From Candidatus Moanabacter tarae (GTDB lineage: Bacteria; Verrucomicrobiota; Verrucomicrobiia; Opitutales; UBA2987), in the NCBI GenBank assembly GCA_003226295.1, contig CP029803.1, forward strand, positions 2,423,001 to 2,487,000: DNA of 64,000 bases. Reading direction: 5' to 3'. Under the pieces are notes generated by a model. It was not told the DNA's origin, made no database searches, and worked only from the letters and a program-made list of their open reading frames with translations. Both the position numbers and the translations under genes were made by a program. Shown here piece by piece: positions 1 through 64,000 of this stretch (position 1 is its first letter; the number at the start of each line of letters is the position of its first letter).

Positions 1-283
1 CAGCGACACCGACAGCTGCGAGATTAGTTCCGGTATAGTTTTCTTCGCTCAACGCCAATCTTTTGTGTATTGGGTCGTAATGATCCGTTAAGTGGCCCGG
101 TATCGGAACGATTTCAACGTCATCGATTCCCGCATTCTGCATTACGTATTTGGCTGCCTCTTTTCCTGAAATGCGGCTTCTCGCCAGTATGCTGGAATTA
201 CGCTTATACGCCCCCCGCACCTTCATTTGAGCCCAGATCCCTAGTATCAGCGGTACTCCAATTAAAATGAACCAAACTCCCAT
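1..283 (-). CDS. yugP: YugP-type neutral zinc metallopeptidase, N-terminal part (gene continues beyond window start)
   Basis: Reading leftwards from an ATG at 281-283, 94 codons stay open to the window edge. The peptide has an N-terminal membrane segment (about residues 2-19) and then GHLTDHYDP at 63-71, followed by a LALSEE stretch and an AAVGVA stretch. This order matches the start of the membrane-anchored Zn_peptidase_2 (YugP) family, in which the HEAGH zinc site follows directly; here that site would lie just outside the window. AAAGGA a few bases upstream of the ATG is a good ribosome binding site. Family function is poorly known (predicted membrane zinc protease). The assignment rests on remembered family motifs. 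Confidence 0.8.
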   Translation of the reverse strand, partial: MGVWFILIGVPLILGIWAQMKVRGAYKRNSSILARSRISGKEAAKYVMQNAGIDDVEIVPIPGHLTDHYDPIHKRLALSEENYTGTNLAAVGVA

Positions 284-436
284 AACTATCCTTTGCCGAA
301 TTTTATGTTAGGATCGTTATATACTCTTAAATACGGTATTAGCAAGTCCGGTTCTATCTATGTGCAGACTGAAATAATGAAGATCTAGCTGTCGAATTCG
401 CCCCAGCTTGGTATAGGAAGAAGCTCACTAATAAAG

Positions 437-2581
437 TTATTCTGACTCGTAATACTTTAGTCCGCTTTGTTTCAGGAGAGCATCGATTTTTGGATTGCGG
501 CCCATGAAATTGTGGAACAGGACGCCCGGATTTACGCTGTTCCCTTTCGAGAGGACTTCCTTCCTGAACTCACGTCCAATCCTATTGTCCAGAATCCCTG
601 CAGCCTGGAAACGCGTAAAGGCGTCGGCTGCGAGGACTTCAGCCCACTTGTAAGAATAGTATCCAGCGGCATAGCCTGTACTACTTGAGAAAAGATGGCT
701 AAAGCGACGGATGATAGCTGGCGATTTGGTTTTGCTTGGGGGCTGGTAGGAGCAAAGCATGTCCTCGAGCAGGGTATCAAGGTTCCTTCCATTGTAGTCG
801 GTGTACCGGAGATGGAGCTCAAGATCCATTTTGCCGAAGGAAAGCTGCCGCATCGTTAGTCGGGCAGCATGGAAATTGCGTGCCTGATGCATCTTTGTGA
901 AAAGATCATCTGGAATAGGTTTGCCAGTTTCATAATGGCGGGCAAAAAGATCGAGACTCTCGCGGTCCCAACACCAATTTTCCATGATTTGAGAGGGTAG
1001 CTCGACAAAGTCCCATGCTACGTTGATTCCGTTGAGCGATTTAATTGGAACGTCGCCTAGTAGATGGTGGAGGAGATGGCCAAACTCGTGAAAAATTGTC
1101 TGGACTTCGTCATGACTTAACAGGGCGGGTATATCCCCAATCGGCGGAGTCAAGTTGCCGCAGATCAATCCTAGGTGCGGCTCCCTGTCGGCCCCGTTAG
1201 GTGGCTGCCCGGTGCGAAGGGAGTTCATCCAGGCTCCTCCTCTTTTGGCTTCTCTCGGATACCAATCGGTATAAAATGCGCCTAATCGATCTCCACACGA
1301 GTTTAAAACATCATAATATCTAACTTCAGGGTGCCAGGTTTCGATTGCCTTATCCTGGTTTTTTGGTGGGGAGGATTGTAATTTTTTGGTTTCCTCAAGG
1401 CTACAATATATGGTCGGCCTCTCCTCTACGCGAATATCGAAGATTTTTTCCGCGATACGAAACATTCCTTTCTCGACTTGCTTGAGCGAAAAGTAAGGAC
1501 GTAGGGATTCATCATCGAAGTCGAACCTATCCCGTCTCAATTTTTCAGACCAATAGGGAGAATCCCAAGGTTCAATTGGTTCCCGTTTCCCACCGCGACA
1601 TTCGGCGCTATACATCTCCAACTCGCAGCACTCGCGGTCGAAGGGAGCCTTCACCCGGCCATAAAAATCTTCTACAAAGGCCAACGCCAGTTGACCGGTT
1701 TGAGCCATTCTTCGCTGCAATACAAAATCGGCAAAATGATCTTTTCCCAGCAAGCGCGCTTTCTCATCGCGGAGGGAGAGAATATCCCAGATTAGATTGG
1801 TATTGTCGTGTTTCTTGGTATGGCCGATCCGGATAGATCCCTCCCAAAGTTTTCTTCGCGTCCCTTCGTCATGAAGGTGCTTCATGGCTGGGAGAATCGA
1901 AGGCATCTGTTGAGTTAGCCGCCACTTTGGGTTTCTTTCCGTCCCGTATCCTTTTCTCAACGCGTCACGCCGAGCTTGTTCTTTAGAGAGTTTTGGCAAG
2001 CCGTCGAGTAAAACTTCGTCCTCGATGACAAGCTCGTAAGCGTTGGTAGAATCTAATACATTTTCGGAGTACTTTTGCGTTTTTTCCGCAAGCGCTTGCG
2101 AGATTTTTTCCAACCGGATTTTCTTTTCCTGCGATAAGTCTGCCCCGTGCTCCTGGAAGTGCGCCATCGTCTCGTCAATGAAGCGGAGTTGGATACCTGA
2201 ATGTGCTTTCCCTTCCTCTGATTCCGCGTAGCGCTTCAGTGTTTTCCACAGCTGTTTGTTGAGGGGAATCCTCGCCCAAAATTCCGTAACCTTCGGAAGC
2301 ATCTCATTGTGGGCCAGTCGGAGGGCTTCTGAATTACAAACTGTATCCAGAAGGGAAACCTTCTGCCAGGCTAGGGTCAGATTTTCTGTTGCAGCTTCGA
2401 GTGCTAGAAAAGTGTTTTTAAAGCTAAGGGCCTTGTTTTCCCCGATGGCATCGATCCGTTGTTGTGCCTCGGAAAGGGCGGTTGATATGGCCGGCTTGAC
2501 CAGATCTGGTGTTAACTGTGACCAACGGATGTCAAAACCCATGTCGAGGAAGGGATTATCTACTTTGTCTTTACTCAGCAT
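437..2581 (-). CDS. prlC: M3 family oligopeptidase (oligopeptidase A-like)
   Basis: This is a 714-residue cytosolic zinc peptidase of family M3 (thimet oligopeptidase / oligopeptidase A), which degrades short peptides such as cleaved signal peptides. The zinc motif HEFGH lies at residues 498-502, with the downstream acidic helix (VELPSQ) that supplies the third ligand in this family. Length (E. coli OpdA is about 680 residues) and the long helical N-terminal half also fit. No signal peptide is visible, so it probably acts in the cytosol. It is transcribed alone, towards the YugP gene. The ATG at 2581 has no clear Shine-Dalgarno sequence, but the first residues (NPFLDMGFDIRW) resemble family starts. 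Confidence 0.93.
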   Translation of the reverse strand: MLSKDKVDNPFLDMGFDIRWSQLTPDLVKPAISTALSEAQQRIDAIGENKALSFKNTFLALEAATENLTLAWQKVSLLDTVCNSEALRLAHNEMLPKVTEFWARIPLNKQLWKTLKRYAESEEGKAHSGIQLRFIDETMAHFQEHGADLSQEKKIRLEKISQALAEKTQKYSENVLDSTNAYELVIEDEVLLDGLPKLSKEQARRDALRKGYGTERNPKWRLTQQMPSILPAMKHLHDEGTRRKLWEGSIRIGHTKKHDNTNLIWDILSLRDEKARLLGKDHFADFVLQRRMAQTGQLALAFVEDFYGRVKAPFDRECCELEMYSAECRGGKREPIEPWDSPYWSEKLRRDRFDFDDESLRPYFSLKQVEKGMFRIAEKIFDIRVEERPTIYCSLEETKKLQSSPPKNQDKAIETWHPEVRYYDVLNSCGDRLGAFYTDWYPREAKRGGAWMNSLRTGQPPNGADREPHLGLICGNLTPPIGDIPALLSHDEVQTIFHEFGHLLHHLLGDVPIKSLNGINVAWDFVELPSQIMENWCWDRESLDLFARHYETGKPIPDDLFTKMHQARNFHAARLTMRQLSFGKMDLELHLRYTDYNGRNLDTLLEDMLCSYQPPSKTKSPAIIRRFSHLFSSSTGYAAGYYSYKWAEVLAADAFTRFQAAGILDNRIGREFRKEVLSKGNSVNPGVLFHNFMGRNPKIDALLKQSGLKYYESE

Positions 2582-2910
2582 TTATGAGGTATAGTTGGTG
2601 ACATGATGGATTGTTCAAAGATCTTGTGTTGTTTTAGACAAGCTCTTTGAGAGCCTAGGTAGAGGTTTCTTCCTTCAGGGGACCGCGATTGGATTAGCAC
2701 CTTTGCCGAAATGCTGGAGGATTATGGCCGAGCCTGAAGCCTGAAATCTGAACTCCAAAACCCTATTCCCGACAGAACTCGATTGACGAAACCCTGTAAT
2801 TACGGATAGAATTTTGCCTTTCCTCGCTAAAGAATCGGCCGGACTAGATCTATCTTAGGGAGAGTAATCTGAGGGAAAGTCCGATAGGTTCTGAGGCCCT
2901 TAAAGGATAC
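2582..2910. other. intergenic stretch upstream of tRNA-Phe
   Basis: No coding frame with a start codon and protein-like composition was seen. The region should hold the promoters of the leftward peptidase gene and the rightward tRNA, but no convincing -35/-10 pair was identified by eye. Confidence 0.4.
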
Positions 2911-2983
<73 letters not shown>

Positions 2984-3444
2984 ACTTTTTAAAATATTGG
3001 TTATAAGACACTTAAGGCACTATAGTCAGTCTTAGATTCATACGCCCCTTGGGTTAGCGGGTGATGGTTAAGCTGGACAGTTAAACTGAGAACGGGGGTT
3101 TTGATTTCTGGGAAAGCAGAGGGGTGGGCATGCACTTTCTGTTAAAGATTCTTTGAATAAACCATTTGATACATTGTCTTAGATCGGTTGATAGAAGCAG
3201 ATTTCGACTCTGTTTGATTCCTGATTGTCAGTTTCTTGTTTTCCCTTGGGTCTCAGAGATATGGAAAGATGTTAGTACTTTTTCAACAAATAGTTACATA
3301 CACTCTATCTGATTGGGTCTTCTCCCCATAGGTTGAACAAGGCATTAACCGCTTCGTCTAAATTGTGTGGGACCACTTCGCGATCACGATCCAACCGTTT
3401 GGAAATGAAGCTTAGGGTTGGGATGAGACTTGTTCCGATGAATT
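2984..3444. other. intergenic stretch between tRNA-Phe and an SDR gene
   Basis: No gene is supported. On the minus strand a frame of about 55 codons stays open from about 3480 to a TAG at 3305-3307 and has somewhat protein-like composition. It has no ATG and overlaps the end of the SDR gene in another frame, so it may be only a remnant or chance. Confidence 0.35.
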
Positions 3445-4185
3445 CTAGCTTACAGGATGAAAAGACATTCCGCCAAAGACCTGTTCCGTAGGTTGCAGTT
3501 CGATGAGATTCACGTTAACCCGTGGTGGCGCATCCAATGCATAGATTATTGCATTTGCGATGTCGTCGGGTTGAAGATCGCTGATGCCAGAGTCTTTAAT
3601 TTTCTTTCTCGTGGTTGGGTCGTCGATGGCTACTTCGAAAAACTCAGTTCTGGTGCGGCCGGGACAAATCTCGGTCATACGTACGCCAGTTCCTTTTAGT
3701 TCGAGACGAAGGTTCTGGCTGAGCCTATGTATGGCTCCTTTACTTGCTCCATAGACAGATGACCCGATGGGGTAGAGGGCTCCTGTTGAGCTGATGTTGA
3801 ATATATGACCGTATTTTCTTGCTACCATTCCAGGTAACAAAGCTCGCAGCACGTGAAAGGCAGCGATCACATTGGTTTGAAGAGTTGCATCAATATCATG
3901 TGGGTTAGCCTCAAATAGCCTTTCAAATCCTCGCCCAAGGCCGGCATTGTTAATCAAAACATCGACTTCCAATTGAGATAGTTCCTGATAAAGCCGATCG
4001 GTATCGCGGAGATCAAGGACGTGTGCGCAGCATCCGGTATCTTTCGCTAGCTTAACAAGGCGTGGTTGTCGGCGAGCTACTGCATGTACCGTAAGTCCTC
4101 GATGACTAAGACTTCGCACTGTCGCTTCCCCGATGCCACTAGAAGCTCCAGTGACCAGTGCAGTCGAATATTCGCCTAGTGCCAT
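3445..4185 (-). CDS. short-chain dehydrogenase/reductase (YdfG-like)
   Basis: A 246-residue classical SDR using NAD(P)H. It shows the nucleotide-binding TGASSGIG at residues 12-19, NNAG at 79-82 and the catalytic pair Tyr145/Lys149 within YGASK. The C-terminal residues after PPRVNVN (IELQPTEQ) and the overall length resemble the YdfG / 3-hydroxy acid dehydrogenase branch, enzymes that oxidise serine and 3-hydroxy acids or reduce small aldehydes. Substrate cannot be read from the sequence. It is transcribed alone towards the tRNA. An upstream terminator at 4232-4255 isolates it from the broken TonB receptor gene behind it. Confidence 0.88.
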   Translation of the reverse strand: MALGEYSTALVTGASSGIGEATVRSLSHRGLTVHAVARRQPRLVKLAKDTGCCAHVLDLRDTDRLYQELSQLEVDVLINNAGLGRGFERLFEANPHDIDATLQTNVIAAFHVLRALLPGMVARKYGHIFNISSTGALYPIGSSVYGASKGAIHRLSQNLRLELKGTGVRMTEICPGRTRTEFFEVAIDDPTTRKKIKDSGISDLQPDDIANAIIYALDAPPRVNVNLIELQPTEQVFGGMSFHPVS

Positions 4186-4231
4186 ATTGGTTTACCGTAG
4201 ATCGCCTTGCTTGCCGTTGCTAGAAAAAAAT

Positions 4232-4255
4232 AGGCCTCTCCGATTGGAGAGGCCT
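4232..4255 (-). terminator. intrinsic terminator for minus-strand transcript
   Basis: A perfect 10-bp stem, AGGCCTCTCC / GGAGAGGCCT with loop GATT, is followed on the minus strand by ATTTTTTTCTA. It lies about 35 bases beyond the stop codon of the decayed TonB receptor and before the SDR gene, as expected for the original terminator of the receptor gene. Confidence 0.85.
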
Positions 4256-4289
4256 GTCTAAATACACCTTTATTGGGGAGATGGAGATC

Positions 4290-4592
4290 TTACCATCGAT
4301 AGGAGGAAGACCATGTCATCGTGCGACCGTTGCTAATCCAGTATGTCCCAAACGGCCCGCTAGATAACGAAGGCACTGGTCGCTAAGTCATCGATTGCTA
4401 CCACCATACGGTTAGCCCCAATAATCAAATTGGACTGATAACCTCGACGATCATCGGCTTCGATCACGTTGAACGCATCCAGCTCAATCGCTGTTTCTGA
4501 TTCATCTGCCTCATGCCCATCGGCATAAAGAGAATGATAACTTGCTATAGAGGCGAACGCCAATACCAACAGAATTGTAAACCAATTTTCAT
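4290..4592 (-). pseudogene. remnant of a TonB-dependent receptor (both ends kept, middle deleted)
   Basis: From an ATG at 4590-4592, the frame reads M-K and then needs one extra A in an AAAA run to continue as a hydrophobic signal peptide (NWFTILLVLAFASIA). After that comes ELDAFNVIEADD...GYQSNLIIGANR, the start of the plug region of Opitutales-type TonB receptors. The frame stops at 4360 just after SAFVI. In the adjoining frame the next bases read about 23 residues (SGPFGTYW...GRTMTWSSSYRW, stop at 4290-4292), which resembles the C-terminal beta-strand of the same family, ending in an aromatic residue. About 2-3 kb of coding sequence therefore appears to have been deleted. The terminator downstream is intact. 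The family match is from memory. Confidence 0.7.
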
Positions 4593-5100
4593 CTTAGACC
4601 TTAATTTTCGAATCTATACAATTACGCAGTACACCGTACGCGATTTTGCAAAACTACATTTAAGGAAGGACAACAGATTCGATTGCTATCACTATAGCGG
4701 GTAAACTTAATACCAACTTTTCGTGCTACATCAGATTTGATCACCTACAGTCAAGGCTATTCCACTGTCTCAAATTTAGACTGAGTGGAAACCAAATGAC
4801 ACAAATTAAATTAAGAGCACGGCCCACCCTGTCTTTCGAAAGATGATCCCCCTTAACCCTATCGAACGGAGACAATTGGAAGCAAAAGAACTGAGATTAG
4901 CCTGACAGAACCGCCCCACTCAATCGGGTAGGACTTTCTTATTGCTCCCCACCTGCCCCAGTAATCACAAGACTGCCCGCCCCCTCGGCCTTGTTATAAG
5001 ACCGTGCGGGTACGAGCCCAAAAGTGCCTTGAGACAGCTCCCTCAAATACTCCTCCATGCTTGAATTGAGCACGGAGGGACTGGAATGTAACTTTAGCTT
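4593..5100. other. intergenic stretch
   Basis: No coding frame is supported. An imperfect hairpin CCTCCaTGCT/AGCAcGGAGG lies at 5052-5078, 23 bases past the stop of the RRM gene on the minus strand. It may mark that gene's 3' end, although the following U-tract is poor. Confidence 0.4.
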
Positions 5101-5373
5101 TTAGTACCGATCCCTTCTCGGAGGCCTGTTTTCCCTAGGCTGCGCCTGATTGACTCTCATCGGACGCCCTTCAACAGTGACCCCATCGAGGGACTTGATT
5201 GCATTTTGGGCCTGCTCGTTATCGGGCATGGTGATAAAGGCAAAACCTTTTGCGCGCCCGGTATTTCGGTCCATGATTACATTCACTCGTTCAACACTAC
5301 CGTATTCACCAAAAACTTCGCGTAATGTCTCTTCGTTGATTTCGTATGGCAGATTACCTACGTATATATCCAT
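5101..5373 (-). CDS. RRM-domain RNA-binding protein
   Basis: A 90-residue protein made almost wholly of one RNA recognition motif. It has RNP2 (IYVGNL, residues 3-8) and RNP1 (KGFAFITM, 42-49), followed by a short Arg/Pro-rich tail. Such small bacterial Rbp proteins bind single-stranded RNA, and in several phyla they are linked with cold or stress responses; the exact targets here are unknown. The ATG at 5373 has no good Shine-Dalgarno sequence. The 140 bases upstream contain three successive inverted repeats that could form a structured leader (see 5413-5512). Confidence 0.92.
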   Translation of the reverse strand: MDIYVGNLPYEINEETLREVFGEYGSVERVNVIMDRNTGRAKGFAFITMPDNEQAQNAIKSLDGVTVEGRPMRVNQAQPRENRPPRRDRY

Positions 5374-5412
5374 TTTCTACTTACTGATAAATACGCCACC
5401 TGGATTGGACAG

Positions 5413-5512
5413 TCTAGGACGATGGCGTTGATTCCTAGAGCTGACTTGGGGGGGCTGCCTACCGCAACCCAGGAGGTTTTACGGAGACTTTCCCTTAAGC
5501 CGGGCAGAAAGT
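5413..5512 (-). promoter_or_regulatory. candidate structured 5' leader RNA of the RRM gene
   Basis: Three stem-loops sit in tandem upstream of the RRM start codon. They are ACTTTC/GAAAGT (5507-5512 with 5487-5492), a seven-pair GGGTTGC/GCAGCCC stem with one G-U pair and a five-base loop (5464-5470 with 5452-5458), and a perfect TCTAGGA/TCCTAGA stem (5433-5439 with 5413-5419). The start codon lies 40 bases further on. No known riboswitch was recognised. Autoregulation or a temperature-responsive leader is an inference only. Confidence 0.4.
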
Positions 5513-5564
5513 TAGGCCAAATGGGAGCGATTGCAAGCCCTTATTTGCATGATATTCACTGTTC

Positions 5565-6404
5565 TTACCATGCTGTCCACCCTCCGTCAACGAGGAGATT
5601 TTGGCCCGTGATGTAGCTGCCAGCCTCGCTTACCAGCAGTAAGAGCGATCCTTTGAGCTCGTGGGGCAACCCCATACGCTTCATTGGGCTTTTTTTGCAG
5701 AGCCGCTTCACCATTTCAGATGGAACCTTCGGAAAATTGGGGAAGGGCCCTGGGCTGAGGCAATTTACTCTTACGTTGTCTTGTGCCCAGTAAACTGCAA
5801 GATGGCGGGTCATGTGAATGATTCCCCCTTTGAGGGTGTGATATCCAACCGGACTAGCGCTGCCTATACCCTGGTAGGCGTCAGGATAAGATCCAACTAC
5901 TCCGTACATCGAGCCGAGCATAACTATACTAGCAGGTATTTTTTGCTTCACTGCGTGATCGCGCAACAAGCGTGCGAGGAGAAAGAAACCAGTGGCATTG
6001 CCCAGCAGCTGGGTAAATTGTTCCGCGTCGACCTCGGTCCAATCCTTATTGACCGCTTCGTGTCCGTTGTTGACGAGCGCATCGATCGTTCCTACCTGCT
6101 CAACAGCAGAGTTAAAGCCTTTCCTGATCGAGGCTTCACTCATGTGGTCGATTGCGACTCCGCAGTGGTTTCTGTTCCCTGGCAGACCCTTAGCGACGTC
6201 AAGGGCACGAGCTGTTTCACGGCTCCCGACGATAACGGTGGCGCCAGCCTCCGCCAATCCCCGCGCCATGGAGGATCCAAGGTAGCCCGATGCGCCGGTT
6301 ATGAGAACCTTTTTGCCGGTGAGATTGAAGAGATCCTGGACGGATGGTTCGATGGACATGGCTAGATGAGAGATATTTTCCGTAGAATTCTTAGATACGG
6401 TCAA
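5565..6404 (-). CDS. short-chain dehydrogenase/reductase, coupled to PhyH gene
   Basis: A 279-residue SDR with TGASGYLG at 36-43, NNG at 112-114, Ser165 and the YxxxK pair Tyr188/Lys192, and the family's C-terminal LLVDGGWTAW. Overall it resembles the FabG/gluconate 5-dehydrogenase branch, but the substrate is unknown. The ATG overlaps the stop of the upstream PhyH gene in an ATGA, indicating translational coupling and a shared pathway: hydroxylation by the dioxygenase, then oxidation of the new alcohol. A second possible start is Met16 (MSIEPS). The central NNG and GSM replace the more usual NNAG and SSM. Confidence 0.9.
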   Translation of the reverse strand: MTVSKNSTENISHLAMSIEPSVQDLFNLTGKKVLITGASGYLGSSMARGLAEAGATVIVGSRETARALDVAKGLPGNRNHCGVAIDHMSEASIRKGFNSAVEQVGTIDALVNNGHEAVNKDWTEVDAEQFTQLLGNATGFFLLARLLRDHAVKQKIPASIVMLGSMYGVVGSYPDAYQGIGSASPVGYHTLKGGIIHMTRHLAVYWAQDNVRVNCLSPGPFPNFPKVPSEMVKRLCKKSPMKRMGLPHELKGSLLLLVSEAGSYITGQNLLVDGGWTAW

Positions 6405-7237
6405 ATTGTTGAACGCACTTTTTTTGCATCCTTGAATAGGATGTCACGTACTGCGGTGGTCGCTTTTTTATGCAAGGCAACTGCTTCTGGATCCAAGTCT
6501 TGAGCTGGACGTGGTGCGGGTTCGAAATAATTGAATTTGTTCTCACCGCGAACCAAGGCAGCTGTATCCCAATCTCCGATGATCTGTCTGGTGTTTGTAG
6601 GCATGTAATGGAGGGAAAGACCAATTCTTCGATTGGGAGAGCGATTGGGAAGCGAAGCATGAGCCAACCGCCCGTTGTGGAGAGATATCTCGCCTGCCCG
6701 GAGAGGCATGGATACTGCGAGAGACTCGTCAACCTCAACCGCAACTTCCTGCCCTCGGGTCAACATATTATTGTCAGCGTACTCGTCTTGATGGGGCATA
6801 AGGTCGCCCTTATGGCTACCGGGAAGTACCCTCATGCATCCGCTTTCCAGTGAGGCAGGGGAAAGCGCCAGCCATACGGTGACAAGCTTGTCGGTATCCA
6901 GGCCCCAGTAGTTGAGATCTTGATGCCAGGAAACGAATGCTTCGCTATGAGCCTCTTTGACCCAGAAGAGAGTGTTCCAGCAGAGGATATCCGGACCAAT
7001 CAGATCTTCAACCACGTCGAGAATTCTGGGATGACGCATAAGGTCATCAACCCAGACAAACAGCAAATGAGATTTGTTGCGCTGAGCCCCGCCGATCGGT
7101 TTGCCTTGTTCAGACTCAAATTTCTCAAGATTGGCCCGGTTTTCGGCCACCTCGTCCTTATTCAGAATCTCGACCGGGAAATAATATCCGTCGTTGAGGT
7201 ATTGGGCAATGGCATCTTCATTCAGTTCTTTAGGCAT
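6401..7237 (-). CDS. phytanoyl-CoA dioxygenase (PhyH) family protein
   Basis: A 278-residue Fe(II)/2-oxoglutarate dioxygenase of the PhyH family. The iron facial triad is readable as His105-x-Asp107 (SWHQDLN) and distal His193 in AHASLPN. Arg204, in PNRRIGLSLH, is placed to bind 2-oxoglutarate. MRVLPGSHKG is the conserved core strand. Bacterial members hydroxylate varied small molecules; the substrate is unknown. It overlaps the SDR gene downstream by four bases, so the two are probably one operon. It is the first of four PhyH domains in this window. Confidence 0.92.
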   Translation of the reverse strand: MPKELNEDAIAQYLNDGYYFPVEILNKDEVAENRANLEKFESEQGKPIGGAQRNKSHLLFVWVDDLMRHPRILDVVEDLIGPDILCWNTLFWVKEAHSEAFVSWHQDLNYWGLDTDKLVTVWLALSPASLESGCMRVLPGSHKGDLMPHQDEYADNNMLTRGQEVAVEVDESLAVSMPLRAGEISLHNGRLAHASLPNRSPNRRIGLSLHYMPTNTRQIIGDWDTAALVRGENKFNYFEPAPRPAQDLDPEAVALHKKATTAVRDILFKDAKKVRSTI

Positions 7238-7383
7238 AATTGTCCCGTTTTTCTCTGAGAATTGGTCAACCCGGGAATTCGGCTTCTCTTTCCCCTACTT
7301 TACGACTGTTTGATTTAGATTAGCAAGCATCTCTCCTTTGCGGGATGGGTAGTTTTGCGATGAACTAAGGTGAGTCATTTGTT

Positions 7384-8247
7384 TTACCATGATATATCCA
7401 TCATATCATGTGCCCAGTAGAGAGCCCCGTTATACACGCTTTTGACTTCCGAGATTCCTTGGGTAGTTTCTTCGGGCGGGTCGAGAGTGGGGGACTGATG
7501 ATTAATCACAAGCCGTTTCGCACCGGCTTCGGCGGCCATACGGCCAGCGCTCAGTGTGCCGGATTCAGAAATAACACTCGGAAAAGTTTGAATCTTTTCC
7601 TCTCGATGGACAGCTTCCATGACGAATAAATCAGCGGACCGGGCCAATTCTACAACCGATTCAGTGGGTGCAGTATCCCCGCTGAAGGCGACTATTCCCT
7701 CATCGGTTTCGAAACGGAAGCCATAACATGCGATGTAGGGTTGGGCGTGCTTAACTTCGCGAGCGTAACAAACCCAGCCTTCTCCTTCCGCGACTTTCCC
7801 TTCGATGTATTCTGTCACTTTCACTTGGGGTGGCGGTCTGTCTCCTTTTCCTCCCCGAGTATGGAAGGCATGGATGCTCATAGGATGATTGATGCGTGCC
7901 TCCACGTCGAACCAAAATACTCCACCATTGGCAGACCAGATTGTTTCGGTAATTTTCTTGATGGGGCTCGGACCGTAGACATTTAAATCGCGCTCCGTCC
8001 CTATCGATTGATCGAATCGAGTCATTAGAAAACAGAGGTAATCAGCGACGTGATCGGAATGCAGATGGGTGAAAAAGAGATTACTAACTGACGTACTTGG
8101 AATCCCCATTTTATACATTTTATAGGTTGAGGCAGGCCCACAGTCGATCATCAGACGTTGGCCGCAAATTTCCAAAATAAAACAGGTTCCCCAGCGGGAG
8201 GGAGTAGGGTTGGGCGTCCCCGCCCCTACAATTCTTAGTTTTGGCAT
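7384..8247 (-). CDS. MBL-fold metallohydrolase (RNase Z-like subgroup)
   Basis: A 287-residue metallo-beta-lactamase-fold hydrolase. The dinuclear zinc motif THLHSDHVADY includes His61, His63, Asp65 and His66. Further downstream are FSGDTAP and a NHQSP histidine near the C-terminus. The GTPNPTPSRWG start and sheet pattern resemble the RNase Z / arylsulfatase-like MBL branch, but the tRNA-processing exosite is not evident, so a small-molecule hydrolase is more likely. The frame is open 60 codons further upstream, but that extension has no family-like features, so the ATG at 8247 (MPKLRIVGAG) is chosen. No clear Shine-Dalgarno sequence is present. Confidence 0.85.
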   Translation of the reverse strand: MPKLRIVGAGTPNPTPSRWGTCFILEICGQRLMIDCGPASTYKMYKMGIPSTSVSNLFFTHLHSDHVADYLCFLMTRFDQSIGTERDLNVYGPSPIKKITETIWSANGGVFWFDVEARINHPMSIHAFHTRGGKGDRPPPQVKVTEYIEGKVAEGEGWVCYAREVKHAQPYIACYGFRFETDEGIVAFSGDTAPTESVVELARSADLFVMEAVHREEKIQTFPSVISESGTLSAGRMAAEAGAKRLVINHQSPTLDPPEETTQGISEVKSVYNGALYWAHDMMDISW

Positions 8248-8767
8248 GGTGATTTTTTTTCGATTAAAACAGAGATTTCTATATCCAAAAATGGATAGTT
8301 TTGGATAGTGGGGCAAGGCTCTGTTTACGCCGTTAATACTTATTCCCATGGCACTTCCAAAATGATCGACTGTGCCTACGCTTTGGAAGGACGGTTCTGG
8401 GCCTTGACAATTCTCCGGAGATAACATCAGGGATAAGTGCTATCGGAAAATTAGATTGCTGGGGTCTTTCGACATGGGCGAAGTTAAAATTGATGACATC
8501 AGCGGACTAACTAAGACGTGGGTCTCAAAGACTCAAATGAAGTGACAGATATCCAATCTAAATCGAATCTTTGGCTGATCCTAAAATTTGTTGAAGTTAA
8601 GGTTAGCTCCAGCCACTTGCTGCCTTTTCTGATCACATTCAACGAGTTAACTAAAGTCCGAACCAATCGGTGTTTGAAACTCACCAAGAAAGTTCCATGC
8701 TTCGATTTATGGTTTGGAGCGGACCAGGCAGCTCCAGTGTTGGAATAAACAGTGAAGTAGGAAGTGG
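8248..8767. other. divergent intergenic stretch
   Basis: This region lies between the leftward MBL gene and a rightward oxidoreductase gene. Short frames exist on both strands but none has protein-like composition with a credible start. It presumably holds divergent promoters; none was confidently located. Confidence 0.4.
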
Positions 8768-9769
8768 ATGAATTCAGAAAAGCCTCACAAAGTGTTGGTC
8801 ATAGGCTGTGGTAGTATAGGAGAGAGGCATCTTCGGTGTTTCCTGAGTACGGGACGTGCTGCCGTTACGGGCTGCGATGTGAATGAGGAACTCCTTGCTC
8901 AAATCAACAAAAATTATAATACCCCTGTTACGACCGATTGGGAATTAGCTTTACAGGATCCGACCACGACAGCAGCGGTTGTCGCCACGCCAGCAAATCT
9001 TCATGTCGAGATGGCTACGATGATTATGGAAGCCGGCAAGCATGTCTTGATCGAAAAACCCCTTTCGGTTGGAATGGAGGGAACGGAGGGGTTGATTGAG
9101 TTGCGCGACCGGCAAGGGTTAGTAGCAGCAGTGGGCTATGTTCACCGATCCATTCCAACTCTGCGTTCCATTCAGTCTTTTCTTGGATCGGGTGAATTCG
9201 GGGATATTTTACTGCTGACTATTACCTGTGGACAAGATTTCGCGCATTATCGGCCCGCCTACCGCGAAATTTATTTTGCCGACCACAAAAAGGGTGGCGG
9301 TGCTATTCAGGATGGGATAACCCATCTCATCAATTGGATTGAGTGGATTACGGGACCCATCGAAACGGTCTACTGTGATGCTGCTCACCAGCTTCTCGAG
9401 GGAGTAGAAGTGGAAGACACAGTTAATATACTGGCTCGCAGTGGGAAAACGCTTATCAACTGCTCGTATAACCTATTTCAGGCCCCTAACGAATATCGGG
9501 TTTGGATACATTGCGAACGGGGGAGCGTCATGGGTGATGTCCAAAATCAAAAGTGGGGGACGCTTGCGTCCGGAGAAGAGAATTGGAATTGGCGCGACGC
9601 GAATCATGGAGAGAGGGACATCCTTTTCGTCACTCAAGCAAATGATTTCCTTGACCAAATCGAGGGCAGATCCACGCAGTTATCCAGTCTTGAGGAGGGA
9701 ATCCAAACACTCCGCGTCAATCTTGCTTCCCTTGAATCATCGCGGAGCGGGACGCAAGTGCGAATTTAA
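8768..9769 (+). CDS. Gfo/Idh/MocA family NAD(P)-dependent oxidoreductase
   Basis: A 333-residue oxidoreductase. It has an N-terminal Rossmann domain with GCGSIG at 13-18 and the family hallmark EKP at 96-98, followed by the GFO/IDH/MocA C-terminal sheet domain. These enzymes oxidise or reduce sugars, inositols and related polyols using NAD(P). The substrate is not deducible. AGGAAG just upstream of the ATG serves as ribosome binding site. It stands alone; the bases immediately after the stop hold a sigma-factor relic. Two more members of the family occur at 50.4 and 52.6 kb. Confidence 0.92.
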   Translation: MNSEKPHKVLVIGCGSIGERHLRCFLSTGRAAVTGCDVNEELLAQINKNYNTPVTTDWELALQDPTTTAAVVATPANLHVEMATMIMEAGKHVLIEKPLSVGMEGTEGLIELRDRQGLVAAVGYVHRSIPTLRSIQSFLGSGEFGDILLLTITCGQDFAHYRPAYREIYFADHKKGGGAIQDGITHLINWIEWITGPIETVYCDAAHQLLEGVEVEDTVNILARSGKTLINCSYNLFQAPNEYRVWIHCERGSVMGDVQNQKWGTLASGEENWNWRDANHGERDILFVTQANDFLDQIEGRSTQLSSLEEGIQTLRVNLASLESSRSGTQVRI

Positions 9770-9779
9770 CTCGTTCGCG

Positions 9780-9925
9780 GAAACCTATAAACGAACGGCC
9801 GAGCTACAGAATGCACTGGATATAATCCTTCGGGATCCTTTCTACTTGCACACTACCCCCCTAATCAGATCAAGTCCTTCTTTGATATTCCCGTGAGCAC
9901 GGTCAAGAATCACCTTCACAAATAA
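9780..9925 (+). pseudogene. relic of sigma-70 region 4 (ECF-type sigma factor C-terminus)
   Basis: From 9780 one frame reads TAELQNALDIILRDPFYLH, close to the start of sigma region 4. A frame change then leads to PPNQIKSFFDIPVSTVKNHLHK and a TAA at 9923-9925, which matches the helix-turn-helix core (E/K-IA-FLDIPVSTVKNRLH) of ECF-type sigma factors found in many Verrucomicrobiota. The expected GYSQ-E segment is missing and no region 2 is present. A decayed fragment is the simplest reading. It is short and the match is from memory, so confidence is moderate. Confidence 0.45.
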
Positions 9926-10239
9926 AGGTTAATCCTAAAACAGAAAGCATAACAATCGCAGAAAATAGGAAAGGAATGTCCTCTTGTAATAATTGCCAGG
10001 TAGCTCTCTAGAGAGTGATCTACCATGGGAAACGATAGAGCTCTCAAGCCCACTAGGCCGAGGCATTGAATGATGGAAGGATCTGCCAGTCGTACAGTAA
10101 GCGATCCTAAAATTCAGCAGAATATGGTCTTGGTAGCACTATTGTACTTGAGACCTCTTCTGGCGTCACTCAGCAGAATTAGGAGCCTGCAGGTGGTCGT
10201 TGATTGGGGTAGCTGATTAAAATTTCTCCAAAAGGACCT
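9926..10239. other. intergenic stretch before hisH
   Basis: No coding frame is supported. The last bases hold AAAGGA (10231-10236), the ribosome binding site of hisH. Confidence 0.4.
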
Positions 10240-10851
10240 ATGATCTCAATTGTTGACTATCGAGCGGGTAACCTTCGCAGTGTGGCGCGGGCTTGTCGTG
10301 AGGTTGGGGCCAATGCCGAGCTGGTTGCGGAGCCCGAGAGAATCGCGACTTCCGAACGGATAATTTTCCCGGGTGTAGGAACGGCTGAGAGCGGGATGAG
10401 GACTCTTCGAAAAACAGGTTTGGATGAGGCCCTGAAATCAGCGTTTGCTAGTGGAACGCCTATTCTTGGAATCTGCCTAGGTGCACAAATTATTCTGGAT
10501 CATTCCGAAGAGGGGAACGAAAATTGCCTGGGGCTTGTAACTGGGAAGTGTAGGCGTTTTTCCCCTGAGTCCTCTGAGCTCAAAGTTCCCCACATAGGCT
10601 GGAACCAGGTGGTCGTTAGGCAAGCGCATCCTTTGTTGGATGGCTTTCCTGATGGAGCAGAGTTTTATTTCGTCAATTCTTACTATCCCGATCCCAAAGA
10701 CACAAATTGCGTCTATGGTGAATCGGAGTACGGCCATCCGTTCTGTGCTATGTTGGGGAGAGGCAATCTTTTCGCGACACAGTTTCATCTAGAGAAAAGT
10801 GGCCGGTGGGGTCTCGATCTCCTGAAACGATTCACGCTTTGGGATGGGTGA
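10240..10851 (+). CDS. hisH: imidazole glycerol phosphate synthase, glutamine amidotransferase subunit HisH
   Basis: A 203-residue class I glutamine amidotransferase. It hydrolyses glutamine and passes ammonia to HisF for histidine synthesis (PRFAR to IGP and AICAR). The nucleophile Cys79 lies in GICLGAQ, and the His183/Glu185 pair in FHLEKSG. The N-terminal DYRAGNLRSV and PGVGTAESGM are typical of HisH. The stop is six bases before hisF, so the two subunits are made together. The GAQ variant replaces the more common GMQ after the cysteine. Confidence 0.93.
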   Translation: MISIVDYRAGNLRSVARACREVGANAELVAEPERIATSERIIFPGVGTAESGMRTLRKTGLDEALKSAFASGTPILGICLGAQIILDHSEEGNENCLGLVTGKCRRFSPESSELKVPHIGWNQVVVRQAHPLLDGFPDGAEFYFVNSYYPDPKDTNCVYGESEYGHPFCAMLGRGNLFATQFHLEKSGRWGLDLLKRFTLWDG

Positions 10852-10857
10852 CTCGCA

Positions 10858-11637
10858 ATGCTAACTAAACGACTTATTGCTTGTCTCGACGTACGCGATG
10901 GTCAATTGGCCAAGAGTATCAATTTCGTCGATACTAAAAACATCGGGGATCCTGTGGCTAAGGCACGAGAGTACTACGAAGGTGGAGTTGATGAACTCGT
11001 GTTTTACGATATAACTGCTTCAAGCGATGCTCGTGAAATCATGATCGACGTGGTCGAGGCAGTGGCTGCTCAGGTTTTCATTCCCTTTTCAGTTGGAGGG
11101 GGGATTCGAAGCGAAGCAGACGCGACCAAACTCCGGTTAGCGGGTGCCGAAAAAATTAACGTCAACTCGGCTGCGGTGCAGAGGCCTAAGCTTATTTCTG
11201 AAATTGCGCATGCTATTGGACGCCAGAATACGGTTCTTTCGATGGATATTAGAAGGGTCGCACCCTCATCTGAGGTGCCGTCTGGCTACGAGATTGTGAT
11301 TAATGGAGGACGTAAGCCAATGGGGCTGGATGTTGTAATGTGGGCACAGCGCGGCCAGGAACTTGGTGCCGGCGAGCTGGTTGTGAATTCCATTGATGCT
11401 GACGGGACACAAGATGGTTACGAGCTTACGCTTACCCGCACCATCGCCGAAGCGGTTTCTATCCCAGTCATTGCTTCTGGGGGAGCGGGAAGACCAGAGC
11501 ACCTTTACGATGTTTTGACCAAAGGAAAGGCAGATGCCGCTCTTGTTGCTTCCATGGTTCACTACGACCATTATACCTGCCGAGAAATCAAGGAAGATCT
11601 GGCAGAGCGAGGCCTTCCGATGCGATTGTGGTATTAG
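10858..11637 (+). CDS. hisF: imidazole glycerol phosphate synthase, cyclase subunit HisF
   Basis: A 259-residue (beta/alpha)8 barrel that converts PRFAR and ammonia into IGP and AICAR, the fifth step of histidine synthesis. The catalytic pair is intact, as Asp11 in CLDVRDG and Asp130 in LSMD. The phosphate-binding SVGGGIRS and the DADGTQDGYE loop are present. It follows hisH by six bases. No other his gene lies in the window, so the pathway genes are dispersed. A homologous pair (WbuY/WbuZ type) works in sugar amidation, but no partner amidotransferase gene of that system is adjacent. Confidence 0.93.
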   Translation: MLTKRLIACLDVRDGQLAKSINFVDTKNIGDPVAKAREYYEGGVDELVFYDITASSDAREIMIDVVEAVAAQVFIPFSVGGGIRSEADATKLRLAGAEKINVNSAAVQRPKLISEIAHAIGRQNTVLSMDIRRVAPSSEVPSGYEIVINGGRKPMGLDVVMWAQRGQELGAGELVVNSIDADGTQDGYELTLTRTIAEAVSIPVIASGGAGRPEHLYDVLTKGKADAALVASMVHYDHYTCREIKEDLAERGLPMRLWY

Positions 11638-11660
11638 TTTTGGAATCTTCGATCTTCAAA

Positions 11661-12863
11661 CTAGCGCACTGAAAATCGGTATTCCGTAATCTGCCGATAG
11701 ACTTTGCCCGGGCGTAGAATAATACTGGGGAAGTTCGGTTTATTTGGGGAGTCTGGGAAGTGCTGAGTTTCAAGACAGAGGGCTTGCCACTGACTGTATA
11801 GGGAGCCGCCTTTGCCCGAAATATTTTCCATGTAATAGCTAGTGTAAAGCTGGACGCCAGGTTCTGTAGTGAAGAGCCGCATCACCCTTCCGCTTTCAGG
11901 ATCGAAGACCTCAGCTGATAGTGCTGGATTTTCGCCGCTGCCGTGATTGAGAACATAGTTGTGGTCATATCCGACTTCGAGGTTGCCGATATGTTTGCCG
12001 ATACGTTTTGGCTTGGTGAAATCGAACGGAGTGCCCTTGACCGGGACAATGGCTCCAGTCGGGATGCCTTCATTTCCCCGCTCGGTGATCTTGTCGGCGT
12101 GAATCGTTAGGCGGTGATTGAAGAGTTCCTTCTTTCCCCCAGCAGCAAGATTAAAGTAAGTGTGATTCGTCAAGTTAACCGGGGTGGGCTTATCTGTCGT
12201 GGCCTCATATTCAATGCGGAATCCATCATCTTGAGTAAGAATATATACTACTGTGATCATGAGGTTGCCGGGGTAGCCCTCTTCTCCGTCTGGGCTTAGG
12301 TAGGTGAAACGTACTGCTGGACCGTACTTATGGACCACAGGCTCGGAGTTCCAGACTCTCTGGTGGAGGCCAACAACACCCCCGTGAAGATGATTTTCGC
12401 CGAAATTCTTTGCGAGTTGGTAGTTCACCCCATCAAGTACAAAGTTGCCATTTGTGATACGATTAGCAACTCGTCCAGTGGTGCATCCGACGTATGGAGT
12501 ATTCTCCTCATACTCGGCCGTTGTATCGAAGCCGAGTATGATATCCTCTAGGTTGCCATTTCGATCACGGACATGCAATTCCGTTGTGGTGGCCCCGAGT
12601 TCAATTACTTTGAGGACGCTCCCATTTCGGTTCTCTAGCGTGTAACGTGCGATTGGTTTACCGTTGCTGGTCGTTCCAAAGGTGTCCTTCTTTATGTTTG
12701 GCACTTTAGATTCTAGGATTGCTGCGTATTTGGTCGGAGTTGAGGGGTGCGGGGGAAAATCGGAATGTGTTGCGTGAAGAGTATTCGCAGTGGCGATCCA
12801 AGCTATTGCGGCAACCGTGAAAGAGGATGTCAAGTAAGGTTGGCCCAGCGTAAATAACTTCAT
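11661..12863 (-). CDS. galM: aldose 1-epimerase (galactose mutarotase), exported
   Basis: A 400-residue mutarotase with an N-terminal hydrophobic export signal (about residues 10-30), so it is probably periplasmic. It interconverts alpha and beta anomers of aldoses. The family motifs are in order: GRVANRI (130-136), NHLHGG (157-162), TNHTYFN (232-238) with the catalytic acid His234, and catalytic base Glu365 in LETQHFPDSPN. It is the last gene of a leftward run and converges with hisF, the stops being 23 bases apart. The export signal distinguishes it from cytosolic GalM and suggests work on sugars released outside the inner membrane. Confidence 0.92.
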   Translation of the reverse strand: MKLFTLGQPYLTSSFTVAAIAWIATANTLHATHSDFPPHPSTPTKYAAILESKVPNIKKDTFGTTSNGKPIARYTLENRNGSVLKVIELGATTTELHVRDRNGNLEDIILGFDTTAEYEENTPYVGCTTGRVANRITNGNFVLDGVNYQLAKNFGENHLHGGVVGLHQRVWNSEPVVHKYGPAVRFTYLSPDGEEGYPGNLMITVVYILTQDDGFRIEYEATTDKPTPVNLTNHTYFNLAAGGKKELFNHRLTIHADKITERGNEGIPTGAIVPVKGTPFDFTKPKRIGKHIGNLEVGYDHNYVLNHGSGENPALSAEVFDPESGRVMRLFTTEPGVQLYTSYYMENISGKGGSLYSQWQALCLETQHFPDSPNKPNFPSIILRPGKVYRQITEYRFSVR

Positions 12864-12912
12864 GATATTCCAACAAGAAAGTCAAAAGGAGTAGGGGCGT
12901 GGTAACGAGATA

Positions 12913-13608
12913 TCAGCTATTTGAATCAATCATTTCCTGTAGGCATTCGAAAGATTTCTGGACTGCAGCCTGGTAAAGCTTTTCCCCCTTTTCGGCAGTA
13001 GCTTTTTGAGGAAGCTGATCCTCCTGATCTTTCATGGCATCGTGCCGTACATTTTCAGGGAAAAGATGGAGAGCGATTGAGGTTTCGTACTCTTGAGCAT
13101 GTCCAGGAACGCTCGTCGTGCAAATTTCTTCGGCTTCCTTGCGACTCAGATTCCAATAAGAGTGGAACTGGAGGTTCGCCTTCGGATGTTCCAATTTCAA
13201 GTTCAACTGCCATTGATTGAGAATGCCACGGACTGGAGCTTCGTTGCCGCCATGGCCGTTTAGGACCAGGATGTTTCGACATCCGTGTCGGATCATACTA
13301 TCAATACCGTCAAAGACGGCAGATAGCCACGACCCTGGTTTAGCCGTTAGCGTTCCTTTGTGCATCATGTGGTGCTCTGACATGCCAAAATTGATTGGTC
13401 GGGCTACTACAGCTTTTGGATAGATCCTACGGGCGACCTCCAAGGCAATAGTGTTTGCAGATCGGATATCATGTTCCATCGCCAGATGCTCTAGGTGCTG
13501 TTCCACGGCACCCGTAGGAATGATACACGACAGGAATTTACCTTCTTCGATTCCATGTCGGAACTCGCGACGTGTCATCTTCTCTAATCTTACCTCTTTA
13601 TTAGTCAT
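12913..13608 (-). CDS. creatininase / creatinine amidohydrolase family protein
   Basis: A 231-residue member of the creatininase family, metal-dependent amidohydrolases. It has the motif PTGAVEQHLEH with Glu36 and His38, then Asp47, and further on LNGHGGNE with a ligand histidine and HAQEYETS with an acidic ligand. Relatives act on creatinine, formamidopyrimidine derivatives and mycofactocin precursors, so the substrate is open. The frame extends 12 codons further up to 13644, but residues MTNKEVRLEKM match the usual start, so 13608 is chosen. No Shine-Dalgarno sequence supports either. It lies 49 bases upstream of galM. Confidence 0.87.
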   Translation of the reverse strand: MTNKEVRLEKMTRREFRHGIEEGKFLSCIIPTGAVEQHLEHLAMEHDIRSANTIALEVARRIYPKAVVARPINFGMSEHHMMHKGTLTAKPGSWLSAVFDGIDSMIRHGCRNILVLNGHGGNEAPVRGILNQWQLNLKLEHPKANLQFHSYWNLSRKEAEEICTTSVPGHAQEYETSIALHLFPENVRHDAMKDQEDQLPQKATAEKGEKLYQAAVQKSFECLQEMIDSNS

Positions 13609-13821
13609 TATAAGTATTTTAGGATTCGCAACGGATTGCAGCATGAAAGCGGATTGGGATCAAGGATTCCTTGGGGTCGAAGTTTCCCCCTAATACGATC
13701 GTGATTCTGGGGTCAATACCGGTCTCAGTCCGCCTCGAGGAATTTCATGCGGTCATTAGTCTCAGCTGATCAGGGACCCGGTGTCCAGACCTCACCGGAT
13801 ACAACGGCACCAGGAATCAAA

Positions 13822-15267
13822 TTAGGCCTCCAAATAGATCGCGTAGACTTTAGGGTCTTCTGGACGAATCCCTTCATAGTTGATCCGGATCCGGATGGTT
13901 CCTTTTCCCCTTCCAATCGTCTTATGTTTTTGCCAGGCCACCTCCTGGCGGAATCCTGGTTCCAAGGCCAAACATTCCTCATGTGAGTAACCATTCAGTT
14001 GCTGGAATCGTTCATCAAGAATTTCAACTGTTACTCGACTGTATTCAGATAAGCCATCTACATTGAGAAACACTCGGGCTGGGTTCTCTTCGAGATCAAT
14101 TGGAGCTGAAATGATGTGTCTTGGTTGAGATGAGAGCAGCTTGAGGTCCGACGCTTGAAAATATCCCAGACGATCTCGTTGCCAGTTTGCAACTCTGACT
14201 CCGTTACTTAATTGTTCTGGCCAAGGTGCATACCAGAAAAGTGTTTCATTACCTACGTTCTCGAAACCTTGGCCTTGTGCTACCCCCGCGTGTTTAAAAT
14301 TGAAGGGGGTGGGTAAGTGTTCAAAATCGTCTTCTGCTGCTTCCACCATCCGAAAATCAGGTATCGGTTCTCGGTAATGGAGCGCGTCGTTACTGACGAC
14401 AAGCCCGAGATCCGTGGTTACGTGTCGTCGGTCGTCGTTGTCCGGCCCATGCCACTGGCCGTATAGTCCGATAACTACATTGCCGCGATTCCACAAGGCT
14501 GCTCCTAGGTGCACCTGTTCTCCTTGATGGTCACCGTAAACCATTGGCTTAGGTGGTATGTTCTCGCGTCGGAATCCCAGGCAGGAAGCTTCGATCCAGT
14601 GTTCAAAATCATAGGACGCGAACGTGACTAGTTGCCTCAAAGATCCAAAGTGCCGGCCGCCATGTCCACTTAAGTAATAGCAATTATTAAATTTAGTCCC
14701 TCCGGTCATCTCGCATGAAATCGGGTCCGAGCGGGTGGTGGGTTCGTGCCACCGTAGACCGTCTGGACTGAACACGACAGCAAACTCTGGTGTGTATTTG
14801 TTTGTTTCGATGACTGCTTTGAATCTGCGTTCAGGATCAGGGTCCTCTGGTTCATAGAATATGACACAGGCCGAAATGTGATGTTTTCCTCCTAACATAT
14901 CCACCAGATTGTTGTGCTTCGACCCCTTGTATTCGACCAATTGGAGATCAGGTTTTTCCCATTTGTATCCATCTAAGCTTTTCGCGAAGCAGACTCGTTG
15001 ATGCCATTGATCTCCTTCTCCTTGTCCAAGGTACCACATCCATAATTCATTACCGACACGATGGACCGAGCCGTAGTAGATAACACCGTTACTGTCTGGT
15101 GACCCTGGAGGACCGGGATGCACTACTATTCGGGTTCGATCTACACCGGCCCTATAGCGAACAAGGTGCAATCGGACGCCATGTTGGAACGGTATACTAT
15201 GGTCGTCGAAAGGAAACAGGACAACTTGGTTACTGCTGACTGGCTCTGGATTATTTCTTATAATCAT
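13822..15267 (-). CDS. predicted five-bladed beta-propeller glycoside hydrolase-like protein
   Basis: A 481-residue protein without signal peptide. Repeated blade-like segments (LWMWYLGQG, VCFAKSLDGYKWEKP, VVFSPDGLRWHEP, LVVSNDALHYREP) are typical of the GH32/GH43/GH68-type propeller fold, in which the S-DG--W motif recurs. A C-terminal beta-sandwich-like part follows from about residue 390. No canonical catalytic triad could be assigned by eye, so hydrolase activity is inference. Similar proteins are common in Verrucomicrobiota and Planctomycetes. The gene is 47 bases downstream of the beta-lactamase-like gene in the same direction. Confidence 0.7.
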   Translation of the reverse strand: MIIRNNPEPVSSNQVVLFPFDDHSIPFQHGVRLHLVRYRAGVDRTRIVVHPGPPGSPDSNGVIYYGSVHRVGNELWMWYLGQGEGDQWHQRVCFAKSLDGYKWEKPDLQLVEYKGSKHNNLVDMLGGKHHISACVIFYEPEDPDPERRFKAVIETNKYTPEFAVVFSPDGLRWHEPTTRSDPISCEMTGGTKFNNCYYLSGHGGRHFGSLRQLVTFASYDFEHWIEASCLGFRRENIPPKPMVYGDHQGEQVHLGAALWNRGNVVIGLYGQWHGPDNDDRRHVTTDLGLVVSNDALHYREPIPDFRMVEAAEDDFEHLPTPFNFKHAGVAQGQGFENVGNETLFWYAPWPEQLSNGVRVANWQRDRLGYFQASDLKLLSSQPRHIISAPIDLEENPARVFLNVDGLSEYSRVTVEILDERFQQLNGYSHEECLALEPGFRQEVAWQKHKTIGRGKGTIRIRINYEGIRPEDPKVYAIYLEA

Positions 15268-15314
15268 GGATGAATTTTCTTTCGATAGGACAGGAAATGA
15301 AATGAACCACGTAG

Positions 15315-16610
15315 CTACTTCCCCTCCACGATTGCCGCGTACACCATCGGTTTTATTATCTCGCTCAAATTTGAAAAGGGCAGGTGTTGGGCTAGGGTGA
15401 TTGTAACTAGCTCATCCTGAGGTGATATCCAGAATTCAGTGCTGGTTCCGCCTATCCAGCCGTACTCTCCGACCTGAGATGAAGGAACCCAATTGGTCCG
15501 GTGGACGCGGACTGAGACACCAAGACCGAACCCTAGGCCGGTGTAACGTTCCTCCGGTTTTTTGTCCAACGGGATCAGGCTTTGCGGCAATTGGTTGCGT
15601 GTCATCTCCTCTACGGACTCTTGTTCAAGCATGCGAATGCCGTTTAGAGTGCCCTTGTTCAAAAGCATGAGGCAAAACCGCATGAAATCAGTAGCTGTTG
15701 CCACTAGGCCCCCGCCAGCGGAGAGGAATTTAGGCTTCTTAGTGTAGGCAACTGGGCTGAGATTGCCAGTTCCTCCTTGCGGTGCATCAATTGTCCTTAG
15801 ATTACCTTTGGGGTTTAGGCCATACATTGCCGCAAGCCGGTCATTTTTCTTAGTAGGGACGTAGAAATCAGTATCAACCATTCCCAGTGGTCGAAAGATT
15901 CGCTCGGTTAAGAACACATCAAATGATTGCTGGGAGGAAACCTCGATTAACCGACCGAGAACATCGGCAGCAATGCTATAGTGCCATTTTTCTCCAGGAT
16001 GGTAGAGAAGGGGAACGGACCCAAGTCGTGCGACCATTTCGGCGAGGTTACATTCGTGTAAACGGTCTAAACCAGCTTGGCGGAAAAGTTTATCAACGCC
16101 TGTTGTGCCGGCCATATATCGGATGGCACCTGGCAAGCCGGAAGTGTGTCGCATAAGATCCCGGACCGTCATTTCCCGATTCGCGCTGCCCAGCGTAACC
16201 TTATCGGACTCGCTGTTTTTCGCCACACTCATGCTGCCTAATTCTGGAAGATATTTCATCACCGGGGCATCGAGCTCCAGTTTGCCCTCCTCGCAGAGCA
16301 TCATCACCGCTACCGCGGCTATTGGCTTAGTCATCGAATAGATGCGAAAGATAGTGTCTTTCTCTAAGGGCTTCTGTTCCTCAAGGTTTCTCATTCCCAA
16401 GGTTTCGAAATATGCCACCTTCCCGTGTCGAGCGACTATCGTGGTCGCGCCGGCGAGTTGGTTGCTGTCGATGAATTTTTGGACAGTTAAAGAAATTTTC
16501 CTAAGGCTTTCCTCCGATAATCCCACTTGGTGTGGATCGGCGGTTAGGCGAGCAAGTCCTAAATCGGATTCCTTGCGTATCCTTTCCTTATAAGGTGGCT
16601 CAGTTTTCAA
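15315..16610 (-). CDS. serine beta-lactamase-like esterase (class C / DD-peptidase fold)
   Basis: A 431-residue beta-lactamase-superfamily hydrolase with nucleophile motif Ser92-Met-Thr-Lys95 (YSMTKPIAAV), a Tyr-Ser motif in KWHYSIAADVLGRLIE, and GWIGGTSTEFW near the C-terminus in place of KTG. This set is typical of EstB/LovD-type esterases and transesterases rather than antibiotic hydrolases. No signal peptide is seen, which argues against a cell-wall role. The start is a TTG at 16608-16610, supported by AAGGAAG at 16615-16621. It lies between the PIG-L and propeller genes in the minus-strand run. Confidence 0.88.
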   Translation of the reverse strand: MKTEPPYKERIRKESDLGLARLTADPHQVGLSEESLRKISLTVQKFIDSNQLAGATTIVARHGKVAYFETLGMRNLEEQKPLEKDTIFRIYSMTKPIAAVAVMMLCEEGKLELDAPVMKYLPELGSMSVAKNSESDKVTLGSANREMTVRDLMRHTSGLPGAIRYMAGTTGVDKLFRQAGLDRLHECNLAEMVARLGSVPLLYHPGEKWHYSIAADVLGRLIEVSSQQSFDVFLTERIFRPLGMVDTDFYVPTKKNDRLAAMYGLNPKGNLRTIDAPQGGTGNLSPVAYTKKPKFLSAGGGLVATATDFMRFCLMLLNKGTLNGIRMLEQESVEEMTRNQLPQSLIPLDKKPEERYTGLGFGLGVSVRVHRTNWVPSSQVGEYGWIGGTSTEFWISPQDELVTITLAQHLPFSNLSEIIKPMVYAAIVEGK

Positions 16611-16689
16611 GATTCTTCCTTTTGCGGCAGATGCCTTTTAGCACGGTCTGAGCTGACGAGGAGATGCACCTTGCTCTGTTCGTTGCTTA

Positions 16690-17604
16690 TCATTCCTCGT
16701 ATTGCTCTTTTGTGAAGCGGTATTGCGAACTGTAAGCCATGCCATCCGAGAGCGGCATCAATCCACCCGAAGTCTCGCTTCGTCGCCCCATCGCAGATTC
16801 TTGACTCAAATTGATCGTCATGAGTTCTGCGTCGGTTACGGGTATCGTGTACCGTACCATTGGTTCAAAGCGCTGGAATGCTTCGGCGTAGGCGACCTCC
16901 CCTTTTTGTCCGTAGTGGCCGTCTTCGGTTTCTGCGCGTTTCCGTGAATAGGGTCCGCCGTAATACTGGCTGGCAATTTGGTCTAGGGCCAAAACTTTTC
17001 TCTCAATAACATCGCTTATGTCGACGAGGAGATCGACACGGCAGGTCGAAGCATACTCTAGGCTATTAGCTCCTATATAAGCGATTGGGTTCATGAAGTA
17101 GATGGTGGGAACCACATGCCGTTGCTGGGTGCCTCTACCAGCGCCTCTAGCCAGTTGGGAAGCGTAGACTGTGCATTGGCCGATTGTTCCATGCATCTTT
17201 AAACCACCGGTCTCATAGGGATGATGACTAATAATGAGATCTGGTTTTACGGTACGGATAACATTGGCTATCGCCTCAATTTTGTCTTGAGTTACGAGTA
17301 TATCGTCGTCTTCGAAGCCGAGATCACGAACATCATCAAATCCCAGAATGCGGCAGGCTCTCCGGGTCTCCTCCAGTTTCTCCTCTACGGCTGCTTGTAC
17401 CCGCTCTTCGACATTCAAGGAAGCACCCTTTTGTCTTTTTTCCTCTGCTAGTTCCCAATGGTGCGAGCGCACACCAGTTGTCGCAATAATACAGGTCACG
17501 GTATCGCCCTGTTCGATGTGGTGTGCCAACGTGCCCCCAGCCTGATCGAAAGTATCAGCTGGATGGGCGGCTACAAGCAGAACGTGAATCGGTCTATTGG
17601 CCAT
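16690..17604 (-). CDS. PIG-L/LmbE family protein with altered catalytic motif
   Basis: A 304-residue member of the PIG-L (LmbE) zinc N-deacetylase family, which removes acetyl groups from N-acetyl-glucosaminyl compounds. The fold signature is present: AAHPADTFDQAGGTL near the start and SHHPYETGG...HGTIGQ later. Where the canonical motif is HPDD, here it is His14-Pro-Ala16-Asp17. The metal ligands His14 and Asp17 remain, but the general-base Asp is Ala. Either the chemistry differs or another residue substitutes. The gene lies 79 bases upstream of the esterase gene and follows the PhyH-HEAT gene. Confidence 0.85.
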   Translation of the reverse strand: MANRPIHVLLVAAHPADTFDQAGGTLAHHIEQGDTVTCIIATTGVRSHHWELAEEKRQKGASLNVEERVQAAVEEKLEETRRACRILGFDDVRDLGFEDDDILVTQDKIEAIANVIRTVKPDLIISHHPYETGGLKMHGTIGQCTVYASQLARGAGRGTQQRHVVPTIYFMNPIAYIGANSLEYASTCRVDLLVDISDVIERKVLALDQIASQYYGGPYSRKRAETEDGHYGQKGEVAYAEAFQRFEPMVRYTIPVTDAELMTINLSQESAMGRRSETSGGLMPLSDGMAYSSQYRFTKEQYEE

Positions 17605-17708
17605 ATCTTAGTCTTTTAATTCATGTGTGATTTGGTTCTCTAATAATCGAACGATTATATTTCCGCAAGAGGTTTGAGGTAGGTTTGATTAATTGCTTTT
17701 GCTGGTGG

Positions 17709-19661
17709 TTAGACGGGCGAATCGAATTGGGCGATCCTTTCCCTAATGGAACTGCTGCTGCGAACAAGAGCCTCCCAAGCTTGCACGGGTGATTGGTCAA
17801 GAATCGACGGAAGATCAGCTTGTAACTCGTCGATTAATGGCGGCATTTCTTTACCTTTTCGCCGAAGGTTGGCTATGCGGTTTAGCGCGTCCATTGCAAA
17901 TCCGACACAAATCACGTTCCTGTCCTCACGAATCACTCCTTTTAATGATTCTATGGTTGTCTTTAACGCAGGCCCGACAACCTCGGCTCCGTGGGAGCAA
18001 AGGATGACGATTGACCAGAGCGCGTTCTCCCGTACTGCCGAGCGGACCGGATCGAAACGATCTAACCCAAAATCAACGCCAGATCCTTCGCAGATGTCGC
18101 TATCGTCGGTGGGGCGCACTAAGTTAATTGACCGTTCCTGAGTTTGACTGGCGCACGGTCGATTCTCTTCATGAGATAAACTCTCTACTAGTGCATCCAG
18201 GCAAGCGGGTACGAGTGATTGACCAATCCCGGTGGCGATTGCGCGGCGACCCAAGCACCCGAGAGATCCCGCAGAGACGGACCTGACATAAACTGACGGA
18301 TCATTCTCCAAACGTCCTATAACAGCCTGTAGGACTTCATCGTTTAGAGGAGCGGTGTCGCCCAGTCCATAGATGCTGGCCTTTCTTACCCATTTGACAG
18401 GAGAAGTGGCTCCCTCAAGAAACGTTCTGGTCGCTTCTGGTCCAACAGCAATAAGGCCGCAGGTAGCAGCGCGCCTTACGCTCTCTCGGTCGTCGTACAG
18501 CGCTTGGCCGAGAAGCCGAATCGACAGAGAGATATTGCCCATTGAGGCGAGCCTGTAGGCAGCTCCAATTCTGGCCGGTTCTTTTTCATCGGTTTTCGCG
18601 TACAACTGGGCGAACAGGTATTCTGCCTCTTTCTGGCGGGCTAGGGATGGCGTTTCCAAAGTTTTGGGCTTAGATGGTGGCGATTGACCCGTTTTTATCC
18701 AGTAATAGTGATAGCGCCATACCGACGTAACATCCTCGTCGATGTGGGATAGGTCGATCTTAGTCAGCGGGTCCACAGAGGGTTCAAACCAAGATGCTTC
18801 CGTTAGGGTCTCATTGCTACAGTGCAAAGGGTCGGTAGTCCGGTAGAGCCAGAATCGCCACATAAAGCGAGGGTTGTCTTCCCAAGTTTTCCAGTTATCG
18901 CGGCGATGATTCCCTCTGTGAAAGAGATTGTGGGAATATAGGACGATGCTTCCAGCCCGAAGAGGGGCTGCCTCGAATGATTGCACAAGGGGCCAACCGG
19001 TTTTAGTAACGGCTTCCCTCATTCGAATGTCGTGAGGAGTGCGACGATTAACAATGTCGTCAAATTCATATTTACAATTCGGGCCACTGGCTGGTTCGTT
19101 CTCCATACCGCTGAGGTGGTAGTTGAAGTCGAGGTGGTCCGCTCCGGCGAAATTGTCTTGATTTTCTTCGTGGTTGAACGTCCAGTAGTGCGAGTATGGG
19201 ATTGTTGCTGTGGGCCCCATATCCTCTCGAACCATCTGTGGATAATAGAGCATCTCAATCTGTATTGCCTGGTAGTGGCGCTGTTTTCTTGCGTTCAAAG
19301 GGCCGGTGTCATCCTTGTGCCAATGTTGATCCCTCGGGCCGCTGGCAAAATGTGCATTGTGGGTGAAGGGAACGACGGCCCAGTTATCGCCTACTAGTCG
19401 ATTACACGCAGTGACAAGGCCGGGCGCGTTGAGTACTTCTAGCACCTCTGGAATGGTCGCAGGGGAAATTGGCTTATCGGCCAGGTAAGCTTTTTTCTCC
19501 TTTTTATAAATCTGGTCGTGGATTTCCAAAGGAATACCAAGACTCTCAGGAGTCAAAATAACAATCCCTCTGCTAACAAACTCCTGATCCAGCCTATCCG
19601 AATCGGGTTCCGAAAAGGCTATTTCATATTCTTTGCTCAATCTCTCATCCCCGCAAATCAA
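17709..19661 (-). CDS. phytanoyl-CoA dioxygenase domain fused to HEAT repeats
   Basis: A 650-residue two-part protein. Residues about 20-290 form a PhyH dioxygenase with the iron ligands His115-x-Asp117 (HWHKDD) and His248 (NLFHRG), and Arg269 as likely 2-oxoglutarate contact. Residues about 340-640 form alpha-helical HEAT-type repeats (AAYRLASMGN, RRAATCGLIAVGP, RKASIYGLGD, VRSVSAGSLGCLG, RENALWSIVILC). The start is a TTG; a second TTG at 19640 follows GGGG and may be the real one. HEAT repeats usually bind protein partners, so the dioxygenase may be tethered or may modify a protein; this is inference. Confidence 0.85.
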   Translation of the reverse strand: MICGDERLSKEYEIAFSEPDSDRLDQEFVSRGIVILTPESLGIPLEIHDQIYKKEKKAYLADKPISPATIPEVLEVLNAPGLVTACNRLVGDNWAVVPFTHNAHFASGPRDQHWHKDDTGPLNARKQRHYQAIQIEMLYYPQMVREDMGPTATIPYSHYWTFNHEENQDNFAGADHLDFNYHLSGMENEPASGPNCKYEFDDIVNRRTPHDIRMREAVTKTGWPLVQSFEAAPLRAGSIVLYSHNLFHRGNHRRDNWKTWEDNPRFMWRFWLYRTTDPLHCSNETLTEASWFEPSVDPLTKIDLSHIDEDVTSVWRYHYYWIKTGQSPPSKPKTLETPSLARQKEAEYLFAQLYAKTDEKEPARIGAAYRLASMGNISLSIRLLGQALYDDRESVRRAATCGLIAVGPEATRTFLEGATSPVKWVRKASIYGLGDTAPLNDEVLQAVIGRLENDPSVYVRSVSAGSLGCLGRRAIATGIGQSLVPACLDALVESLSHEENRPCASQTQERSINLVRPTDDSDICEGSGVDFGLDRFDPVRSAVRENALWSIVILCSHGAEVVGPALKTTIESLKGVIREDRNVICVGFAMDALNRIANLRRKGKEMPPLIDELQADLPSILDQSPVQAWEALVRSSSSIRERIAQFDSPV

Positions 19662-20035
19662 GAAAACGGCATCTCTTTTTAGCTCCGCATGTATTATAAT
19701 CGATCGAGTCCGAGATCGGCTCGATTTGTCGTTTCAGACTTCAATATATGCAGGAAGATTTGGCAAGGAGATCCTAAGGAGGCCATAAACAAAATGTACC
19801 AGGAGGTGCCTGATGTCCAGACTGGAGTCTTTCGATGTTCCCAGTCCAAACTTTAGCAAGGAGTGACCTATTTACTTGTTATCCTTCTGTTCCCCGATGA
19901 TGTCTTGTCTTCGATCTTGCCTTCTTGTCTGCTTCTTGGCATAGACTGCATGGAAAGGATACAGATGTGGGCTGTGGGAATATTTTCTGTTCTCGTGGCT
20001 CTCAGGGCGACACCAAATCATCAAGGAATAAACCT
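19662..20035. other. divergent intergenic stretch
   Basis: This lies between the leftward PhyH-HEAT gene and a rightward DUF1080 gene. It contains a TATAAT hexamer at 19695-19700 (near-symmetrical, so readable on both strands) next to an inverted repeat ATCGAG/CTCGAT (19703-19708, 19720-19725), a possible promoter and operator. No -35 box was clear. Confidence 0.35.
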
Positions 20036-20782
20036 ATGGCAGAGCACACAAACCCCCCGGTTGGTTATGATGACACTCCCTTTTTGCCCGGTAGTCGATG
20101 GCGGGTGCACGATGTAGACCGGCCGCAACCCAGAGTGGTAGTGCCCGGAGCAAGGGGGGGAGAAGCTCCTTCCGACGCAGTAGTGTTATTTGACGGGTCC
20201 GATCTCTTTCAATGGCAGGGAGTTGATGGTAATAAAGCTGATTGGAAGGTTGAGTCTGATTATATGGAAGTAGTACCTAAGAGTGGCAATATACGAAGCA
20301 AAGCTGAGTTCGGGGATTGTCAGTTGCACATCGAGTTTGCCAGTCCGATTGATGTACAAGGGAATAGCCAAGGGCGCGGGAATAGTGGTGTGTTTTTAAT
20401 GGGGCTCTATGAGATCCAGGTGCTTGATGGGTACAAAAATCAAACTTATGCTGATGGTACCACATCGGCAATCTATGGCCAATATCCGCCGAGGGTGAAC
20501 GCCTGTCGTCCCCCAGGAGATTGGCAGAGCTTTGATATTGTCTTTGAGGTACCTCTCTACGACGGAGACCAACTTTTAAGGCCGGCCTATCTGACCGTAT
20601 TACACAACGGCTTGGTGGTGCATCACCGACAAAAGGCACTTGGTCCGAGTGGGCACAGAAGCCTGTCGAACTACAGTGAAGTTCACGGCCCTAGAGGACC
20701 GTTGATATTACAGGATCACGGGAATCCGACCCGGTTCCGGAATATCTGGATCCGGGATTTGACAGATTACGATGAAGTGTAG
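20036..20782 (+). CDS. DUF1080 (3-keto-disaccharide hydrolase / laminin-G-like) protein
   Basis: A 248-residue protein of the DUF1080 fold, a concanavalin-like beta-sandwich. Signature pieces are VVLFDGSDLFQW, DWKVE, SKAEFGDCQLHIEF, GRGNSGVFLMG-YEIQVLD and RFRNIWIRDL. Members are abundant in Planctomycetes and Verrucomicrobiota, and some hydrolyse 3-keto-glycosides made by Gfo/Idh/MocA enzymes. The frame is open further upstream, but ATG 20036 has AAGGA nine bases ahead and is chosen. No export signal is then present. It is the only plus-strand gene between 11.6 and 28 kb. Confidence 0.88.
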   Translation: MAEHTNPPVGYDDTPFLPGSRWRVHDVDRPQPRVVVPGARGGEAPSDAVVLFDGSDLFQWQGVDGNKADWKVESDYMEVVPKSGNIRSKAEFGDCQLHIEFASPIDVQGNSQGRGNSGVFLMGLYEIQVLDGYKNQTYADGTTSAIYGQYPPRVNACRPPGDWQSFDIVFEVPLYDGDQLLRPAYLTVLHNGLVVHHRQKALGPSGHRSLSNYSEVHGPRGPLILQDHGNPTRFRNIWIRDLTDYDEV

Positions 20783-20859
20783 AAATTTGGGCCGGGTTTA
20801 ATCTTCTAATCGACCAATTTACTTACCGATAGTAATTCGCCGGTGTTGTTGCGAGTTGC

Positions 20860-21606
20860 TTATTCATTGAGTTGGGACCCTTCCCAGAAGACACTAATTC
20901 CTAACTCTCGGTATTCGTCACGATTTTCGGCGGTAGTGGGTATGGCCCAACAGAGAGGAACGCCAAGGTCTTTCACCTGATCTGCGACATTTAAGACACA
21001 TTCCTTAACTGTTTTTAGCGAGTAACCAGGATGGCGTTCCAGGTTGAACATTAAATCGTTTGGGCCAAAGGCGAGATAATCAATTCCTTCCTTCATGGCG
21101 AACTTGCGTGCCCGGGTGACCCCTTCGACGGATTCGAGTTGCACGCAAAGCACACCGAAGTTGTTCCACCAATTGGCATATTCTAGCCGATATTGGTCAG
21201 AGCTGGTGTCAAAGTGTTTTGCACCGGCTCGGGATGCACCACCCCAACTCCGTCGGCCCAGAGTGCCGTAGTAAAAATACTCGATAGCCTCATCAACAGA
21301 AGCTTCTTCCATCACCTCAGGGACCATTACAGAGGATAGACCGAAATCACAGTAGCGGCCTGCCATATAAGTTAATCGAGTGTGAGGGATCCGGATCTGA
21401 GTGGGTACACCTAGGTCCTCGGTCACAGAGCAAAACTGTTCAAGCCTTTCCTCAGAAAAAGTAGAATGTTGGCCATCGATGAAAATCGCGTCGTAGGATC
21501 CTAGTGCAAGAGAATCCTCAAGTTCGGTGCGCCCTGTTGTGATGGAAGTTATGAGCAAGAGAACCTCTTCTCCGCTCTTAAGACGTTGTTTGAATGTTTC
21601 ACTCAT
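20860..21606 (-). CDS. HpcH/HpaI-type class II aldolase/citrate lyase family protein
   Basis: A 248-residue TIM-barrel aldolase that would cleave or form C-C bonds using a pyruvate-type donor and a divalent metal. Expected active-site positions are present: His47 in IDGQHST, Arg72 in IRIP, metal ligands Glu158 in QLESVEG and Asp184 in GPNDL. The substrate may be a 2-keto-3-deoxy acid. The final residues (FWEGSQLNE) match the family's end. It is the last gene of a leftward series with a PhyH enzyme and an amidohydrolase, so an aldol cleavage step in a degradation pathway is likely. Confidence 0.88.
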   Translation of the reverse strand: MSETFKQRLKSGEEVLLLITSITTGRTELEDSLALGSYDAIFIDGQHSTFSEERLEQFCSVTEDLGVPTQIRIPHTRLTYMAGRYCDFGLSSVMVPEVMEEASVDEAIEYFYYGTLGRRSWGGASRAGAKHFDTSSDQYRLEYANWWNNFGVLCVQLESVEGVTRARKFAMKEGIDYLAFGPNDLMFNLERHPGYSLKTVKECVLNVADQVKDLGVPLCWAIPTTAENRDEYRELGISVFWEGSQLNE

Positions 21607-21741
21607 AATTGGTAACCGGCTGCGCCGTCCTTATCTGGCTCATTTCGAAAAAATGGATAGTGGTTGAAGTAAAGAAATATAGCAAGCCCAAGGGGCTTTG
21701 TAGAACACTTAAAATACACGTTCAAGTTGAAGGTGTACAAA

Positions 21742-22509
21742 TTAACTCTGAAGTCCAAAAAGTTTACGACGATGGGAGGACGTAAGCCTCGCATCGATTA
21801 CTTGGTGCCGGTCTGGATTTTTGAGCTTTAAATGGGGTTTCCCTTTTCTTTTGAGATCAGCTTTGCGGGCCTGGCTTCGATAGTCACGCTCCCCGTAGCT
21901 GAGAATAATTGATTTTCGTGGTTTATCAGTCCGGTTGATCATGGAGGTGTGCCACCCGTAGTTGTTGAATACGATGGCAGTGCCCGCGGTTCCCGGGAAG
22001 ACCTTATGTCCGGGCATCTCCTCGAGTCTTTCACAGTTTGGATAGGGTCCTGAATCTGCTTTGTGACTGCCAGGCACGAATGCAAAAGCACCACCTTCGG
22101 CAGGGACAGTCTCAACATAGATCTGTACTTTAATGTGTGGGGGTTGATCATACGGTATATCTGGATGCCAACCAATATAACTAATCGGGCTCAGTGGAAC
22201 AGTACGCACTTGGGCGCCCTCAAAGAATAGATCTTCTCCCAGTAAGTCCTGCAAGAGGCCGAAGTAGGAGGGATGGTCGGCCAGAGCAATGAAGACGTCA
22301 TCCTTTTGCAGAGGGTCCGGTATGTCGAAATAGGCGGCCGGTCTGGTTCCAGCTTCGACTGCGTCTAGCCATTCCGGTTTTGCTTCAGCCGCGCAACGAT
22401 CGAAGGCAGCTTGTAGTCGGAGTAGATCGCTACCCTTGTAGGCCCGGTCTACTATGAGGTATCCTTCTTTTTCCCACTGACTAATTTGTTTTTCTGTTGC
22501 TTGTCTCAT
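21742..22509 (-). CDS. phytanoyl-CoA dioxygenase (PhyH) family protein
   Basis: A 255-residue Fe(II)/2-oxoglutarate dioxygenase. Iron ligands are His115 and Asp117 (GWHPDIPYD) and His187 (YGWHTSMINR); Arg198 is suited to bind 2-oxoglutarate. AFAFVPGSHKADSG is the typical core. The C-terminal 50 residues are Arg/Lys-rich. It lies 135 bases upstream of the HpaI aldolase gene and 189 bases downstream of the amidohydrolase, on the same strand. The substrate is unknown. Confidence 0.92.
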   Translation of the reverse strand: MRQATEKQISQWEKEGYLIVDRAYKGSDLLRLQAAFDRCAAEAKPEWLDAVEAGTRPAAYFDIPDPLQKDDVFIALADHPSYFGLLQDLLGEDLFFEGAQVRTVPLSPISYIGWHPDIPYDQPPHIKVQIYVETVPAEGGAFAFVPGSHKADSGPYPNCERLEEMPGHKVFPGTAGTAIVFNNYGWHTSMINRTDKPRKSIILSYGERDYRSQARKADLKRKGKPHLKLKNPDRHQVIDARLTSSHRRKLFGLQS

Positions 22510-22698
22510 TTATAGTTTTTCTGCTGATACCATTTAGTGAGGGTGGTCTGGTACGCCAAACGACTAAATTGCCTATACACGCACGTTCCGCGTCCAAAAG
22601 AAAAGGATAACCTCATGCCTCTAAGGTTTCTCTGTCGAAAGCTGAAATTCTCGCCTAGTTTGTACAGATACTTTGACACGGGATGATTTTCTAAGGGT

Positions 22699-23649
22699 TT
22701 AGGTTGGAGCTTCTGGGAAACGCAGGAGACGTTGTGCTGTTCCACCCATGATTTCGGAAATTTCATCCTCATTTAGATCGGGTAGTAATTCCTCGATAAT
22801 TTGAGTTAATCTTTCATAGCCTGGATTCTCTGTAATCCATGGGAAGTCAGTTGCCCATAGCAGGCGATTTGCCCCAAATCCCTGCTTCCGGTTATGTGGC
22901 CGATATAGTCGCTCGTGCCATTCCTTGAGATCGCGATAAGGCCATTCCTCATTGCTGAAGGCATACTGCCCTGATAGGTGAACGGAGACATTTTCAAACT
23001 GATGTAATCCCATTGTGGAGTAACGTGAGGGTGGAGGCAAGGCAGTGAACTCGACTCGCGGCCGTCCCTGGCTATCCCAGCTAAAGCTTCCCTTGCCCGG
23101 CAACGCCAGCATGTGGTTGAATACAACCCGTACCTCGGGGAAGGCTTCGATGATAAAAGGCAGGCAATGCGCGTCGATGGCTTGGGGATACAACCAGATC
23201 ACGTAGTCTCGCTCAGCGGCATGTTTCCAAATTGGAAAAGTTCTGAAGGACCGAATATCCATTGGTGCCAACGGATCGGCGGGTCCGCCGATCGAACTAA
23301 GCCTGAATCCAATCACATCACCGTTGGTGGCGAGACGGTCCATATGCTCCTCCGGTTTCAATTCATCTGTTGGAATCAGTCCAATGCCAAGAAATTGTCT
23401 GGGATACGTCTCTAGGCAGTAGCGAAGATAGGAGTGGTGCTCGAAGCTTGCACCGCCAATTTGAACCAGTACTGCCTGAGATACTCCATTCGCTTGCATT
23501 TGATCCAGTAGCTTCTCCACTGGTTCCTCGCGGGTGGCAGGGAGTAGATCGCTGACTTCCCTCGGGAATTGCCTGGAAGCCCTTGCAAATACGTGCACGT
23601 GGGCATCAATACGTGGCGGGTGCGGACTTCTAATGTTTTTCGATTTCAT
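22699..23649 (-). CDS. amidohydrolase family protein (PF04909 type, TIM barrel)
   Basis: A 316-residue metal-dependent hydrolase or decarboxylase of the amidohydrolase-2 branch. The metal ligands His17 and His19 sit in RIDAHVHVF, a central VFNHML histidine follows, and Asp268 lies in LWATDFPW. This branch includes lactonases, 2-pyrone-4,6-dicarboxylate hydrolases and acid decarboxylases, all acting on small ring or acidic compounds. It lies 60 bases downstream of the GAPDH gene. The exact reaction cannot be told. Confidence 0.9.
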   Translation of the reverse strand: MKSKNIRSPHPPRIDAHVHVFARASRQFPREVSDLLPATREEPVEKLLDQMQANGVSQAVLVQIGGASFEHHSYLRYCLETYPRQFLGIGLIPTDELKPEEHMDRLATNGDVIGFRLSSIGGPADPLAPMDIRSFRTFPIWKHAAERDYVIWLYPQAIDAHCLPFIIEAFPEVRVVFNHMLALPGKGSFSWDSQGRPRVEFTALPPPSRYSTMGLHQFENVSVHLSGQYAFSNEEWPYRDLKEWHERLYRPHNRKQGFGANRLLWATDFPWITENPGYERLTQIIEELLPDLNEDEISEIMGGTAQRLLRFPEAPT

Positions 23650-23709
23650 ATGAAGAGGGTGGAAGCAAGAGAGAAATCACGCAATAGGCGATAGCGAATT
23701 GCTCGATGA

Positions 23710-25164
23710 TTATTTTGGAAATGAAGGTAGTTCAAGGCGAGTGAGGTGCTGGATGATTCGGATGACCTGGCCGGCGTAACCGAACTCATTATCGTACCAG
23801 ACGTAGAGCACACATTGTTTACCCTGCACGATTGTAGTTTCCGAATCGATGATTGAGGTCTTGAGGTATCCGATGAAATCGCTCGATACCACTTCCTTTG
23901 AGGTAGTGTAGTCGATCTGACTTTGGAGTGGTGAGTCCAGGGAGATAGCACGTAAGTATTCGTTGACCTCTTCAACCGTTGTTGTCGCGACGAGGTTCAG
24001 TTTTAGAATGGCCAAAGAGACATTTGGAGTGGGGACTCGAATGGCATTGGCTGTGAGCTTTCCATCTAGCGCAGGAAGGGCTTTAGTGACGGCGCTCGCA
24101 GCGCCGGTTTCAGTGATGACCATATTGAGGGGTGCAGCGCGTCCGCGTCTATCTTTGCGATGAAAGTTATCGATTAAGTGCTGGTCATTAGTGTAGGAAT
24201 GGCAGGTGTCAATGTGGCCCTGCTTGATCTTAAAGCGGTCATCCATGGCTTTAAGAACAGGAACAATGGCATTGGTTGTGCAACTGGCGGCAGAAATGAT
24301 GCGGTCATCTTCTTGAATGTCTTGATTGTTCACTCCATAAATAATATCGGGAATATCACCTTTCCCTGGTGCGGTTAGGATAACGTAGCCCGCACCATTG
24401 GACATGAGGTGCTTTTCAAGTCCTGTGCGATCCCGCCAGACACCTGTGTTGTCCACGATTATGGCATCTTCGATATCGTACTGATCATAATCAACCTGTT
24501 CGGGCGAATCGGCATTGATGATACGCACAAGATTGCCATTTATGATCAGAGCATTCATTTCTTCATCGATCTGAATTGTTCCTTTGAAGGGACCGTGAAT
24601 AGAGTCACGTCGTAGTAAACTAGCTCGTTTCGTAAGCTCCTCAGGGCCTCGGCCTTTCACGACAATAGCTCGCAACCTCCACTTATCTCCACCGCCACTG
24701 CGATCGATGAGGATACGGGCCACCATTCGGCCTATCCTGCCGAAACCGTAAAGGACGATGTCTTTGGGTTTGTTCTGCATGACGTTAGATGTTTCTTTAC
24801 AAGCATCCAGGCTAGCTCTGATGAATGTGGAAACGTCAAGCCCTCCATTTTCATTTTGAAAAATCTTGGCCAACTTCCCAATATCGATTCTCGAGGCAGG
24901 CAGGTCTATTTTCGCGAGTGTCTCTACGATCTTAGATCCCAGTTTAAGAGGTAACTCCTCGCCCAGGATTCTTCGGGCAAAACGGTGAGCTTTAATGATG
25001 TCGATGGGGGAGCTGCGAATTAGAGAGCGTCCGAATATTGTAATGACGAGTCCTTTCTCCCGATAAAGGCTACCGATTACAGGAACCATCCTTTCGGCAA
25101 TAGCTTCTCTCTCGATCCAATCATCAAAATAGGTCTGGATTTTTTTATCTTCTGCCATGGTCAA
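23710..25164 (-). CDS. gap: glyceraldehyde-3-phosphate dehydrogenase, long form
   Basis: A 484-residue GAPDH. Residues 1-132 are an extra helical domain that ordinary 330-residue GAPDH lacks. The Rossmann motif GFGRIGR is at 140-146, the nucleophile Cys295 in SAASCTTN, and the base His322 in CHSYTND; the RGRAAPLNM and GKLTANAIRVPTP segments are clear. The same long form is known in some Pseudomonas and Vibrio species, where its special role is not settled. It interconverts G3P and 1,3-bisphosphoglycerate. It is unclear whether it is the cell's main GAPDH. The real start may be Met3. Confidence 0.93.
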   Translation of the reverse strand: MTMAEDKKIQTYFDDWIEREAIAERMVPVIGSLYREKGLVITIFGRSLIRSSPIDIIKAHRFARRILGEELPLKLGSKIVETLAKIDLPASRIDIGKLAKIFQNENGGLDVSTFIRASLDACKETSNVMQNKPKDIVLYGFGRIGRMVARILIDRSGGGDKWRLRAIVVKGRGPEELTKRASLLRRDSIHGPFKGTIQIDEEMNALIINGNLVRIINADSPEQVDYDQYDIEDAIIVDNTGVWRDRTGLEKHLMSNGAGYVILTAPGKGDIPDIIYGVNNQDIQEDDRIISAASCTTNAIVPVLKAMDDRFKIKQGHIDTCHSYTNDQHLIDNFHRKDRRGRAAPLNMVITETGAASAVTKALPALDGKLTANAIRVPTPNVSLAILKLNLVATTTVEEVNEYLRAISLDSPLQSQIDYTTSKEVVSSDFIGYLKTSIIDSETTIVQGKQCVLYVWYDNEFGYAGQVIRIIQHLTRLELPSFPK

Positions 25165-25355
25165 TTCTCTATGAAAGAAAAGTATCGAGAAGTTGTTAAA
25201 GTAAAAAGGACAGCGAATGCCAGAAGATTGTACTGATAGCCAGAAACATCCTTGGGGCCGACAGTTCGCGTAACATTGGGAACGGCGGAGTAGGCGGTGG
25301 AGTGCTTGATTTCACTAGACAGGCCAAAATACTACGGGATTTCAAAATTTGCTGG

Positions 25356-26714
25356 TCATCGTACCAAACGACGGAAAGGTTCCGTTTTTAAATCGGCCAA
25401 TAGCAATTCGTCTAGGGTTCCGTTATCCAGTCCGGTTTTAATGATACCAAACGATTCTACTGCTGCGGAGGCGGTCTGATCGATATCCTCCTGATTGTGG
25501 GCGAGGGTGGCTTTAAACCCCATGGAACAGTAAACGCCACGCCGCGCCATTTCCTGAATGAATAAAGTGGACACTTTCCGTTTGTCGATTTCCTCTGGCA
25601 GATTGAGCTCGATGGCCGGGTTAGTGTGCAGGCCTTTGCACGCCCCATGCAGTCCCGCTTGCTCGATAGCGTTATTGAGGGCCGAACGCAATCCCTCGCC
25701 GATTTCCCTAAAACGGTTTTCGGAATCCCGTCTTTTCAACTCTCGAATGGTTGCCAATGACGCCGCTAGACCGGTATTGTCACTCCAATAGGAACTGGAA
25801 ATAAACATCTGACCTGACGGTTCCATAACCTCTCGCGATCCGACCACCGCCCCCATAGGGTAGCCATTAGACATTGCTTTTGCTACCACGGTCATATCCG
25901 GTGTCAGCCCGACTGTGACCTGGACTCCGCCGACCGAGAGACGCCACCCACAGGAAACCTCGTCAAAGATCAGAATGGCTCCATGCGAATGGGCAAGCTT
26001 CTGAACTGCTTCAAGGTAGCCGGATGCGGGTAGCTCGGACCGAGCCGGCTCCATCATGATGGCTGCTATCTCTCCTTTATTCTCGTTCAATAGTTTGGAA
26101 AGGAGGTCTATATCGCCGTAGGTGAAGGGGATGATTGTCCCGGCCAGCAATTTAGGTACGCCCGTTGGTTCGATTCCAGCAAAGGGAAACTCACCGCTTT
26201 CGGGATCGACGCCGTAGTTGGCTGCTTGGTACCAGTCGTGCCAACCATGATAGCCACAGATGAGGATCTTGTCCCGACCTGTAACGCCTCGCGCAATGCG
26301 GGCTGCGACCGAACAAGCCTCCCCTCCGCCCTTAGTGTAGCGCACCATCTCAGCACTGGGAATGGTTTCATTAAGCAGCTCAGCTAGTTCGAGTTCGAGG
26401 GTACTGTTGAGAGTAAAAATGCTCCCCCGATCAATCTGCTTCTTAACGGCAGAGTCGACTACATCGTCGGCATGTCCTAAGATGATGGCTCCGACCGCGT
26501 TTATCCAATCGATGTACTCGTTTCCATCAATATCAACGAAGCGGGATCCTTTGGCTTGTTGGGCGTAAACTGGACTTACTCCTTTGGCAAATTGGCTGGG
26601 TCGGCGACTGATCAACTGGGTCCAGCCGGGAATCAGTTCGCCAGCGCGGTCGTAAAGATCGTAAGAGCGTGCGACGGTGTGCTGTTGGATTTTGCGTTTA
26701 CTAGAGTGTGTCAT
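25356..26714 (-). CDS. class III aminotransferase, glutamate-1-semialdehyde aminomutase-like
   Basis: A 452-residue PLP enzyme with the layout of GSA aminomutase: YTKGGGEACSVAARIAR, GYHGWHDW, IFDEVSCGWR with Asp251 contacting the PLP nitrogen, and the Schiff-base Lys279 in VVAKAMSNGYPMGAVVG. True HemL is about 430 residues and usually has FDEVMTGFR. The CGW variant, the longer ends and the overlap with a dehydrogenase gene suggest a catabolic or secondary aminotransferase rather than haem synthesis. Its ATG overlaps the stop of the upstream MDR gene by four bases (26711-26714). Confidence 0.88.
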   Translation of the reverse strand: MTHSSKRKIQQHTVARSYDLYDRAGELIPGWTQLISRRPSQFAKGVSPVYAQQAKGSRFVDIDGNEYIDWINAVGAIILGHADDVVDSAVKKQIDRGSIFTLNSTLELELAELLNETIPSAEMVRYTKGGGEACSVAARIARGVTGRDKILICGYHGWHDWYQAANYGVDPESGEFPFAGIEPTGVPKLLAGTIIPFTYGDIDLLSKLLNENKGEIAAIMMEPARSELPASGYLEAVQKLAHSHGAILIFDEVSCGWRLSVGGVQVTVGLTPDMTVVAKAMSNGYPMGAVVGSREVMEPSGQMFISSSYWSDNTGLAASLATIRELKRRDSENRFREIGEGLRSALNNAIEQAGLHGACKGLHTNPAIELNLPEEIDKRKVSTLFIQEMARRGVYCSMGFKATLAHNQEDIDQTASAAVESFGIIKTGLDNGTLDELLLADLKTEPFRRLVR

Positions 26715-27754
26715 TGTTCTTTCCAGTTAAATGTTACGCCCAACATTGATTTTTCACGTCTGTCAGCCATTTCATAGGCTTTGATCATTTCGGTGTAATG
26801 AAGGCGATGCGTGATGAGTCGTTTTGGATACAGATTGCCATCTGCCATTAGGTCTAGGATGTGCTCCGCGGTTCGATCCATGTCTCGATACTGAGCCACA
26901 ATCGAAGCGTCCCTGCTGGGCTCGAAAGCGCTTGGGTAGAGGTCGCCGTCAGGACCACAGACGGCAATAAGGGAAATGCCTTTATTATAAAAGAGTTCCA
27001 TTGGCAGCGGATTAAAATCGAGGGGTGGTTCACCCCTTCCTAAGAGGCTTACAATGGATACTCTTCCATTTGGTCGTACAATCTGTAATGATGTCTTAAA
27101 AGCAGGCCAGGGATTAGCTGTAAGAATGACGAGATCAATACCGCGACCTCTGGAAAATTTGGACAGCTTTTGTGATAAGCATGGGTCATCAGTAAGGAAG
27201 CCAGCATGGGCCCCCATTTGCTCAGCCATCTCCAGCCGGAGTGGGCTGTTTGCCAATGCTACGACCCGAGCTCCAAACAAGGGGCCCAAAGCGATTGCTC
27301 CCAAACCCAGGACCCCGACGCCAACCACGGCCACGTTTTCACTGGGTCGGAACTGAGCTTTATGATAGCAGTGAGCACTTAATGCATAGAGATGGGCGTA
27401 GACGGCGTTTTCAGAATCCACTCCGGGTGGTACCTTTACTAAGCTCGCAGCCTCAGAAATTACGTATTCGGATTGATGAGCTTGCCGGGTAACAATTCGA
27501 TCGCCGACTTTGACGCGAGTCACTTGACTACCGATCCCACGTACTACAGCGAGGTTACTGTCACCAACCCATCTTGGGTAGTCTGGAGCGCCAGGCACTT
27601 GCTCGGCTCCTTCGTAGTTGCCCCGATCTGTTCCAATTTTGAAGGCGGATATTTCTGTCTTTGCCCAGATTTCATTGGGCTTCAAATTGTGAGTGTCCAG
27701 AGGGTGATCTTCGAGCCGAAGATCACGGGGGCCGTGGAGAATAGCAATTTTCAT
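26711..27754 (-). CDS. medium-chain dehydrogenase/reductase (zinc-independent type)
   Basis: A 347-residue MDR protein with the GroES-like N-terminal domain and a Rossmann domain carrying GVGVLG at 145-150. The catalytic-zinc cysteine and GHE motif of classical alcohol dehydrogenases are absent, as is the structural four-cysteine lobe, so it is likely zinc-free. Its final codons overlap the aminotransferase start (ATGA), so dehydrogenation of an alcohol and transamination of the product are probably linked. Substrate unknown. It is the first gene of the leftward series 27.75-20.86 kb. Confidence 0.88.
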   Translation of the reverse strand: MKIAILHGPRDLRLEDHPLDTHNLKPNEIWAKTEISAFKIGTDRGNYEGAEQVPGAPDYPRWVGDSNLAVVRGIGSQVTRVKVGDRIVTRQAHQSEYVISEAASLVKVPPGVDSENAVYAHLYALSAHCYHKAQFRPSENVAVVGVGVLGLGAIALGPLFGARVVALANSPLRLEMAEQMGAHAGFLTDDPCLSQKLSKFSRGRGIDLVILTANPWPAFKTSLQIVRPNGRVSIVSLLGRGEPPLDFNPLPMELFYNKGISLIAVCGPDGDLYPSAFEPSRDASIVAQYRDMDRTAEHILDLMADGNLYPKRLITHRLHYTEMIKAYEMADRREKSMLGVTFNWKEQ

Positions 27755-28039
27755 AATTGTTTTCTGAGAGCGTTTGTGTTCATCGGCTTAGATGCAACGT
27801 CTATCTTATAGGTAAACATATTCGACAGTGCTAAGGTTCAATGAACCGATCGACTTGGAACTGAGTTGGAACCCATGTCGGCTGTTTTGACTATACTCAG
27901 GGTAAGGGGACCGCCTTCAGGATTGGATTGTCCCGACTACACAGAATCGATAGTAAACCTAAGACCGCAAGAGGAAGCGGATAAAAAATACTAATAAAGG
28001 CGTTTACTCGCAGGACGCTCACGCTTTAAAAGGTCACTC

Positions 28040-28975
28040 ATGATCTTCAGAGAATATGGGAATTCGATCCTCAATGTTTCCGCTTTAGCCTTTGGTGGCT
28101 GGCCTATTGCCGGAGTCGGTTGGAGTAATGTGAATGAACGCGATTCCATAGCCGCGGTTCAACAAGCTTTGGATGAGGAAATGAATTTTCTGGATACTGC
28201 TTACATGTACGGCGAGAACGGGGAGTCTGAGATTCTGTTGGGGAAAGCGATTGCTGGTCGGCGAGATGAAGCCATCGTTGCCACCAAATGCGGAGTGCAT
28301 TGGGTGCGTGGAGAAATGGTTCGCGATAGTTCTCCAAAACGAATTAAATGCGAGGTGGAAGAAAGTTTACGGCGATTGAACATCGATGTTATAGATCTTT
28401 ACCAGGTTCATGCGCCGGATGAAAATACCCCTATTGAGAAAACCGCAGAAATGATGGCTTTACTCCTAGAGGAGGGAAAGATTCGTGCGGTTGGAGTTAG
28501 CAACTACAGCGTTGAGCAAATGAAATCTTTTTGCAGTGTCTCCCCTCTGCATTCGTTGCAGCCGCGTTATAGTATGATCGATCGTCGGATTGAGAACGAA
28601 ATTGTTCCGTATTGTAGAGAACGAAATATTGGGATTTGTGTCTACTGTCCGCTGGAGCGAGGTCTTCTTACTGATCGGATCAAGCCGGGGGAGGAATATC
28701 CTTCAGAAGACAGTCGCCATACAGATTTGGCCTTCAGGGGAAAGGAGTTCACGCGCACTAAGGCTATGAACAGAGCTTTACAAGAGATAGCTACTGAATG
28801 TGGGATTTCTACAGTCCAACTGGTTCTTAACTGGACCGTGCATCAACCCGGTATAACCGTTGCGATCGTAGGAGCTACCCGTCCCCATCAGGTCGCAGAG
28901 AATGCCAAGTCACTTACCCTCGAGTTAAGTGAAGAGCAGATGCAAAAGATCAATAAGGTCATTGAATCCAGGTAA
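28040..28975 (+). CDS. aldo/keto reductase
   Basis: A 311-residue NADPH-dependent AKR with the full catalytic tetrad: Asp52, Tyr57 (DTAYMYG), Lys83 (ATKCG) and His124 (YQVHAPD). The cofactor-binding IVGATRPHQVAENAKS lies near the C-terminus. This subgroup (AKR11/12-like, short C-terminus) reduces sugars and small aldehydes or ketones. AAGG precedes the ATG. It heads a rightward series through PhyH and NHL genes to the quinoprotein cluster, and it diverges from the MDR gene over a 285-base gap in which no promoter was confidently seen. Confidence 0.92.
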   Translation: MIFREYGNSILNVSALAFGGWPIAGVGWSNVNERDSIAAVQQALDEEMNFLDTAYMYGENGESEILLGKAIAGRRDEAIVATKCGVHWVRGEMVRDSSPKRIKCEVEESLRRLNIDVIDLYQVHAPDENTPIEKTAEMMALLLEEGKIRAVGVSNYSVEQMKSFCSVSPLHSLQPRYSMIDRRIENEIVPYCRERNIGICVYCPLERGLLTDRIKPGEEYPSEDSRHTDLAFRGKEFTRTKAMNRALQEIATECGISTVQLVLNWTVHQPGITVAIVGATRPHQVAENAKSLTLELSEEQMQKINKVIESR

Positions 28976-29131
28976 ATCGGCTACTGGGGTTTGTAAGTTT
29001 TATTTTATTGACGGTTTTGAAGTTCAAAAGCGGAGGGCATTAGTAATCTTCTGGACTTCCGTCGATTTAGTATTGGAGACTGGCTCAGTTTTGTGTCTTT
29101 ACCGACGACCTAAAATTGAAAGGGTAAACAA

Positions 29132-29977
29132 ATGATATCGGCTGACACTTTCAGTGAAACTTATAGCAGTGATGCATTGGAGAAAGGTGAACCTTTCAGT
29201 GATGCTCAGAAGGCGAAATTGGTGGAGGAATTTTATCGTGAAGGATGGATTCATCTCGAAAACATTCTAAACCCTATCGAGGTCGAGGCCTTAAAGGGGG
29301 GAATGCGTCGGAAATACAACGATGAAAGGTTGCATAGCGACGAAGAGGGCGATCATGTTCGCGGGGTAAGCTTGATGCGGATGTTTGAGTTCCATCAGTC
29401 CTTCAGGGACCTAATAGTGAAGGAACCTGTGGCGGGACTGGCAGAGGCCATTCTTGGGGAAGATTGTCACATGATGGCGATGAACGCACTCAGGAATGGT
29501 CATGGGGTTGGAATCGACAGGTGGCATGTCGATCAGGGTCCGTTTTTCCCTTGTCCGGATGAGATCCCAAGGCATGATCCGCGCCTACGTATATCCTGTT
29601 ACGCGTTCAACGCGCTTTTCCCCCTCACTGACATTGACTCGATTGAGCATGGGCCAACGCAAGTTGTGCCGGGAAGTCATTATTCTGGGCGGAAGCCTCC
29701 TGTCGAAGATAACCCTAGTTTCGACGGACAGGGCCCGGTTTCAATCTATGCCAAAGCTGGAGATGTCTACCTCTTCCACAATCAGGTTTGGCATAGAGGG
29801 GCGGTGAATGAATCGCAACGGGTACGCTATATAGCAACCGTAGCCTATAGCCAACGTTTCATGGCGCAGCGATTCTACCCTTTTCTTAACTACCGTATGC
29901 CGGAGCACGTCCTCGAAGGAGCTAACGACCGGCTCTTGCGAATGTTGGGTAAGCATGAGAAAGGATCGTATGGTTGA
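29132..29977 (+). CDS. phytanoyl-CoA dioxygenase (PhyH) family protein
   Basis: A 281-residue Fe(II)/2-oxoglutarate dioxygenase with His132-x-Asp134 (RWHVDQG), distal His221 (VWHRGAVNES) and an Arg near 230 for 2-oxoglutarate. GPTQVVPGSHYSGR is the core motif. AAAGGG precedes the ATG. It sits 156 bases after the aldo/keto reductase and 117 bases before the NHL propeller gene. The substrate is unknown; proximity to a carbonyl reductase suggests the hydroxylated product may be further oxidised or reduced. Confidence 0.92.
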   Translation: MISADTFSETYSSDALEKGEPFSDAQKAKLVEEFYREGWIHLENILNPIEVEALKGGMRRKYNDERLHSDEEGDHVRGVSLMRMFEFHQSFRDLIVKEPVAGLAEAILGEDCHMMAMNALRNGHGVGIDRWHVDQGPFFPCPDEIPRHDPRLRISCYAFNALFPLTDIDSIEHGPTQVVPGSHYSGRKPPVEDNPSFDGQGPVSIYAKAGDVYLFHNQVWHRGAVNESQRVRYIATVAYSQRFMAQRFYPFLNYRMPEHVLEGANDRLLRMLGKHEKGSYG

Positions 29978-30094
29978 TCTGGCGGGAGAATAAAAATCAC
30001 CTTCATCTTTAAACTATACGGTAGACTGAGTTTAAATCAGTAATAGACGGATTGTTGAGGTCCAGAAGCGAAATAGTCAAAAAAGGGTTAGTAT

Positions 30095-30946
30095 ATGAGC
30101 ACAGAAGATTTCAGGTTTGAAGTAGTCGAAGGCTGGGGGTTTGGCCCAAAAGGGCAGGTGATGGGTGGTGTAATTCCTGGCGTGGCAGTAGATTCAAAGG
30201 GGCGCGTCTTCCTCGGCCGTCGAGAACCTTCCGCAATCCTGGTCTACAGCCGTCAGGGAGAGTATTTGGAAACATGGGGTGAGAAGGAGGTGGCGAATCC
30301 CCATCTGCTGTGGATTGATTCCCAAGACCGGGTTTACTGCGCTTCCTGTGACAACCATACTGTCCAAATCTTCAATTCAGCTGGGGACTTGGTGGAAACC
30401 GTCGGAACATTAGGCACCGCAGGCAAGCCTGGGATGCCATTCAACCGTCCTACTCGCGCCATGCGGGCGCCTTCGGGTGATCTTTTCGTCTCCGATGGGT
30501 ATGGGCAATTTCGAATTCAGAGATTTGATGCCGACGGCAACTTCATTTTGGGGTGGGGTGAAGAAGGAAGTAATTTTGGGCAGTTCGCTCTTCCCCATAG
30601 CCTTTGGGTCGATCGAGAGAATCGGGTTTGGGTGATGGATCGGGAAAATGATCGAATTCAAATATTTGATGCCGATGGCAACTTCCTTGATCAATGGAAG
30701 GATGTGATCCGACCGATGGATGTCTTTATAGGGAGTGATAATATCGTCTACCTCTCTGAGGCTTGCCACCGGATTAGTATTTTCACCTTGGAGGGTAAAT
30801 TACTTGCCCGCTGGGGAGAGGAAGGGGACATGCCGGGTCAATTTGCTTCCGCTCCACACGGTATTTGGGTCGATTCTTTTGGAGATCTCTACGTTTCAGA
30901 GGTGGCTGCTATTTCCGATCGAGTTCAGAAATTCAGTCGGATCTAG
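30095..30946 (+). CDS. NHL-repeat six-bladed beta-propeller protein
   Basis: A 283-residue protein of tandem NHL-type blades. Repeats of the form V-S-GYGQFRIQRFD-DGNF--GWG, VWVMDREND-IQIFD-DGNFL and DLYVSEVA can be read, matching the peptidyl-alpha-hydroxyglycine alpha-amidating lyase-like / NHL fold. Such proteins may be lyases, lactonases or binding scaffolds. No signal peptide is visible although many relatives are exported. AAGGG precedes the ATG. It is the last gene before the xoxF-like gene, 221 bases away. Confidence 0.85.
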   Translation: MSTEDFRFEVVEGWGFGPKGQVMGGVIPGVAVDSKGRVFLGRREPSAILVYSRQGEYLETWGEKEVANPHLLWIDSQDRVYCASCDNHTVQIFNSAGDLVETVGTLGTAGKPGMPFNRPTRAMRAPSGDLFVSDGYGQFRIQRFDADGNFILGWGEEGSNFGQFALPHSLWVDRENRVWVMDRENDRIQIFDADGNFLDQWKDVIRPMDVFIGSDNIVYLSEACHRISIFTLEGKLLARWGEEGDMPGQFASAPHGIWVDSFGDLYVSEVAAISDRVQKFSRI

Positions 30947-31152
30947 CCCGTTTGTTGTTCAGAATCATGGGATCGCCTTGACATGCTTGCTGCAGCTCTA
31001 GGAATGGCCAAAATCGACCATTTCTACTTGCAACCGTCGACTGCCCGCCCAGACTAGCCTGGGTTTATTAGTCGTCTCATATTGTACGGTTGGTGTCGCC
31101 AGCATAGGCTTGCTTAAAGGGTAAAACAGGAGTTAGTTCTCGGAGTCGAATT

Positions 31153-31161
31153 AAGGAGGAG
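31153..31161 (+). promoter_or_regulatory. strong Shine-Dalgarno of the xoxF-like gene
   Basis: AAGGAGGAG with its GGAGG eight bases before the ATG is the strongest ribosome binding site seen in the window, where many starts lack one. It implies high expression of the dehydrogenase. Confidence 0.75.
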
Positions 31162-31167
31162 AAGGTT

Positions 31168-32904
31168 ATGAAAAGATTGTGGAATTCATTGGTAGTAGCG
31201 CTGCTGGCTTGGGCACCTCCTAGTATTGTGGCGAACGACGAATTGCTCAAATTACAGGAAGATGATAAGCAATGGGTGATGCCTGGAAAAGACTATGCTG
31301 GGACTCGTTACAGCAAGTTGAATCAGATTAACACTGAAAATGTTAAGAATCTGAAAGCGGCGTGGAGCTTTTCAACAGGGGTTTTGCGGGGCCACGAGGG
31401 TCAGCCGCTTGTAGTCGGAGATACGATGTACGTCCACACGCCGTTTCCGAACATCGTCTACGCCTTGGATTTAACCAGGGAAGGCGCTCCTGTGAAGTGG
31501 AAGTACATTCCTCAGCAGGAAGAGGAAGTTGTCCCGATTGCTTGCTGCGATACTGTAAACCGTGGCCTGGCTTACGCCGAGGGTAAAATCTTTCTCTCCC
31601 AACTTGATACACATGTAGTAGCTCTCGATGCTGCTAATGGAACGGAGATTTGGAAAGTCAAACAGGGCGACTACAGACAAGGCATGACTCTAACCAGTGC
31701 ACCTCTAGTGATCAAGGACAAGGTTATTTCTGGCATTAGTGGTGGTGAATTCGGGGTGCGAGGGTTCGTAACCGCAAACAATATCAATACTGGCGAGCAG
31801 GTTTGGCGGATGTACAGCACTGGTCCAGCAGATGAAGTTGGTTATCCTGGATCTGTGGAAACTTGGAAGGGCGATGAATGGAAGCGTGGCGGAGGCACTA
31901 CCTGGGGATGGTACACCTATGATCCCGAGTTGGATCTTCTCTTTTATGGAACAGGGAATCCGGGGAGCTGGAACCCAGATCAGCGTCCTGGGGATAATAA
32001 GTGGTCGATGACAATCTTTGCCAGGAATCCCGACACGGGTGTAGCGTCATGGGCCTACCAAAAAACGCCCCACGATGCTTGGGATTATGATGGAGTTAAT
32101 GAAAACATCTTGGTTGATCAGATGGTCGGCGGGAAGTTGCGCAAGACTCTCGTCAATTTCGATCGAAATGGATTTGCCTACACGGTGGATCGTACCAACG
32201 GCGAACTGCTTGTGGCAGAGAAATTCGGTGTAGTTAACTGGGCAACTAGCATTGACTTGAATACCGGGAGACCCGTTGAAGTGCCGGGAAAAAGAACCTC
32301 CTCAACTAGGAATACTAAGGATATTTTTCCCGGAGCTATGGGAGCTAAGGATCAGCAACCGGCAGCATATTCTCCGAAGACCGGTTTGTTTTATGTCCCT
32401 ACGATCAATGTCGGGATGGATTACGAAGGAGTTGAGGTTAAATACCAGGCGGGCCAACCGTATGTAGGCGCGATTGTCAGGATGTTTCCTGGCCCCGGCG
32501 GAAACCGGGGTGAATTTATCGCTTGGGATGCAAAAGTAGGAGAAAAAAAGTGGGGTATAAAAGAAAACTTAGCAGCTTGGAGTGGTGCACTCGCGACGAG
32601 TACTAATGTTGTATTTTATGGTACCATGGAGGGGTGGTTTAAGGCGGTTCATGCTGAAACCGGAGAAGTCTTGTGGAAGTTCAAGACCCCCTCTGGGATT
32701 ATCGGTAATCCCATAACCTACGAAGGTCCGGACGGAAAGCAGTACGTTGCCATCCTATCCGGAGTCGGAGGTTGGGCCGGGATTGGAGCAGCCGCTGGGA
32801 TTGGAGCAGAAGATCCAACTGCTGGACTCGGAGCTCTCGGGGCTTTTGGTGATGTTGCCCAGCTAAGTAACCTCGGCGGAGTCCTGATGGTCTTTTCCCT
32901 TTAG
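31168..32904 (+). CDS. xoxF: PQQ-dependent alcohol dehydrogenase, lanthanide (XoxF) type
   Basis: A 578-residue periplasmic quinoprotein with a signal peptide (about 1-22). It oxidises methanol or another short alcohol with PQQ and passes electrons to cytochrome c. The eight-bladed propeller carries W-type repeats and the vicinal disulfide Cys126-Cys127 ([12 protein letters not shown]). Active-site residues are Glu194 (SGGEFG), Asn264 (GTGNPG) and Asp306 (AWDYDG). Asp308, two residues after the catalytic Asp, is the extra acidic ligand of lanthanide enzymes; calcium MxaF enzymes have Ala there. The [11 protein letters not shown] and LGGVLMVF tail is XoxF-like, but the usual final 20 or so residues are absent. 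Methanol specificity is inferred. Confidence 0.9.
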
Positions 32905-32937
32905 CCCGTAAATCACAGCAGTGTTTTAGGCCAATCG

Positions 32938-33759
32938 ATGCGGGTTTGCATTTTCTTGGTGGTTTGTTTTTTGGGAGGGAACACCCTTTTTTCTGTTGCT
33001 TCAGAAAACGCCTTGATTGTCTCAACCTTTCGGGTTGCGGCTGACCCGGGGAATATGCCCTTTACGAATCGGGAACTGGAGGGTTTCGAGAATCGGATCG
33101 CAGCATTGTTGGCCGAGGAGATGGGTCTGGACGTTGAATACGTTTGGTGGGGTCAACGGCGGGGCTTTGTAAGGAACACTCTAAAGGCGACTCTAGAGGA
33201 ACGCCGTTGCGATGTTGTTATTGGGGTTCCTAAAGGCTACGATTTGGTAAGTTGGACGCAGCCTTACTACCGATCTACCTATGTCTTTGTCTATCCCGCG
33301 AGTGGAGAATTTGAGCTCCAGACACTGGATGACCCTATTCTCAGGAAACTCAAAATTGGGGTCCATTTACTTGGTAATGATTATACTAATCCGCCTCCGG
33401 TCCATGAGTTGAGTAAACGGGGCATTGTGGACAACGTGATTGGGTTTGATACCTTTTACACCGAGGAGAACCCACCGGGACGTATCGTTGAGGCTGTCGT
33501 GTCAGGGGAAATCGATGCCGCCATAGTGTGGGGGCCAATAGCGGGTTATTTTTCCAAGCAGCAACTGACTCCGCTGAAATTGATTCCTGTGCCCTCGGGG
33601 AAAGATGATTTGCCCTTTGCCTTCGACATCTCTCTTGGAGTGAGACATGGGGATAAGGAATTAAAGTTTCGCATCGAGAGGGCTTTAGAAAAGCGACGGC
33701 CCGAGGTTATGAGGATTCTCGAAGAGTATGGTGTTCCGGTCCTCCCTTTCGAGAAATAA
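32938..33759 (+). CDS. xoxJ: XoxJ/MoxJ-like periplasmic binding protein
   Basis: A 273-residue periplasmic solute-binding fold protein with a signal peptide (about 1-24). Motifs RVAADPGNMPFTN, GFENRIAALLAEEMG, YVWWGQRRGFVRNTL, CDVVIGVP-GYD and PYYRSTYVFVY are those of the quinoprotein dehydrogenase-associated binding family (TIGR03871), which contains MoxJ and XoxJ. In methylotrophs this protein is needed for maturation or activation of the dehydrogenase. It starts 33 bases after xoxF with no visible Shine-Dalgarno sequence, so it is probably in the same transcript. Confidence 0.9.
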   Translation: MRVCIFLVVCFLGGNTLFSVASENALIVSTFRVAADPGNMPFTNRELEGFENRIAALLAEEMGLDVEYVWWGQRRGFVRNTLKATLEERRCDVVIGVPKGYDLVSWTQPYYRSTYVFVYPASGEFELQTLDDPILRKLKIGVHLLGNDYTNPPPVHELSKRGIVDNVIGFDTFYTEENPPGRIVEAVVSGEIDAAIVWGPIAGYFSKQQLTPLKLIPVPSGKDDLPFAFDISLGVRHGDKELKFRIERALEKRRPEVMRILEEYGVPVLPFEK

Positions 33760-34036
33760 CCTTTGGTTTTCGAGTAAACTGTTTGTGATCGAGAACTATC
33801 AAAAATATGAAGGGTGTCGGAACGGATTCCTTCCAAATCGGAGCTGGAGGGAACACCTCTCCAATTTTTGATCAGCCTTAGCCTTAGTCCTAGAGAGTCG
33901 AAATCGAACCTTGATTCGAATATCTTAAAAGATACGTTGTTAGTATTAGCAAACAGAACCCTTGCCTTACACAGGCGAGGGTCGGATCAACAGTTGAATT
34001 AGAGTTCAAAACCCTCGTCCGGAAATTGCAAACCAT

Positions 34037-34609
34037 ATGGATTTTCAACTTAAAACTAAGAAATTGTTTCGTGTTTTTAGGATTTCTATGGTGACCGTGG
34101 GACACGGGCGATTAGCTTCCTTTCTGATAGCATCCCTGATCGCTTTAAGCTCGATGCTTGGTCAGACAAATGATTCTGCATATGAGGAAGGAGAGGAGAT
34201 TTATGGCCGAATTTATAGTGGCTGGAAATGGTTTCATGTTTACTGTTACCGGTGTCACGGGTTCGATGCTCTCGGGAGTACCCTCGCTCCTAATTTACGT
34301 GAGTCGATCAAGGTTCTCAGCTACGCGGAGTTTCTCGATTTGGTGAAAGAGGGACGCGCAGAAAGAGGGATGCAGTCTTGGAAAGAGTTGCTCGATGATA
34401 AGCAAATTACAGACATCTTTTATTACGTTCACGCGAGGAGCGACAAGGTTCTTCCGAGTGGGCGTCCGGATGAGGTTGGGGAAGGTGGTGGAGAGTGGAC
34501 CCCCCCGGGAGAATGGGTAGAGGCAATGAAGTCGGTTGATCTATCGACCAAGATGGATCAAGAATCGAATGCGGAAAAAAAAGTTAAGCCCAAATTCGAA
34601 GATTCCTAG
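34037..34609 (+). CDS. xoxG: periplasmic c-type cytochrome (XoxG / cytochrome cL-like)
   Basis: A 190-residue mono-haem cytochrome c. The haem motif is Cys70-x-x-Cys73-His74 (YCYRCHG), followed by LAPNL, and Met112 (ERGMQSW) is the likely sixth ligand. An N-terminal export segment ends near LGQT (residue 43). A later start at Met18 (34088) would leave a more typical signal peptide. It follows xoxJ by 277 bases and is the expected electron acceptor of the PQQ enzyme. The C-terminal 60 residues are charged and Pro/Gly-rich. Confidence 0.87.
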   Translation: MDFQLKTKKLFRVFRISMVTVGHGRLASFLIASLIALSSMLGQTNDSAYEEGEEIYGRIYSGWKWFHVYCYRCHGFDALGSTLAPNLRESIKVLSYAEFLDLVKEGRAERGMQSWKELLDDKQITDIFYYVHARSDKVLPSGRPDEVGEGGGEWTPPGEWVEAMKSVDLSTKMDQESNAEKKVKPKFEDS

Positions 34610-34704
34610 CATGAAGATTGTCAAATATCTGTTTAGGTTTGTTCTCCATCGAGTGTGGTTCGTTCCTTCACCTAGTTGTTTGGCTTTAGAGGAGGAATTG
34701 GCTG

Positions 34705-35880
34705 GTGTTTGGTAGTCGGATTTCTACGTGCCTGGTTAGGGTTTCTATTTTCGTTACGTTTGTCACGACGATCAGCTTAAGTATTGCCAACGAGGCAGAA
34801 GAAACCGAAACGATAAAAATCGGGCTCCTTCTTCCGCAAGCCGAGTCCACTCTCTTGGATTCAGCTGTCATTCGTGGTGCTACTCTTGCTATCGAAGAGG
34901 CAAACGCGCTATCTGGATTTTTTGGAAAATCGTTTGAATTAGTACCCTTTTCGATCAAGGACGAAACGAATGCTATGGTAGAGGCTAGACGGGCTGTCGA
35001 AGAGGAGGGCGCTGTAGCTCTGATTGGGAATCTCGATCTCGAAGAATGGGACGCTGTTTGCTCAGTTGCTCAAGAAATGAAATTCATTTTGATTAATTGT
35101 GGAGGAAAGGATGCGTTACGGAGTTCCAAATCTTACCGCTACTGCTTTCATTTTGAAGCGGGAAATTTTGAATATATTCGTGCTCTTGGGGAGTACTTGG
35201 TGGGAGAGGAGGAATTAGGCAGGTGGGTTTTCGTTCGTTCCGATGATCGTGGAGGCAGAAATCTCGAGGCAATACTTAGAACAGTTCTGTCCGAGGTAGG
35301 AGGCGAATTAGTGAAAACGGTTTCTGTACCCGTCGATGGTGCAACGGGAACCCCTCACTTCGAATTAGTACGATCGGCAAGACCGGACTTAGTTCTGATC
35401 GGGCTACTTGGAGATGAACAGGCAGAGTTTGTCGAACACTACCTTTCCAGTGGCCATTCTCAGCCCCTGGCTATCGTGGATCTATCGAAGGAAACACTCA
35501 CTCGATTTGATGATGATCCTTTGGAGGTGGATTTGTATTGGGCCGAGAATTGGCATCAGTCACTGTTCCGTTACAGTGCCCGTGAACTAAACTCGCGCTT
35601 TCTAAAGCGATTCCAGGTTCCCATGGACGGTGAATCGTGGGTCAACTGGGCTGCGATAAAGTTTGTCTCCGAGGCGGTAATCCGCACTCAAAACGCGGAT
35701 TCGGATTCGCTTGTTCAATACTTTGAGAGTCAACCGCCTTTCGATGGCCATAAGGGCTTTTCGCTAATCTTGGAATTGAAAAGACGTCAGCTTTCCCATA
35801 CTCTCTATGTCTTAAAACGAGAAAAATGGTTTTTGAAAGATCCAGAGATAATTTTCCGTTATCGTATGAATTCAAGGTGA
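34705..35880 (+). CDS. ABC-type substrate-binding protein of PQQ-dehydrogenase systems
   Basis: A 391-residue periplasmic binding protein of the branched-chain amino acid (type I) fold with a signal peptide (about 1-28). IKIGLLLPQAES, RGATLAIEEANA, ALIGNLD and WVFVRSDDRGGRN match the family associated with PQQ alcohol dehydrogenases (TIGR03863). In Pseudomonas-type clusters it comes with an ABC ATPase and permease, but here neither follows. The start is a GTG preceded by GAGGAGG at 34690-34694. It overlaps the next gene by four bases. Confidence 0.83.
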   Translation: MFGSRISTCLVRVSIFVTFVTTISLSIANEAEETETIKIGLLLPQAESTLLDSAVIRGATLAIEEANALSGFFGKSFELVPFSIKDETNAMVEARRAVEEEGAVALIGNLDLEEWDAVCSVAQEMKFILINCGGKDALRSSKSYRYCFHFEAGNFEYIRALGEYLVGEEELGRWVFVRSDDRGGRNLEAILRTVLSEVGGELVKTVSVPVDGATGTPHFELVRSARPDLVLIGLLGDEQAEFVEHYLSSGHSQPLAIVDLSKETLTRFDDDPLEVDLYWAENWHQSLFRYSARELNSRFLKRFQVPMDGESWVNWAAIKFVSEAVIRTQNADSDSLVQYFESQPPFDGHKGFSLILELKRRQLSHTLYVLKREKWFLKDPEIIFRYRMNSR

Positions 35881-36854
35881 GGGACCAGGCAATATTGATT
35901 CGTGTCTTGTTGTGCTTTGGGGCGATTCTCCCATTGCTTCCGGAGAAGGGCAACGCAGAGCCATTCGCCTACGTATCTAACGAATACGACGATACTGTAA
36001 CTGTGGTTGATACTGCGACGGATAAGGTCGTCGCTACAATTGAGGTAGGTGACAGACCTAGGGGAATTGGGCTGAGCCCCGAAGGCAAAAAACTCTACCT
36101 TGCGCTGGGAAACGATAATGTCATCGGAATCGTCGATACTGATTCCCGGAAGATGGTGGGGACTCTCCCCTCGGGTAGCGATCCGGAGGCTTTTGCACTC
36201 AGCCCGGATGGGATGCGGCTATATATATCTAATGAAGACGCCAACACCGCTACAATTTTGGACACGGAGTCAGGGCAGACGATCGCGACAATCCCTGTGG
36301 GTATCGAACCTGAGGGTGTTGCGGTCAGTCCCAATGGACGCTGGGTTTATGTTACAGCGGAATCGACTCACACGATTTCAGTTATCGATACAACGAAGAA
36401 TGAGGTGGTAAATATCCTGTTAGTAGGGGTTCGGCCAAGAGCAGTTGTGTTCGGCTCCGACGGTAAGTGGGCTTACGTTACAGCAGAGATTGGTGGCATT
36501 GTGTCGGTCATTGATGTTGAAGAACAAAAGGTTATCGGGGAGGTGCGATTGTCCATTGATGGCGAGTACGTTAAACCTATGGGTGTCGCCGTAACTTCCG
36601 ATGGATCCAGTCTTTATGTGGCAACAGGCCGGGCCAATCACGTTGCGGTGGTTGACTTGGCATCTCTTAAAGCTGTGAAGTACATTCCGGTAGGGAAAAG
36701 AGTGTGGGGGATAGCGCTGACTCCGGATGGCAAGAAACTCTATGCTGCCAACGGTCTTTCTAGCAATCTGTCCGTTATCGATACCTTAACCAATCGAGTC
36801 ATCGGTACCGTTCCCACCGGCAAGGGGCCGTGGGGAGTGGTTGTAGACAAATAG
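35877..36854 (+). CDS. YVTN-repeat beta-propeller protein of PQQ systems
   Basis: A 325-residue exported protein made of YVTN/NHL-like blades (AYVSNEYDDTVTVVDTATD, LYISNEDANTATILDT, VYVTAESTHTISVIDTT, and so on, about seven). It matches the PQQ-catabolism-associated beta-propeller family (TIGR03866). The start is taken as GTG 35877-35879, overlapping the preceding stop as GTGA; this leaves a clean signal peptide (ILIRVLLCFGAILPLL). The open frame begins earlier at 35826, inside the previous gene. Its role is unknown; fixed co-occurrence with the binding protein suggests a common periplasmic complex. Confidence 0.87.
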   Translation: MRDQAILIRVLLCFGAILPLLPEKGNAEPFAYVSNEYDDTVTVVDTATDKVVATIEVGDRPRGIGLSPEGKKLYLALGNDNVIGIVDTDSRKMVGTLPSGSDPEAFALSPDGMRLYISNEDANTATILDTESGQTIATIPVGIEPEGVAVSPNGRWVYVTAESTHTISVIDTTKNEVVNILLVGVRPRAVVFGSDGKWAYVTAEIGGIVSVIDVEEQKVIGEVRLSIDGEYVKPMGVAVTSDGSSLYVATGRANHVAVVDLASLKAVKYIPVGKRVWGIALTPDGKKLYAANGLSSNLSVIDTLTNRVIGTVPTGKGPWGVVVDK

Positions 36855-37050
36855 TCCTGAGTCGATTTGGTGGCCGATAGATAGAAATGTCCTATAATTC
36901 CTCTAAGCGATATCGGAGCATCTGTCTATAGTGCCCGCAATTTTTGGGAGGAACGTACTCATGTTTGATATCCAGTAACCCAACATAATCTTGTACAATC
37001 CCAATATAGGTTCTATTGACTCCTCAGAAGTTTTCCTTTCCCCCTTTTAC

Positions 37051-39147
37051 ATGCTCTTGAGACTACGATTCAAACCTTGGGCTGTATTTCTACTCCTAAT
37101 ATATCCAGTCACGAGCTCGCAGGCTACCGTCGACATCGAGGAGCTCGCTCAAATGGAGGTTACAATGCGGCGCTATAATGGTACCCCAACCGAGGGTTTC
37201 CTATCGGTCGACTTTCTTGATCGGGCCAATCTGGAATCTTTCCCGCAGCGAAGACTGGACGATGGGTTACGAGCTATACCCGGCTTTAGTCTGTTTAGGA
37301 GAGCTAGTAGCAAGGTAGCCCATCCCACAACCCAAGGTGTTAGCTTGCGCCATTTGGGACCGAATGGTGCAGGTCGAACTCTAGTTCTATTGGACGGTGT
37401 GCCGATGAACGATCCTTTTGGAGGGTGGGTCTATTGGAACCGTTTCCCAACCGGTCGTATTGGCGAGATCGAGATTCTTCAGGGGGGAGGAGCTGGATTG
37501 TGGGGTAATGCTGCGCTTGCTGGTACAATTCAGCTTTTCTCCCGTCGGGAATCGGAGAACTTCACATTTCTTGAAACGTCGGGTGGTAACCGAGATACAG
37601 CCGATGTACTTTTCAGTGCCCGGCGTTCCTTTTTTGCCGGGGAAGCGTTTATCACCGCTGGAAGTTTTACTACTGATGGCTACTCGGTTATTCGCGCTGA
37701 TCAAAGAGGATTAGTAGATCAAAATGCATATTCTGAGGCCCAGATGGTTGAAGGTGGAGTGGAGATTAAGATTGCCGAAACAACTCTTTTTTCATCCAGA
37801 GGTTCCCATTTTAGGGAGAGTCGTGGGAATGGAACACCTCTGGCAGGCAATGAAACTGAAGGATATAATTTCAGTGCCCGGCTGAGACATCAATTCCCAG
37901 CAGAAGACAGCTTGATAGAGGTTCTGTTCTATTTTCAGGAACGTGACTTCAGTAGCTCCTTTTCCGCCGTGTCAGAGGACCGATCTAGCGAACGTCCTGC
38001 CCTTGATCAATTTAATGTCCCGGCACAATCCTTCGGTGGGGGACTCATTGGAGGTGGATCGATTGGAGAGAAGCATCGCATCGCAGCTGGTTTTGATACA
38101 CGATGGGTGGCAGGCGAGACTAATGAGCAATTTTTCTTCAATGGCGAAACCTTTAACTTCCAAAGGGAATCAGGTGGAGATCAAACTCTGTTTGGGATGT
38201 TCGTTGAAGACACCTGGGATGCGGGAACGCTACTCAAGATTACTCTTTCTGCTCGGATTGATTATTGGGAAAATAAAGCTGGATTCAGAAAGCGTACCGA
38301 TCTCAGAACCGGAGAGGTTGTTCGTGACGAGAAATTTGCCGCTCGGGAAGATTGGGTGGGGAATGGCCGTCTAGGAGTCGCTTACCAGTTGTCTAACAGT
38401 GTCCGGGTTCGAGGACACGTTGCTACGGGCTTTCGAGTTCCGACTTTAAATGAGTTCTTCCGTCCTTTTCGAGTTCGATCGGATATAACCGAGGCTAATC
38501 CAGCGCTCGTACCGGAACGCCTTTATGGTGGTGAAATTGGAGTAGAGTGGGCGGCGTTGGGAACCAAGCGATTTTCTGTTACTTATTTTGATAATTTTTT
38601 GAAAGAAGCGGTTACGAACATTACATTAGATTCTGGGCCAGGGTTTGTCGCCCCATGTGGATTTGTGCCGACAGGGGGGTCGTGCCGACAAAGAAGGAAT
38701 CTGGATGGGGTGAGGGCCCGTGGTTTCGAACTGCAAAGCCTCATTCCCATGGGACAAAATTGGACTTTTACAGTCCGCTATCTTTACAGCGATTCGCAGA
38801 TCACGCAAAGTGATGATGATCCGTTCTTGGTTAATAACCGACTGGCACAGACTCCAAAGCATAGTGGAACCGCGACGCTTCTTTGGCGTACTACTAGTCG
38901 CTTGCAAAATACCTTCCAATTGAGGTATTCAAGCACACAATTTGAGAACGATCTAAATTCTCTTAAGCTCGACTCTTTCCTCGTCTTCGATTGGTCAATG
39001 GCCCTCACAATTCAGGAAGGCTTTAGCCTCTTTTTCTCCATCGAAAATGTCACCGAAACTGAGTTCGAGTCCGGTCGTGCATCAAATGGGATCGTTTCCA
39101 TTGGTGCCCCTAGGTTGATCAATGGTGGCATCCGGTTGCGATTTTAA
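37051..39147 (+). CDS. TonB-dependent outer-membrane receptor
   Basis: A 698-residue TonB-dependent transporter. After a signal peptide (PWAVFLLLIYPVTSSQA) comes a TonB-box-like and plug region with LDDGLRAIPGF, TQGVSLRHLGPNGAGRTLVLLDGVPMNDPF and GEIEILQGGGAGLWGNAALAGTIQL, then a beta-barrel ending in INGGIRLRF. It imports a scarce large ligand across the outer membrane. Position directly after the quinoprotein genes suggests a lanthanide chelate or PQQ, by analogy with LutH/LanA and PqqU; this is inference. The open frame begins with a TTG at 36991, but ATG 37051 gives the natural signal peptide. Confidence 0.88.
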   Translation: MLLRLRFKPWAVFLLLIYPVTSSQATVDIEELAQMEVTMRRYNGTPTEGFLSVDFLDRANLESFPQRRLDDGLRAIPGFSLFRRASSKVAHPTTQGVSLRHLGPNGAGRTLVLLDGVPMNDPFGGWVYWNRFPTGRIGEIEILQGGGAGLWGNAALAGTIQLFSRRESENFTFLETSGGNRDTADVLFSARRSFFAGEAFITAGSFTTDGYSVIRADQRGLVDQNAYSEAQMVEGGVEIKIAETTLFSSRGSHFRESRGNGTPLAGNETEGYNFSARLRHQFPAEDSLIEVLFYFQERDFSSSFSAVSEDRSSERPALDQFNVPAQSFGGGLIGGGSIGEKHRIAAGFDTRWVAGETNEQFFFNGETFNFQRESGGDQTLFGMFVEDTWDAGTLLKITLSARIDYWENKAGFRKRTDLRTGEVVRDEKFAAREDWVGNGRLGVAYQLSNSVRVRGHVATGFRVPTLNEFFRPFRVRSDITEANPALVPERLYGGEIGVEWAALGTKRFSVTYFDNFLKEAVTNITLDSGPGFVAPCGFVPTGGSCRQRRNLDGVRARGFELQSLIPMGQNWTFTVRYLYSDSQITQSDDDPFLVNNRLAQTPKHSGTATLLWRTTSRLQNTFQLRYSSTQFENDLNSLKLDSFLVFDWSMALTIQEGFSLFFSIENVTETEFESGRASNGIVSIGAPRLINGGIRLRF

Positions 39148-39197
39148 TTTCGCTTCTCGGCGTTCGGCCGACCTCTTCTGGGCGCGTACTAAAGGTA

Positions 39198-39335
39198 ATG
39201 AACGATCAAAACTACTCGGGATACCAAGCCCTCGATTACGTCTGGATCGAATGGGAACATTACAATGAAAGCGACAACCTTAGTGAGACTATTCTTTTCC
39301 GGGATTTTCTTAAGAATTTTGCTAAGGAGATCTGA
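39198..39335 (+). CDS. hypothetical small protein (45 aa)
   Basis: An ATG at 39198 with AAAGG just ahead opens 45 codons with plausible composition, rich in aromatic and acidic residues (GYQALDYVWIEWEHYN, ETILFRDFLKNFAKEI), ending in TGA. The predicted C-terminal half is an amphipathic helix. No family is recognised. It follows the TonB receptor by 50 bases and could belong to the same transcript. It may also be chance. Confidence 0.35.
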   Translation: MNDQNYSGYQALDYVWIEWEHYNESDNLSETILFRDFLKNFAKEI

Positions 39336-39411
39336 TAGAACGAAGCGTGAACATCAGGCCTTTAATCCACTCCTCTACCGACTTTCAGTGAGTTGCAATT
39401 GATATGCCTAG

Positions 39412-40164
39412 TCAGAAAAAGCCTGGGACAGGGCAACTTCCCTGCACAATCCTTCGATATTTTCGGACAGTTGAATCGAATCCCTGATCCAGGGACTCGA
39501 CGATGATAGCATGGCCGATAGAGACCTCTAGGATTCCGGGAATCGTTAAAAAGAGAGGTAGGTTTCTCTGGTTAAGGTCGTGGCCTGCATTTACGCCCAA
39601 TCCAAGTGATTGGGCCGATTCAGTAGCCCGTTGAAATTGATTGAAAATGGAGATCCGATCACCTGTCTCAAAGGCTCGGGCATAGGACTCAGTATAAAGT
39701 TCGATTCTATCCGTCCCCACATCTTGTGCCCTTTCAATTTCTGAGATATCTGGGTCCATAAAGATGCTAACTCGAATATTATGAGCTTTTAGTGACTGAA
39801 TGATCGGTATTAGTTGATTAGAATTACTTTTTAGATCCCATCCGTGGTCTGAAGTGATTTGATCGGGTGAGTCTGGAACCAAGGTGCACTGATTCGGTTT
39901 TACTTCTTTGACGACTTCCAGGAACTCAGGAGTGGGATTTCCCTCAATGTTGAATTCGACTTTTGTTTGATTATTTAGGAAAGCAGACAAGTCTCGGACG
40001 TCAGAGTATCGTGTATGTCGTTGATCCGGACGTGGATGAACGGTAACGCCGTTCGCTCCGCATGCGATGCATCTTCTGGCGAAGGAGAGGCAATTAGGGT
40101 AGTCCCCGCCGCGTGAGTTCCTAAGGAGGGCGATTTTGTTAAGGTTTACGCTCAGTTGGGTCAT
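39412..40164 (-). CDS. pdxJ: pyridoxine 5'-phosphate synthase
   Basis: A 250-residue TIM-barrel enzyme making pyridoxine 5'-phosphate from 1-deoxyxylulose 5-phosphate and 3-amino-1-hydroxyacetone phosphate, the last step of DXP-dependent vitamin B6 synthesis. LSVNLNKIALLRNSRGG at the start, VTVHPRPDQRH at 41-50 (His43, Arg45, His50) and NIEGNPTPEF are diagnostic, as is GLGVNAGHDLN near residue 190. The frame extends five codons further up; the second Met gives the typical MTQLSVNLNK start. It is transcribed alone, with no other pdx gene nearby. Confidence 0.95.
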   Translation of the reverse strand: MTQLSVNLNKIALLRNSRGGDYPNCLSFARRCIACGANGVTVHPRPDQRHTRYSDVRDLSAFLNNQTKVEFNIEGNPTPEFLEVVKEVKPNQCTLVPDSPDQITSDHGWDLKSNSNQLIPIIQSLKAHNIRVSIFMDPDISEIERAQDVGTDRIELYTESYARAFETGDRISIFNQFQRATESAQSLGLGVNAGHDLNQRNLPLFLTIPGILEVSIGHAIIVESLDQGFDSTVRKYRRIVQGSCPVPGFF

Positions 40165-40481
40165 TACAATAAGTCCCATTAGGCCTCGAGTGAGCCTCTT
40201 TGAAAAGAAGGGGCTTATATTGCACTACTTTTAAGTGGCCGAAGTAAATAGAGAATTTTAATTTTGGCCTGGTCTTTAAATAGGACCAAAAAAGATCCGG
40301 GAATGACCTACAAATCTCATTGTCACACTCTTCCAGTGTAGTAGGATTCAAAGCTTGTCGCGCTTTCTAAGCAGGTAAAGCGATATGCATATCTGCCGGG
40401 CAAGTCCCATGTAAAGGTCATAACATCCATTCTGAATCTTATTTGACAGTACCTCAAATATTCAGAGCATTGGTAACTGTT
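40165..40481. other. divergent intergenic stretch
   Basis: No gene or clear signal is seen between the leftward pdxJ gene and the rightward ferredoxin gene. Confidence 0.4.
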
Positions 40482-40715
40482 GTGGCTGATAGAGCCTTCA
40501 AATACCCCGATAATGTATCCGGGCAATACTATGTCGACAGTTCTTGTATCGACTGCGATTTGTGTCGAGAGATCGCCCCTGTCCTATTCAGCCGCAATGA
40601 CGAAGGTAGTTATTCGTATGTCTCCAAACAGCCGGAAACACAGGAAGAAATCCAGCTAATGATCATGGCCAACGAGGGCTGCCCGGTTGAAGCCGTAGGC
40701 GATGATGGGGATTAA
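40482..40715 (+). CDS. ferredoxin (single iron-sulfur cluster)
   Basis: A 77-residue acidic ferredoxin. The cluster motif CIDCDLCREIAP and the distant CPVEAV supply four cysteines for one [4Fe-4S] cluster, the set-up of the Fer4-type single-cluster ferredoxins common in Opitutae (KYPDNVSGQYYVD start, YVSKQP middle). The frame is open to a TTG at 40443, but a GTG at 40482 gives the usual start (ADRAFKYPDN). The electron partners are unknown. It converges with the symporter gene, the stops being six bases apart. Confidence 0.87.
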   Translation: MADRAFKYPDNVSGQYYVDSSCIDCDLCREIAPVLFSRNDEGSYSYVSKQPETQEEIQLMIMANEGCPVEAVGDDGD

Positions 40716-40721
40716 AGAGTT

Positions 40722-42317
40722 CTAAGGGATTGTGTCTCCTTTCGATAGCAACCTTGGATTTCCAGCAATACAGACCAGATAGCTCACTGGGCTTACAACG
40801 ACCCACCACCAGGGCCAAGCGATCGGGGTGAGATCGAACCAACGCGGCAAGGTATAGGGTTGCAGGAGAAGAACAAGGAAGCATCCTATCACGAGAGCAA
40901 TAATGACGCTTTGGGAATTTCCTCTCTTCGTAAAGATCGCGGCTGAGAATATACCCAGAAGAGGAGCATTGGCGAATGCCATTACCCCGAGGGCAAAGTC
41001 AATCAGGGTTTTGCTACCCATTGATTGGAGGTAAACGGCGAGAACAGCGAAGAGAATCAGCAATATTCCCATTAAGACGACTGCAGTTCGTGGTGCAGAA
41101 AGTGACAAAGAGAAGGCATGGAGGTCCCCTCGCGAATTGCTTTTCGATAGATTTAGTTCAGTGCGAAGCAGAACCTTTTTCTTCCAAGGTTCGTACAGGT
41201 CCGCCAGGACGCTGCTGGCCATAGCGTTGACAGCAGAATCGAAGCTGCTCATGGCGGCGGCGAGGAGGCCTGCCATGGCAAGGCCTTTCAACCCTACAGG
41301 CAAGTGGTTGAGGATAAAATACGGAAAGACACCCTTCGTATCCTCCAGAAAATCAAAAGGAGCTTCACACCCCATTAAATCAGGACGGCCGTAGTAAATC
41401 GAGAGAAGGAGTCCGATGAAGAGAAAAAGACAAACGACTGGTATCCCAACCAGGATTGAAATGATCAAGGACCGACCCGCTTCATGGGAGCCTCGGGTTG
41501 TGAGCATTCTTTGAACCATGTCCTGGTCAACGCTGTAGGCGGAGGTGGACACAAATGTTGAGGCAATAATCCCCGTCCAGATTGTGAAAGAGAGATCGAG
41601 CTGAAAGCGAAAATCGAGGATCCTAAGTTTATCCTGCCCTTGGTAATCTCTCAGGACAGCGTAGATCTCATTTCCGGCAAGAGGGATTGCCTCAAGTAGT
41701 AGGAAGATGCTGAGAGTTGCGGTTAGAACAACAATGCCGATTTGAACTACATCGGTCCAAATCACCGCTTTTATTCCCCCAGACGTGGTGTAGACTAGTC
41801 CGATTATGCCAAAAAGTACGATTGCGGTTACGAGATCTCCAGCCGTGGTTTTACCGGTGAGTATCAATGCAAATGCTATTGCGGCAATGAATAGTCGAGC
41901 CCCTGAGGCGAGCAGCCTTCCAATTAGAAACATGAAGCTAGCTGCCATCTGGGCTGTTAAGCCGTACCGTGATCCTAGGTATCCGTAGACGGTTGTCGTT
42001 CCGGCTCGATAAAGCGGCGGGAGAAACATCCTTGCTACTAAAAAGGCTGATATGATCCCGCCAATATTAAGTATCACATAGGTTAGGTCTCCTCCGTAGG
42101 CGAGTTGTGGGACGCTGACAAAAGTCGCTGCACTCAAGGTAGTAGCAAGCACCGACAACGCGACAGCCCAAGAAGGCATATCTCGATCTCCCAAAAAGAA
42201 ACTTTCTCTTGTGTGTTGGTTTCGTGAGGTCAGGTATCCTATTATAACCAGCAGAAGCAGGTAAGCCCCGACAACTATCCAGTCGAAAGCGGAAAAGATT
42301 CCTACGCCAATTCTCAT
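40722..42317 (-). CDS. sodium:solute symporter (SSS family)
   Basis: A 531-residue inner-membrane transporter with about 13-14 hydrophobic helices. It imports a solute with sodium. The N-terminal DWIVVGAYLLLLVIIGYLTSR, the ESFFLGDRDMPSWAVALSVLATTLSAATFVSVP segment (substrate and Na+ site region), and YTTSGGIKAVIWTDVVQ are classical SSS signatures. The substrate (sugar, sialic acid, amino acid or carboxylate) cannot be told. A TTG at 42354 extends the frame by 13 codons, but the ATG at 42317 is preferred because the first helix follows directly. Confidence 0.9.
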   Translation of the reverse strand: MRIGVGIFSAFDWIVVGAYLLLLVIIGYLTSRNQHTRESFFLGDRDMPSWAVALSVLATTLSAATFVSVPQLAYGGDLTYVILNIGGIISAFLVARMFLPPLYRAGTTTVYGYLGSRYGLTAQMAASFMFLIGRLLASGARLFIAAIAFALILTGKTTAGDLVTAIVLFGIIGLVYTTSGGIKAVIWTDVVQIGIVVLTATLSIFLLLEAIPLAGNEIYAVLRDYQGQDKLRILDFRFQLDLSFTIWTGIIASTFVSTSAYSVDQDMVQRMLTTRGSHEAGRSLIISILVGIPVVCLFLFIGLLLSIYYGRPDLMGCEAPFDFLEDTKGVFPYFILNHLPVGLKGLAMAGLLAAAMSSFDSAVNAMASSVLADLYEPWKKKVLLRTELNLSKSNSRGDLHAFSLSLSAPRTAVVLMGILLILFAVLAVYLQSMGSKTLIDFALGVMAFANAPLLGIFSAAIFTKRGNSQSVIIALVIGCFLVLLLQPYTLPRWFDLTPIAWPWWWVVVSPVSYLVCIAGNPRLLSKGDTIP

Positions 42318-42890
42318 GAGTGAGTGGTCTCGGATGTGCAGTCTACGCAATAGCAAGTTGACGAGTCCGGAAAGGCAGGTTGATGGACTTAGAGAGCATC
42401 AATCTCCTTTCGTGCAAGGGGAAACCGGGCACGTGAGGATGCCGAAAGCAACTTCAATCGAACTGTTTCCCGAAAATTGATCGACCGATTTCGTTGGCAT
42501 ATGCGTAATTTTATCTCTTGTTGGCATTGGGGTTTCCTAGTTTAGTTGCCTGCTTCTAGAGGCCTCCCTGCCCCAGGGTTTGTCTCAGAATACGACAAGC
42601 TGATTACTGTTAATATGAGCTATCAGGTTTGCACTCAAAAAAGTCTGGCCGCTTTACCAAAAGACGCTGTAGATTAGTCTAATCACTTTCAGAGATTGGT
42701 GGACAGTGAATTTCATTGTCTAATGCTATCGAATTTTTTTGCACGCGAGTATCTCAGACTCGATAGATATTGAAGAGTGGGACTTTAGGTAAACTGAACT
42801 TAGCCGAGCTCAACTATTTTATCCTTCAGGATTTGAGATTCTTTATTGAATGGACAGACGGGGCACCTCTGGCTCATAAGATCCTCTGAT
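42318..42890. other. long divergent intergenic stretch (573 bases)
   Basis: No gene is seen. It lies between the leftward symporter gene and the rightward aldolase gene, and contains two palindromes near the aldolase start (listed separately). T-rich tracts occur but no certain promoter. Confidence 0.4.
42672..42720 (+). promoter_or_regulatory. two palindromes, candidate operator region
   Basis: GATTAG-T-CTAATC (42672-42684) is a perfect six-base inverted repeat around one central base. 17 bases further, GACAGTGAA-T-TTCATTGTC (42702-42720) is a nine-base inverted repeat with one mismatch. Both have the size of dimeric repressor sites and lie 170-220 bases before the aldolase start. No regulator gene is adjacent, so function is a guess. 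Confidence 0.3.
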
Positions 42891-43934
42891 ATGGCTAATT
42901 CCCCCCTAAAGATCGATTTATACAGTGACACAGTGACCCGTCCAACGCCTGGGATGCGCGACTTTATGGCGAAAGCCGAAGTTGGGGATGAACAAAAGAG
43001 GGAGGACCCGATGACGAGCGCTCTAGAAGATAGGGTTGCTGCTCTTTTGGGGAAGGAAGCGGCCATATTTCTTCCTTCCGGTACAATGTGCAATCAGATT
43101 GCAGTTCGGGTTCACTGCGGACCAGGAGATGAAATTATACTCGACCGAACCGCACATATAAGAAATTCAGAAGGCGGAGGAACTGCTGCACTCACTGGTG
43201 CTTCGATATACCCACTGGATGGAGAGCAGGGGATCTTTACCCCAGCTCAGCTACTTGGCGCCGTTCGGCCGATCAACAACCATTATCCGCGTTCCCGCTT
43301 GCTGGTGGTTGAGCAGACATCCAACGGGGGTGGCGGCTCGATCTGGCCGATAGAGGTGATTGAGAAAGTCTGTTTGCTCGCAAATGCGCATGGGTTAAGC
43401 TGCCATATGGACGGAGCAAGGCTTCTTAACGCAGTGAGTGCGACTCGAATTGGAGCCGAGGATTACGCTGCTTTCTTTGACTCCGTTTGGATTGACTTTA
43501 GTAAAGGCCTTGGTGCTCCAGTAGGGGGGGCCCTGGCTGGCAGCCGGGACTTTGTCGAAGAAGCTTGGCGCTGGAAACATCAATTTGGGGGGGCAATGAG
43601 ACAGTCAGGAATTATTGCTGCCGGTGCACTCTATTCTCTCGAAAACAATGTGGCTAGGCTGTCCGAGGATCATGAGAATGCGCGCCTGTTGGCCAATGGA
43701 CTAAGAGAAATCGAAGGTATCGAAGTCGAGCCGGTAGCAACAAACATGGTTTTTTTCGATGTTGGGGGCCTTAATCTAACGGCCCAGCAGTTTAATGAAC
43801 GGTTGCTGGAAGCCGGTCTTCGTGTTTCAACCCCCGCTTCCACACGTTGCCGAGCAGTCACCCATCTTGATATCTCAAGGGCTCAAATTGAGGAGGCAGT
43901 GAAGATCATAAAAAAGATAGCGTTAGGTAAATGA
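42891..43934 (+). CDS. low-specificity L-threonine aldolase
   Basis: A 347-residue PLP enzyme of the beta-eliminating lyase fold that cleaves L-threonine or allo-threonine to glycine and acetaldehyde. Signatures include DLYSDTVTRPTPGMR, GDEQKREDP, LPSGTMCNQIA, HMDGARLLN with Asp174, and the Schiff-base Lys205 in DFSKGLGAPVGG. The frame extends upstream to a TTG, but ATG 42891 gives the family's usual start. It converges with the MaoC gene. Confidence 0.92.
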   Translation: MANSPLKIDLYSDTVTRPTPGMRDFMAKAEVGDEQKREDPMTSALEDRVAALLGKEAAIFLPSGTMCNQIAVRVHCGPGDEIILDRTAHIRNSEGGGTAALTGASIYPLDGEQGIFTPAQLLGAVRPINNHYPRSRLLVVEQTSNGGGGSIWPIEVIEKVCLLANAHGLSCHMDGARLLNAVSATRIGAEDYAAFFDSVWIDFSKGLGAPVGGALAGSRDFVEEAWRWKHQFGGAMRQSGIIAAGALYSLENNVARLSEDHENARLLANGLREIEGIEVEPVATNMVFFDVGGLNLTAQQFNERLLEAGLRVSTPASTRCRAVTHLDISRAQIEEAVKIIKKIALGK

Positions 43935-43992
43935 GGTTAACGACGCAATTGAGAGACATGCTCAGAATAAAACCGGATCATTGCTCTCTATA

Positions 43993-44463
43993 TTAAACTG
44001 GGTTTCTACAATCCTCTCTCATTGGGTTACAGCGAAAAAAAACGACCGGGGCGGTCTCAATGAGCAATTCTTTTCTTTGATTCCGCATTTTGACTTCGAA
44101 TTTGACTATGCCTCGGTCGGGCTTGCTTTTGGAGCGCCTTGCTTCCGTGACTTTGGCCACAAGGGCAACTTTGTCACCAGGACGCATAGGATTTGGCCAA
44201 CGGATGTAGTCGATACCGGGAGAGCCGAGGCAGGTAGAATTTAGGATAAAAGAATCGGCCATGAGGCGCATCGAGATCGCGCTAGTATGCCAGCCGCTGG
44301 CAATGATGCTATCGAAGATCGAGGGGGTATTCCCCTCTTTGCCAGTGTGAAACGACTGAGGATCGTACTGGTGGGCGAATTCGAGAATCTCTTGGACTTC
44401 TACACGCCTTTGAACAGATTGGAATTCGCGGCCGACATAAAAATCTTCGAAGTACAGAATCAT
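43993..44463 (-). CDS. MaoC-like hot-dog dehydratase
   Basis: A 156-residue single hot-dog domain of the MaoC / (R)-specific enoyl-CoA hydratase family. The catalytic pair is Asp34 and His39 in HQYDPQSFHT, and SIIASGWHTSAISMRL and DYIRWPNPMRPGDKV follow, as in the family. It hydrates or dehydrates acyl-CoA-type thioesters, perhaps in acyl catabolism. It stands alone on the minus strand, with its stop facing the threonine aldolase. Confidence 0.9.
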   Translation of the reverse strand: MILYFEDFYVGREFQSVQRRVEVQEILEFAHQYDPQSFHTGKEGNTPSIFDSIIASGWHTSAISMRLMADSFILNSTCLGSPGIDYIRWPNPMRPGDKVALVAKVTEARRSKSKPDRGIVKFEVKMRNQRKELLIETAPVVFFRCNPMREDCRNPV

Positions 44464-44542
44464 CGGTGAGGCTAAAGGGTGAATCCTAGGAGGAAAACCA
44501 TAAAAGAGGAAAGAAATTGATGTTGAGAGTCAAAGACATATC

Positions 44543-44653
44543 ATGGCTTCGACTTTCAATGTGGTGCTAGATCGCCTAGAGAATATTAATAGTTTAGTTC
44601 GAGCGATCAAAGATGAAAGATTTGCCGGCAGGAAGCGGGGCAAGCCGCTCTAG
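44543..44653 (+). CDS. possible small protein (36 aa), doubtful
   Basis: A short frame (MASTFNVVLDRLENIN, then a basic end RKRGKPL) lies upstream of the S4-domain gene. It is helical and basic, but has no clear ribosome binding site and no recognised family. It could be real, a relic or chance. Confidence 0.2.
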   Translation: MASTFNVVLDRLENINSLVRAIKDERFAGRKRGKPL

Positions 44654-44706
44654 TACATGACGACGAGGATACTAGAGAAAGGGTCGATGCCTCGAAAATA
44701 CAAGTG

Positions 44707-45096
44707 ATGGAGGAGCAGAGGAAAGCCAGAGTTGATAAGTGGCTTTGGGCGACTCGGATTTTCAGATCGAGGTCCCGGGCGACTCAGGCCTGTCAGTTTG
44801 GTGATGTTTTGGTGAGGGGTAAGCGGGTGAAACCCTCACAAATAATCAGGGTAGGCGATATAGTGGAGGTAAATCGGGACGGATGGGTTCGGCAGATGAA
44901 GGTGGTTACCCCAATTGAGCAGAGGGTAGGAGCGAAACCGGCAGAAAATTGCTTTAAAGAGCTTGGTCCAAAGGCAGGTCCGAAGAATCGAGTGAGACAA
45001 ATCGAGGAAGGAATTGCGTTCCGAGATCAGGGAGTTGGAAGACCCACTAAAAGGGACCGAAGAGAATGGGAGAGGAAGGTGAACTTTGGACAATAG
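44707..45096 (+). CDS. S4-domain RNA-binding protein (Hsp15/RqcP-like)
   Basis: A 129-residue basic protein starting with an S4 domain: RVDKWLWATRIFRSRSRATQACQFGDVLVRGKRVKPS is the textbook S4 helix-turn region. A charged tail carries GRPTKRDRREWER. Hsp15 (HslR) rescues stalled 50S subunits carrying nascent chains; RqcP acts in alanine tailing. Which role applies here is unknown. A GTG directly before the ATG is an alternative start. Confidence 0.9.
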   Translation: MEEQRKARVDKWLWATRIFRSRSRATQACQFGDVLVRGKRVKPSQIIRVGDIVEVNRDGWVRQMKVVTPIEQRVGAKPAENCFKELGPKAGPKNRVRQIEEGIAFRDQGVGRPTKRDRREWERKVNFGQ

Positions 45097-45123
45097 ACAG
45101 TCGATTATGATATGGCGGATTTG

Positions 45124-45612
45124 TTACTGGTTCCCTCTGGACAGACGGAGAATATTGAGGAAGTTTATTCCTACATGAACACCGATGGCATAGAAAAGAG
45201 TATCAGTCCAGAGGCATAAGGCGCCGAGAAACAGTCCTATTAGAAGAGCCGATAAAGGCCAAAAAAGCCAGGCCCGATTAGGAGGAATGTGAGCAGCACC
45301 AAAGATCAATGAGGAGACTATAAGACCGGTTTCATTGAGAAGCCATTCCCGAAAAAAGAGTTCTTCGGCAATTCCGCTACATAGGGCAATCAGGAAAATT
45401 TGGCGGTGATTTAATAGGCCAAACAATGCCTCGAGATCCCTCAGGTTTCTTTGTAGTGTTCTCCATTTCTTAACAGAAAAAATTGAGGCCAAATGGACAA
45501 TTAGGATGACAGATATAGAGAGGGAGGTAGGTCCCAACCAATCTCGACTGGGGAGATAGCTTGGTTGGTAAAAGTCCGGCGAGGTGTTTACTCGAAGGGA
45601 AATCAGAATCAC
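45124..45612 (-). CDS. CPBP family intramembrane metalloprotease
   Basis: A 162-residue membrane protein with about four or five helices. The three CPBP (Abi/Rce1-type) motifs are present: Glu83-Glu84-x3-Arg88 (EELFFRE), His108 (FGAAHI) and His146-x3-Asn150 (HVGIN). Such proteases cut within membranes; bacterial members mature peptides or give bacteriocin immunity. The protein is short for the family and starts with GTG; part of the N-terminal helix set may be missing. It converges with the S4 gene. Confidence 0.85.
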   Translation of the reverse strand: MILISLRVNTSPDFYQPSYLPSRDWLGPTSLSISVILIVHLASIFSVKKWRTLQRNLRDLEALFGLLNHRQIFLIALCSGIAEELFFREWLLNETGLIVSSLIFGAAHIPPNRAWLFWPLSALLIGLFLGALCLWTDTLFYAIGVHVGINFLNILRLSRGNQ

Positions 45613-45707
45613 TTCCGACAGTTAGAATCATTCGCTTTTAACAAATAGTAACTATAGGAGGATGATAGAGGTTTGACTTTAGAAGAGAACAAAAACGGTA
45701 TCGGTGT

Positions 45708-46274
45708 GTGGAAGCAAAATCACGAATAGACGCACTAGCACTCCTGCTGGAATATACTAAGAGTGATAGTTTGATCAAGCATAGTCTTGCAGTGGAGGCA
45801 GCTCTCATATGGTACGCCTGCTATTTCAACGAGGACCAGGTATTATGGGGCAACACCGGTCTGCTTCACGATTTTGACTATGAGCAGAATCCTGATTGTA
45901 GTGAGGCTGGGCATCCCTTTGTCGGATGTGCGATATTGAGAGAACAAGGGTATCCTAGGGATATGATTGAAGCTATTTTAGGCCACGCCACTTATTCTGG
46001 AGTCTCGCGCAGAACCTTACTAGCGAAAACGCTTTTCGCTTGCGATGAATTGGCTGGTTTGATCGGAGCCTGTGTCCTGATTCGACCGGATCGATCGATT
46101 CATTCTTTGGAAGTGAAATCAGTACGTAAAAAGATGAGGGATAGTTCATTCGCGCGGGCTATCAATAGAGAAGATATCGTTACAGGTGCCGAGGAACTGG
46201 GAATTGAAATGAGCGAACACATTGAAAATGTGATTAAGGGGATGAGGATGATAGCTACAAGGACAGACAGGTAG
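45708..46274 (+). CDS. HD-domain hydrolase
   Basis: A 188-residue HD-domain protein. The metal ligands are His25 (IKHSLAVE), His54-Asp55 (LLHDFDYEQ) and Asp113 (FACDEL). This subgroup is a stand-alone putative phosphohydrolase with DYE after HDF, widely found in bacteria and possibly acting on a nucleotide. The start is a GTG. It has the same direction as trpS but is separated by about 330 bases. Confidence 0.88.
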   Translation: MEAKSRIDALALLLEYTKSDSLIKHSLAVEAALIWYACYFNEDQVLWGNTGLLHDFDYEQNPDCSEAGHPFVGCAILREQGYPRDMIEAILGHATYSGVSRRTLLAKTLFACDELAGLIGACVLIRPDRSIHSLEVKSVRKKMRDSSFARAINREDIVTGAEELGIEMSEHIENVIKGMRMIATRTDR

Positions 46275-46601
46275 AAGTTAGTCGATTTCCTGGGTCTATC
46301 GCTCGCTAGGGAAAAGATAGCTTTTTTATTTTTGAAAGTTTACTGATTGAGATAGAGTTCCGTAGCTAAGTGGTGGCGAATAGAGGTTTAATACTGGGTG
46401 AATCCAACCTGTTTATAATGTCCAAACTCTGGAATTGTCTGTTGGCGGGAATGACATTCAGTATACCCGGAAGAATTCTAGTGAGTACGAGTAAAAAGTT
46501 GCCCAGGAATATAGCAAAAACAATGATCCGAGTAGATACCGCTGTCCGGTCCTGGGAAGAATCGATTTGCTCGGATGGGGTTTTTCATCGAAATTGTCAC
46601 C
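46275..46601. other. intergenic stretch before trpS
   Basis: No gene is supported. One minus-strand frame reads a hydrophobic stretch (RIIVFAIFLGNFLLVL) but has no start codon. A trpS promoter or attenuator was not identified. Confidence 0.35.
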
Positions 46602-47615
46602 ATGAGTTCTGAAAAATCTGTTGTTTTGACTGCCTGTCAACCTACCGGGCGACTCCATCTTGGCAATCTTCTTGGGGCAATCAGAAACTGGGCCGACATG
46701 CAAGATGACTATGAATGCTATTTCCCCATTGTTGATATGCATGCCATAACTCTGAAATACGATCCGGCTGAATTGCGGCGAGGTACGATGGACTGTGTTG
46801 CGGAGTATATGGCCTGTGGGCTTGATCCCCGGAAATGCCATATCTTCGTGCAGTCTCAAGTAAGAGGGCATGCCGAACTGGCCTGGATTCTAGGGTGCCT
46901 GGTCCCGATTGGGCAGCTGCACCGAATGACTCAGTTCAAAGAGAAATCAGCGAATATGGACGGAGCTTCGATTGGCTCCGGATTGCTCAACTATCCAATA
47001 CTTATGGCCGCGGACATACTCCTCTACAATGCAGATGTTGTCCCGGTGGGAGAAGACCAAAAACAGCACCTTGAATTGACTCGCGATGTGGCTGAAAAAT
47101 TTAATCGGAGTTACTCAGAAACATTCAAGTTACCAGAGCCCTATATACCTAAGACTGGTGCCAGGATCATGTCCTTACAAGAGCCCGATCGTAAAATGGC
47201 TAAGTCGGACCCTAATGAGAATGGAGTAGTTTTTTTGCTTGATCCTCCTGGGATCACGAAGAAGAAAATCATGAGTGCGGTGACAGACTCGGGTCGGGAG
47301 ATTGTCGCTCGCAAGGACAAGCCAGGCATCACAAACTTGTTAACAATCATGAGTTGCGTGACAGGTCGATCGATTGGCGAATTAGAGAGTCGATTTGAAG
47401 GAAGCGGTTATGGCGAGTTCAAGCAGGCTGTTGCGGATGCAGTGGTTGATCGTCTGATACCCATACAGGACAATCACACTCGACTAGTCTCAAATCGCGA
47501 GCACTTGGAGTCTGTATTGGCTGAAGGAAAAACTGCGGCACAGAAGAGAGCTACAAAGATTATACGGACCGTTTACAGAAAAGTTGGATTTCTCGAAGAT
47601 TTCAGCTTTAGTTGA
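46602..47615 (+). CDS. trpS: tryptophanyl-tRNA synthetase
   Basis: A 337-residue class I aminoacyl-tRNA synthetase that charges tRNA-Trp. The HIGH-like motif is PTGRLHLGN (14-22) and the KMSKS-like motif is KMAKS (198-202). GEDQKQHLELTRDVAEKFN and YPILMAADILLYNADVVPVG are typical. ATG 46602 (MSSEKSVVLTACQPTG) is chosen over an upstream frame start at 46575. No Shine-Dalgarno sequence is evident. It is followed by a membrane protein gene 81 bases on. Confidence 0.95.
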   Translation: MSSEKSVVLTACQPTGRLHLGNLLGAIRNWADMQDDYECYFPIVDMHAITLKYDPAELRRGTMDCVAEYMACGLDPRKCHIFVQSQVRGHAELAWILGCLVPIGQLHRMTQFKEKSANMDGASIGSGLLNYPILMAADILLYNADVVPVGEDQKQHLELTRDVAEKFNRSYSETFKLPEPYIPKTGARIMSLQEPDRKMAKSDPNENGVVFLLDPPGITKKKIMSAVTDSGREIVARKDKPGITNLLTIMSCVTGRSIGELESRFEGSGYGEFKQAVADAVVDRLIPIQDNHTRLVSNREHLESVLAEGKTAAQKRATKIIRTVYRKVGFLEDFSFS

Positions 47616-47696
47616 TTTGGGTTGCGGCATCAGCAACATAACTCTTAAAAGGTTCTTCCCGTAGGAAATCGCCTTAGAACGAATCAGCTCCTGGAA

Positions 47697-48725
47697 ATGA
47701 AACTCTCTTCTTTACCTTCGCTTTCTAAATGGCCCTTCATATTAGGCGATCTAGTTATCATTGGGATCGCCTTTTTGGTAGCGGTTTTTGCTCCTAAGCC
47801 GTATAATGCCATCACTGCGTCTTCCATAATATTGTGTGGGACCATTGGGATTCTGATTTTTTTCGCGCCCTTTGTAATTGAGTATATATCTAAGCTTTGG
47901 GTGGCCAAGAAGAGCTACGAAGAGACAATAGAGGATCAATTCGACGGTCTTGTGAAAACTGCTGCCGAGATTGATCAAGTGGTTCAGGTTCTATCTGGGC
48001 TCGCGAAGAACCATAGTTTTAGCGCCGAAAGGATAAGAGATTTCGATACTCAACTTGAGGAACGTTTGTCCCGGATCGAAAGTAAGGTTAATACGGTGGC
48101 TGATGCTTTTGATCAGAAAATCGATCGTTTCTTGAAAAGGTTGGAGGATAAAGAAAACGACGAAGTGAAAAATCTGGTTACGGAAATTGGACAGATGATC
48201 GAAAGGCACTCTAACTTGCTGGGCAATAAGGAGGATTCTAGCATCGAACCAGAAATGATCCCTGATCTTCTTGAACCTGAAGGGGATAGCGTGCCGGCGG
48301 AGACAGAATTGTCCAGTGTCCCGGAGGGGGCAATGGATTCGATAAACAATGAAGATGCCTCCGTTGAAAGCGATTCAGAGCTGGAGTTCGGGGAGGAAGA
48401 GATCTTGCAGGTCGATACGGAATCCGAATTGCTCGTCCCTTTTAAAACCCTGGCGGCTAATGCCTCTTCCCTTAGCTTGGTGGCGGTTGTTAATGTTGGT
48501 ATCGGCAACACTCTCTTTGTTCGAGGAGATGGACCAGGTCTCAGCTGGACAGAAGGAGTCCCGATGAAGTTCTTAGAAATAGGAAAGTGGGAGTGGTCTA
48601 TCGACAACGCAGATGAGCCGGCTGTGATTCAAATCTTTAAGAATGACGAGATCTCAGCATTTGGAGAGGAGATTAATGTTGGGTTAGGGGAAAGAGTTGA
48701 AGTTCACCCAAAATTCCCGACTTAG
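47697..48725 (+). CDS. membrane-anchored coiled-coil protein with C-terminal beta domain
   Basis: A 342-residue protein. Two transmembrane helices (about 14-34 and 41-63) are followed by a coiled coil (about 70-165), a very acidic low-complexity linker (about 175-250) and a compact C-terminal domain of about 75 residues (VVNVGIGNTLFVRGDGPGLSW-GVPM-F-EIGKWEWS, EVHPKF). That last domain recalls immunoglobulin- or starch-binding-like folds and recurs in Opitutales membrane proteins. Function is unknown; an envelope or division scaffold is possible. Confidence 0.75.
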   Translation: MKLSSLPSLSKWPFILGDLVIIGIAFLVAVFAPKPYNAITASSIILCGTIGILIFFAPFVIEYISKLWVAKKSYEETIEDQFDGLVKTAAEIDQVVQVLSGLAKNHSFSAERIRDFDTQLEERLSRIESKVNTVADAFDQKIDRFLKRLEDKENDEVKNLVTEIGQMIERHSNLLGNKEDSSIEPEMIPDLLEPEGDSVPAETELSSVPEGAMDSINNEDASVESDSELEFGEEEILQVDTESELLVPFKTLAANASSLSLVAVVNVGIGNTLFVRGDGPGLSWTEGVPMKFLEIGKWEWSIDNADEPAVIQIFKNDEISAFGEEINVGLGERVEVHPKFPT

Positions 48726-48959
48726 AAGGCTTCTGAAACAAGTTGGATAGACTACTTTAATGTGCACTTATTAGCACGTCAGGATTTTGGGAAAAGCAGA
48801 TTCTAGTCTTATAGGCCTGGAAATTATGTGGGAAAAACTAATTAGAATGATTTTGGTTAATTAGTTCGGATATATCTACTTTGTTTGGATCTGAAGGCCT
48901 TTATCGGAAGTTCTGTATTACTGAGTTGCCCATAATTCCTTGGACCGCCTAGCCAACAC

Positions 48960-50120
48960 TCAGGCTTGGTGAGCTTTGGATTTCATAATTTGTCTCCGTG
49001 CCGGAAGAAAAAGTGCAAAAAAGGCGGCGAGGATTGGAAGGAGAGCGAGGAATTGTAGAGCGTTGGCAAGACCAAAACGATCCGCGAAGAAACCGACTAG
49101 GGGAAGACTTAACGCTGCGAGTCCCCAGCTAAATCCAAGAGGAATACTCGATGCAAAGGCAGCGTTTTCCGGAGCCACTTCCTGAGCGAGTGCGACCAGT
49201 ATCGAATTCGAAGCCATGATACCCAAACCACCGAGGGTGAGCCAAAAATAGCTGACAAGTCCTTCAGTTTGGAGATAGGCGAAAAGGGTAGGCGATGCCA
49301 TAAAAATAGAAATCCAAACAATCGCTTTGGAATTCCGCGGGTTGGCTAGATAACCTGCAAGAAGACTACCTGACACTCCGGCAAAGTTGTAAATAGCGAG
49401 AATCATTCCGCCTTCTACGAGGGATAGCCCACGGTCATTAGCAAGTTGAGTTATGTAGAATCCAAATCCTACAAAGGTGATAGTTCGTAATACGACCACA
49501 ATGGCTATTAGGGAGAGAGGACTCGCGGATCGACGAATGGATTGTAAAAGAGAGTGAAAACTGACACGAGCGGTTGATGCATTTTCTAATGGTACATAAA
49601 GTGATACGATCAGGACAGCGCATACCCCAGGAAGGCTTAGAAAGAAGAGTGAACGGATCCCAAAGGACTCAACAAACAGGGGTATCCAGAGGGGCGAGAA
49701 TACGATGCCCAAGGTTCCGCCAAAAGTGAAAAGGGCGATCCCAAATGCACGGCGATCAGCGCTGAGGTCACCCGCCAAAGAAAATGCTTGAGGATGAAAC
49801 GCGGCGACTCCTAAGCCCCCAAGTGCAAGAAAGACTGCCAAGGTCAGGTAGTTTGAAGCGAGGCCTAATAAAGGAACAAAGATCGCGGCTAAAAGGGCAC
49901 CCCCAAGAATAAGGTTACGACGGCGCATACGGTCTCCCCATATGCCCATAAAGGGCTGGGTCAAATTGCACATCGAAAGGATCGTTCCTAGAAAGCCGGC
50001 CATTGCGAGTTGAAGGTCGAGCCTTTCAATGATTAGAGGAAGGATCGGCCACAACATGGTGGCGTAGAAGTCGACGCAAAAATGGGAGAGACTGAGAAGA
50101 AGAAGACGGATTCTTTGCAC
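48960..50120 (-). CDS. MFS transporter (fosmidomycin-resistance-like)
   Basis: A 386-residue inner-membrane protein with 12 predicted helices. HFCVDFYATMLWPILPLI at the start, GIWGDRMRRR between helices 2 and 3 (the MFS loop motif) and a repeat of the pattern in the second half (GFFADRFGLANALQ) mark the Major Facilitator family, close to the Fsr-type drug exporters. It probably exports a small molecule by proton exchange. The start is GTG. It converges with the membrane protein gene across 234 bases containing a weak AT-rich inverted repeat (48838-48864). Confidence 0.88.
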   Translation of the reverse strand: MQRIRLLLLSLSHFCVDFYATMLWPILPLIIERLDLQLAMAGFLGTILSMCNLTQPFMGIWGDRMRRRNLILGGALLAAIFVPLLGLASNYLTLAVFLALGGLGVAAFHPQAFSLAGDLSADRRAFGIALFTFGGTLGIVFSPLWIPLFVESFGIRSLFFLSLPGVCAVLIVSLYVPLENASTARVSFHSLLQSIRRSASPLSLIAIVVVLRTITFVGFGFYITQLANDRGLSLVEGGMILAIYNFAGVSGSLLAGYLANPRNSKAIVWISIFMASPTLFAYLQTEGLVSYFWLTLGGLGIMASNSILVALAQEVAPENAAFASSIPLGFSWGLAALSLPLVGFFADRFGLANALQFLALLPILAAFFALFLPARRQIMKSKAHQA

Positions 50121-50409
50121 AGGCTAAAAGCTTATCGGACTTAGTTCCTGGAATATAATGCAATAGGTAAATCTCGTTTGATGGGTGCCTAGCAAGAGAA
50201 AACTGTTGGATCGAATTTGGTTGAGGTATATAAAGGATGACTTTGGTCTGAGATAAAACGATGTTGCCAAGATTAAAATCAGCGGTCTCCAACCTAGAAG
50301 AGATACTTGATTGTTTGGCGAACTTGTACGAGAATTGCCAAGACTGGATATTTTATGAGAGATCCCTATTTGCAAAGGAACTTCAACTTAAGACAGTTAC
50401 GCTGAGTGT

Positions 50410-51486
50410 ATGAAAAACAAGTCGATTCGGATTTTGGTGGTGGGGCTTGGTCGGATGGGGTGTTCTCACTTGAGGGCCTATGTGAATCTGGAGGGGTTTG
50501 AAGTGGTGGGCTTGTGCAAGCGATCTTGGAACAAGGTTGATCATCTACCTGCTGAGGTGGATAAAGTACCTCGGTTTGAGTATTTTGAGGAAGCGCTAGA
50601 ACGACTGAAGCCGGATGCAGTTTCGATCAACACTTTCACTGATACCCACGCAGATTACTCAATCAAGGCGATTGAAGCAGGAGCGCATGTCTTTGTGGAA
50701 AAGCCTTTAGCGGAGACGATTAGAGATGCAGCGCGGGTTGTGGAGAGAGCAAAGGCTGCGAAAAGACAGGTTGTGGTCGGCTACGTTCTTAGGCATCACC
50801 CTTCGTGGTCCAAACTGGTTAAACTTGCGCGAAACCTCGGGAAACCGTTGGTGATGCGAATGAACCTCAATCAACAGAGCAGTGGCGAAGAGTGGAAGTG
50901 GCACAAGAACTTAATGGAAACGCTCTCGCCGATCGTCGATTGTGGCGTGCACTATGTCGATATCATGTGTCTGATAACGGGTGCTAAACCAATCCGAGTC
51001 CATGGGGTGGGCGCACGTCTTTCTAATGAGATTGCACCGGATATGTACAATTTCGGACACTTCAACGTCGCTTTTGACGACGGATCAGTGGGATGGTATG
51101 AAGCAGGCTGGGGTCCCATGATCAGCGAAGAGGCCTTTTTCGTTAAAGATATCATGGGACCAAAGGGTAGCGTCAGTATAAGTCTTAAACCTGGAGCCGA
51201 GCACGGCGCGAGTGCGGACATGGAAACGCATACAAAAACGAGTTCAATCCGCTACCACCGTTCTGCGATGAACGCAGACGGAGATCTTTCTCACCAAGAT
51301 GAGTGGATCGACACCGAGGATGAACCTCTCCACGATGAATTATGTGAGAGAGAACAGGAGTTTTTCCGCGATGCTATTTGGAATAATGCTGATTTAACCT
51401 CACACATGGAGGACGCAGTTAGTAGCCTCCGAATAGTTTTGGCGGCGGATGAATCAGTGCGAACGGGGAGAGTAGTGGAACTTTAA
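50410..51486 (+). CDS. Gfo/Idh/MocA family oxidoreductase
   Basis: A 358-residue NAD(P)-dependent oxidoreductase. GLGRMG is at 12-17, EKP at 97-99, and DCGVHYVDIM in the second domain carries the catalytic-type histidine. GWYEAGWGPM matches the family C-terminal sheet. A sugar or polyol substrate is likely. It is transcribed alone between the MFS and TauE-like genes. Confidence 0.9.
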   Translation: MKNKSIRILVVGLGRMGCSHLRAYVNLEGFEVVGLCKRSWNKVDHLPAEVDKVPRFEYFEEALERLKPDAVSINTFTDTHADYSIKAIEAGAHVFVEKPLAETIRDAARVVERAKAAKRQVVVGYVLRHHPSWSKLVKLARNLGKPLVMRMNLNQQSSGEEWKWHKNLMETLSPIVDCGVHYVDIMCLITGAKPIRVHGVGARLSNEIAPDMYNFGHFNVAFDDGSVGWYEAGWGPMISEEAFFVKDIMGPKGSVSISLKPGAEHGASADMETHTKTSSIRYHRSAMNADGDLSHQDEWIDTEDEPLHDELCEREQEFFRDAIWNNADLTSHMEDAVSSLRIVLAADESVRTGRVVEL

Positions 51487-51727
51487 GAGGTAAAACTTTG
51501 GTTTCCCTAGCAATAAAATCGAAGACAGTGACATCGTAATTCTTCGTTAGGTGCTCGGACAAGAGTCTGGAGTACTGCAAGATTTCGTAAAGATCTACCG
51601 AATAAGATCCGAGACCTTAGCCCCAAGCGTACTGAATTATTAAAATTCTCTTTCGATAATTGAAGGTATTATTTACAGAACAACATTGTGGACACAAAAG
51701 GTGGGCTAAGTTCTTTGTGGCAGATTC

Positions 51728-52474
51728 CTAACTTTCCGGGACCAAAGCTATCAAAATCATACGAAGGGCTCCCAAGGCAGTAAGAGCAATAACAGCCGCG
51801 TCGAAGAGTTTTGGTTGGATGTGCGGGAGTGTCCATTTTCCTAGAAAAGCTCCCAAAGCGATGGCTGGGACGATTAATGCATTAAATCTGAGGGAGTGCC
51901 AGGTGATCATTCCGAGTCCTATGTAGAGAGGGATTTTTATCCCATTAATGATCAGATAGTACCAAGCGCCTGTTCCGATAAATTTCTCTTTGGAAAATCC
52001 CATGGCTAAAAGGTAAATACTCATAATAGGTCCCGCTACGTTTCCGACAGTAGTAGCGAAACCGGCGAGCCCGCCCATCATCAGAACGACTGACTTTTGG
52101 TTAGAAATGAAATGCCGGGAGATTTGTTGGCCTGCAAGATGTAAGCCCAAGAGCAACAGGATTAACCATCCCAATAGCGGAAGTAGAGTGGCGTTATTTA
52201 GCCACCATAGAACAAAGCCTCCAACAGTGATACCGGCAATAAGCCCCGGTATCAGACCAAGAAGTCGTGGCCAGTTGGCATGGTGCCTGTACCAAACTAC
52301 GGAGAAAAAATCTCCCGTGAGTAGCATTGGGGCTAGAACCCCTACTGCTTCCTTGGGAGGGAAAATTATTACCAAGACAGGTACAACGAGAATTCCTAGG
52401 CCCGGAACTGCTGATTTTGAGAAGCCGACCATTAGGCCCGCCACGATAAAAATACTCCAGGATTGGATATCCAT
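51728..52474 (-). CDS. TauE/SafE-type sulfite exporter family membrane protein
   Basis: A 248-residue protein with about eight transmembrane helices. The SIFIVAGLMVGFSKSAVPGLG start and the internal repeat GGLAGFATTVGNVAGPIM are the two half-signatures of the TauE/SafE fold. Members export sulfite, sulfoacetate or other organosulfonates. The substrate here is unknown. It stands alone, minus strand, with its start near the end of a second minus-strand oxidoreductase gene. Confidence 0.9.
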   Translation of the reverse strand: MDIQSWSIFIVAGLMVGFSKSAVPGLGILVVPVLVIIFPPKEAVGVLAPMLLTGDFFSVVWYRHHANWPRLLGLIPGLIAGITVGGFVLWWLNNATLLPLLGWLILLLLGLHLAGQQISRHFISNQKSVVLMMGGLAGFATTVGNVAGPIMSIYLLAMGFSKEKFIGTGAWYYLIINGIKIPLYIGLGMITWHSLRFNALIVPAIALGAFLGKWTLPHIQPKLFDAAVIALTALGALRMILIALVPES

Positions 52475-52623
52475 TATTTCGAGGTTATCGTCTGCGCCCT
52501 AGTTGAGAAGGTTCTCCCATTAATCAATTTTGACGACTACTAGAACCAAGACAGAGGGGTAGGTCTATGATGCAACTTCGCCGAGATAGCGAATACGGAG
52601 GAGAATTGTGGCATCGGGGATTT

Positions 52624-53634
52624 TCAGCTGGCTTTCGAGACGCGGCTTCGAACCCGGGTTCCCGCTTTCGCGCTCTTTCGGATCATGTCCATGAGTCGAG
52701 CGAAGCGGAGGCCAATTTCGGGTGGGCAGGGATTTTCAAGCTTACCTTGTCGAACGTGAAGAAACTGTTGCCAAACGCCAAGGGAGCGTCGAAAGGGCAG
52801 GGGTTTGTAATCGTTATCCGAAGCGGATCGGATCTTGAGATATTCTCCCCAAACTCCGATCTCGAGTATTCCTTCTCGGCCGAAAAGGCGAATATTTCCA
52901 ATACAGGAGATGCTATCTCCAAAACCACCGAGCGAGAAGACAACTCCGTTGCGGAACCGCCCCGAGATTGTAGAATTTATTTCCACTGGGGCACCAGAGT
53001 TGTCGAGCAAGGCGGAAACTTCGGCTACTTCGTCGCCGATGATGTCAACGACTGTGTTGATCATGTGGGATCCTGTGTCAAAGAGGAAGCCGCCTCCCGA
53101 TATTCCCGAATTTTGGCGCCATGTGCCTTTAGTGATAGTTTTCCATTTCTGGTGTACGGATGCCGCAACTCCGGTGACTTCGCCAATCCTTCCAGCGGCT
53201 ATCATTTTCTTTGCTTTGTGAGTAGCAGGAGAAAGGCTGCCTGGAAAGGCTACAACGAGGATTCTCCGGGCTTTATCACGCACTCGAATGAGCTGACGGG
53301 CCTCGTTGGTATTCATAACCATCGGTTTTTCCAAAAGAACGTCGAGACCGGCGTTAAGACAATCCCGAGCGTTTTCGAAATGAAATTTATGCGGGGTGAC
53401 GATAAAGGCGGCATCCGGGCGACTTTCATTTTCGAGCAATTCTGAAATCGTGTGATAAAATGGGGGAGATGTTTTGCCGTTCGACCTAAAAAGCTCGCGC
53501 GTAATTTTCCTCTGTTCTTCGCTGGTTTCCACCATCGCTTGAATTTGGGTGGTTCGCGGTTGTTTTAATATCTGGGAGATGTGATGGCGCGCCATGCCGC
53601 CGGTACCCACCAATATAGCATTAATTTTGGGCAT
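52624..53634 (-). CDS. Gfo/Idh/MocA family oxidoreductase
   Basis: A 336-residue oxidoreductase with VGTGGMARHH at the dinucleotide site, EKP at 102-104, and FDTGSHMINTVVD in the second domain. It is the third member of this family in the window and likely oxidises a sugar or cyclitol. ATG 53634 (MPKINAILVG) is chosen; the frame extends to a TTG at 53656-53658. It reads leftwards towards the TauE-like gene with a 149-base gap. Confidence 0.9.
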   Translation of the reverse strand: MPKINAILVGTGGMARHHISQILKQPRTTQIQAMVETSEEQRKITRELFRSNGKTSPPFYHTISELLENESRPDAAFIVTPHKFHFENARDCLNAGLDVLLEKPMVMNTNEARQLIRVRDKARRILVVAFPGSLSPATHKAKKMIAAGRIGEVTGVAASVHQKWKTITKGTWRQNSGISGGGFLFDTGSHMINTVVDIIGDEVAEVSALLDNSGAPVEINSTISGRFRNGVVFSLGGFGDSISCIGNIRLFGREGILEIGVWGEYLKIRSASDNDYKPLPFRRSLGVWQQFLHVRQGKLENPCPPEIGLRFARLMDMIRKSAKAGTRVRSRVSKAS

Positions 53635-54028
53635 AGTCTTGTTTGTTGGGCTGTTCAACTTAGCAACTAGGTATCGCTGTTTTCATGAATACAGGTTTCC
53701 CAAGAACTGGAAACGAAGAGCAACTTATAGTGCAATATCTTTTTCTAAATTTAACGAACGAAGACGGTATATTACCTTTCACTCCGAGCTAACGCGGCTC
53801 TGAAAGGCTCCAATTACGAAAGCACATGGATTGCTCCATTACTGAAATTCGTGGGAAAATCGCAGAGTTATGGATCTCTAACGGGACCGATGTTAGAGAT
53901 TTCTGGATTGTGCTCGCAATAAAATATGCACAGGTATACTGTCCTTCTCCTTCCCAAGGAACAAGTATTTCTGATTGAATGTTGTTCATTCGGGATCCCG
54001 AGATTTTCCAGACTGCCTGGTACTAGAA
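53635..54028. other. divergent intergenic stretch before polX
   Basis: No gene was recognised. It separates the leftward oxidoreductase and the rightward DNA polymerase X gene. Confidence 0.4.
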
Positions 54029-55771
54029 ATGGATAAGAACAGCATTGCTGATATTTTCCGTGATGTGGGAGTGCTTCTTGAGCTGAAAGGAGAGAACGCA
54101 TTTAAGATCCGAGCCTATCAATCTGGTGCTCGAACTCTTGAAAGTCTGGAGGAAGAACTTTCGGTTTTAATTGCGGAAGACCGTCTAACGGATGTTAAAG
54201 GAATTGGGAAGGCATTAGCGGATAAAGTCTGCATACTTCACGGAGAAGGGGTTCTTCCATTTTATGAGGATTTGAGAGCATCTGTTCCGGATGGGCTAAT
54301 CAACATGCTGGAAATTGCCGGCTTGGGAGCCAAGAAAATCAGAGCATTGTATGAGGCCTTGGGAGTTGATTCAATTGAGAAATTGGAAAAGGCTTGCCGG
54401 GAAGGGAGAGTCGCGTCGATTGCGGGTTTCGGAGCTAAGTCCGAAGAGAAGATTCTCATTGGCATCCGGAATCGGGAAGTCTACAGCAAGCGACACATCT
54501 GGTGGGATGCATTCGAGGTTGCCCAATCGATTCTGGAGGGTCTGAGAAAACTCCCGGCAGTTAAGAGGGCGGAACATGCAGGAAGTTTGCGTCGTGGTCT
54601 GGAGACAGTCGGAGATCTCGATCTCATCGTGGCCTCGGCTGATCCTTTGCCTATAATGAACTGGTTTATTCGCCAGAAGACGGTTGCGGAAGTCACTGCA
54701 ATAGGGGAGACGAAATCGAGTGTTCGATTGCATGGCGGTTTACAGGCGGATCTTCGGATCGTGCCTGAGGTCCAGTTTTGCTATGCTTTACATCATTTCA
54801 CCGGCTCTAAGGAACATAATGTATTGCTGAGGCAGCGGGCTCTGAGGCAGGGCTACAGCCTGAGCGAATGGGGGATTACCAGCAAGTCAGAAGAGGATGG
54901 TGAAAGGGAATGTGGATTCGATGCTGCGCCTGAGTCAGAGAAAGAGTTATTTGAGTTCTTCGGATTAGATTTCATTCCTCCAGAATTGCGGGAGGGTACA
55001 TCTGAGATCGAGGAAGCGGAAAACCCCCCCCTTCCCAACCTGATTCGAAACGAGGATCTTAAGGGTGTCTTTCACAACCATACCACGGATTCAGATGGGC
55101 ATAATACTCTCGAGGAGATGGTTGAGATGGCAGAGCGGATAGGATGGGAGTATATAGGTATTGCCGATCATTCCAAGGCAAGCTTTCAAGCAAATGGAAT
55201 GAACGAAGGCCGACTTGCCAATCAGGTTGAATCGATCAGAGAGTTGAATCAGTCAGGGAAGTATAGGATTCATGTCTACACTGGAGTAGAGTGTGACATC
55301 CTCCCAGATGGAGAGTTGGACTTTGATGACGACATACTCGAGGAGTTGGATTATGTTGTCGTCTCCGTGCATTCATCTTTTTCCCAAAGCCGGGAAGCAA
55401 TGACATCGCGTATCATTAAGGCTATAGAACATCCATCTGCAACAATGTTAGGTCATATAACGGGACGCGTCCTCTCGCGACGAGAAGGTTACCGTGTTGA
55501 TCAGGAAAAAGTGATCGATGCGGCGGCGGCAAACGGTAAAATTATCGAGTTGAACGCGAATCCGCATCGCCTCGATATGGACTGGCGGCTTTGGAGGAAA
55601 GCTGCCGAAAAAGGAGTGCTTTGCGCCATCAACCCGGATGCGCACAGTGCTGATGGACTGTGCTATTATCGTGCTGGCGTGACTGCGGCTCGAAAGGGAT
55701 GGCTTAAGGCGGACAACGTGCTCAACACCTGGACTAGAAAGAGAGTCTCCGAATACCTGAAATTGGGGTGA
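54029..55771 (+). CDS. polX: DNA polymerase X family protein with PHP domain
   Basis: A 580-residue bacterial PolX, a repair polymerase fused to a PHP 3'-5' exonuclease. From the N-terminus come helix-hairpin-helix repeats ([37 protein letters not shown]), the palm with Asp196 and Asp198 (GDLDLIVA) and a third Asp in ADLRIV, then the PHP domain starting at His349-x-His351 ([11 protein letters not shown]) with GIADHSK and later [12 protein letters not shown]. It works in gap filling and base-excision repair. ATG 54029 is chosen over the upstream frame start at 53975. Confidence 0.93.
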
Positions 55772-55951
55772 AAGATACCGTTGGATCAAAGCCGAATTGA
55801 GCAGTCGATTTCAGATCATTACCACTACTCATTCATAGAAAAACCCTTAAGGATTTCCAAAGGCTGATTTTTCTCTTTTCAAAAATTCTTATTCGGTTTA
55901 GCTTAAGTATCCATGAGGGTAGTCTTTTTCACCCTCAAACGTGAAAGATTC

Positions 55952-56245
55952 ATGAAATTGCCCATACTTTCTCGTGTCGCTTACCTTTCACTTATCTGTC
56001 TGCTGATTTCAGTCTTTTCTTACTCAGCTGTGATAATTGTTAGAACCGCCCGTGAGCACGAGAGTTACTCCCAGCGGGAACGGGATTATCAAAAGAAGGC
56101 CGCAGCTGCTCAGAAAGAAGTGAAGAGCAAAGAAGAACACCTCCATCGAATGCAATCTGATTCCAAATACTTGGAAGAGGTCATTCGTATGCGATTGGGA
56201 TACGCGAGAAGCAACGAATATATATTTCATTTTGAGTCAAAATGA
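55952..56245 (+). CDS. FtsB/DivIC-like septum protein
   Basis: A 97-residue bitopic protein. One N-terminal membrane helix (about 8-35) is followed by a coiled coil (EYSQRERDYQKKAAAAQKEVKSKEE region) and the C-terminal YLEEVIRMRLGYARSNEYIFHFE, the typical end of the FtsB/DivIC family. These proteins join FtsL and FtsQ in the cell division complex. The frame extends to an ATG at 55913 (13 more residues); neither start has a strong Shine-Dalgarno sequence. It precedes the UDP-sugar pyrophosphorylase gene by 39 bases, in the same direction. Confidence 0.82.
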   Translation: MKLPILSRVAYLSLICLLISVFSYSAVIIVRTAREHESYSQRERDYQKKAAAAQKEVKSKEEHLHRMQSDSKYLEEVIRMRLGYARSNEYIFHFESK

Positions 56246-56284
56246 GGGCGTGCAAGGTAGGATCACTGCCTTAGCACCTCGAGA

Positions 56285-57715
56285 ATGAATGATTTTGCGG
56301 CATTGAGAGCGCGGTTTGCACGAGGTGGCCAATCCCAAGTTTTCCGATTCTGGGATCGGCTAGACCAGCGTGAAAAAGAGTTGCTGATTGGACAGACCAA
56401 GAAAATCGATTTGGAAAAAATCGTTGGGCTGACTTCGGGACTTACATTGCAGGAAGAAGAGGAAAAAATCGAAAATGCCGAAATCCGGCCGGCTCCCTCG
56501 ATTGCCCATCCTAAAAACGGCGGCAATCCAAGAGTGTGGACGAGGGCGCGGACTGTTGGAGAAGAGGCACTTAGCTGTTCAAAGGTTGGCGTTTTGACTG
56601 TGGCTGGGGGACAGGGCACCCGCTTTGGTTATGATGGACCGAAGGGAACCTACCCAATTTCTCCCTTAACAGGTAAGTCTTTTTTTGAAATATTTGCAGA
56701 GAAGATCAGATATGCTCAAGAAGCCTATCAAACCAAGATACCTTGGTTCATTATGACTAGCAGAGAGAATCATGAGGAAACAGCGAGGTTCTTTCACGAT
56801 AACGACAACTTCCAGCTTTTTCCGGAAGATGTGTTTTTATTTGAACAAGGAGAAATGCCCTCAGTCGATTTCGAGGGAAAGATCCTACTCGAAGATGCTG
56901 GATGCATCGCTATGAATCCTGATGGGCACGGTGGTTCCCTTCGGGCTTTAGTCCAAAGTGGCGCGGTTGAGCGGATGCGGCAAAAAGGTGTCGAAATAAT
57001 TAGCTATTTCCAGATCGATAATCCTCTCGCTAACGTGGCTGATCCCGCCTTTGTCGGCTTTCACATCGAACATGGTTCAGAGTTCTCAAGCAAAATGGTG
57101 ACAAAAACGTGTCCGGAAGAAAAGGTGGGACTTTTTTGTCTGGTAAGGGACCGTCTTAGGGTAATTGAGTATAGTGATTTAGCAGAGGAGGTTGCCGTAA
57201 AGCGTGATATAGAAGGTTGTCTCATTAACCGGGCGGGTAGTGTGGCGATTCATCTTTTGTCGCGTGGGTTTGTAGAGGAAATTGGCGGGAGCTTCGGGTC
57301 TGAGGTGTGCCTGCCTTTTCATCAAGCGAGAAAGAAAGTGGCTATAATCGATGAAAATGGGGAAAAGTTCGAGCCCGAACAGCCTAACGCGGTAAAGTTC
57401 GAGATGTTTATTTTCGACGCGATCTTATTTGCCAAGAATCCCATTGTAGTTGAGACACTGCGCTGCGAGGAATTCAGTCCGGTGAAAAATTTGGAGGGTC
57501 TTGATTCGGCTGAGTTCTATCGCGCCCAGCAGCTTCGACTATGGGCGCAGTGGCTAAAAAGGGTGGGGGTCGATCTTCCTTGTGACTCGACCGGTTTGCC
57601 ATCGATCCGCATTGAGATAAGTCCGCTGTTTGCGTCTACCGAGGAGCAATTCGTTGAAAAGTGGCGGGAAATTCAGACGAAGCCGAAGGTGGAGGACGGG
57701 GCTTATATAGAATGA
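56285..57715 (+). CDS. UDP-sugar pyrophosphorylase (UDPGP / UAP1-like)
   Basis: A 476-residue eukaryotic-type UDP-sugar pyrophosphorylase that makes UDP-N-acetylglucosamine or UDP-glucose from UTP and sugar 1-phosphate. The N-terminal nucleotide-binding motif is GGQGTRFG (108-115) with Lys120 in GPKG. MNPDGHGGSLRAL, YFQIDNPLAN and EMFIFDAI follow as in the UAP1 branch. This eukaryote-like form is common in Verrucomicrobiota and Planctomycetes. It lies 21 bases before a phosphosugar mutase that can supply sugar 1-phosphate. Confidence 0.92.
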   Translation: MNDFAALRARFARGGQSQVFRFWDRLDQREKELLIGQTKKIDLEKIVGLTSGLTLQEEEEKIENAEIRPAPSIAHPKNGGNPRVWTRARTVGEEALSCSKVGVLTVAGGQGTRFGYDGPKGTYPISPLTGKSFFEIFAEKIRYAQEAYQTKIPWFIMTSRENHEETARFFHDNDNFQLFPEDVFLFEQGEMPSVDFEGKILLEDAGCIAMNPDGHGGSLRALVQSGAVERMRQKGVEIISYFQIDNPLANVADPAFVGFHIEHGSEFSSKMVTKTCPEEKVGLFCLVRDRLRVIEYSDLAEEVAVKRDIEGCLINRAGSVAIHLLSRGFVEEIGGSFGSEVCLPFHQARKKVAIIDENGEKFEPEQPNAVKFEMFIFDAILFAKNPIVVETLRCEEFSPVKNLEGLDSAEFYRAQQLRLWAQWLKRVGVDLPCDSTGLPSIRIEISPLFASTEEQFVEKWREIQTKPKVEDGAYIE

Positions 57716-57736
57716 GTTTGTTAAGCTGAAAAGAGG

Positions 57737-59713
57737 ATGAAATTGAAGGATACTATTATCGAAAGAGTGAAGAAAGCAGGGGAAGAGGGACACCTATTGT
57801 CTTCGGCGGTTGAGAATCTTCTCGACTGGTACGGTTTCGCTTCGTCCCTAGATTGGGCTTTCGACAGTATTGAAGAACTCGTCTCAGAGGCAGTATGGGA
57901 TGAAATCAACGATCGATTTTACAAGCAACTCGACTTCGGGACAGGCGGGATGCGCGGTCGCACCATTGGGAAGTTTGTAACAAAAAGGGAAAAGGGTCAC
58001 AATTCGAAAAGGGACACACTGGAACGTCCTGCTGTAGGGAGCGCTTTTTTAAACGACTTTAATGTTGTGCGCGCTACCATGGGTCTTTTCCGGTATAGCG
58101 ATTTGTATCTCCGTAAGCAAGCTGCTGCATTCACAACGCCAAAACTTATAATCGCTCACGACGTTAGACATTTCTCACGGCACTTCAGCGAGTTAGCTGC
58201 ATCAGTTTGGTCGCAACTTGGAGGTCAAGCCCTGGTATTTGACGGAGCAAGGTCAACGCCGCAGTTGAGTTTTACAGTGCGTCATCTTCAGGCTACAGCC
58301 GGGATTGTGATCACCGCCAGTCACAACCCTCCGCATGACAATGGCTACAAGGTGTACTTTTCCGATGGAGGCCAGGTTGTAGCGCCCCATGCAGATGGTA
58401 TCCTCGAGGAGGTTAATCAGATAGATTGGGGGGAGGTTCCTGACTTTTTAGGAAAAGAATTGGACCATGTTGTTGTACTGCCGAAAGATCTGGATGAAGT
58501 TTATCTAGACTCCTTGGAAGAGAATGTAATCGATTCAGCCCTTTTACGGACACAGGCGCCAACAATTGTCTATACTCCTATCCATGGGACCGGAGGGATA
58601 GTGTCTGTTCCTTTGTTGGAACGCTTCGGGGTGAATGTGATTCCAGTCGAGGAGCAGGATACATTCGATCCTGATTTTTCAACGGTTAGTTCACCAAATC
58701 CGGAGAGTAAAGAAGCACTTCAGTTGGGAATCGAGCTGGGTCGACAGGTTGGCGCTGATGCAGTAATTGGAACTGATCCGGACTGTGATCGCATGGGCGT
58801 GGCGGTTCGCAAATCAGACGGGAATTTTCAACTACTAACGGGTAATGTTATTGGTTCTCTTCTAGCTGAGTATCGAATACGGAAACTCAAGGAGGTGGGA
58901 ATCCTGCCGATAACTGGTACTCGTTCAGCGGCCCTTATAAAGACATTTGTTACAACCCCACTCCAGGCGACAATTGCGGAACAACATGGGTTGAAAGTAA
59001 TCAACACCTTGACCGGATTTAAGTACATCGGGGAGAAAATTTTCGACTATGAGAAAATGCTTCTTTCACGGTTGCGATCAGAGAAGGGAATCAATTTAGA
59101 TTATAATCGCAGCGATTTTCGTCGCCGTTCCGAGCTTCTCTTGAAATACAGTACTTTTTATGTGTTTGGGGCAGAGGAAAGTTACGGTTACCTGGCAAGC
59201 GATAGGGTCCGAGATAAAGATGGAAATGCTGCAGCCTTGATGTTTTGTGAGCTGCTAGCCTTTTTGAAGTCTAGTGGTCTCACTTTGGCAGACTTTCTCG
59301 ATGAGATCTACATGAGATATGGTTACTATATTGAGGATCTCCTCAATATAGCTTTCGAGGGAGCAGCCGGCACTAGTAAGATTACCAGGATACTTGATTC
59401 TTATCGAAGTGATCCTCCCGCGAAGATAGGTGAATACAATATAATTGAATTCACTGATTTTGGAGTTGATGAAATTGAGGATGCCGACGGGAAACCAATA
59501 CCCCGTCAAGATTTGTTTCTCTTGAGACTGGACAACGAGTATTCATACGCGGTCCGCGGAAGCGGAACCGAACCGAAGATAAAATTCTATCTGTTTGGGC
59601 AAGAGAATGTCAACGAACCTGCCGATCTGGTTGTAGTTAAGAAGAGAACCGCACGGACCATCAAAGAGATCAAAAAGGCGGTAGAAAAGGATGCCCAAGA
59701 GCGGGCGGGTTGA
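57737..59713 (+). CDS. phosphohexose mutase (phosphoglucomutase/phosphomannomutase)
   Basis: A 658-residue alpha-D-phosphohexomutase that moves phosphate between C6 and C1 of hexoses. The phosphoserine is Ser195 (TASHNPPHDNGYK), the Mg2+ loop is Asp347-x-Asp349-x-Asp351 (GTDPDCDRMG), the sugar loop is EESYG, and the phosphate-binding loop is GSGTEPKIKFY. It has about 80 more residues than the usual 570-580. It pairs with the preceding pyrophosphorylase, 21 bases away, in nucleotide-sugar supply. It converges with queF. Confidence 0.93.
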   Translation: MKLKDTIIERVKKAGEEGHLLSSAVENLLDWYGFASSLDWAFDSIEELVSEAVWDEINDRFYKQLDFGTGGMRGRTIGKFVTKREKGHNSKRDTLERPAVGSAFLNDFNVVRATMGLFRYSDLYLRKQAAAFTTPKLIIAHDVRHFSRHFSELAASVWSQLGGQALVFDGARSTPQLSFTVRHLQATAGIVITASHNPPHDNGYKVYFSDGGQVVAPHADGILEEVNQIDWGEVPDFLGKELDHVVVLPKDLDEVYLDSLEENVIDSALLRTQAPTIVYTPIHGTGGIVSVPLLERFGVNVIPVEEQDTFDPDFSTVSSPNPESKEALQLGIELGRQVGADAVIGTDPDCDRMGVAVRKSDGNFQLLTGNVIGSLLAEYRIRKLKEVGILPITGTRSAALIKTFVTTPLQATIAEQHGLKVINTLTGFKYIGEKIFDYEKMLLSRLRSEKGINLDYNRSDFRRRSELLLKYSTFYVFGAEESYGYLASDRVRDKDGNAAALMFCELLAFLKSSGLTLADFLDEIYMRYGYYIEDLLNIAFEGAAGTSKITRILDSYRSDPPAKIGEYNIIEFTDFGVDEIEDADGKPIPRQDLFLLRLDNEYSYAVRGSGTEPKIKFYLFGQENVNEPADLVVVKKRTARTIKEIKKAVEKDAQERAG

Positions 59714-59756
59714 GTGAATAGAGAGCCTGATTGCTATCTTGTGCCAAGATTGTTGA

Positions 59757-60170
59757 TTACTTTCCCTTGTGTTCAGCGTGTACCTTTATAGAGATACCTC
59801 CCCTAGAATTGAATTTGGCGAGGACTTCACACCATCTCGGTTTCAGTGCCTTAACAAGATCGTCCAGGATGATATTGGCCAGATGTTCATGAAAGATGCC
59901 TTCGGATCGGAAGCTCCAAAGATAGAGTTTGAGGCTTTTTGACTCTACGATTCGTTTGTTAGGTACGTAGCGAACTTCAATGCGGGCAAAATCCGGTTGA
60001 CCAGTGACAGGGCAAAGGCAGGTGAACTCATTTGATTCAAGGGTAACCATGTAGTCTCGTCCCGGGTGCTTATTGGGGAATGTCTCAAGACTGCGAGCTG
60101 GCTTGGTAGTGCTACCCCCTAAAATCGACAGGTTCTTAACATCTGTTTTAGTGGTGTGTTTATGTGTCAT
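59757..60170 (-). CDS. queF: NADPH-dependent 7-cyano-7-deazaguanine reductase
   Basis: A 137-residue unimodular QueF that reduces preQ0 to preQ1 in queuosine synthesis. The catalytic Cys53 lies in TCLCPVTGQPDFA, followed by Asp60, the substrate Glu76 in VESKSLKLYL, and FRSEGIFHEHLAN. It is close to the usual 130-165 residues. GAGG at 60180-60183 gives a good ribosome binding site. It stands alone, without other que genes. Confidence 0.93.
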   Translation of the reverse strand: MTHKHTTKTDVKNLSILGGSTTKPARSLETFPNKHPGRDYMVTLESNEFTCLCPVTGQPDFARIEVRYVPNKRIVESKSLKLYLWSFRSEGIFHEHLANIILDDLVKALKPRWCEVLAKFNSRGGISIKVHAEHKGK

Positions 60171-60539
60171 GAGCTTACCTCATTTTAGATTGGGAATAGA
60201 TAACCTTTCATAAAGGACAGGCGATTCTTCAATGATTTGATATCATATTCTTTTGAGAACAGATGCAAGTTCGCGGAGCTGAGGGTATCAGCGAATTGGG
60301 TGGAAGTCCTGCCAGACGTAAGTAGCCCATAGCGCTGTTAATATCACCTCAATTTTCTATTATACTCTACCAAAGGTATCTGGTGACTTGTGGTTGCTTT
60401 AATCTATCCTCCCCCGGGTTTTGTTCGCTTGGCTTTTTGGTTAGTGGAATGATGATTCAGCGTGGACCGGCTGATTTTGCTGCTTGAGGCTCTGTGAGAA
60501 AATCCATTAGAAAGCCTATTTCTTCTATTAATTTCACCT
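60171..60539. other. divergent intergenic stretch
   Basis: This lies between the leftward queF and the rightward dehydrogenase gene. A hairpin-forming segment (TTCGC...GCGAA with inner CTG/CAG) occurs around 60270-60296. No preQ1 riboswitch consensus was recognised. Confidence 0.35.
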
Positions 60540-61538
60540 ATGATAACTAGACGCTTCACAATTCCCGAAATTCGCAGGATAGAAATAGAGGAATTTAAGA
60601 TCGAGGAGATTCCCGATGATGGTATCCTAATCGAGAACGAATTCACCGCTGTTTCGATTGGTACGGAAATCTATAATTGGACTATGGGAAGTGAACCGGG
60701 AGGCAAACCGATCTTTCCGAAAGCTACAGGTTATTGCAATGTCGGCCGAGTTTTAGAGGTAGGAGCAGCAGTTGAAGGAGTCTCAATTGGCGATCGAATT
60801 GCGGGACAGGGCATGCATGCTAGTCACAACATTCTTCGCGTTGCTTCAGGTTTCGTTAGAGTGCCTGATGAAGTCGAATCAAAATCGGCTGCCTTTATGA
60901 TAATGGCTGCTATTGCCCTGCGTGGGGTCCGCGTGGCTCGTATTCAGCTGGGCGAAACGGTTGTGGTCTTCGGTTTGGGACTGGTGGGACAGCTCTGTGC
61001 ACTTATAAGTCGTGTATCGGGTGGAGTCCCTGTAATCGGCGTCGACATCGACGATTTCAGAGTGAGTACCGCTGCCCAAAATAGCTGTGATCTCGCGATC
61101 AATCCGGATCAGGTCGATGATCTTAGGGCGGATATTTCAGAGATTTGTCCAGATGATGGCGCCAATGTAATTTTGGAGTGCACTGGGAAACCGATGGTTT
61201 ATCCGTTAGCAACCTCTCTTGCCTGTTTAGGAGGTCGCTTGGTGGCAGTAGGGTCTCCCCGGGGGACTGTAGAAATGGATTTTTTCCCGGATATCCATTG
61301 CCGAGAAGTCAGCATCTTTGGAGCTCACCAGGGGAGAACACCTAAACAAGACCACCTCTCCTACCGCTTCCATAGGGAAAGAGAGCGCCAATTAGTGATG
61401 GAGTTAATGGCTTCTGGACGATTACCGATTTCTAATCTAATTACTCATGAATTCGAGCCCAATGACTGCCAGAGAGTCTACACAATGCTGGCGGATAATC
61501 CGCAAAAAGTCCTTGGGGTGCTTTTTTGTTGGCAGTAG
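60540..61538 (+). CDS. medium-chain zinc-binding-type dehydrogenase (MDR)
   Basis: A 332-residue MDR-family oxidoreductase. The GroES-like N-terminal part (ENEFTAVSIGTEIYNW) lacks the catalytic zinc cysteine at the usual site, and the Rossmann motif is GLGLVG (145-150). ECTGKPMVYPLA and GSPRGTVEMDF follow. This resembles sugar/polyol or 2-desacetyl-bacteriochlorophyllide-type MDR subgroups. The substrate is unknown. Its end is followed by the broken metallophosphoesterase in the opposite direction. Confidence 0.87.
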   Translation: MITRRFTIPEIRRIEIEEFKIEEIPDDGILIENEFTAVSIGTEIYNWTMGSEPGGKPIFPKATGYCNVGRVLEVGAAVEGVSIGDRIAGQGMHASHNILRVASGFVRVPDEVESKSAAFMIMAAIALRGVRVARIQLGETVVVFGLGLVGQLCALISRVSGGVPVIGVDIDDFRVSTAAQNSCDLAINPDQVDDLRADISEICPDDGANVILECTGKPMVYPLATSLACLGGRLVAVGSPRGTVEMDFFPDIHCREVSIFGAHQGRTPKQDHLSYRFHRERERQLVMELMASGRLPISNLITHEFEPNDCQRVYTMLADNPQKVLGVLFCWQ

Positions 61539-61679
61539 CTTCCCGATAGGTGAACTATTTGTGAAACTGCCGCAGTTTTCGTATGAGGATGACTCCCATA
61601 GCCTTTCTCTCGATTGTTCAAAAACCTTTTTAACATGTGGGTCTTCCCGTCGAGTAGTAGTTCCCGGAGCAAAACTTGA

Positions 61680-62578
61680 TTACATTGGAAGAAAATCCAC
61701 CACTCGCATTGCCTTTTCGAAACCGGGAGCCCCGACGTATTGGACTGCAGTTGGTCCCATTGCATCTGTGTGGGGAAAATGAATATGACCGCAGAATACA
61801 GCGATCAAATTCCGGGCGGATGTTACTACGTTGACGAACTCCAGAGTTGATTCGAGATCATCTCCGGTGCCCCATTTTTCGCGGCTCTCCATATCCCAAT
61901 CAGGATCACCCATCAGAATATTACCAGATGCTAATGGGGTTTGAAAACGTGCCTGGGTGTCATTGCGCAAAGTGGGTAAACTTAATGGGACATGCATCAA
62001 CAGGACCGTAGGGATTGAGTTTTTGAGACTATCTTCTACCGCCCGGAGTTGTCCCTCTGTTACTTCGTAGGTTGAGTTATCGATTGTAAGCCATTGGATG
62101 CCCCCATCCGTGTAGCAGTTGAATGCTGGTTCACCATGATGCAAGGGCATTAGTAGAGGCCAGCTGGCTTCTCTTAACCCCGAGCGTCTACTCCAGGGAA
62201 GTACCAGTCATGGTTTCCAGCTGTATAAAGAATTGGAGTATTGAGGCCAATAAGGGCCTCGGTTACATGATCGAGATTGGCTTGGGATGGGAAATGTATA
62301 ATGTCTCCGGTGAGTGCCAGAAGATCAGGATTAAGACTTTGAACTTCGGCAATGACCTCGATAAAAGTCATTTCAGATGGGATTATCCTTCCGTTATCCG
62401 CTTTGCGTTTAGTTCGGAATGTCTCACACGAGCTTTGAGAGGCCTATTTGTATTCTGCATCCCGATTGTCAATAAGTGCAACATGGGTATCAGTGAGGTG
62501 TACCATTCGAATTGGCTTTGCTAGGCCTTCGAGGCGAATAGTCGCGGATTTGTTTGTCCAGGAATGGGTTGCTCGCAT
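61680..62578 (-). pseudogene. metallophosphoesterase (calcineurin-like), interrupted
   Basis: From ATG 62576-62578 the frame reads a metallophosphoesterase N-terminus (RMVHLTDTHVALIDNRD) and meets an in-frame TAG at 62444-62446. The same frame continues with LALTGDIIHFPSQ and AGNHDWYFPG, then stops at 62174. After a one-base shift in a run of four C (62178-62181) it goes on as LMPLHHGEPAFN, LLMHVPLS and CGHIHFPH, ending at 61680. All metal motifs (D-x-H, GD, GNHD, H, GH-x-H) survive. One stop and one frameshift would inactivate it, unless they are sequencing errors. Substrates of the family are phosphodiesters or phosphoproteins. Confidence 0.8.
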
Positions 62579-62960
62579 TCTGATGTGCCGAATCTTGAAT
62601 GATGATACGTGCGGAATGTCGATCTGATTCGTTCAATTCCCCTCTCAGGCTCTGTAGAGTAAGAGGGAAGCAATTCGATAATGCTTTAGGTTGTAGCGGC
62701 GAGGATGGAATAGGTCTTGAATGGGAGCAAGGCAATATACAAGAAGGGATTATGCTTTCACTTTTATACCGAGCCTGATACTTCAGATGCTCACTTCCTC
62801 AGGCATGTTCGAGTTGATTTTTGTTGATCTAATTTTAACTTGATTCAGCTGTTTTGTAAACAGATGGAAAGCGCGGATTGGAATTGAGTAAACGGTTATG
62901 TACATCTAATTACATCTTTCTCTCTCGAGATGGATGATGTTCCGAAGGTGAGTTAAGATT
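62579..62960. other. divergent intergenic stretch
   Basis: No gene is recognised. It separates the broken metallophosphoesterase from the enolase-superfamily gene and is AT-rich with no clear signals. Confidence 0.4.
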
Positions 62961-64000
62961 ATGAATAATACGTCCCAGTTGATTGAATCCCTTGGCCGCG
63001 AACATTTAAGTATCAGCCGAATCAAGGTGACTCCTATTTCCTATCAGCCGGAAGATGGATCCTTCATTCATGAATGCGGGCCAGTCGTATTGACTAAACG
63101 TGATGAGGCCGTGGTTCAAATCTGGACCGAGGAGGGACTTGAGGGCATTGGCCCAGGTTCGCTCTCTTATTCAGAACAGAATTTCGATTCTCTCATCGGT
63201 CAAAATCCCTTCGACCTTCTTGAAGCCAATCTGCCTCAAGGCCTCAATGTGGCTTGCTGGGATCTGGTCGGTCGGGCGAAGAATCGGCCGGTGTACCAGC
63301 TCCTTGCCCTGGATCAACATTCCAACCCTAGAGTCCATGTTTATTCCAGTGGTGGGGTGATGTGGACCTATTATGACCGTGGAGATGGGAAGATGTATGG
63401 TGTCGATGCGCTTATCGAAGAGGCATTGAATTACAAAGAACTTGGATTTGACACATTCAAGTGGCGCCCCGGAACAGATTGGGAAGAGGCAGGAGTAAAC
63501 CCAAAAAAGTTGGGAGAGATCTGTCGCCAGCTGCGCCAGGCTGTAGGTCCTGATTTTAAACTGGGACTGGAGAAAAAAGGCTACGATTCATGGACTCTTG
63601 AGGAATGTCTTCAAATAGCTCCTATTATCAGCGATTTGGGTTTCTATTTTTTTGAGCAACCAATGGGTGACGCTGGGCCAGAGCAATTTGATGATTATTT
63701 GAAGATAAAGGCGTTGATGCCTGGGGTTATGTTATGGGGAGGAGAGAGTTTCCGTACATTTGATGAAGCGGAGCCTTGGATGCGTGAGGGAATCTATGAC
63801 GCAGTGCAATCCGATTGTCTGCACCTCGGGTTAACGCAGAATTGGCGAATTGCCCAGCTGGGGCGCGAAACTGATACTAAGATCGTTCCACACAACTGGA
63901 GCACTAGTCTCGGCACAATGTGTAATGCCCACCTAGTTGCTGGTACGGGTGGTCACATGCTCGAGTTTTTTATGTATCCTTCGGGATTTCGATATGGTCT
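62961..64000 (+). CDS. enolase-superfamily (mandelate racemase/muconate lactonizing) enzyme, 3' end cut
   Basis: The ATG at 62961 opens 346 codons to the window end. The capping domain (RIKVTPISY) is followed by the TIM barrel. Key residues are the acid/base Lys167 (FKWRPG), metal ligands Glu203 (LGLEKKGYD), Glu232 (FFEQP) and Glu262 (WGGES), and His311 (VPHNWSTS). The first metal ligand is Glu, and the usual D-A-N is E-K-K here, unlike typical mandelate racemase members. The enzyme probably dehydrates or racemises a sugar acid. The C-terminus is not in the window. Confidence 0.88.
   Translation, partial: MNNTSQLIESLGREHLSISRIKVTPISYQPEDGSFIHECGPVVLTKRDEAVVQIWTEEGLEGIGPGSLSYSEQNFDSLIGQNPFDLLEANLPQGLNVACWDLVGRAKNRPVYQLLALDQHSNPRVHVYSSGGVMWTYYDRGDGKMYGVDALIEEALNYKELGFDTFKWRPGTDWEEAGVNPKKLGEICRQLRQAVGPDFKLGLEKKGYDSWTLEECLQIAPIISDLGFYFFEQPMGDAGPEQFDDYLKIKALMPGVMLWGGESFRTFDEAEPWMREGIYDAVQSDCLHLGLTQNWRIAQLGRETDTKIVPHNWSTSLGTMCNAHLVAGTGGHMLEFFMYPSGFRYG

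Follow-up and report, generated by a model that had tools for sequence, protein, structure and literature searches.

A PhyH-type oxygenase domain fused to a HEAT-repeat solenoid is a clade-wide architecture in uncultured bacteria

Gene and features at the locus

The window analysed here is a stretch of 64,000 nucleotides from the genome of Candidatus Moanabacter tarae (contig CP029803.1, positions 2,423,001 to 2,487,000). On its minus strand, nt 17709-19661 form a single frame of 650 codons with zero internal stops, in which a PhyH domain is followed by HEAT repeats. The features considered are as follows.

17709..19661, minus strand: PhyH-HEAT fusion gene, with a product of 650 aa (start TTG 19661) or 643 aa (start TTG 19640)
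18684..19616, minus strand: PhyH-type Fe(II)/2OG oxygenase domain and linker helix, residues 16-326 (Pfam PhyH, separate model)
19311..19319, minus strand: H115-K116-D117, iron-binding HxD (45/45 relatives)
18918..18920, minus strand: H248, distal iron-binding histidine (45/45 relatives)
18867..18869, minus strand: R265, probable 2-oxoglutarate arginine (45/45 relatives)
17724..18665, minus strand: HEAT-repeat alpha-solenoid, residues 333-646, start about 332 (Pfam, profile match, AlphaFold2 model, structure alignment)
18021..18164, minus strand: residues 500-547, an inserted loop with N-R, Q-x-R and RPxD-x-x-D-x-CEG, then the HEAT helix VRSxVREN (column identity)
20860-21606, minus strand: HpcH/HpaI-type aldolase of a weakly scoring subfamily

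The TTG listed as the start (19661) was without an evident ribosome-binding site, and inspection of the sequence located a GGGGA upstream of the in-frame TTG at 19640, with a spacing of 7 bases; the protein may start at the latter codon, giving 643 aa. NCBIfam contained no family for this protein, and zero matches to it were found in the plasmid collection and among the phage protein families.

Oxygenase barrel

The Pfam-A family PhyH (PF05721) matched residues 99-250 with 24.0 bits, a narrow margin over the cut-off of 22. His115, Asp117, His248 and Arg265 were present in all 45 aligned PhyH-HEAT proteins (the window protein, 8 orthologues, and 36 paralogues), bearing out the claim in the first-pass annotation of a PhyH domain with all iron ligands. 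The 2OG arginine lies 11 residues beyond the distal histidine in most relatives, and the position of R265, 17 residues past H248, is due to a six-residue insertion; the gap comprised 16 intervening residues in all nine rows of the orthologous group versus 10-15 in the paralogues. By this alignment, R265 is the probable 2-oxoglutarate-binding arginine. A long insert was also observed in the barrel, with 77 residues between positions 159 and 237 of the window protein and 17-24 in most paralogues.

The catalytic part modelled alone had a pLDDT of 80.5, and its best PDB match was FtmOx1 (4y5s; Z 13.7, rmsd 4.1 over 197 residues), followed by the PhyH-type enzymes OkaE, EvdO1, KanJ, HygX and similar ones. 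The catalytic half, as modelled, is thus a PhyH-type double-stranded beta-helix barrel. FtmOx1, OkaE, KanJ, EvdO1, and HygX are small-molecule enzymes.

HEAT half and its conserved segment

Within the C-terminal half, Pfam-A HEAT_2 matched residues 382-467 (38.9 bits, cut-off 27.7) and the HEAT family scored 29.6 bits (cut-off 23.5), so that the Pfam cut-off was passed by only about 85 residues. The profile of 59 orthologues (see below) matched alphaRep chains, which are designed HEAT proteins, in the PDB with E-values down to 4e-32, the best stretches falling within residues 335-473. In the full-length AlphaFold2 model built from the same orthologues (pLDDT 84.2; pTM 0.91 for two domains), residues 332-646 were helical, and this half aligned with HEAT/ARM solenoids such as alphaRep bGFP-A 4xl5 (Z 16.6, rmsd 4.3 over 222) and Kap121 3w3t (Z 16.9, rmsd 5.0 over 279). 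A match to the CpcF-like chain 5n3u_B of the bilin-binding phycobilin lyase (CpcE/CpcF) HEAT family (Z 14.8, rmsd 2.6 over 168) was tied with many unrelated HEAT chains. Judged by the model and the profile matches, the C-terminal half is a genuine HEAT-repeat solenoid. In the domain search and AlphaFold2 model proposed earlier as a check, a barrel of PhyH type was followed by an alpha-solenoid; the original estimate of about 300 residues of HEAT-like repeats was a fair one, and the possibility raised with it, that the C-terminal part does not fold as HEAT, was not borne out.

Conservation was unevenly distributed over the protein. Among 38 orthologues less than 80% identical to each other, the segment 500-547 had a mean column identity of 0.82, comparable to 0.87, 0.79, and 0.84 for the catalytic stretches 91-160, 161-225, and 226-275, whereas the flanking HEAT residues 340-499 and 548-600 had 0.66 and 0.64. 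The final 50 residues were weakly conserved (0.41). A sliding scan placed the maximum of conservation within the HEAT half in this segment. Positions conserved in at least 95% of the 58 other orthologues numbered 23 of 48 in residues 500-547, 39 of 167 in 333-499, and 10 of 103 in 548-650; over the whole protein, the window sequence retained 172 of 179 such positions.

The VRSxVREN end of the Arg- and acid-rich segment is an ordinary HEAT helix, and the part preceding it is inserted: positions 497 and 540 are separated by 42 residues in the window protein, by a single residue in most paralogues, and by 11-13 in the sister group (L102, L103, L104, L107, L109, and the L077 paralogue). From its conservation, we read the inserted loop as a likely functional loop, and the segment looks to be what is new in the fusion. 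Such a loop could equally be a partner-binding site. In the otherwise confident AlphaFold2 model, its confidence was low (about 63) and resembled that of the active-site loops at about 101-130 and 151-180, as would be expected for loops that become ordered upon ligand binding. Coupling between the PhyH and HEAT inserts, which would have hinted at contact between the domains, was not observed over the 36 paralogues (Spearman 0.11, P 0.53), and L112 and L142 had a long PhyH insert without a HEAT insert.

Orthologues and distribution

When 84,980 species were scanned, each represented by one genome, 86 stretches with matches were obtained; the best 80, representing 78 loci, were kept. In 62 of the 78 loci among these best 80 of 86 stretches, the gene is one open frame of 590 aa or more, free of interruptions and ambiguous residues, and its product shares 41-70% BLASTP identity with the window protein. 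Of the remaining 16 loci, eight reach a contig end (L047, L061, L064, L075, L084, L088, L089, and L094), four have a long frame containing an ambiguous residue (L049, L069, L072, and L074), the frame of L082 has 581 aa, and three loci (L036, L090, and L092) are broken or partial. The locus at a contig end titled Dehalococcoidia (L088) shared 70% identity over residues 13-294.

The 59-orthologue set comprised the window protein and 58 of the 62 long orthologues, since L043, L053, L073, and L083 were omitted as over-extended or partly out of frame. In the tree of this set, the Pseudomonadota rows were largely separate, while Latescibacterota and Gemmatimonadota labels were intermixed, and the window protein grouped with L021 and L017 with moderate support (87 and 91). 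The distribution of the architecture, which the first-pass annotation had suggested be surveyed, extends over bins titled Latescibacterota, Gemmatimonadota or Gemmatimonadetes, Poribacteria, and Pseudomonadota as well as single bins of other phyla, labels that may err in individual bins. Within the class of the window, the only one of 384 sampled genomes with an orthologue at E 1e-10 was the window's own; in a phylum sample (n = 387) that overlaps with the class sample, a full-length match was found only in this genome, and five others matched over short stretches with at most about 28 bits. Such a patchy distribution suggests transfer of the gene.

These data also bear on whether a frameshift or an assembly error has joined two genes, a concern voiced in the first-pass annotation. 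A few relatives are indeed broken (L036 is split over three frames and L092 over two) and otherwise nothing was found in favour of an artefact. Against it stand the single frames of at least 590 aa in 62 of 78 loci (best 80 of 86 stretches) from many independent assemblies and the architecture common to the 36 paralogues described below, by which this explanation was ruled out for practical purposes; we regard it as having almost no chance of being correct.

PhyH-HEAT clade and paralogues

The orthologue profile was run against six genomes reached via the loci; an orthologue was recovered in all six, together with many weaker matches, for instance 39 in a Poribacteria-labelled genome, several per protein. 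Of the 23 proteins in a first set, 21 had a HEAT_2 match and 20 a PhyH match in Pfam at E 0.01; six belonged to the orthologous group, including L091, and 17 were others, of which L117 and L120 were without HEAT. In total, 36 distinct PhyH-HEAT paralogues were obtained from seven genomes (the window's and these six) and locus L077, with L133 left out for want of a PhyH match. The window's genome contained two further fusions, of 433 and 466 aa, the latter below the PhyH cut-off. At L077, the orthologue (6013-7806, plus strand) and a paralogue (7812-9395, minus strand) are convergent neighbours separated by a few bases.

A PhyH-domain tree of 45 fusion rows and 21 stand-alone rows, the latter picked non-randomly from the matches at hand, required just 2 state changes (gain or loss) of HEAT; SH-aLRT values were mostly 80-99, several branches were long, and the search was a quick one. 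Stand-alone PhyH proteins L117 (1117-1914, minus strand, in the window's genome, G000), L147, and L150 were nested within the PhyH-HEAT clade and have, to judge from their placement, apparently lost the HEAT half. The fusion is thus a clade-wide, old, and repeatedly duplicated architecture in uncultured bacteria, not a rare one: 36 further PhyH-HEAT proteins carry it.

G000 (2.63 Mb, one contig) had 84 PhyH matches, an extreme expansion; since PhyH genes are so abundant in it, it is the HEAT half that distinguishes the window gene. Another, different PhyH fusion in this genome is the protein of L120 (1009-2631, plus strand), 541 aa with PhyH at residues 95-195, whose C-terminal part, about 340 residues long, had no Pfam match at E 1.

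Genomic neighbourhood and aldolases

The genes neighbouring the fusion gene in the window encode a PIG-L deacetylase, a beta-lactamase-like hydrolase, a 3-keto-disaccharide hydrolase-like protein, the aldolase, and a stand-alone PhyH protein, which amounts to a small-molecule catabolic setting. No neighbour conserved family-wide was found in the flanks of the orthologue loci (best 80 of 86 stretches), so the comparison of neighbours in other genomes, recommended earlier, yielded no constant partner. The leading Pfam families among immediate neighbours were HpcH_HpaI (9), sulfatase (7), and ABC transporter (6) in 84 of 89 selected neighbours, counts that are rough because flank genes were called greedily by length, some in the wrong frame in GC-rich loci.

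HpcH/HpaI-type aldolases occurred in 16 of 79 sources, the window included, and in 14 of the 59 tree rows, where 6 changes were needed on the tree. A weakly scoring subfamily was located near or adjoining the PhyH-HEAT gene in the window and at L019, L020, L025, L026, L060, and L090, the linkage at the six loci corresponding to one Latescibacterota-type clade. The window aldolase was 50% identical to the divergently adjacent aldolase of L020, and the adjacent copy in the genome of L060 was that genome's best match to it; the aldolase at Pseudomonadales loci (L065 compared) belonged to another subfamily (25% identity). The aldolase was set aside as a specific partner because proximity to PhyH genes is a general feature of aldolases in the window's genome: of 15, nine lie within 6 kb of one, against an expected 3.8, and four lie within 2 kb, against an expected 1.9. 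The window aldolase was nearer to a stand-alone PhyH gene, with 400 bases between the family matches, than to the PhyH-HEAT gene.

Possible role of the HEAT half

The reading that we tentatively favour is a single-chain PhyH-type oxygenase for a small-molecule substrate, its HEAT half being an integral part that serves as a cap or in substrate recognition. The N-terminal barrel would hold iron (H115, D117, and H248) and 2-oxoglutarate (R265), and O2 would be converted to a ferryl species by which the substrate is hydroxylated or oxidatively demethylated, as expected from the family. The solenoid would pack on the barrel and place the segment 500-547 at the substrate side as a putative cap or recognition loop. 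The substrate would most likely be a small metabolite from the surroundings, perhaps carbohydrate- or natural-product-like, and the enzyme may be part of the catabolic repertoire of PhyH-rich bacteria. This integral role is favoured because of the catalytic residues in 45/45 proteins, the conservation of 500-547, the pTM of 0.91, the small-molecule folds, and the varied metabolic neighbours. Survival of the HEAT-less group (L117, L147, and L150) in the clade, which indicates that the barrel can do without the solenoid, and the uncoupled lengths of the PhyH and HEAT inserts count against it. A further-reaching proposal, which we consider improbable, is that the solenoid supplies essential substrate-site residues (RPxD-x-x-D-x-CEG, possibly a second metal or anionic-substrate site) to the PhyH barrel, and that this two-part architecture arose about once and was amplified to numerous paralogues in each genome of Latescibacterota, Poribacteria, and marine Pseudomonadales, an evolvable repeat scaffold varying the choice of substrate.

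The solenoid could instead be a protein-binding arm that recruits a protein substrate for side-chain hydroxylation or a fixed partner enzyme, which we hold to be rather unlikely though the nearest competitor. The matched HEAT solenoids are mostly protein binders (importins, PP2A scaffold, and alphaReps), the conserved segment rich in Arg and acidic residues could serve as the binding site, and one Latescibacterota-type clade repeatedly has an aldolase gene in divergent orientation next to the fusion gene, with a 50%-identical relative near the window gene. However, zero neighbours were conserved family-wide, aldolases accompany PhyH genes generally in the window's genome (9/15 within 6 kb against 3.8 expected), and the nearest catalytic folds act on small molecules; moreover, a gene present in 1 of 384 class genomes makes a universal core protein unlikely as a required substrate. 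The first-pass annotation had taken the fusion to suggest a protein partner or protein substrate: the fusion and the HEAT fold stood, but given the small-molecule folds, the lack of conserved neighbours, and the single peak segment, specific support for such a partner or substrate did not emerge. Another explanation, to which we assign a small probability, is that the HEAT half is a mere structural or oligomerisation module of an otherwise ordinary PhyH enzyme; the nested HEAT-less clade and the poor conservation of the last 50 residues (0.41) agree with it, but residues 500-547 are conserved like the catalytic stretches, beyond what scaffolding needs.

Relation to known systems

Deoxyhypusine hydroxylase is a HEAT-repeat hydroxylase whose repeats themselves bear a di-iron site with His-Glu motifs, and it resembles the PhyH-HEAT protein in having HEAT repeats in a hydroxylase. 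A HEAT half of this kind was rejected here, as residues 333-650 contained no invariant His, only H557 reaching 90%, and no conserved His-Glu pattern. Members of the PhyH superfamily (PF05721; FtmOx1, OkaE, TlxI/J, KanJ, HygX, and EvdO1) share the barrel fold, the HxD...H site, and the 2OG arginine, but the solved PhyH chains have about 240-315 residues, to which the PhyH-HEAT protein adds a HEAT half of about 315 residues and the long barrel insert.

Very many PhyH genes per genome, with most functions left open, have been described in Poribacteria (Kamke et al. 2014, PMC3909097), an expansion to which the 84 PhyH matches in the window's genome may be likened; the term HEAT is absent from the main text of that paper. 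PHYHD1/FJS have been described as PhyH-type 2'-O-methyl nucleoside demethylases, and Gemmatimonadota and Poribacteria sequences are named there among those highly similar to FJS (PMC12709175); by this description, FJS, at 32 kDa, is too small for such a HEAT half. Both halves of the PhyH-HEAT protein are known families, and no description of the fused clade or of its conserved HEAT segment was found in the literature searched, a coverage with subscription journals mostly outside it.

Sponge-associated and marine uncultured bacteria show a striking expansion of PhyH genes, most of them without known function. The PhyH-HEAT orthologous group, 41-70% identical across several phylum labels and with a sharply conserved HEAT segment, is a tractable handle on them. 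If the HEAT half does shape the active site, it would represent a new route to a substrate pocket for PhyH-type enzymes.

Two further genes in the window, both on the minus strand, had unassigned or extended parts. The product of nt 13822-15267 (481 aa) had no Pfam match above the cut-off and a faint match to the GH32 N-terminal domain (E 0.14), and that of nt 23710-25164 (484 aa) was GAPDH-like, its NAD domain being preceded by about 130 extra residues at the N-terminus.
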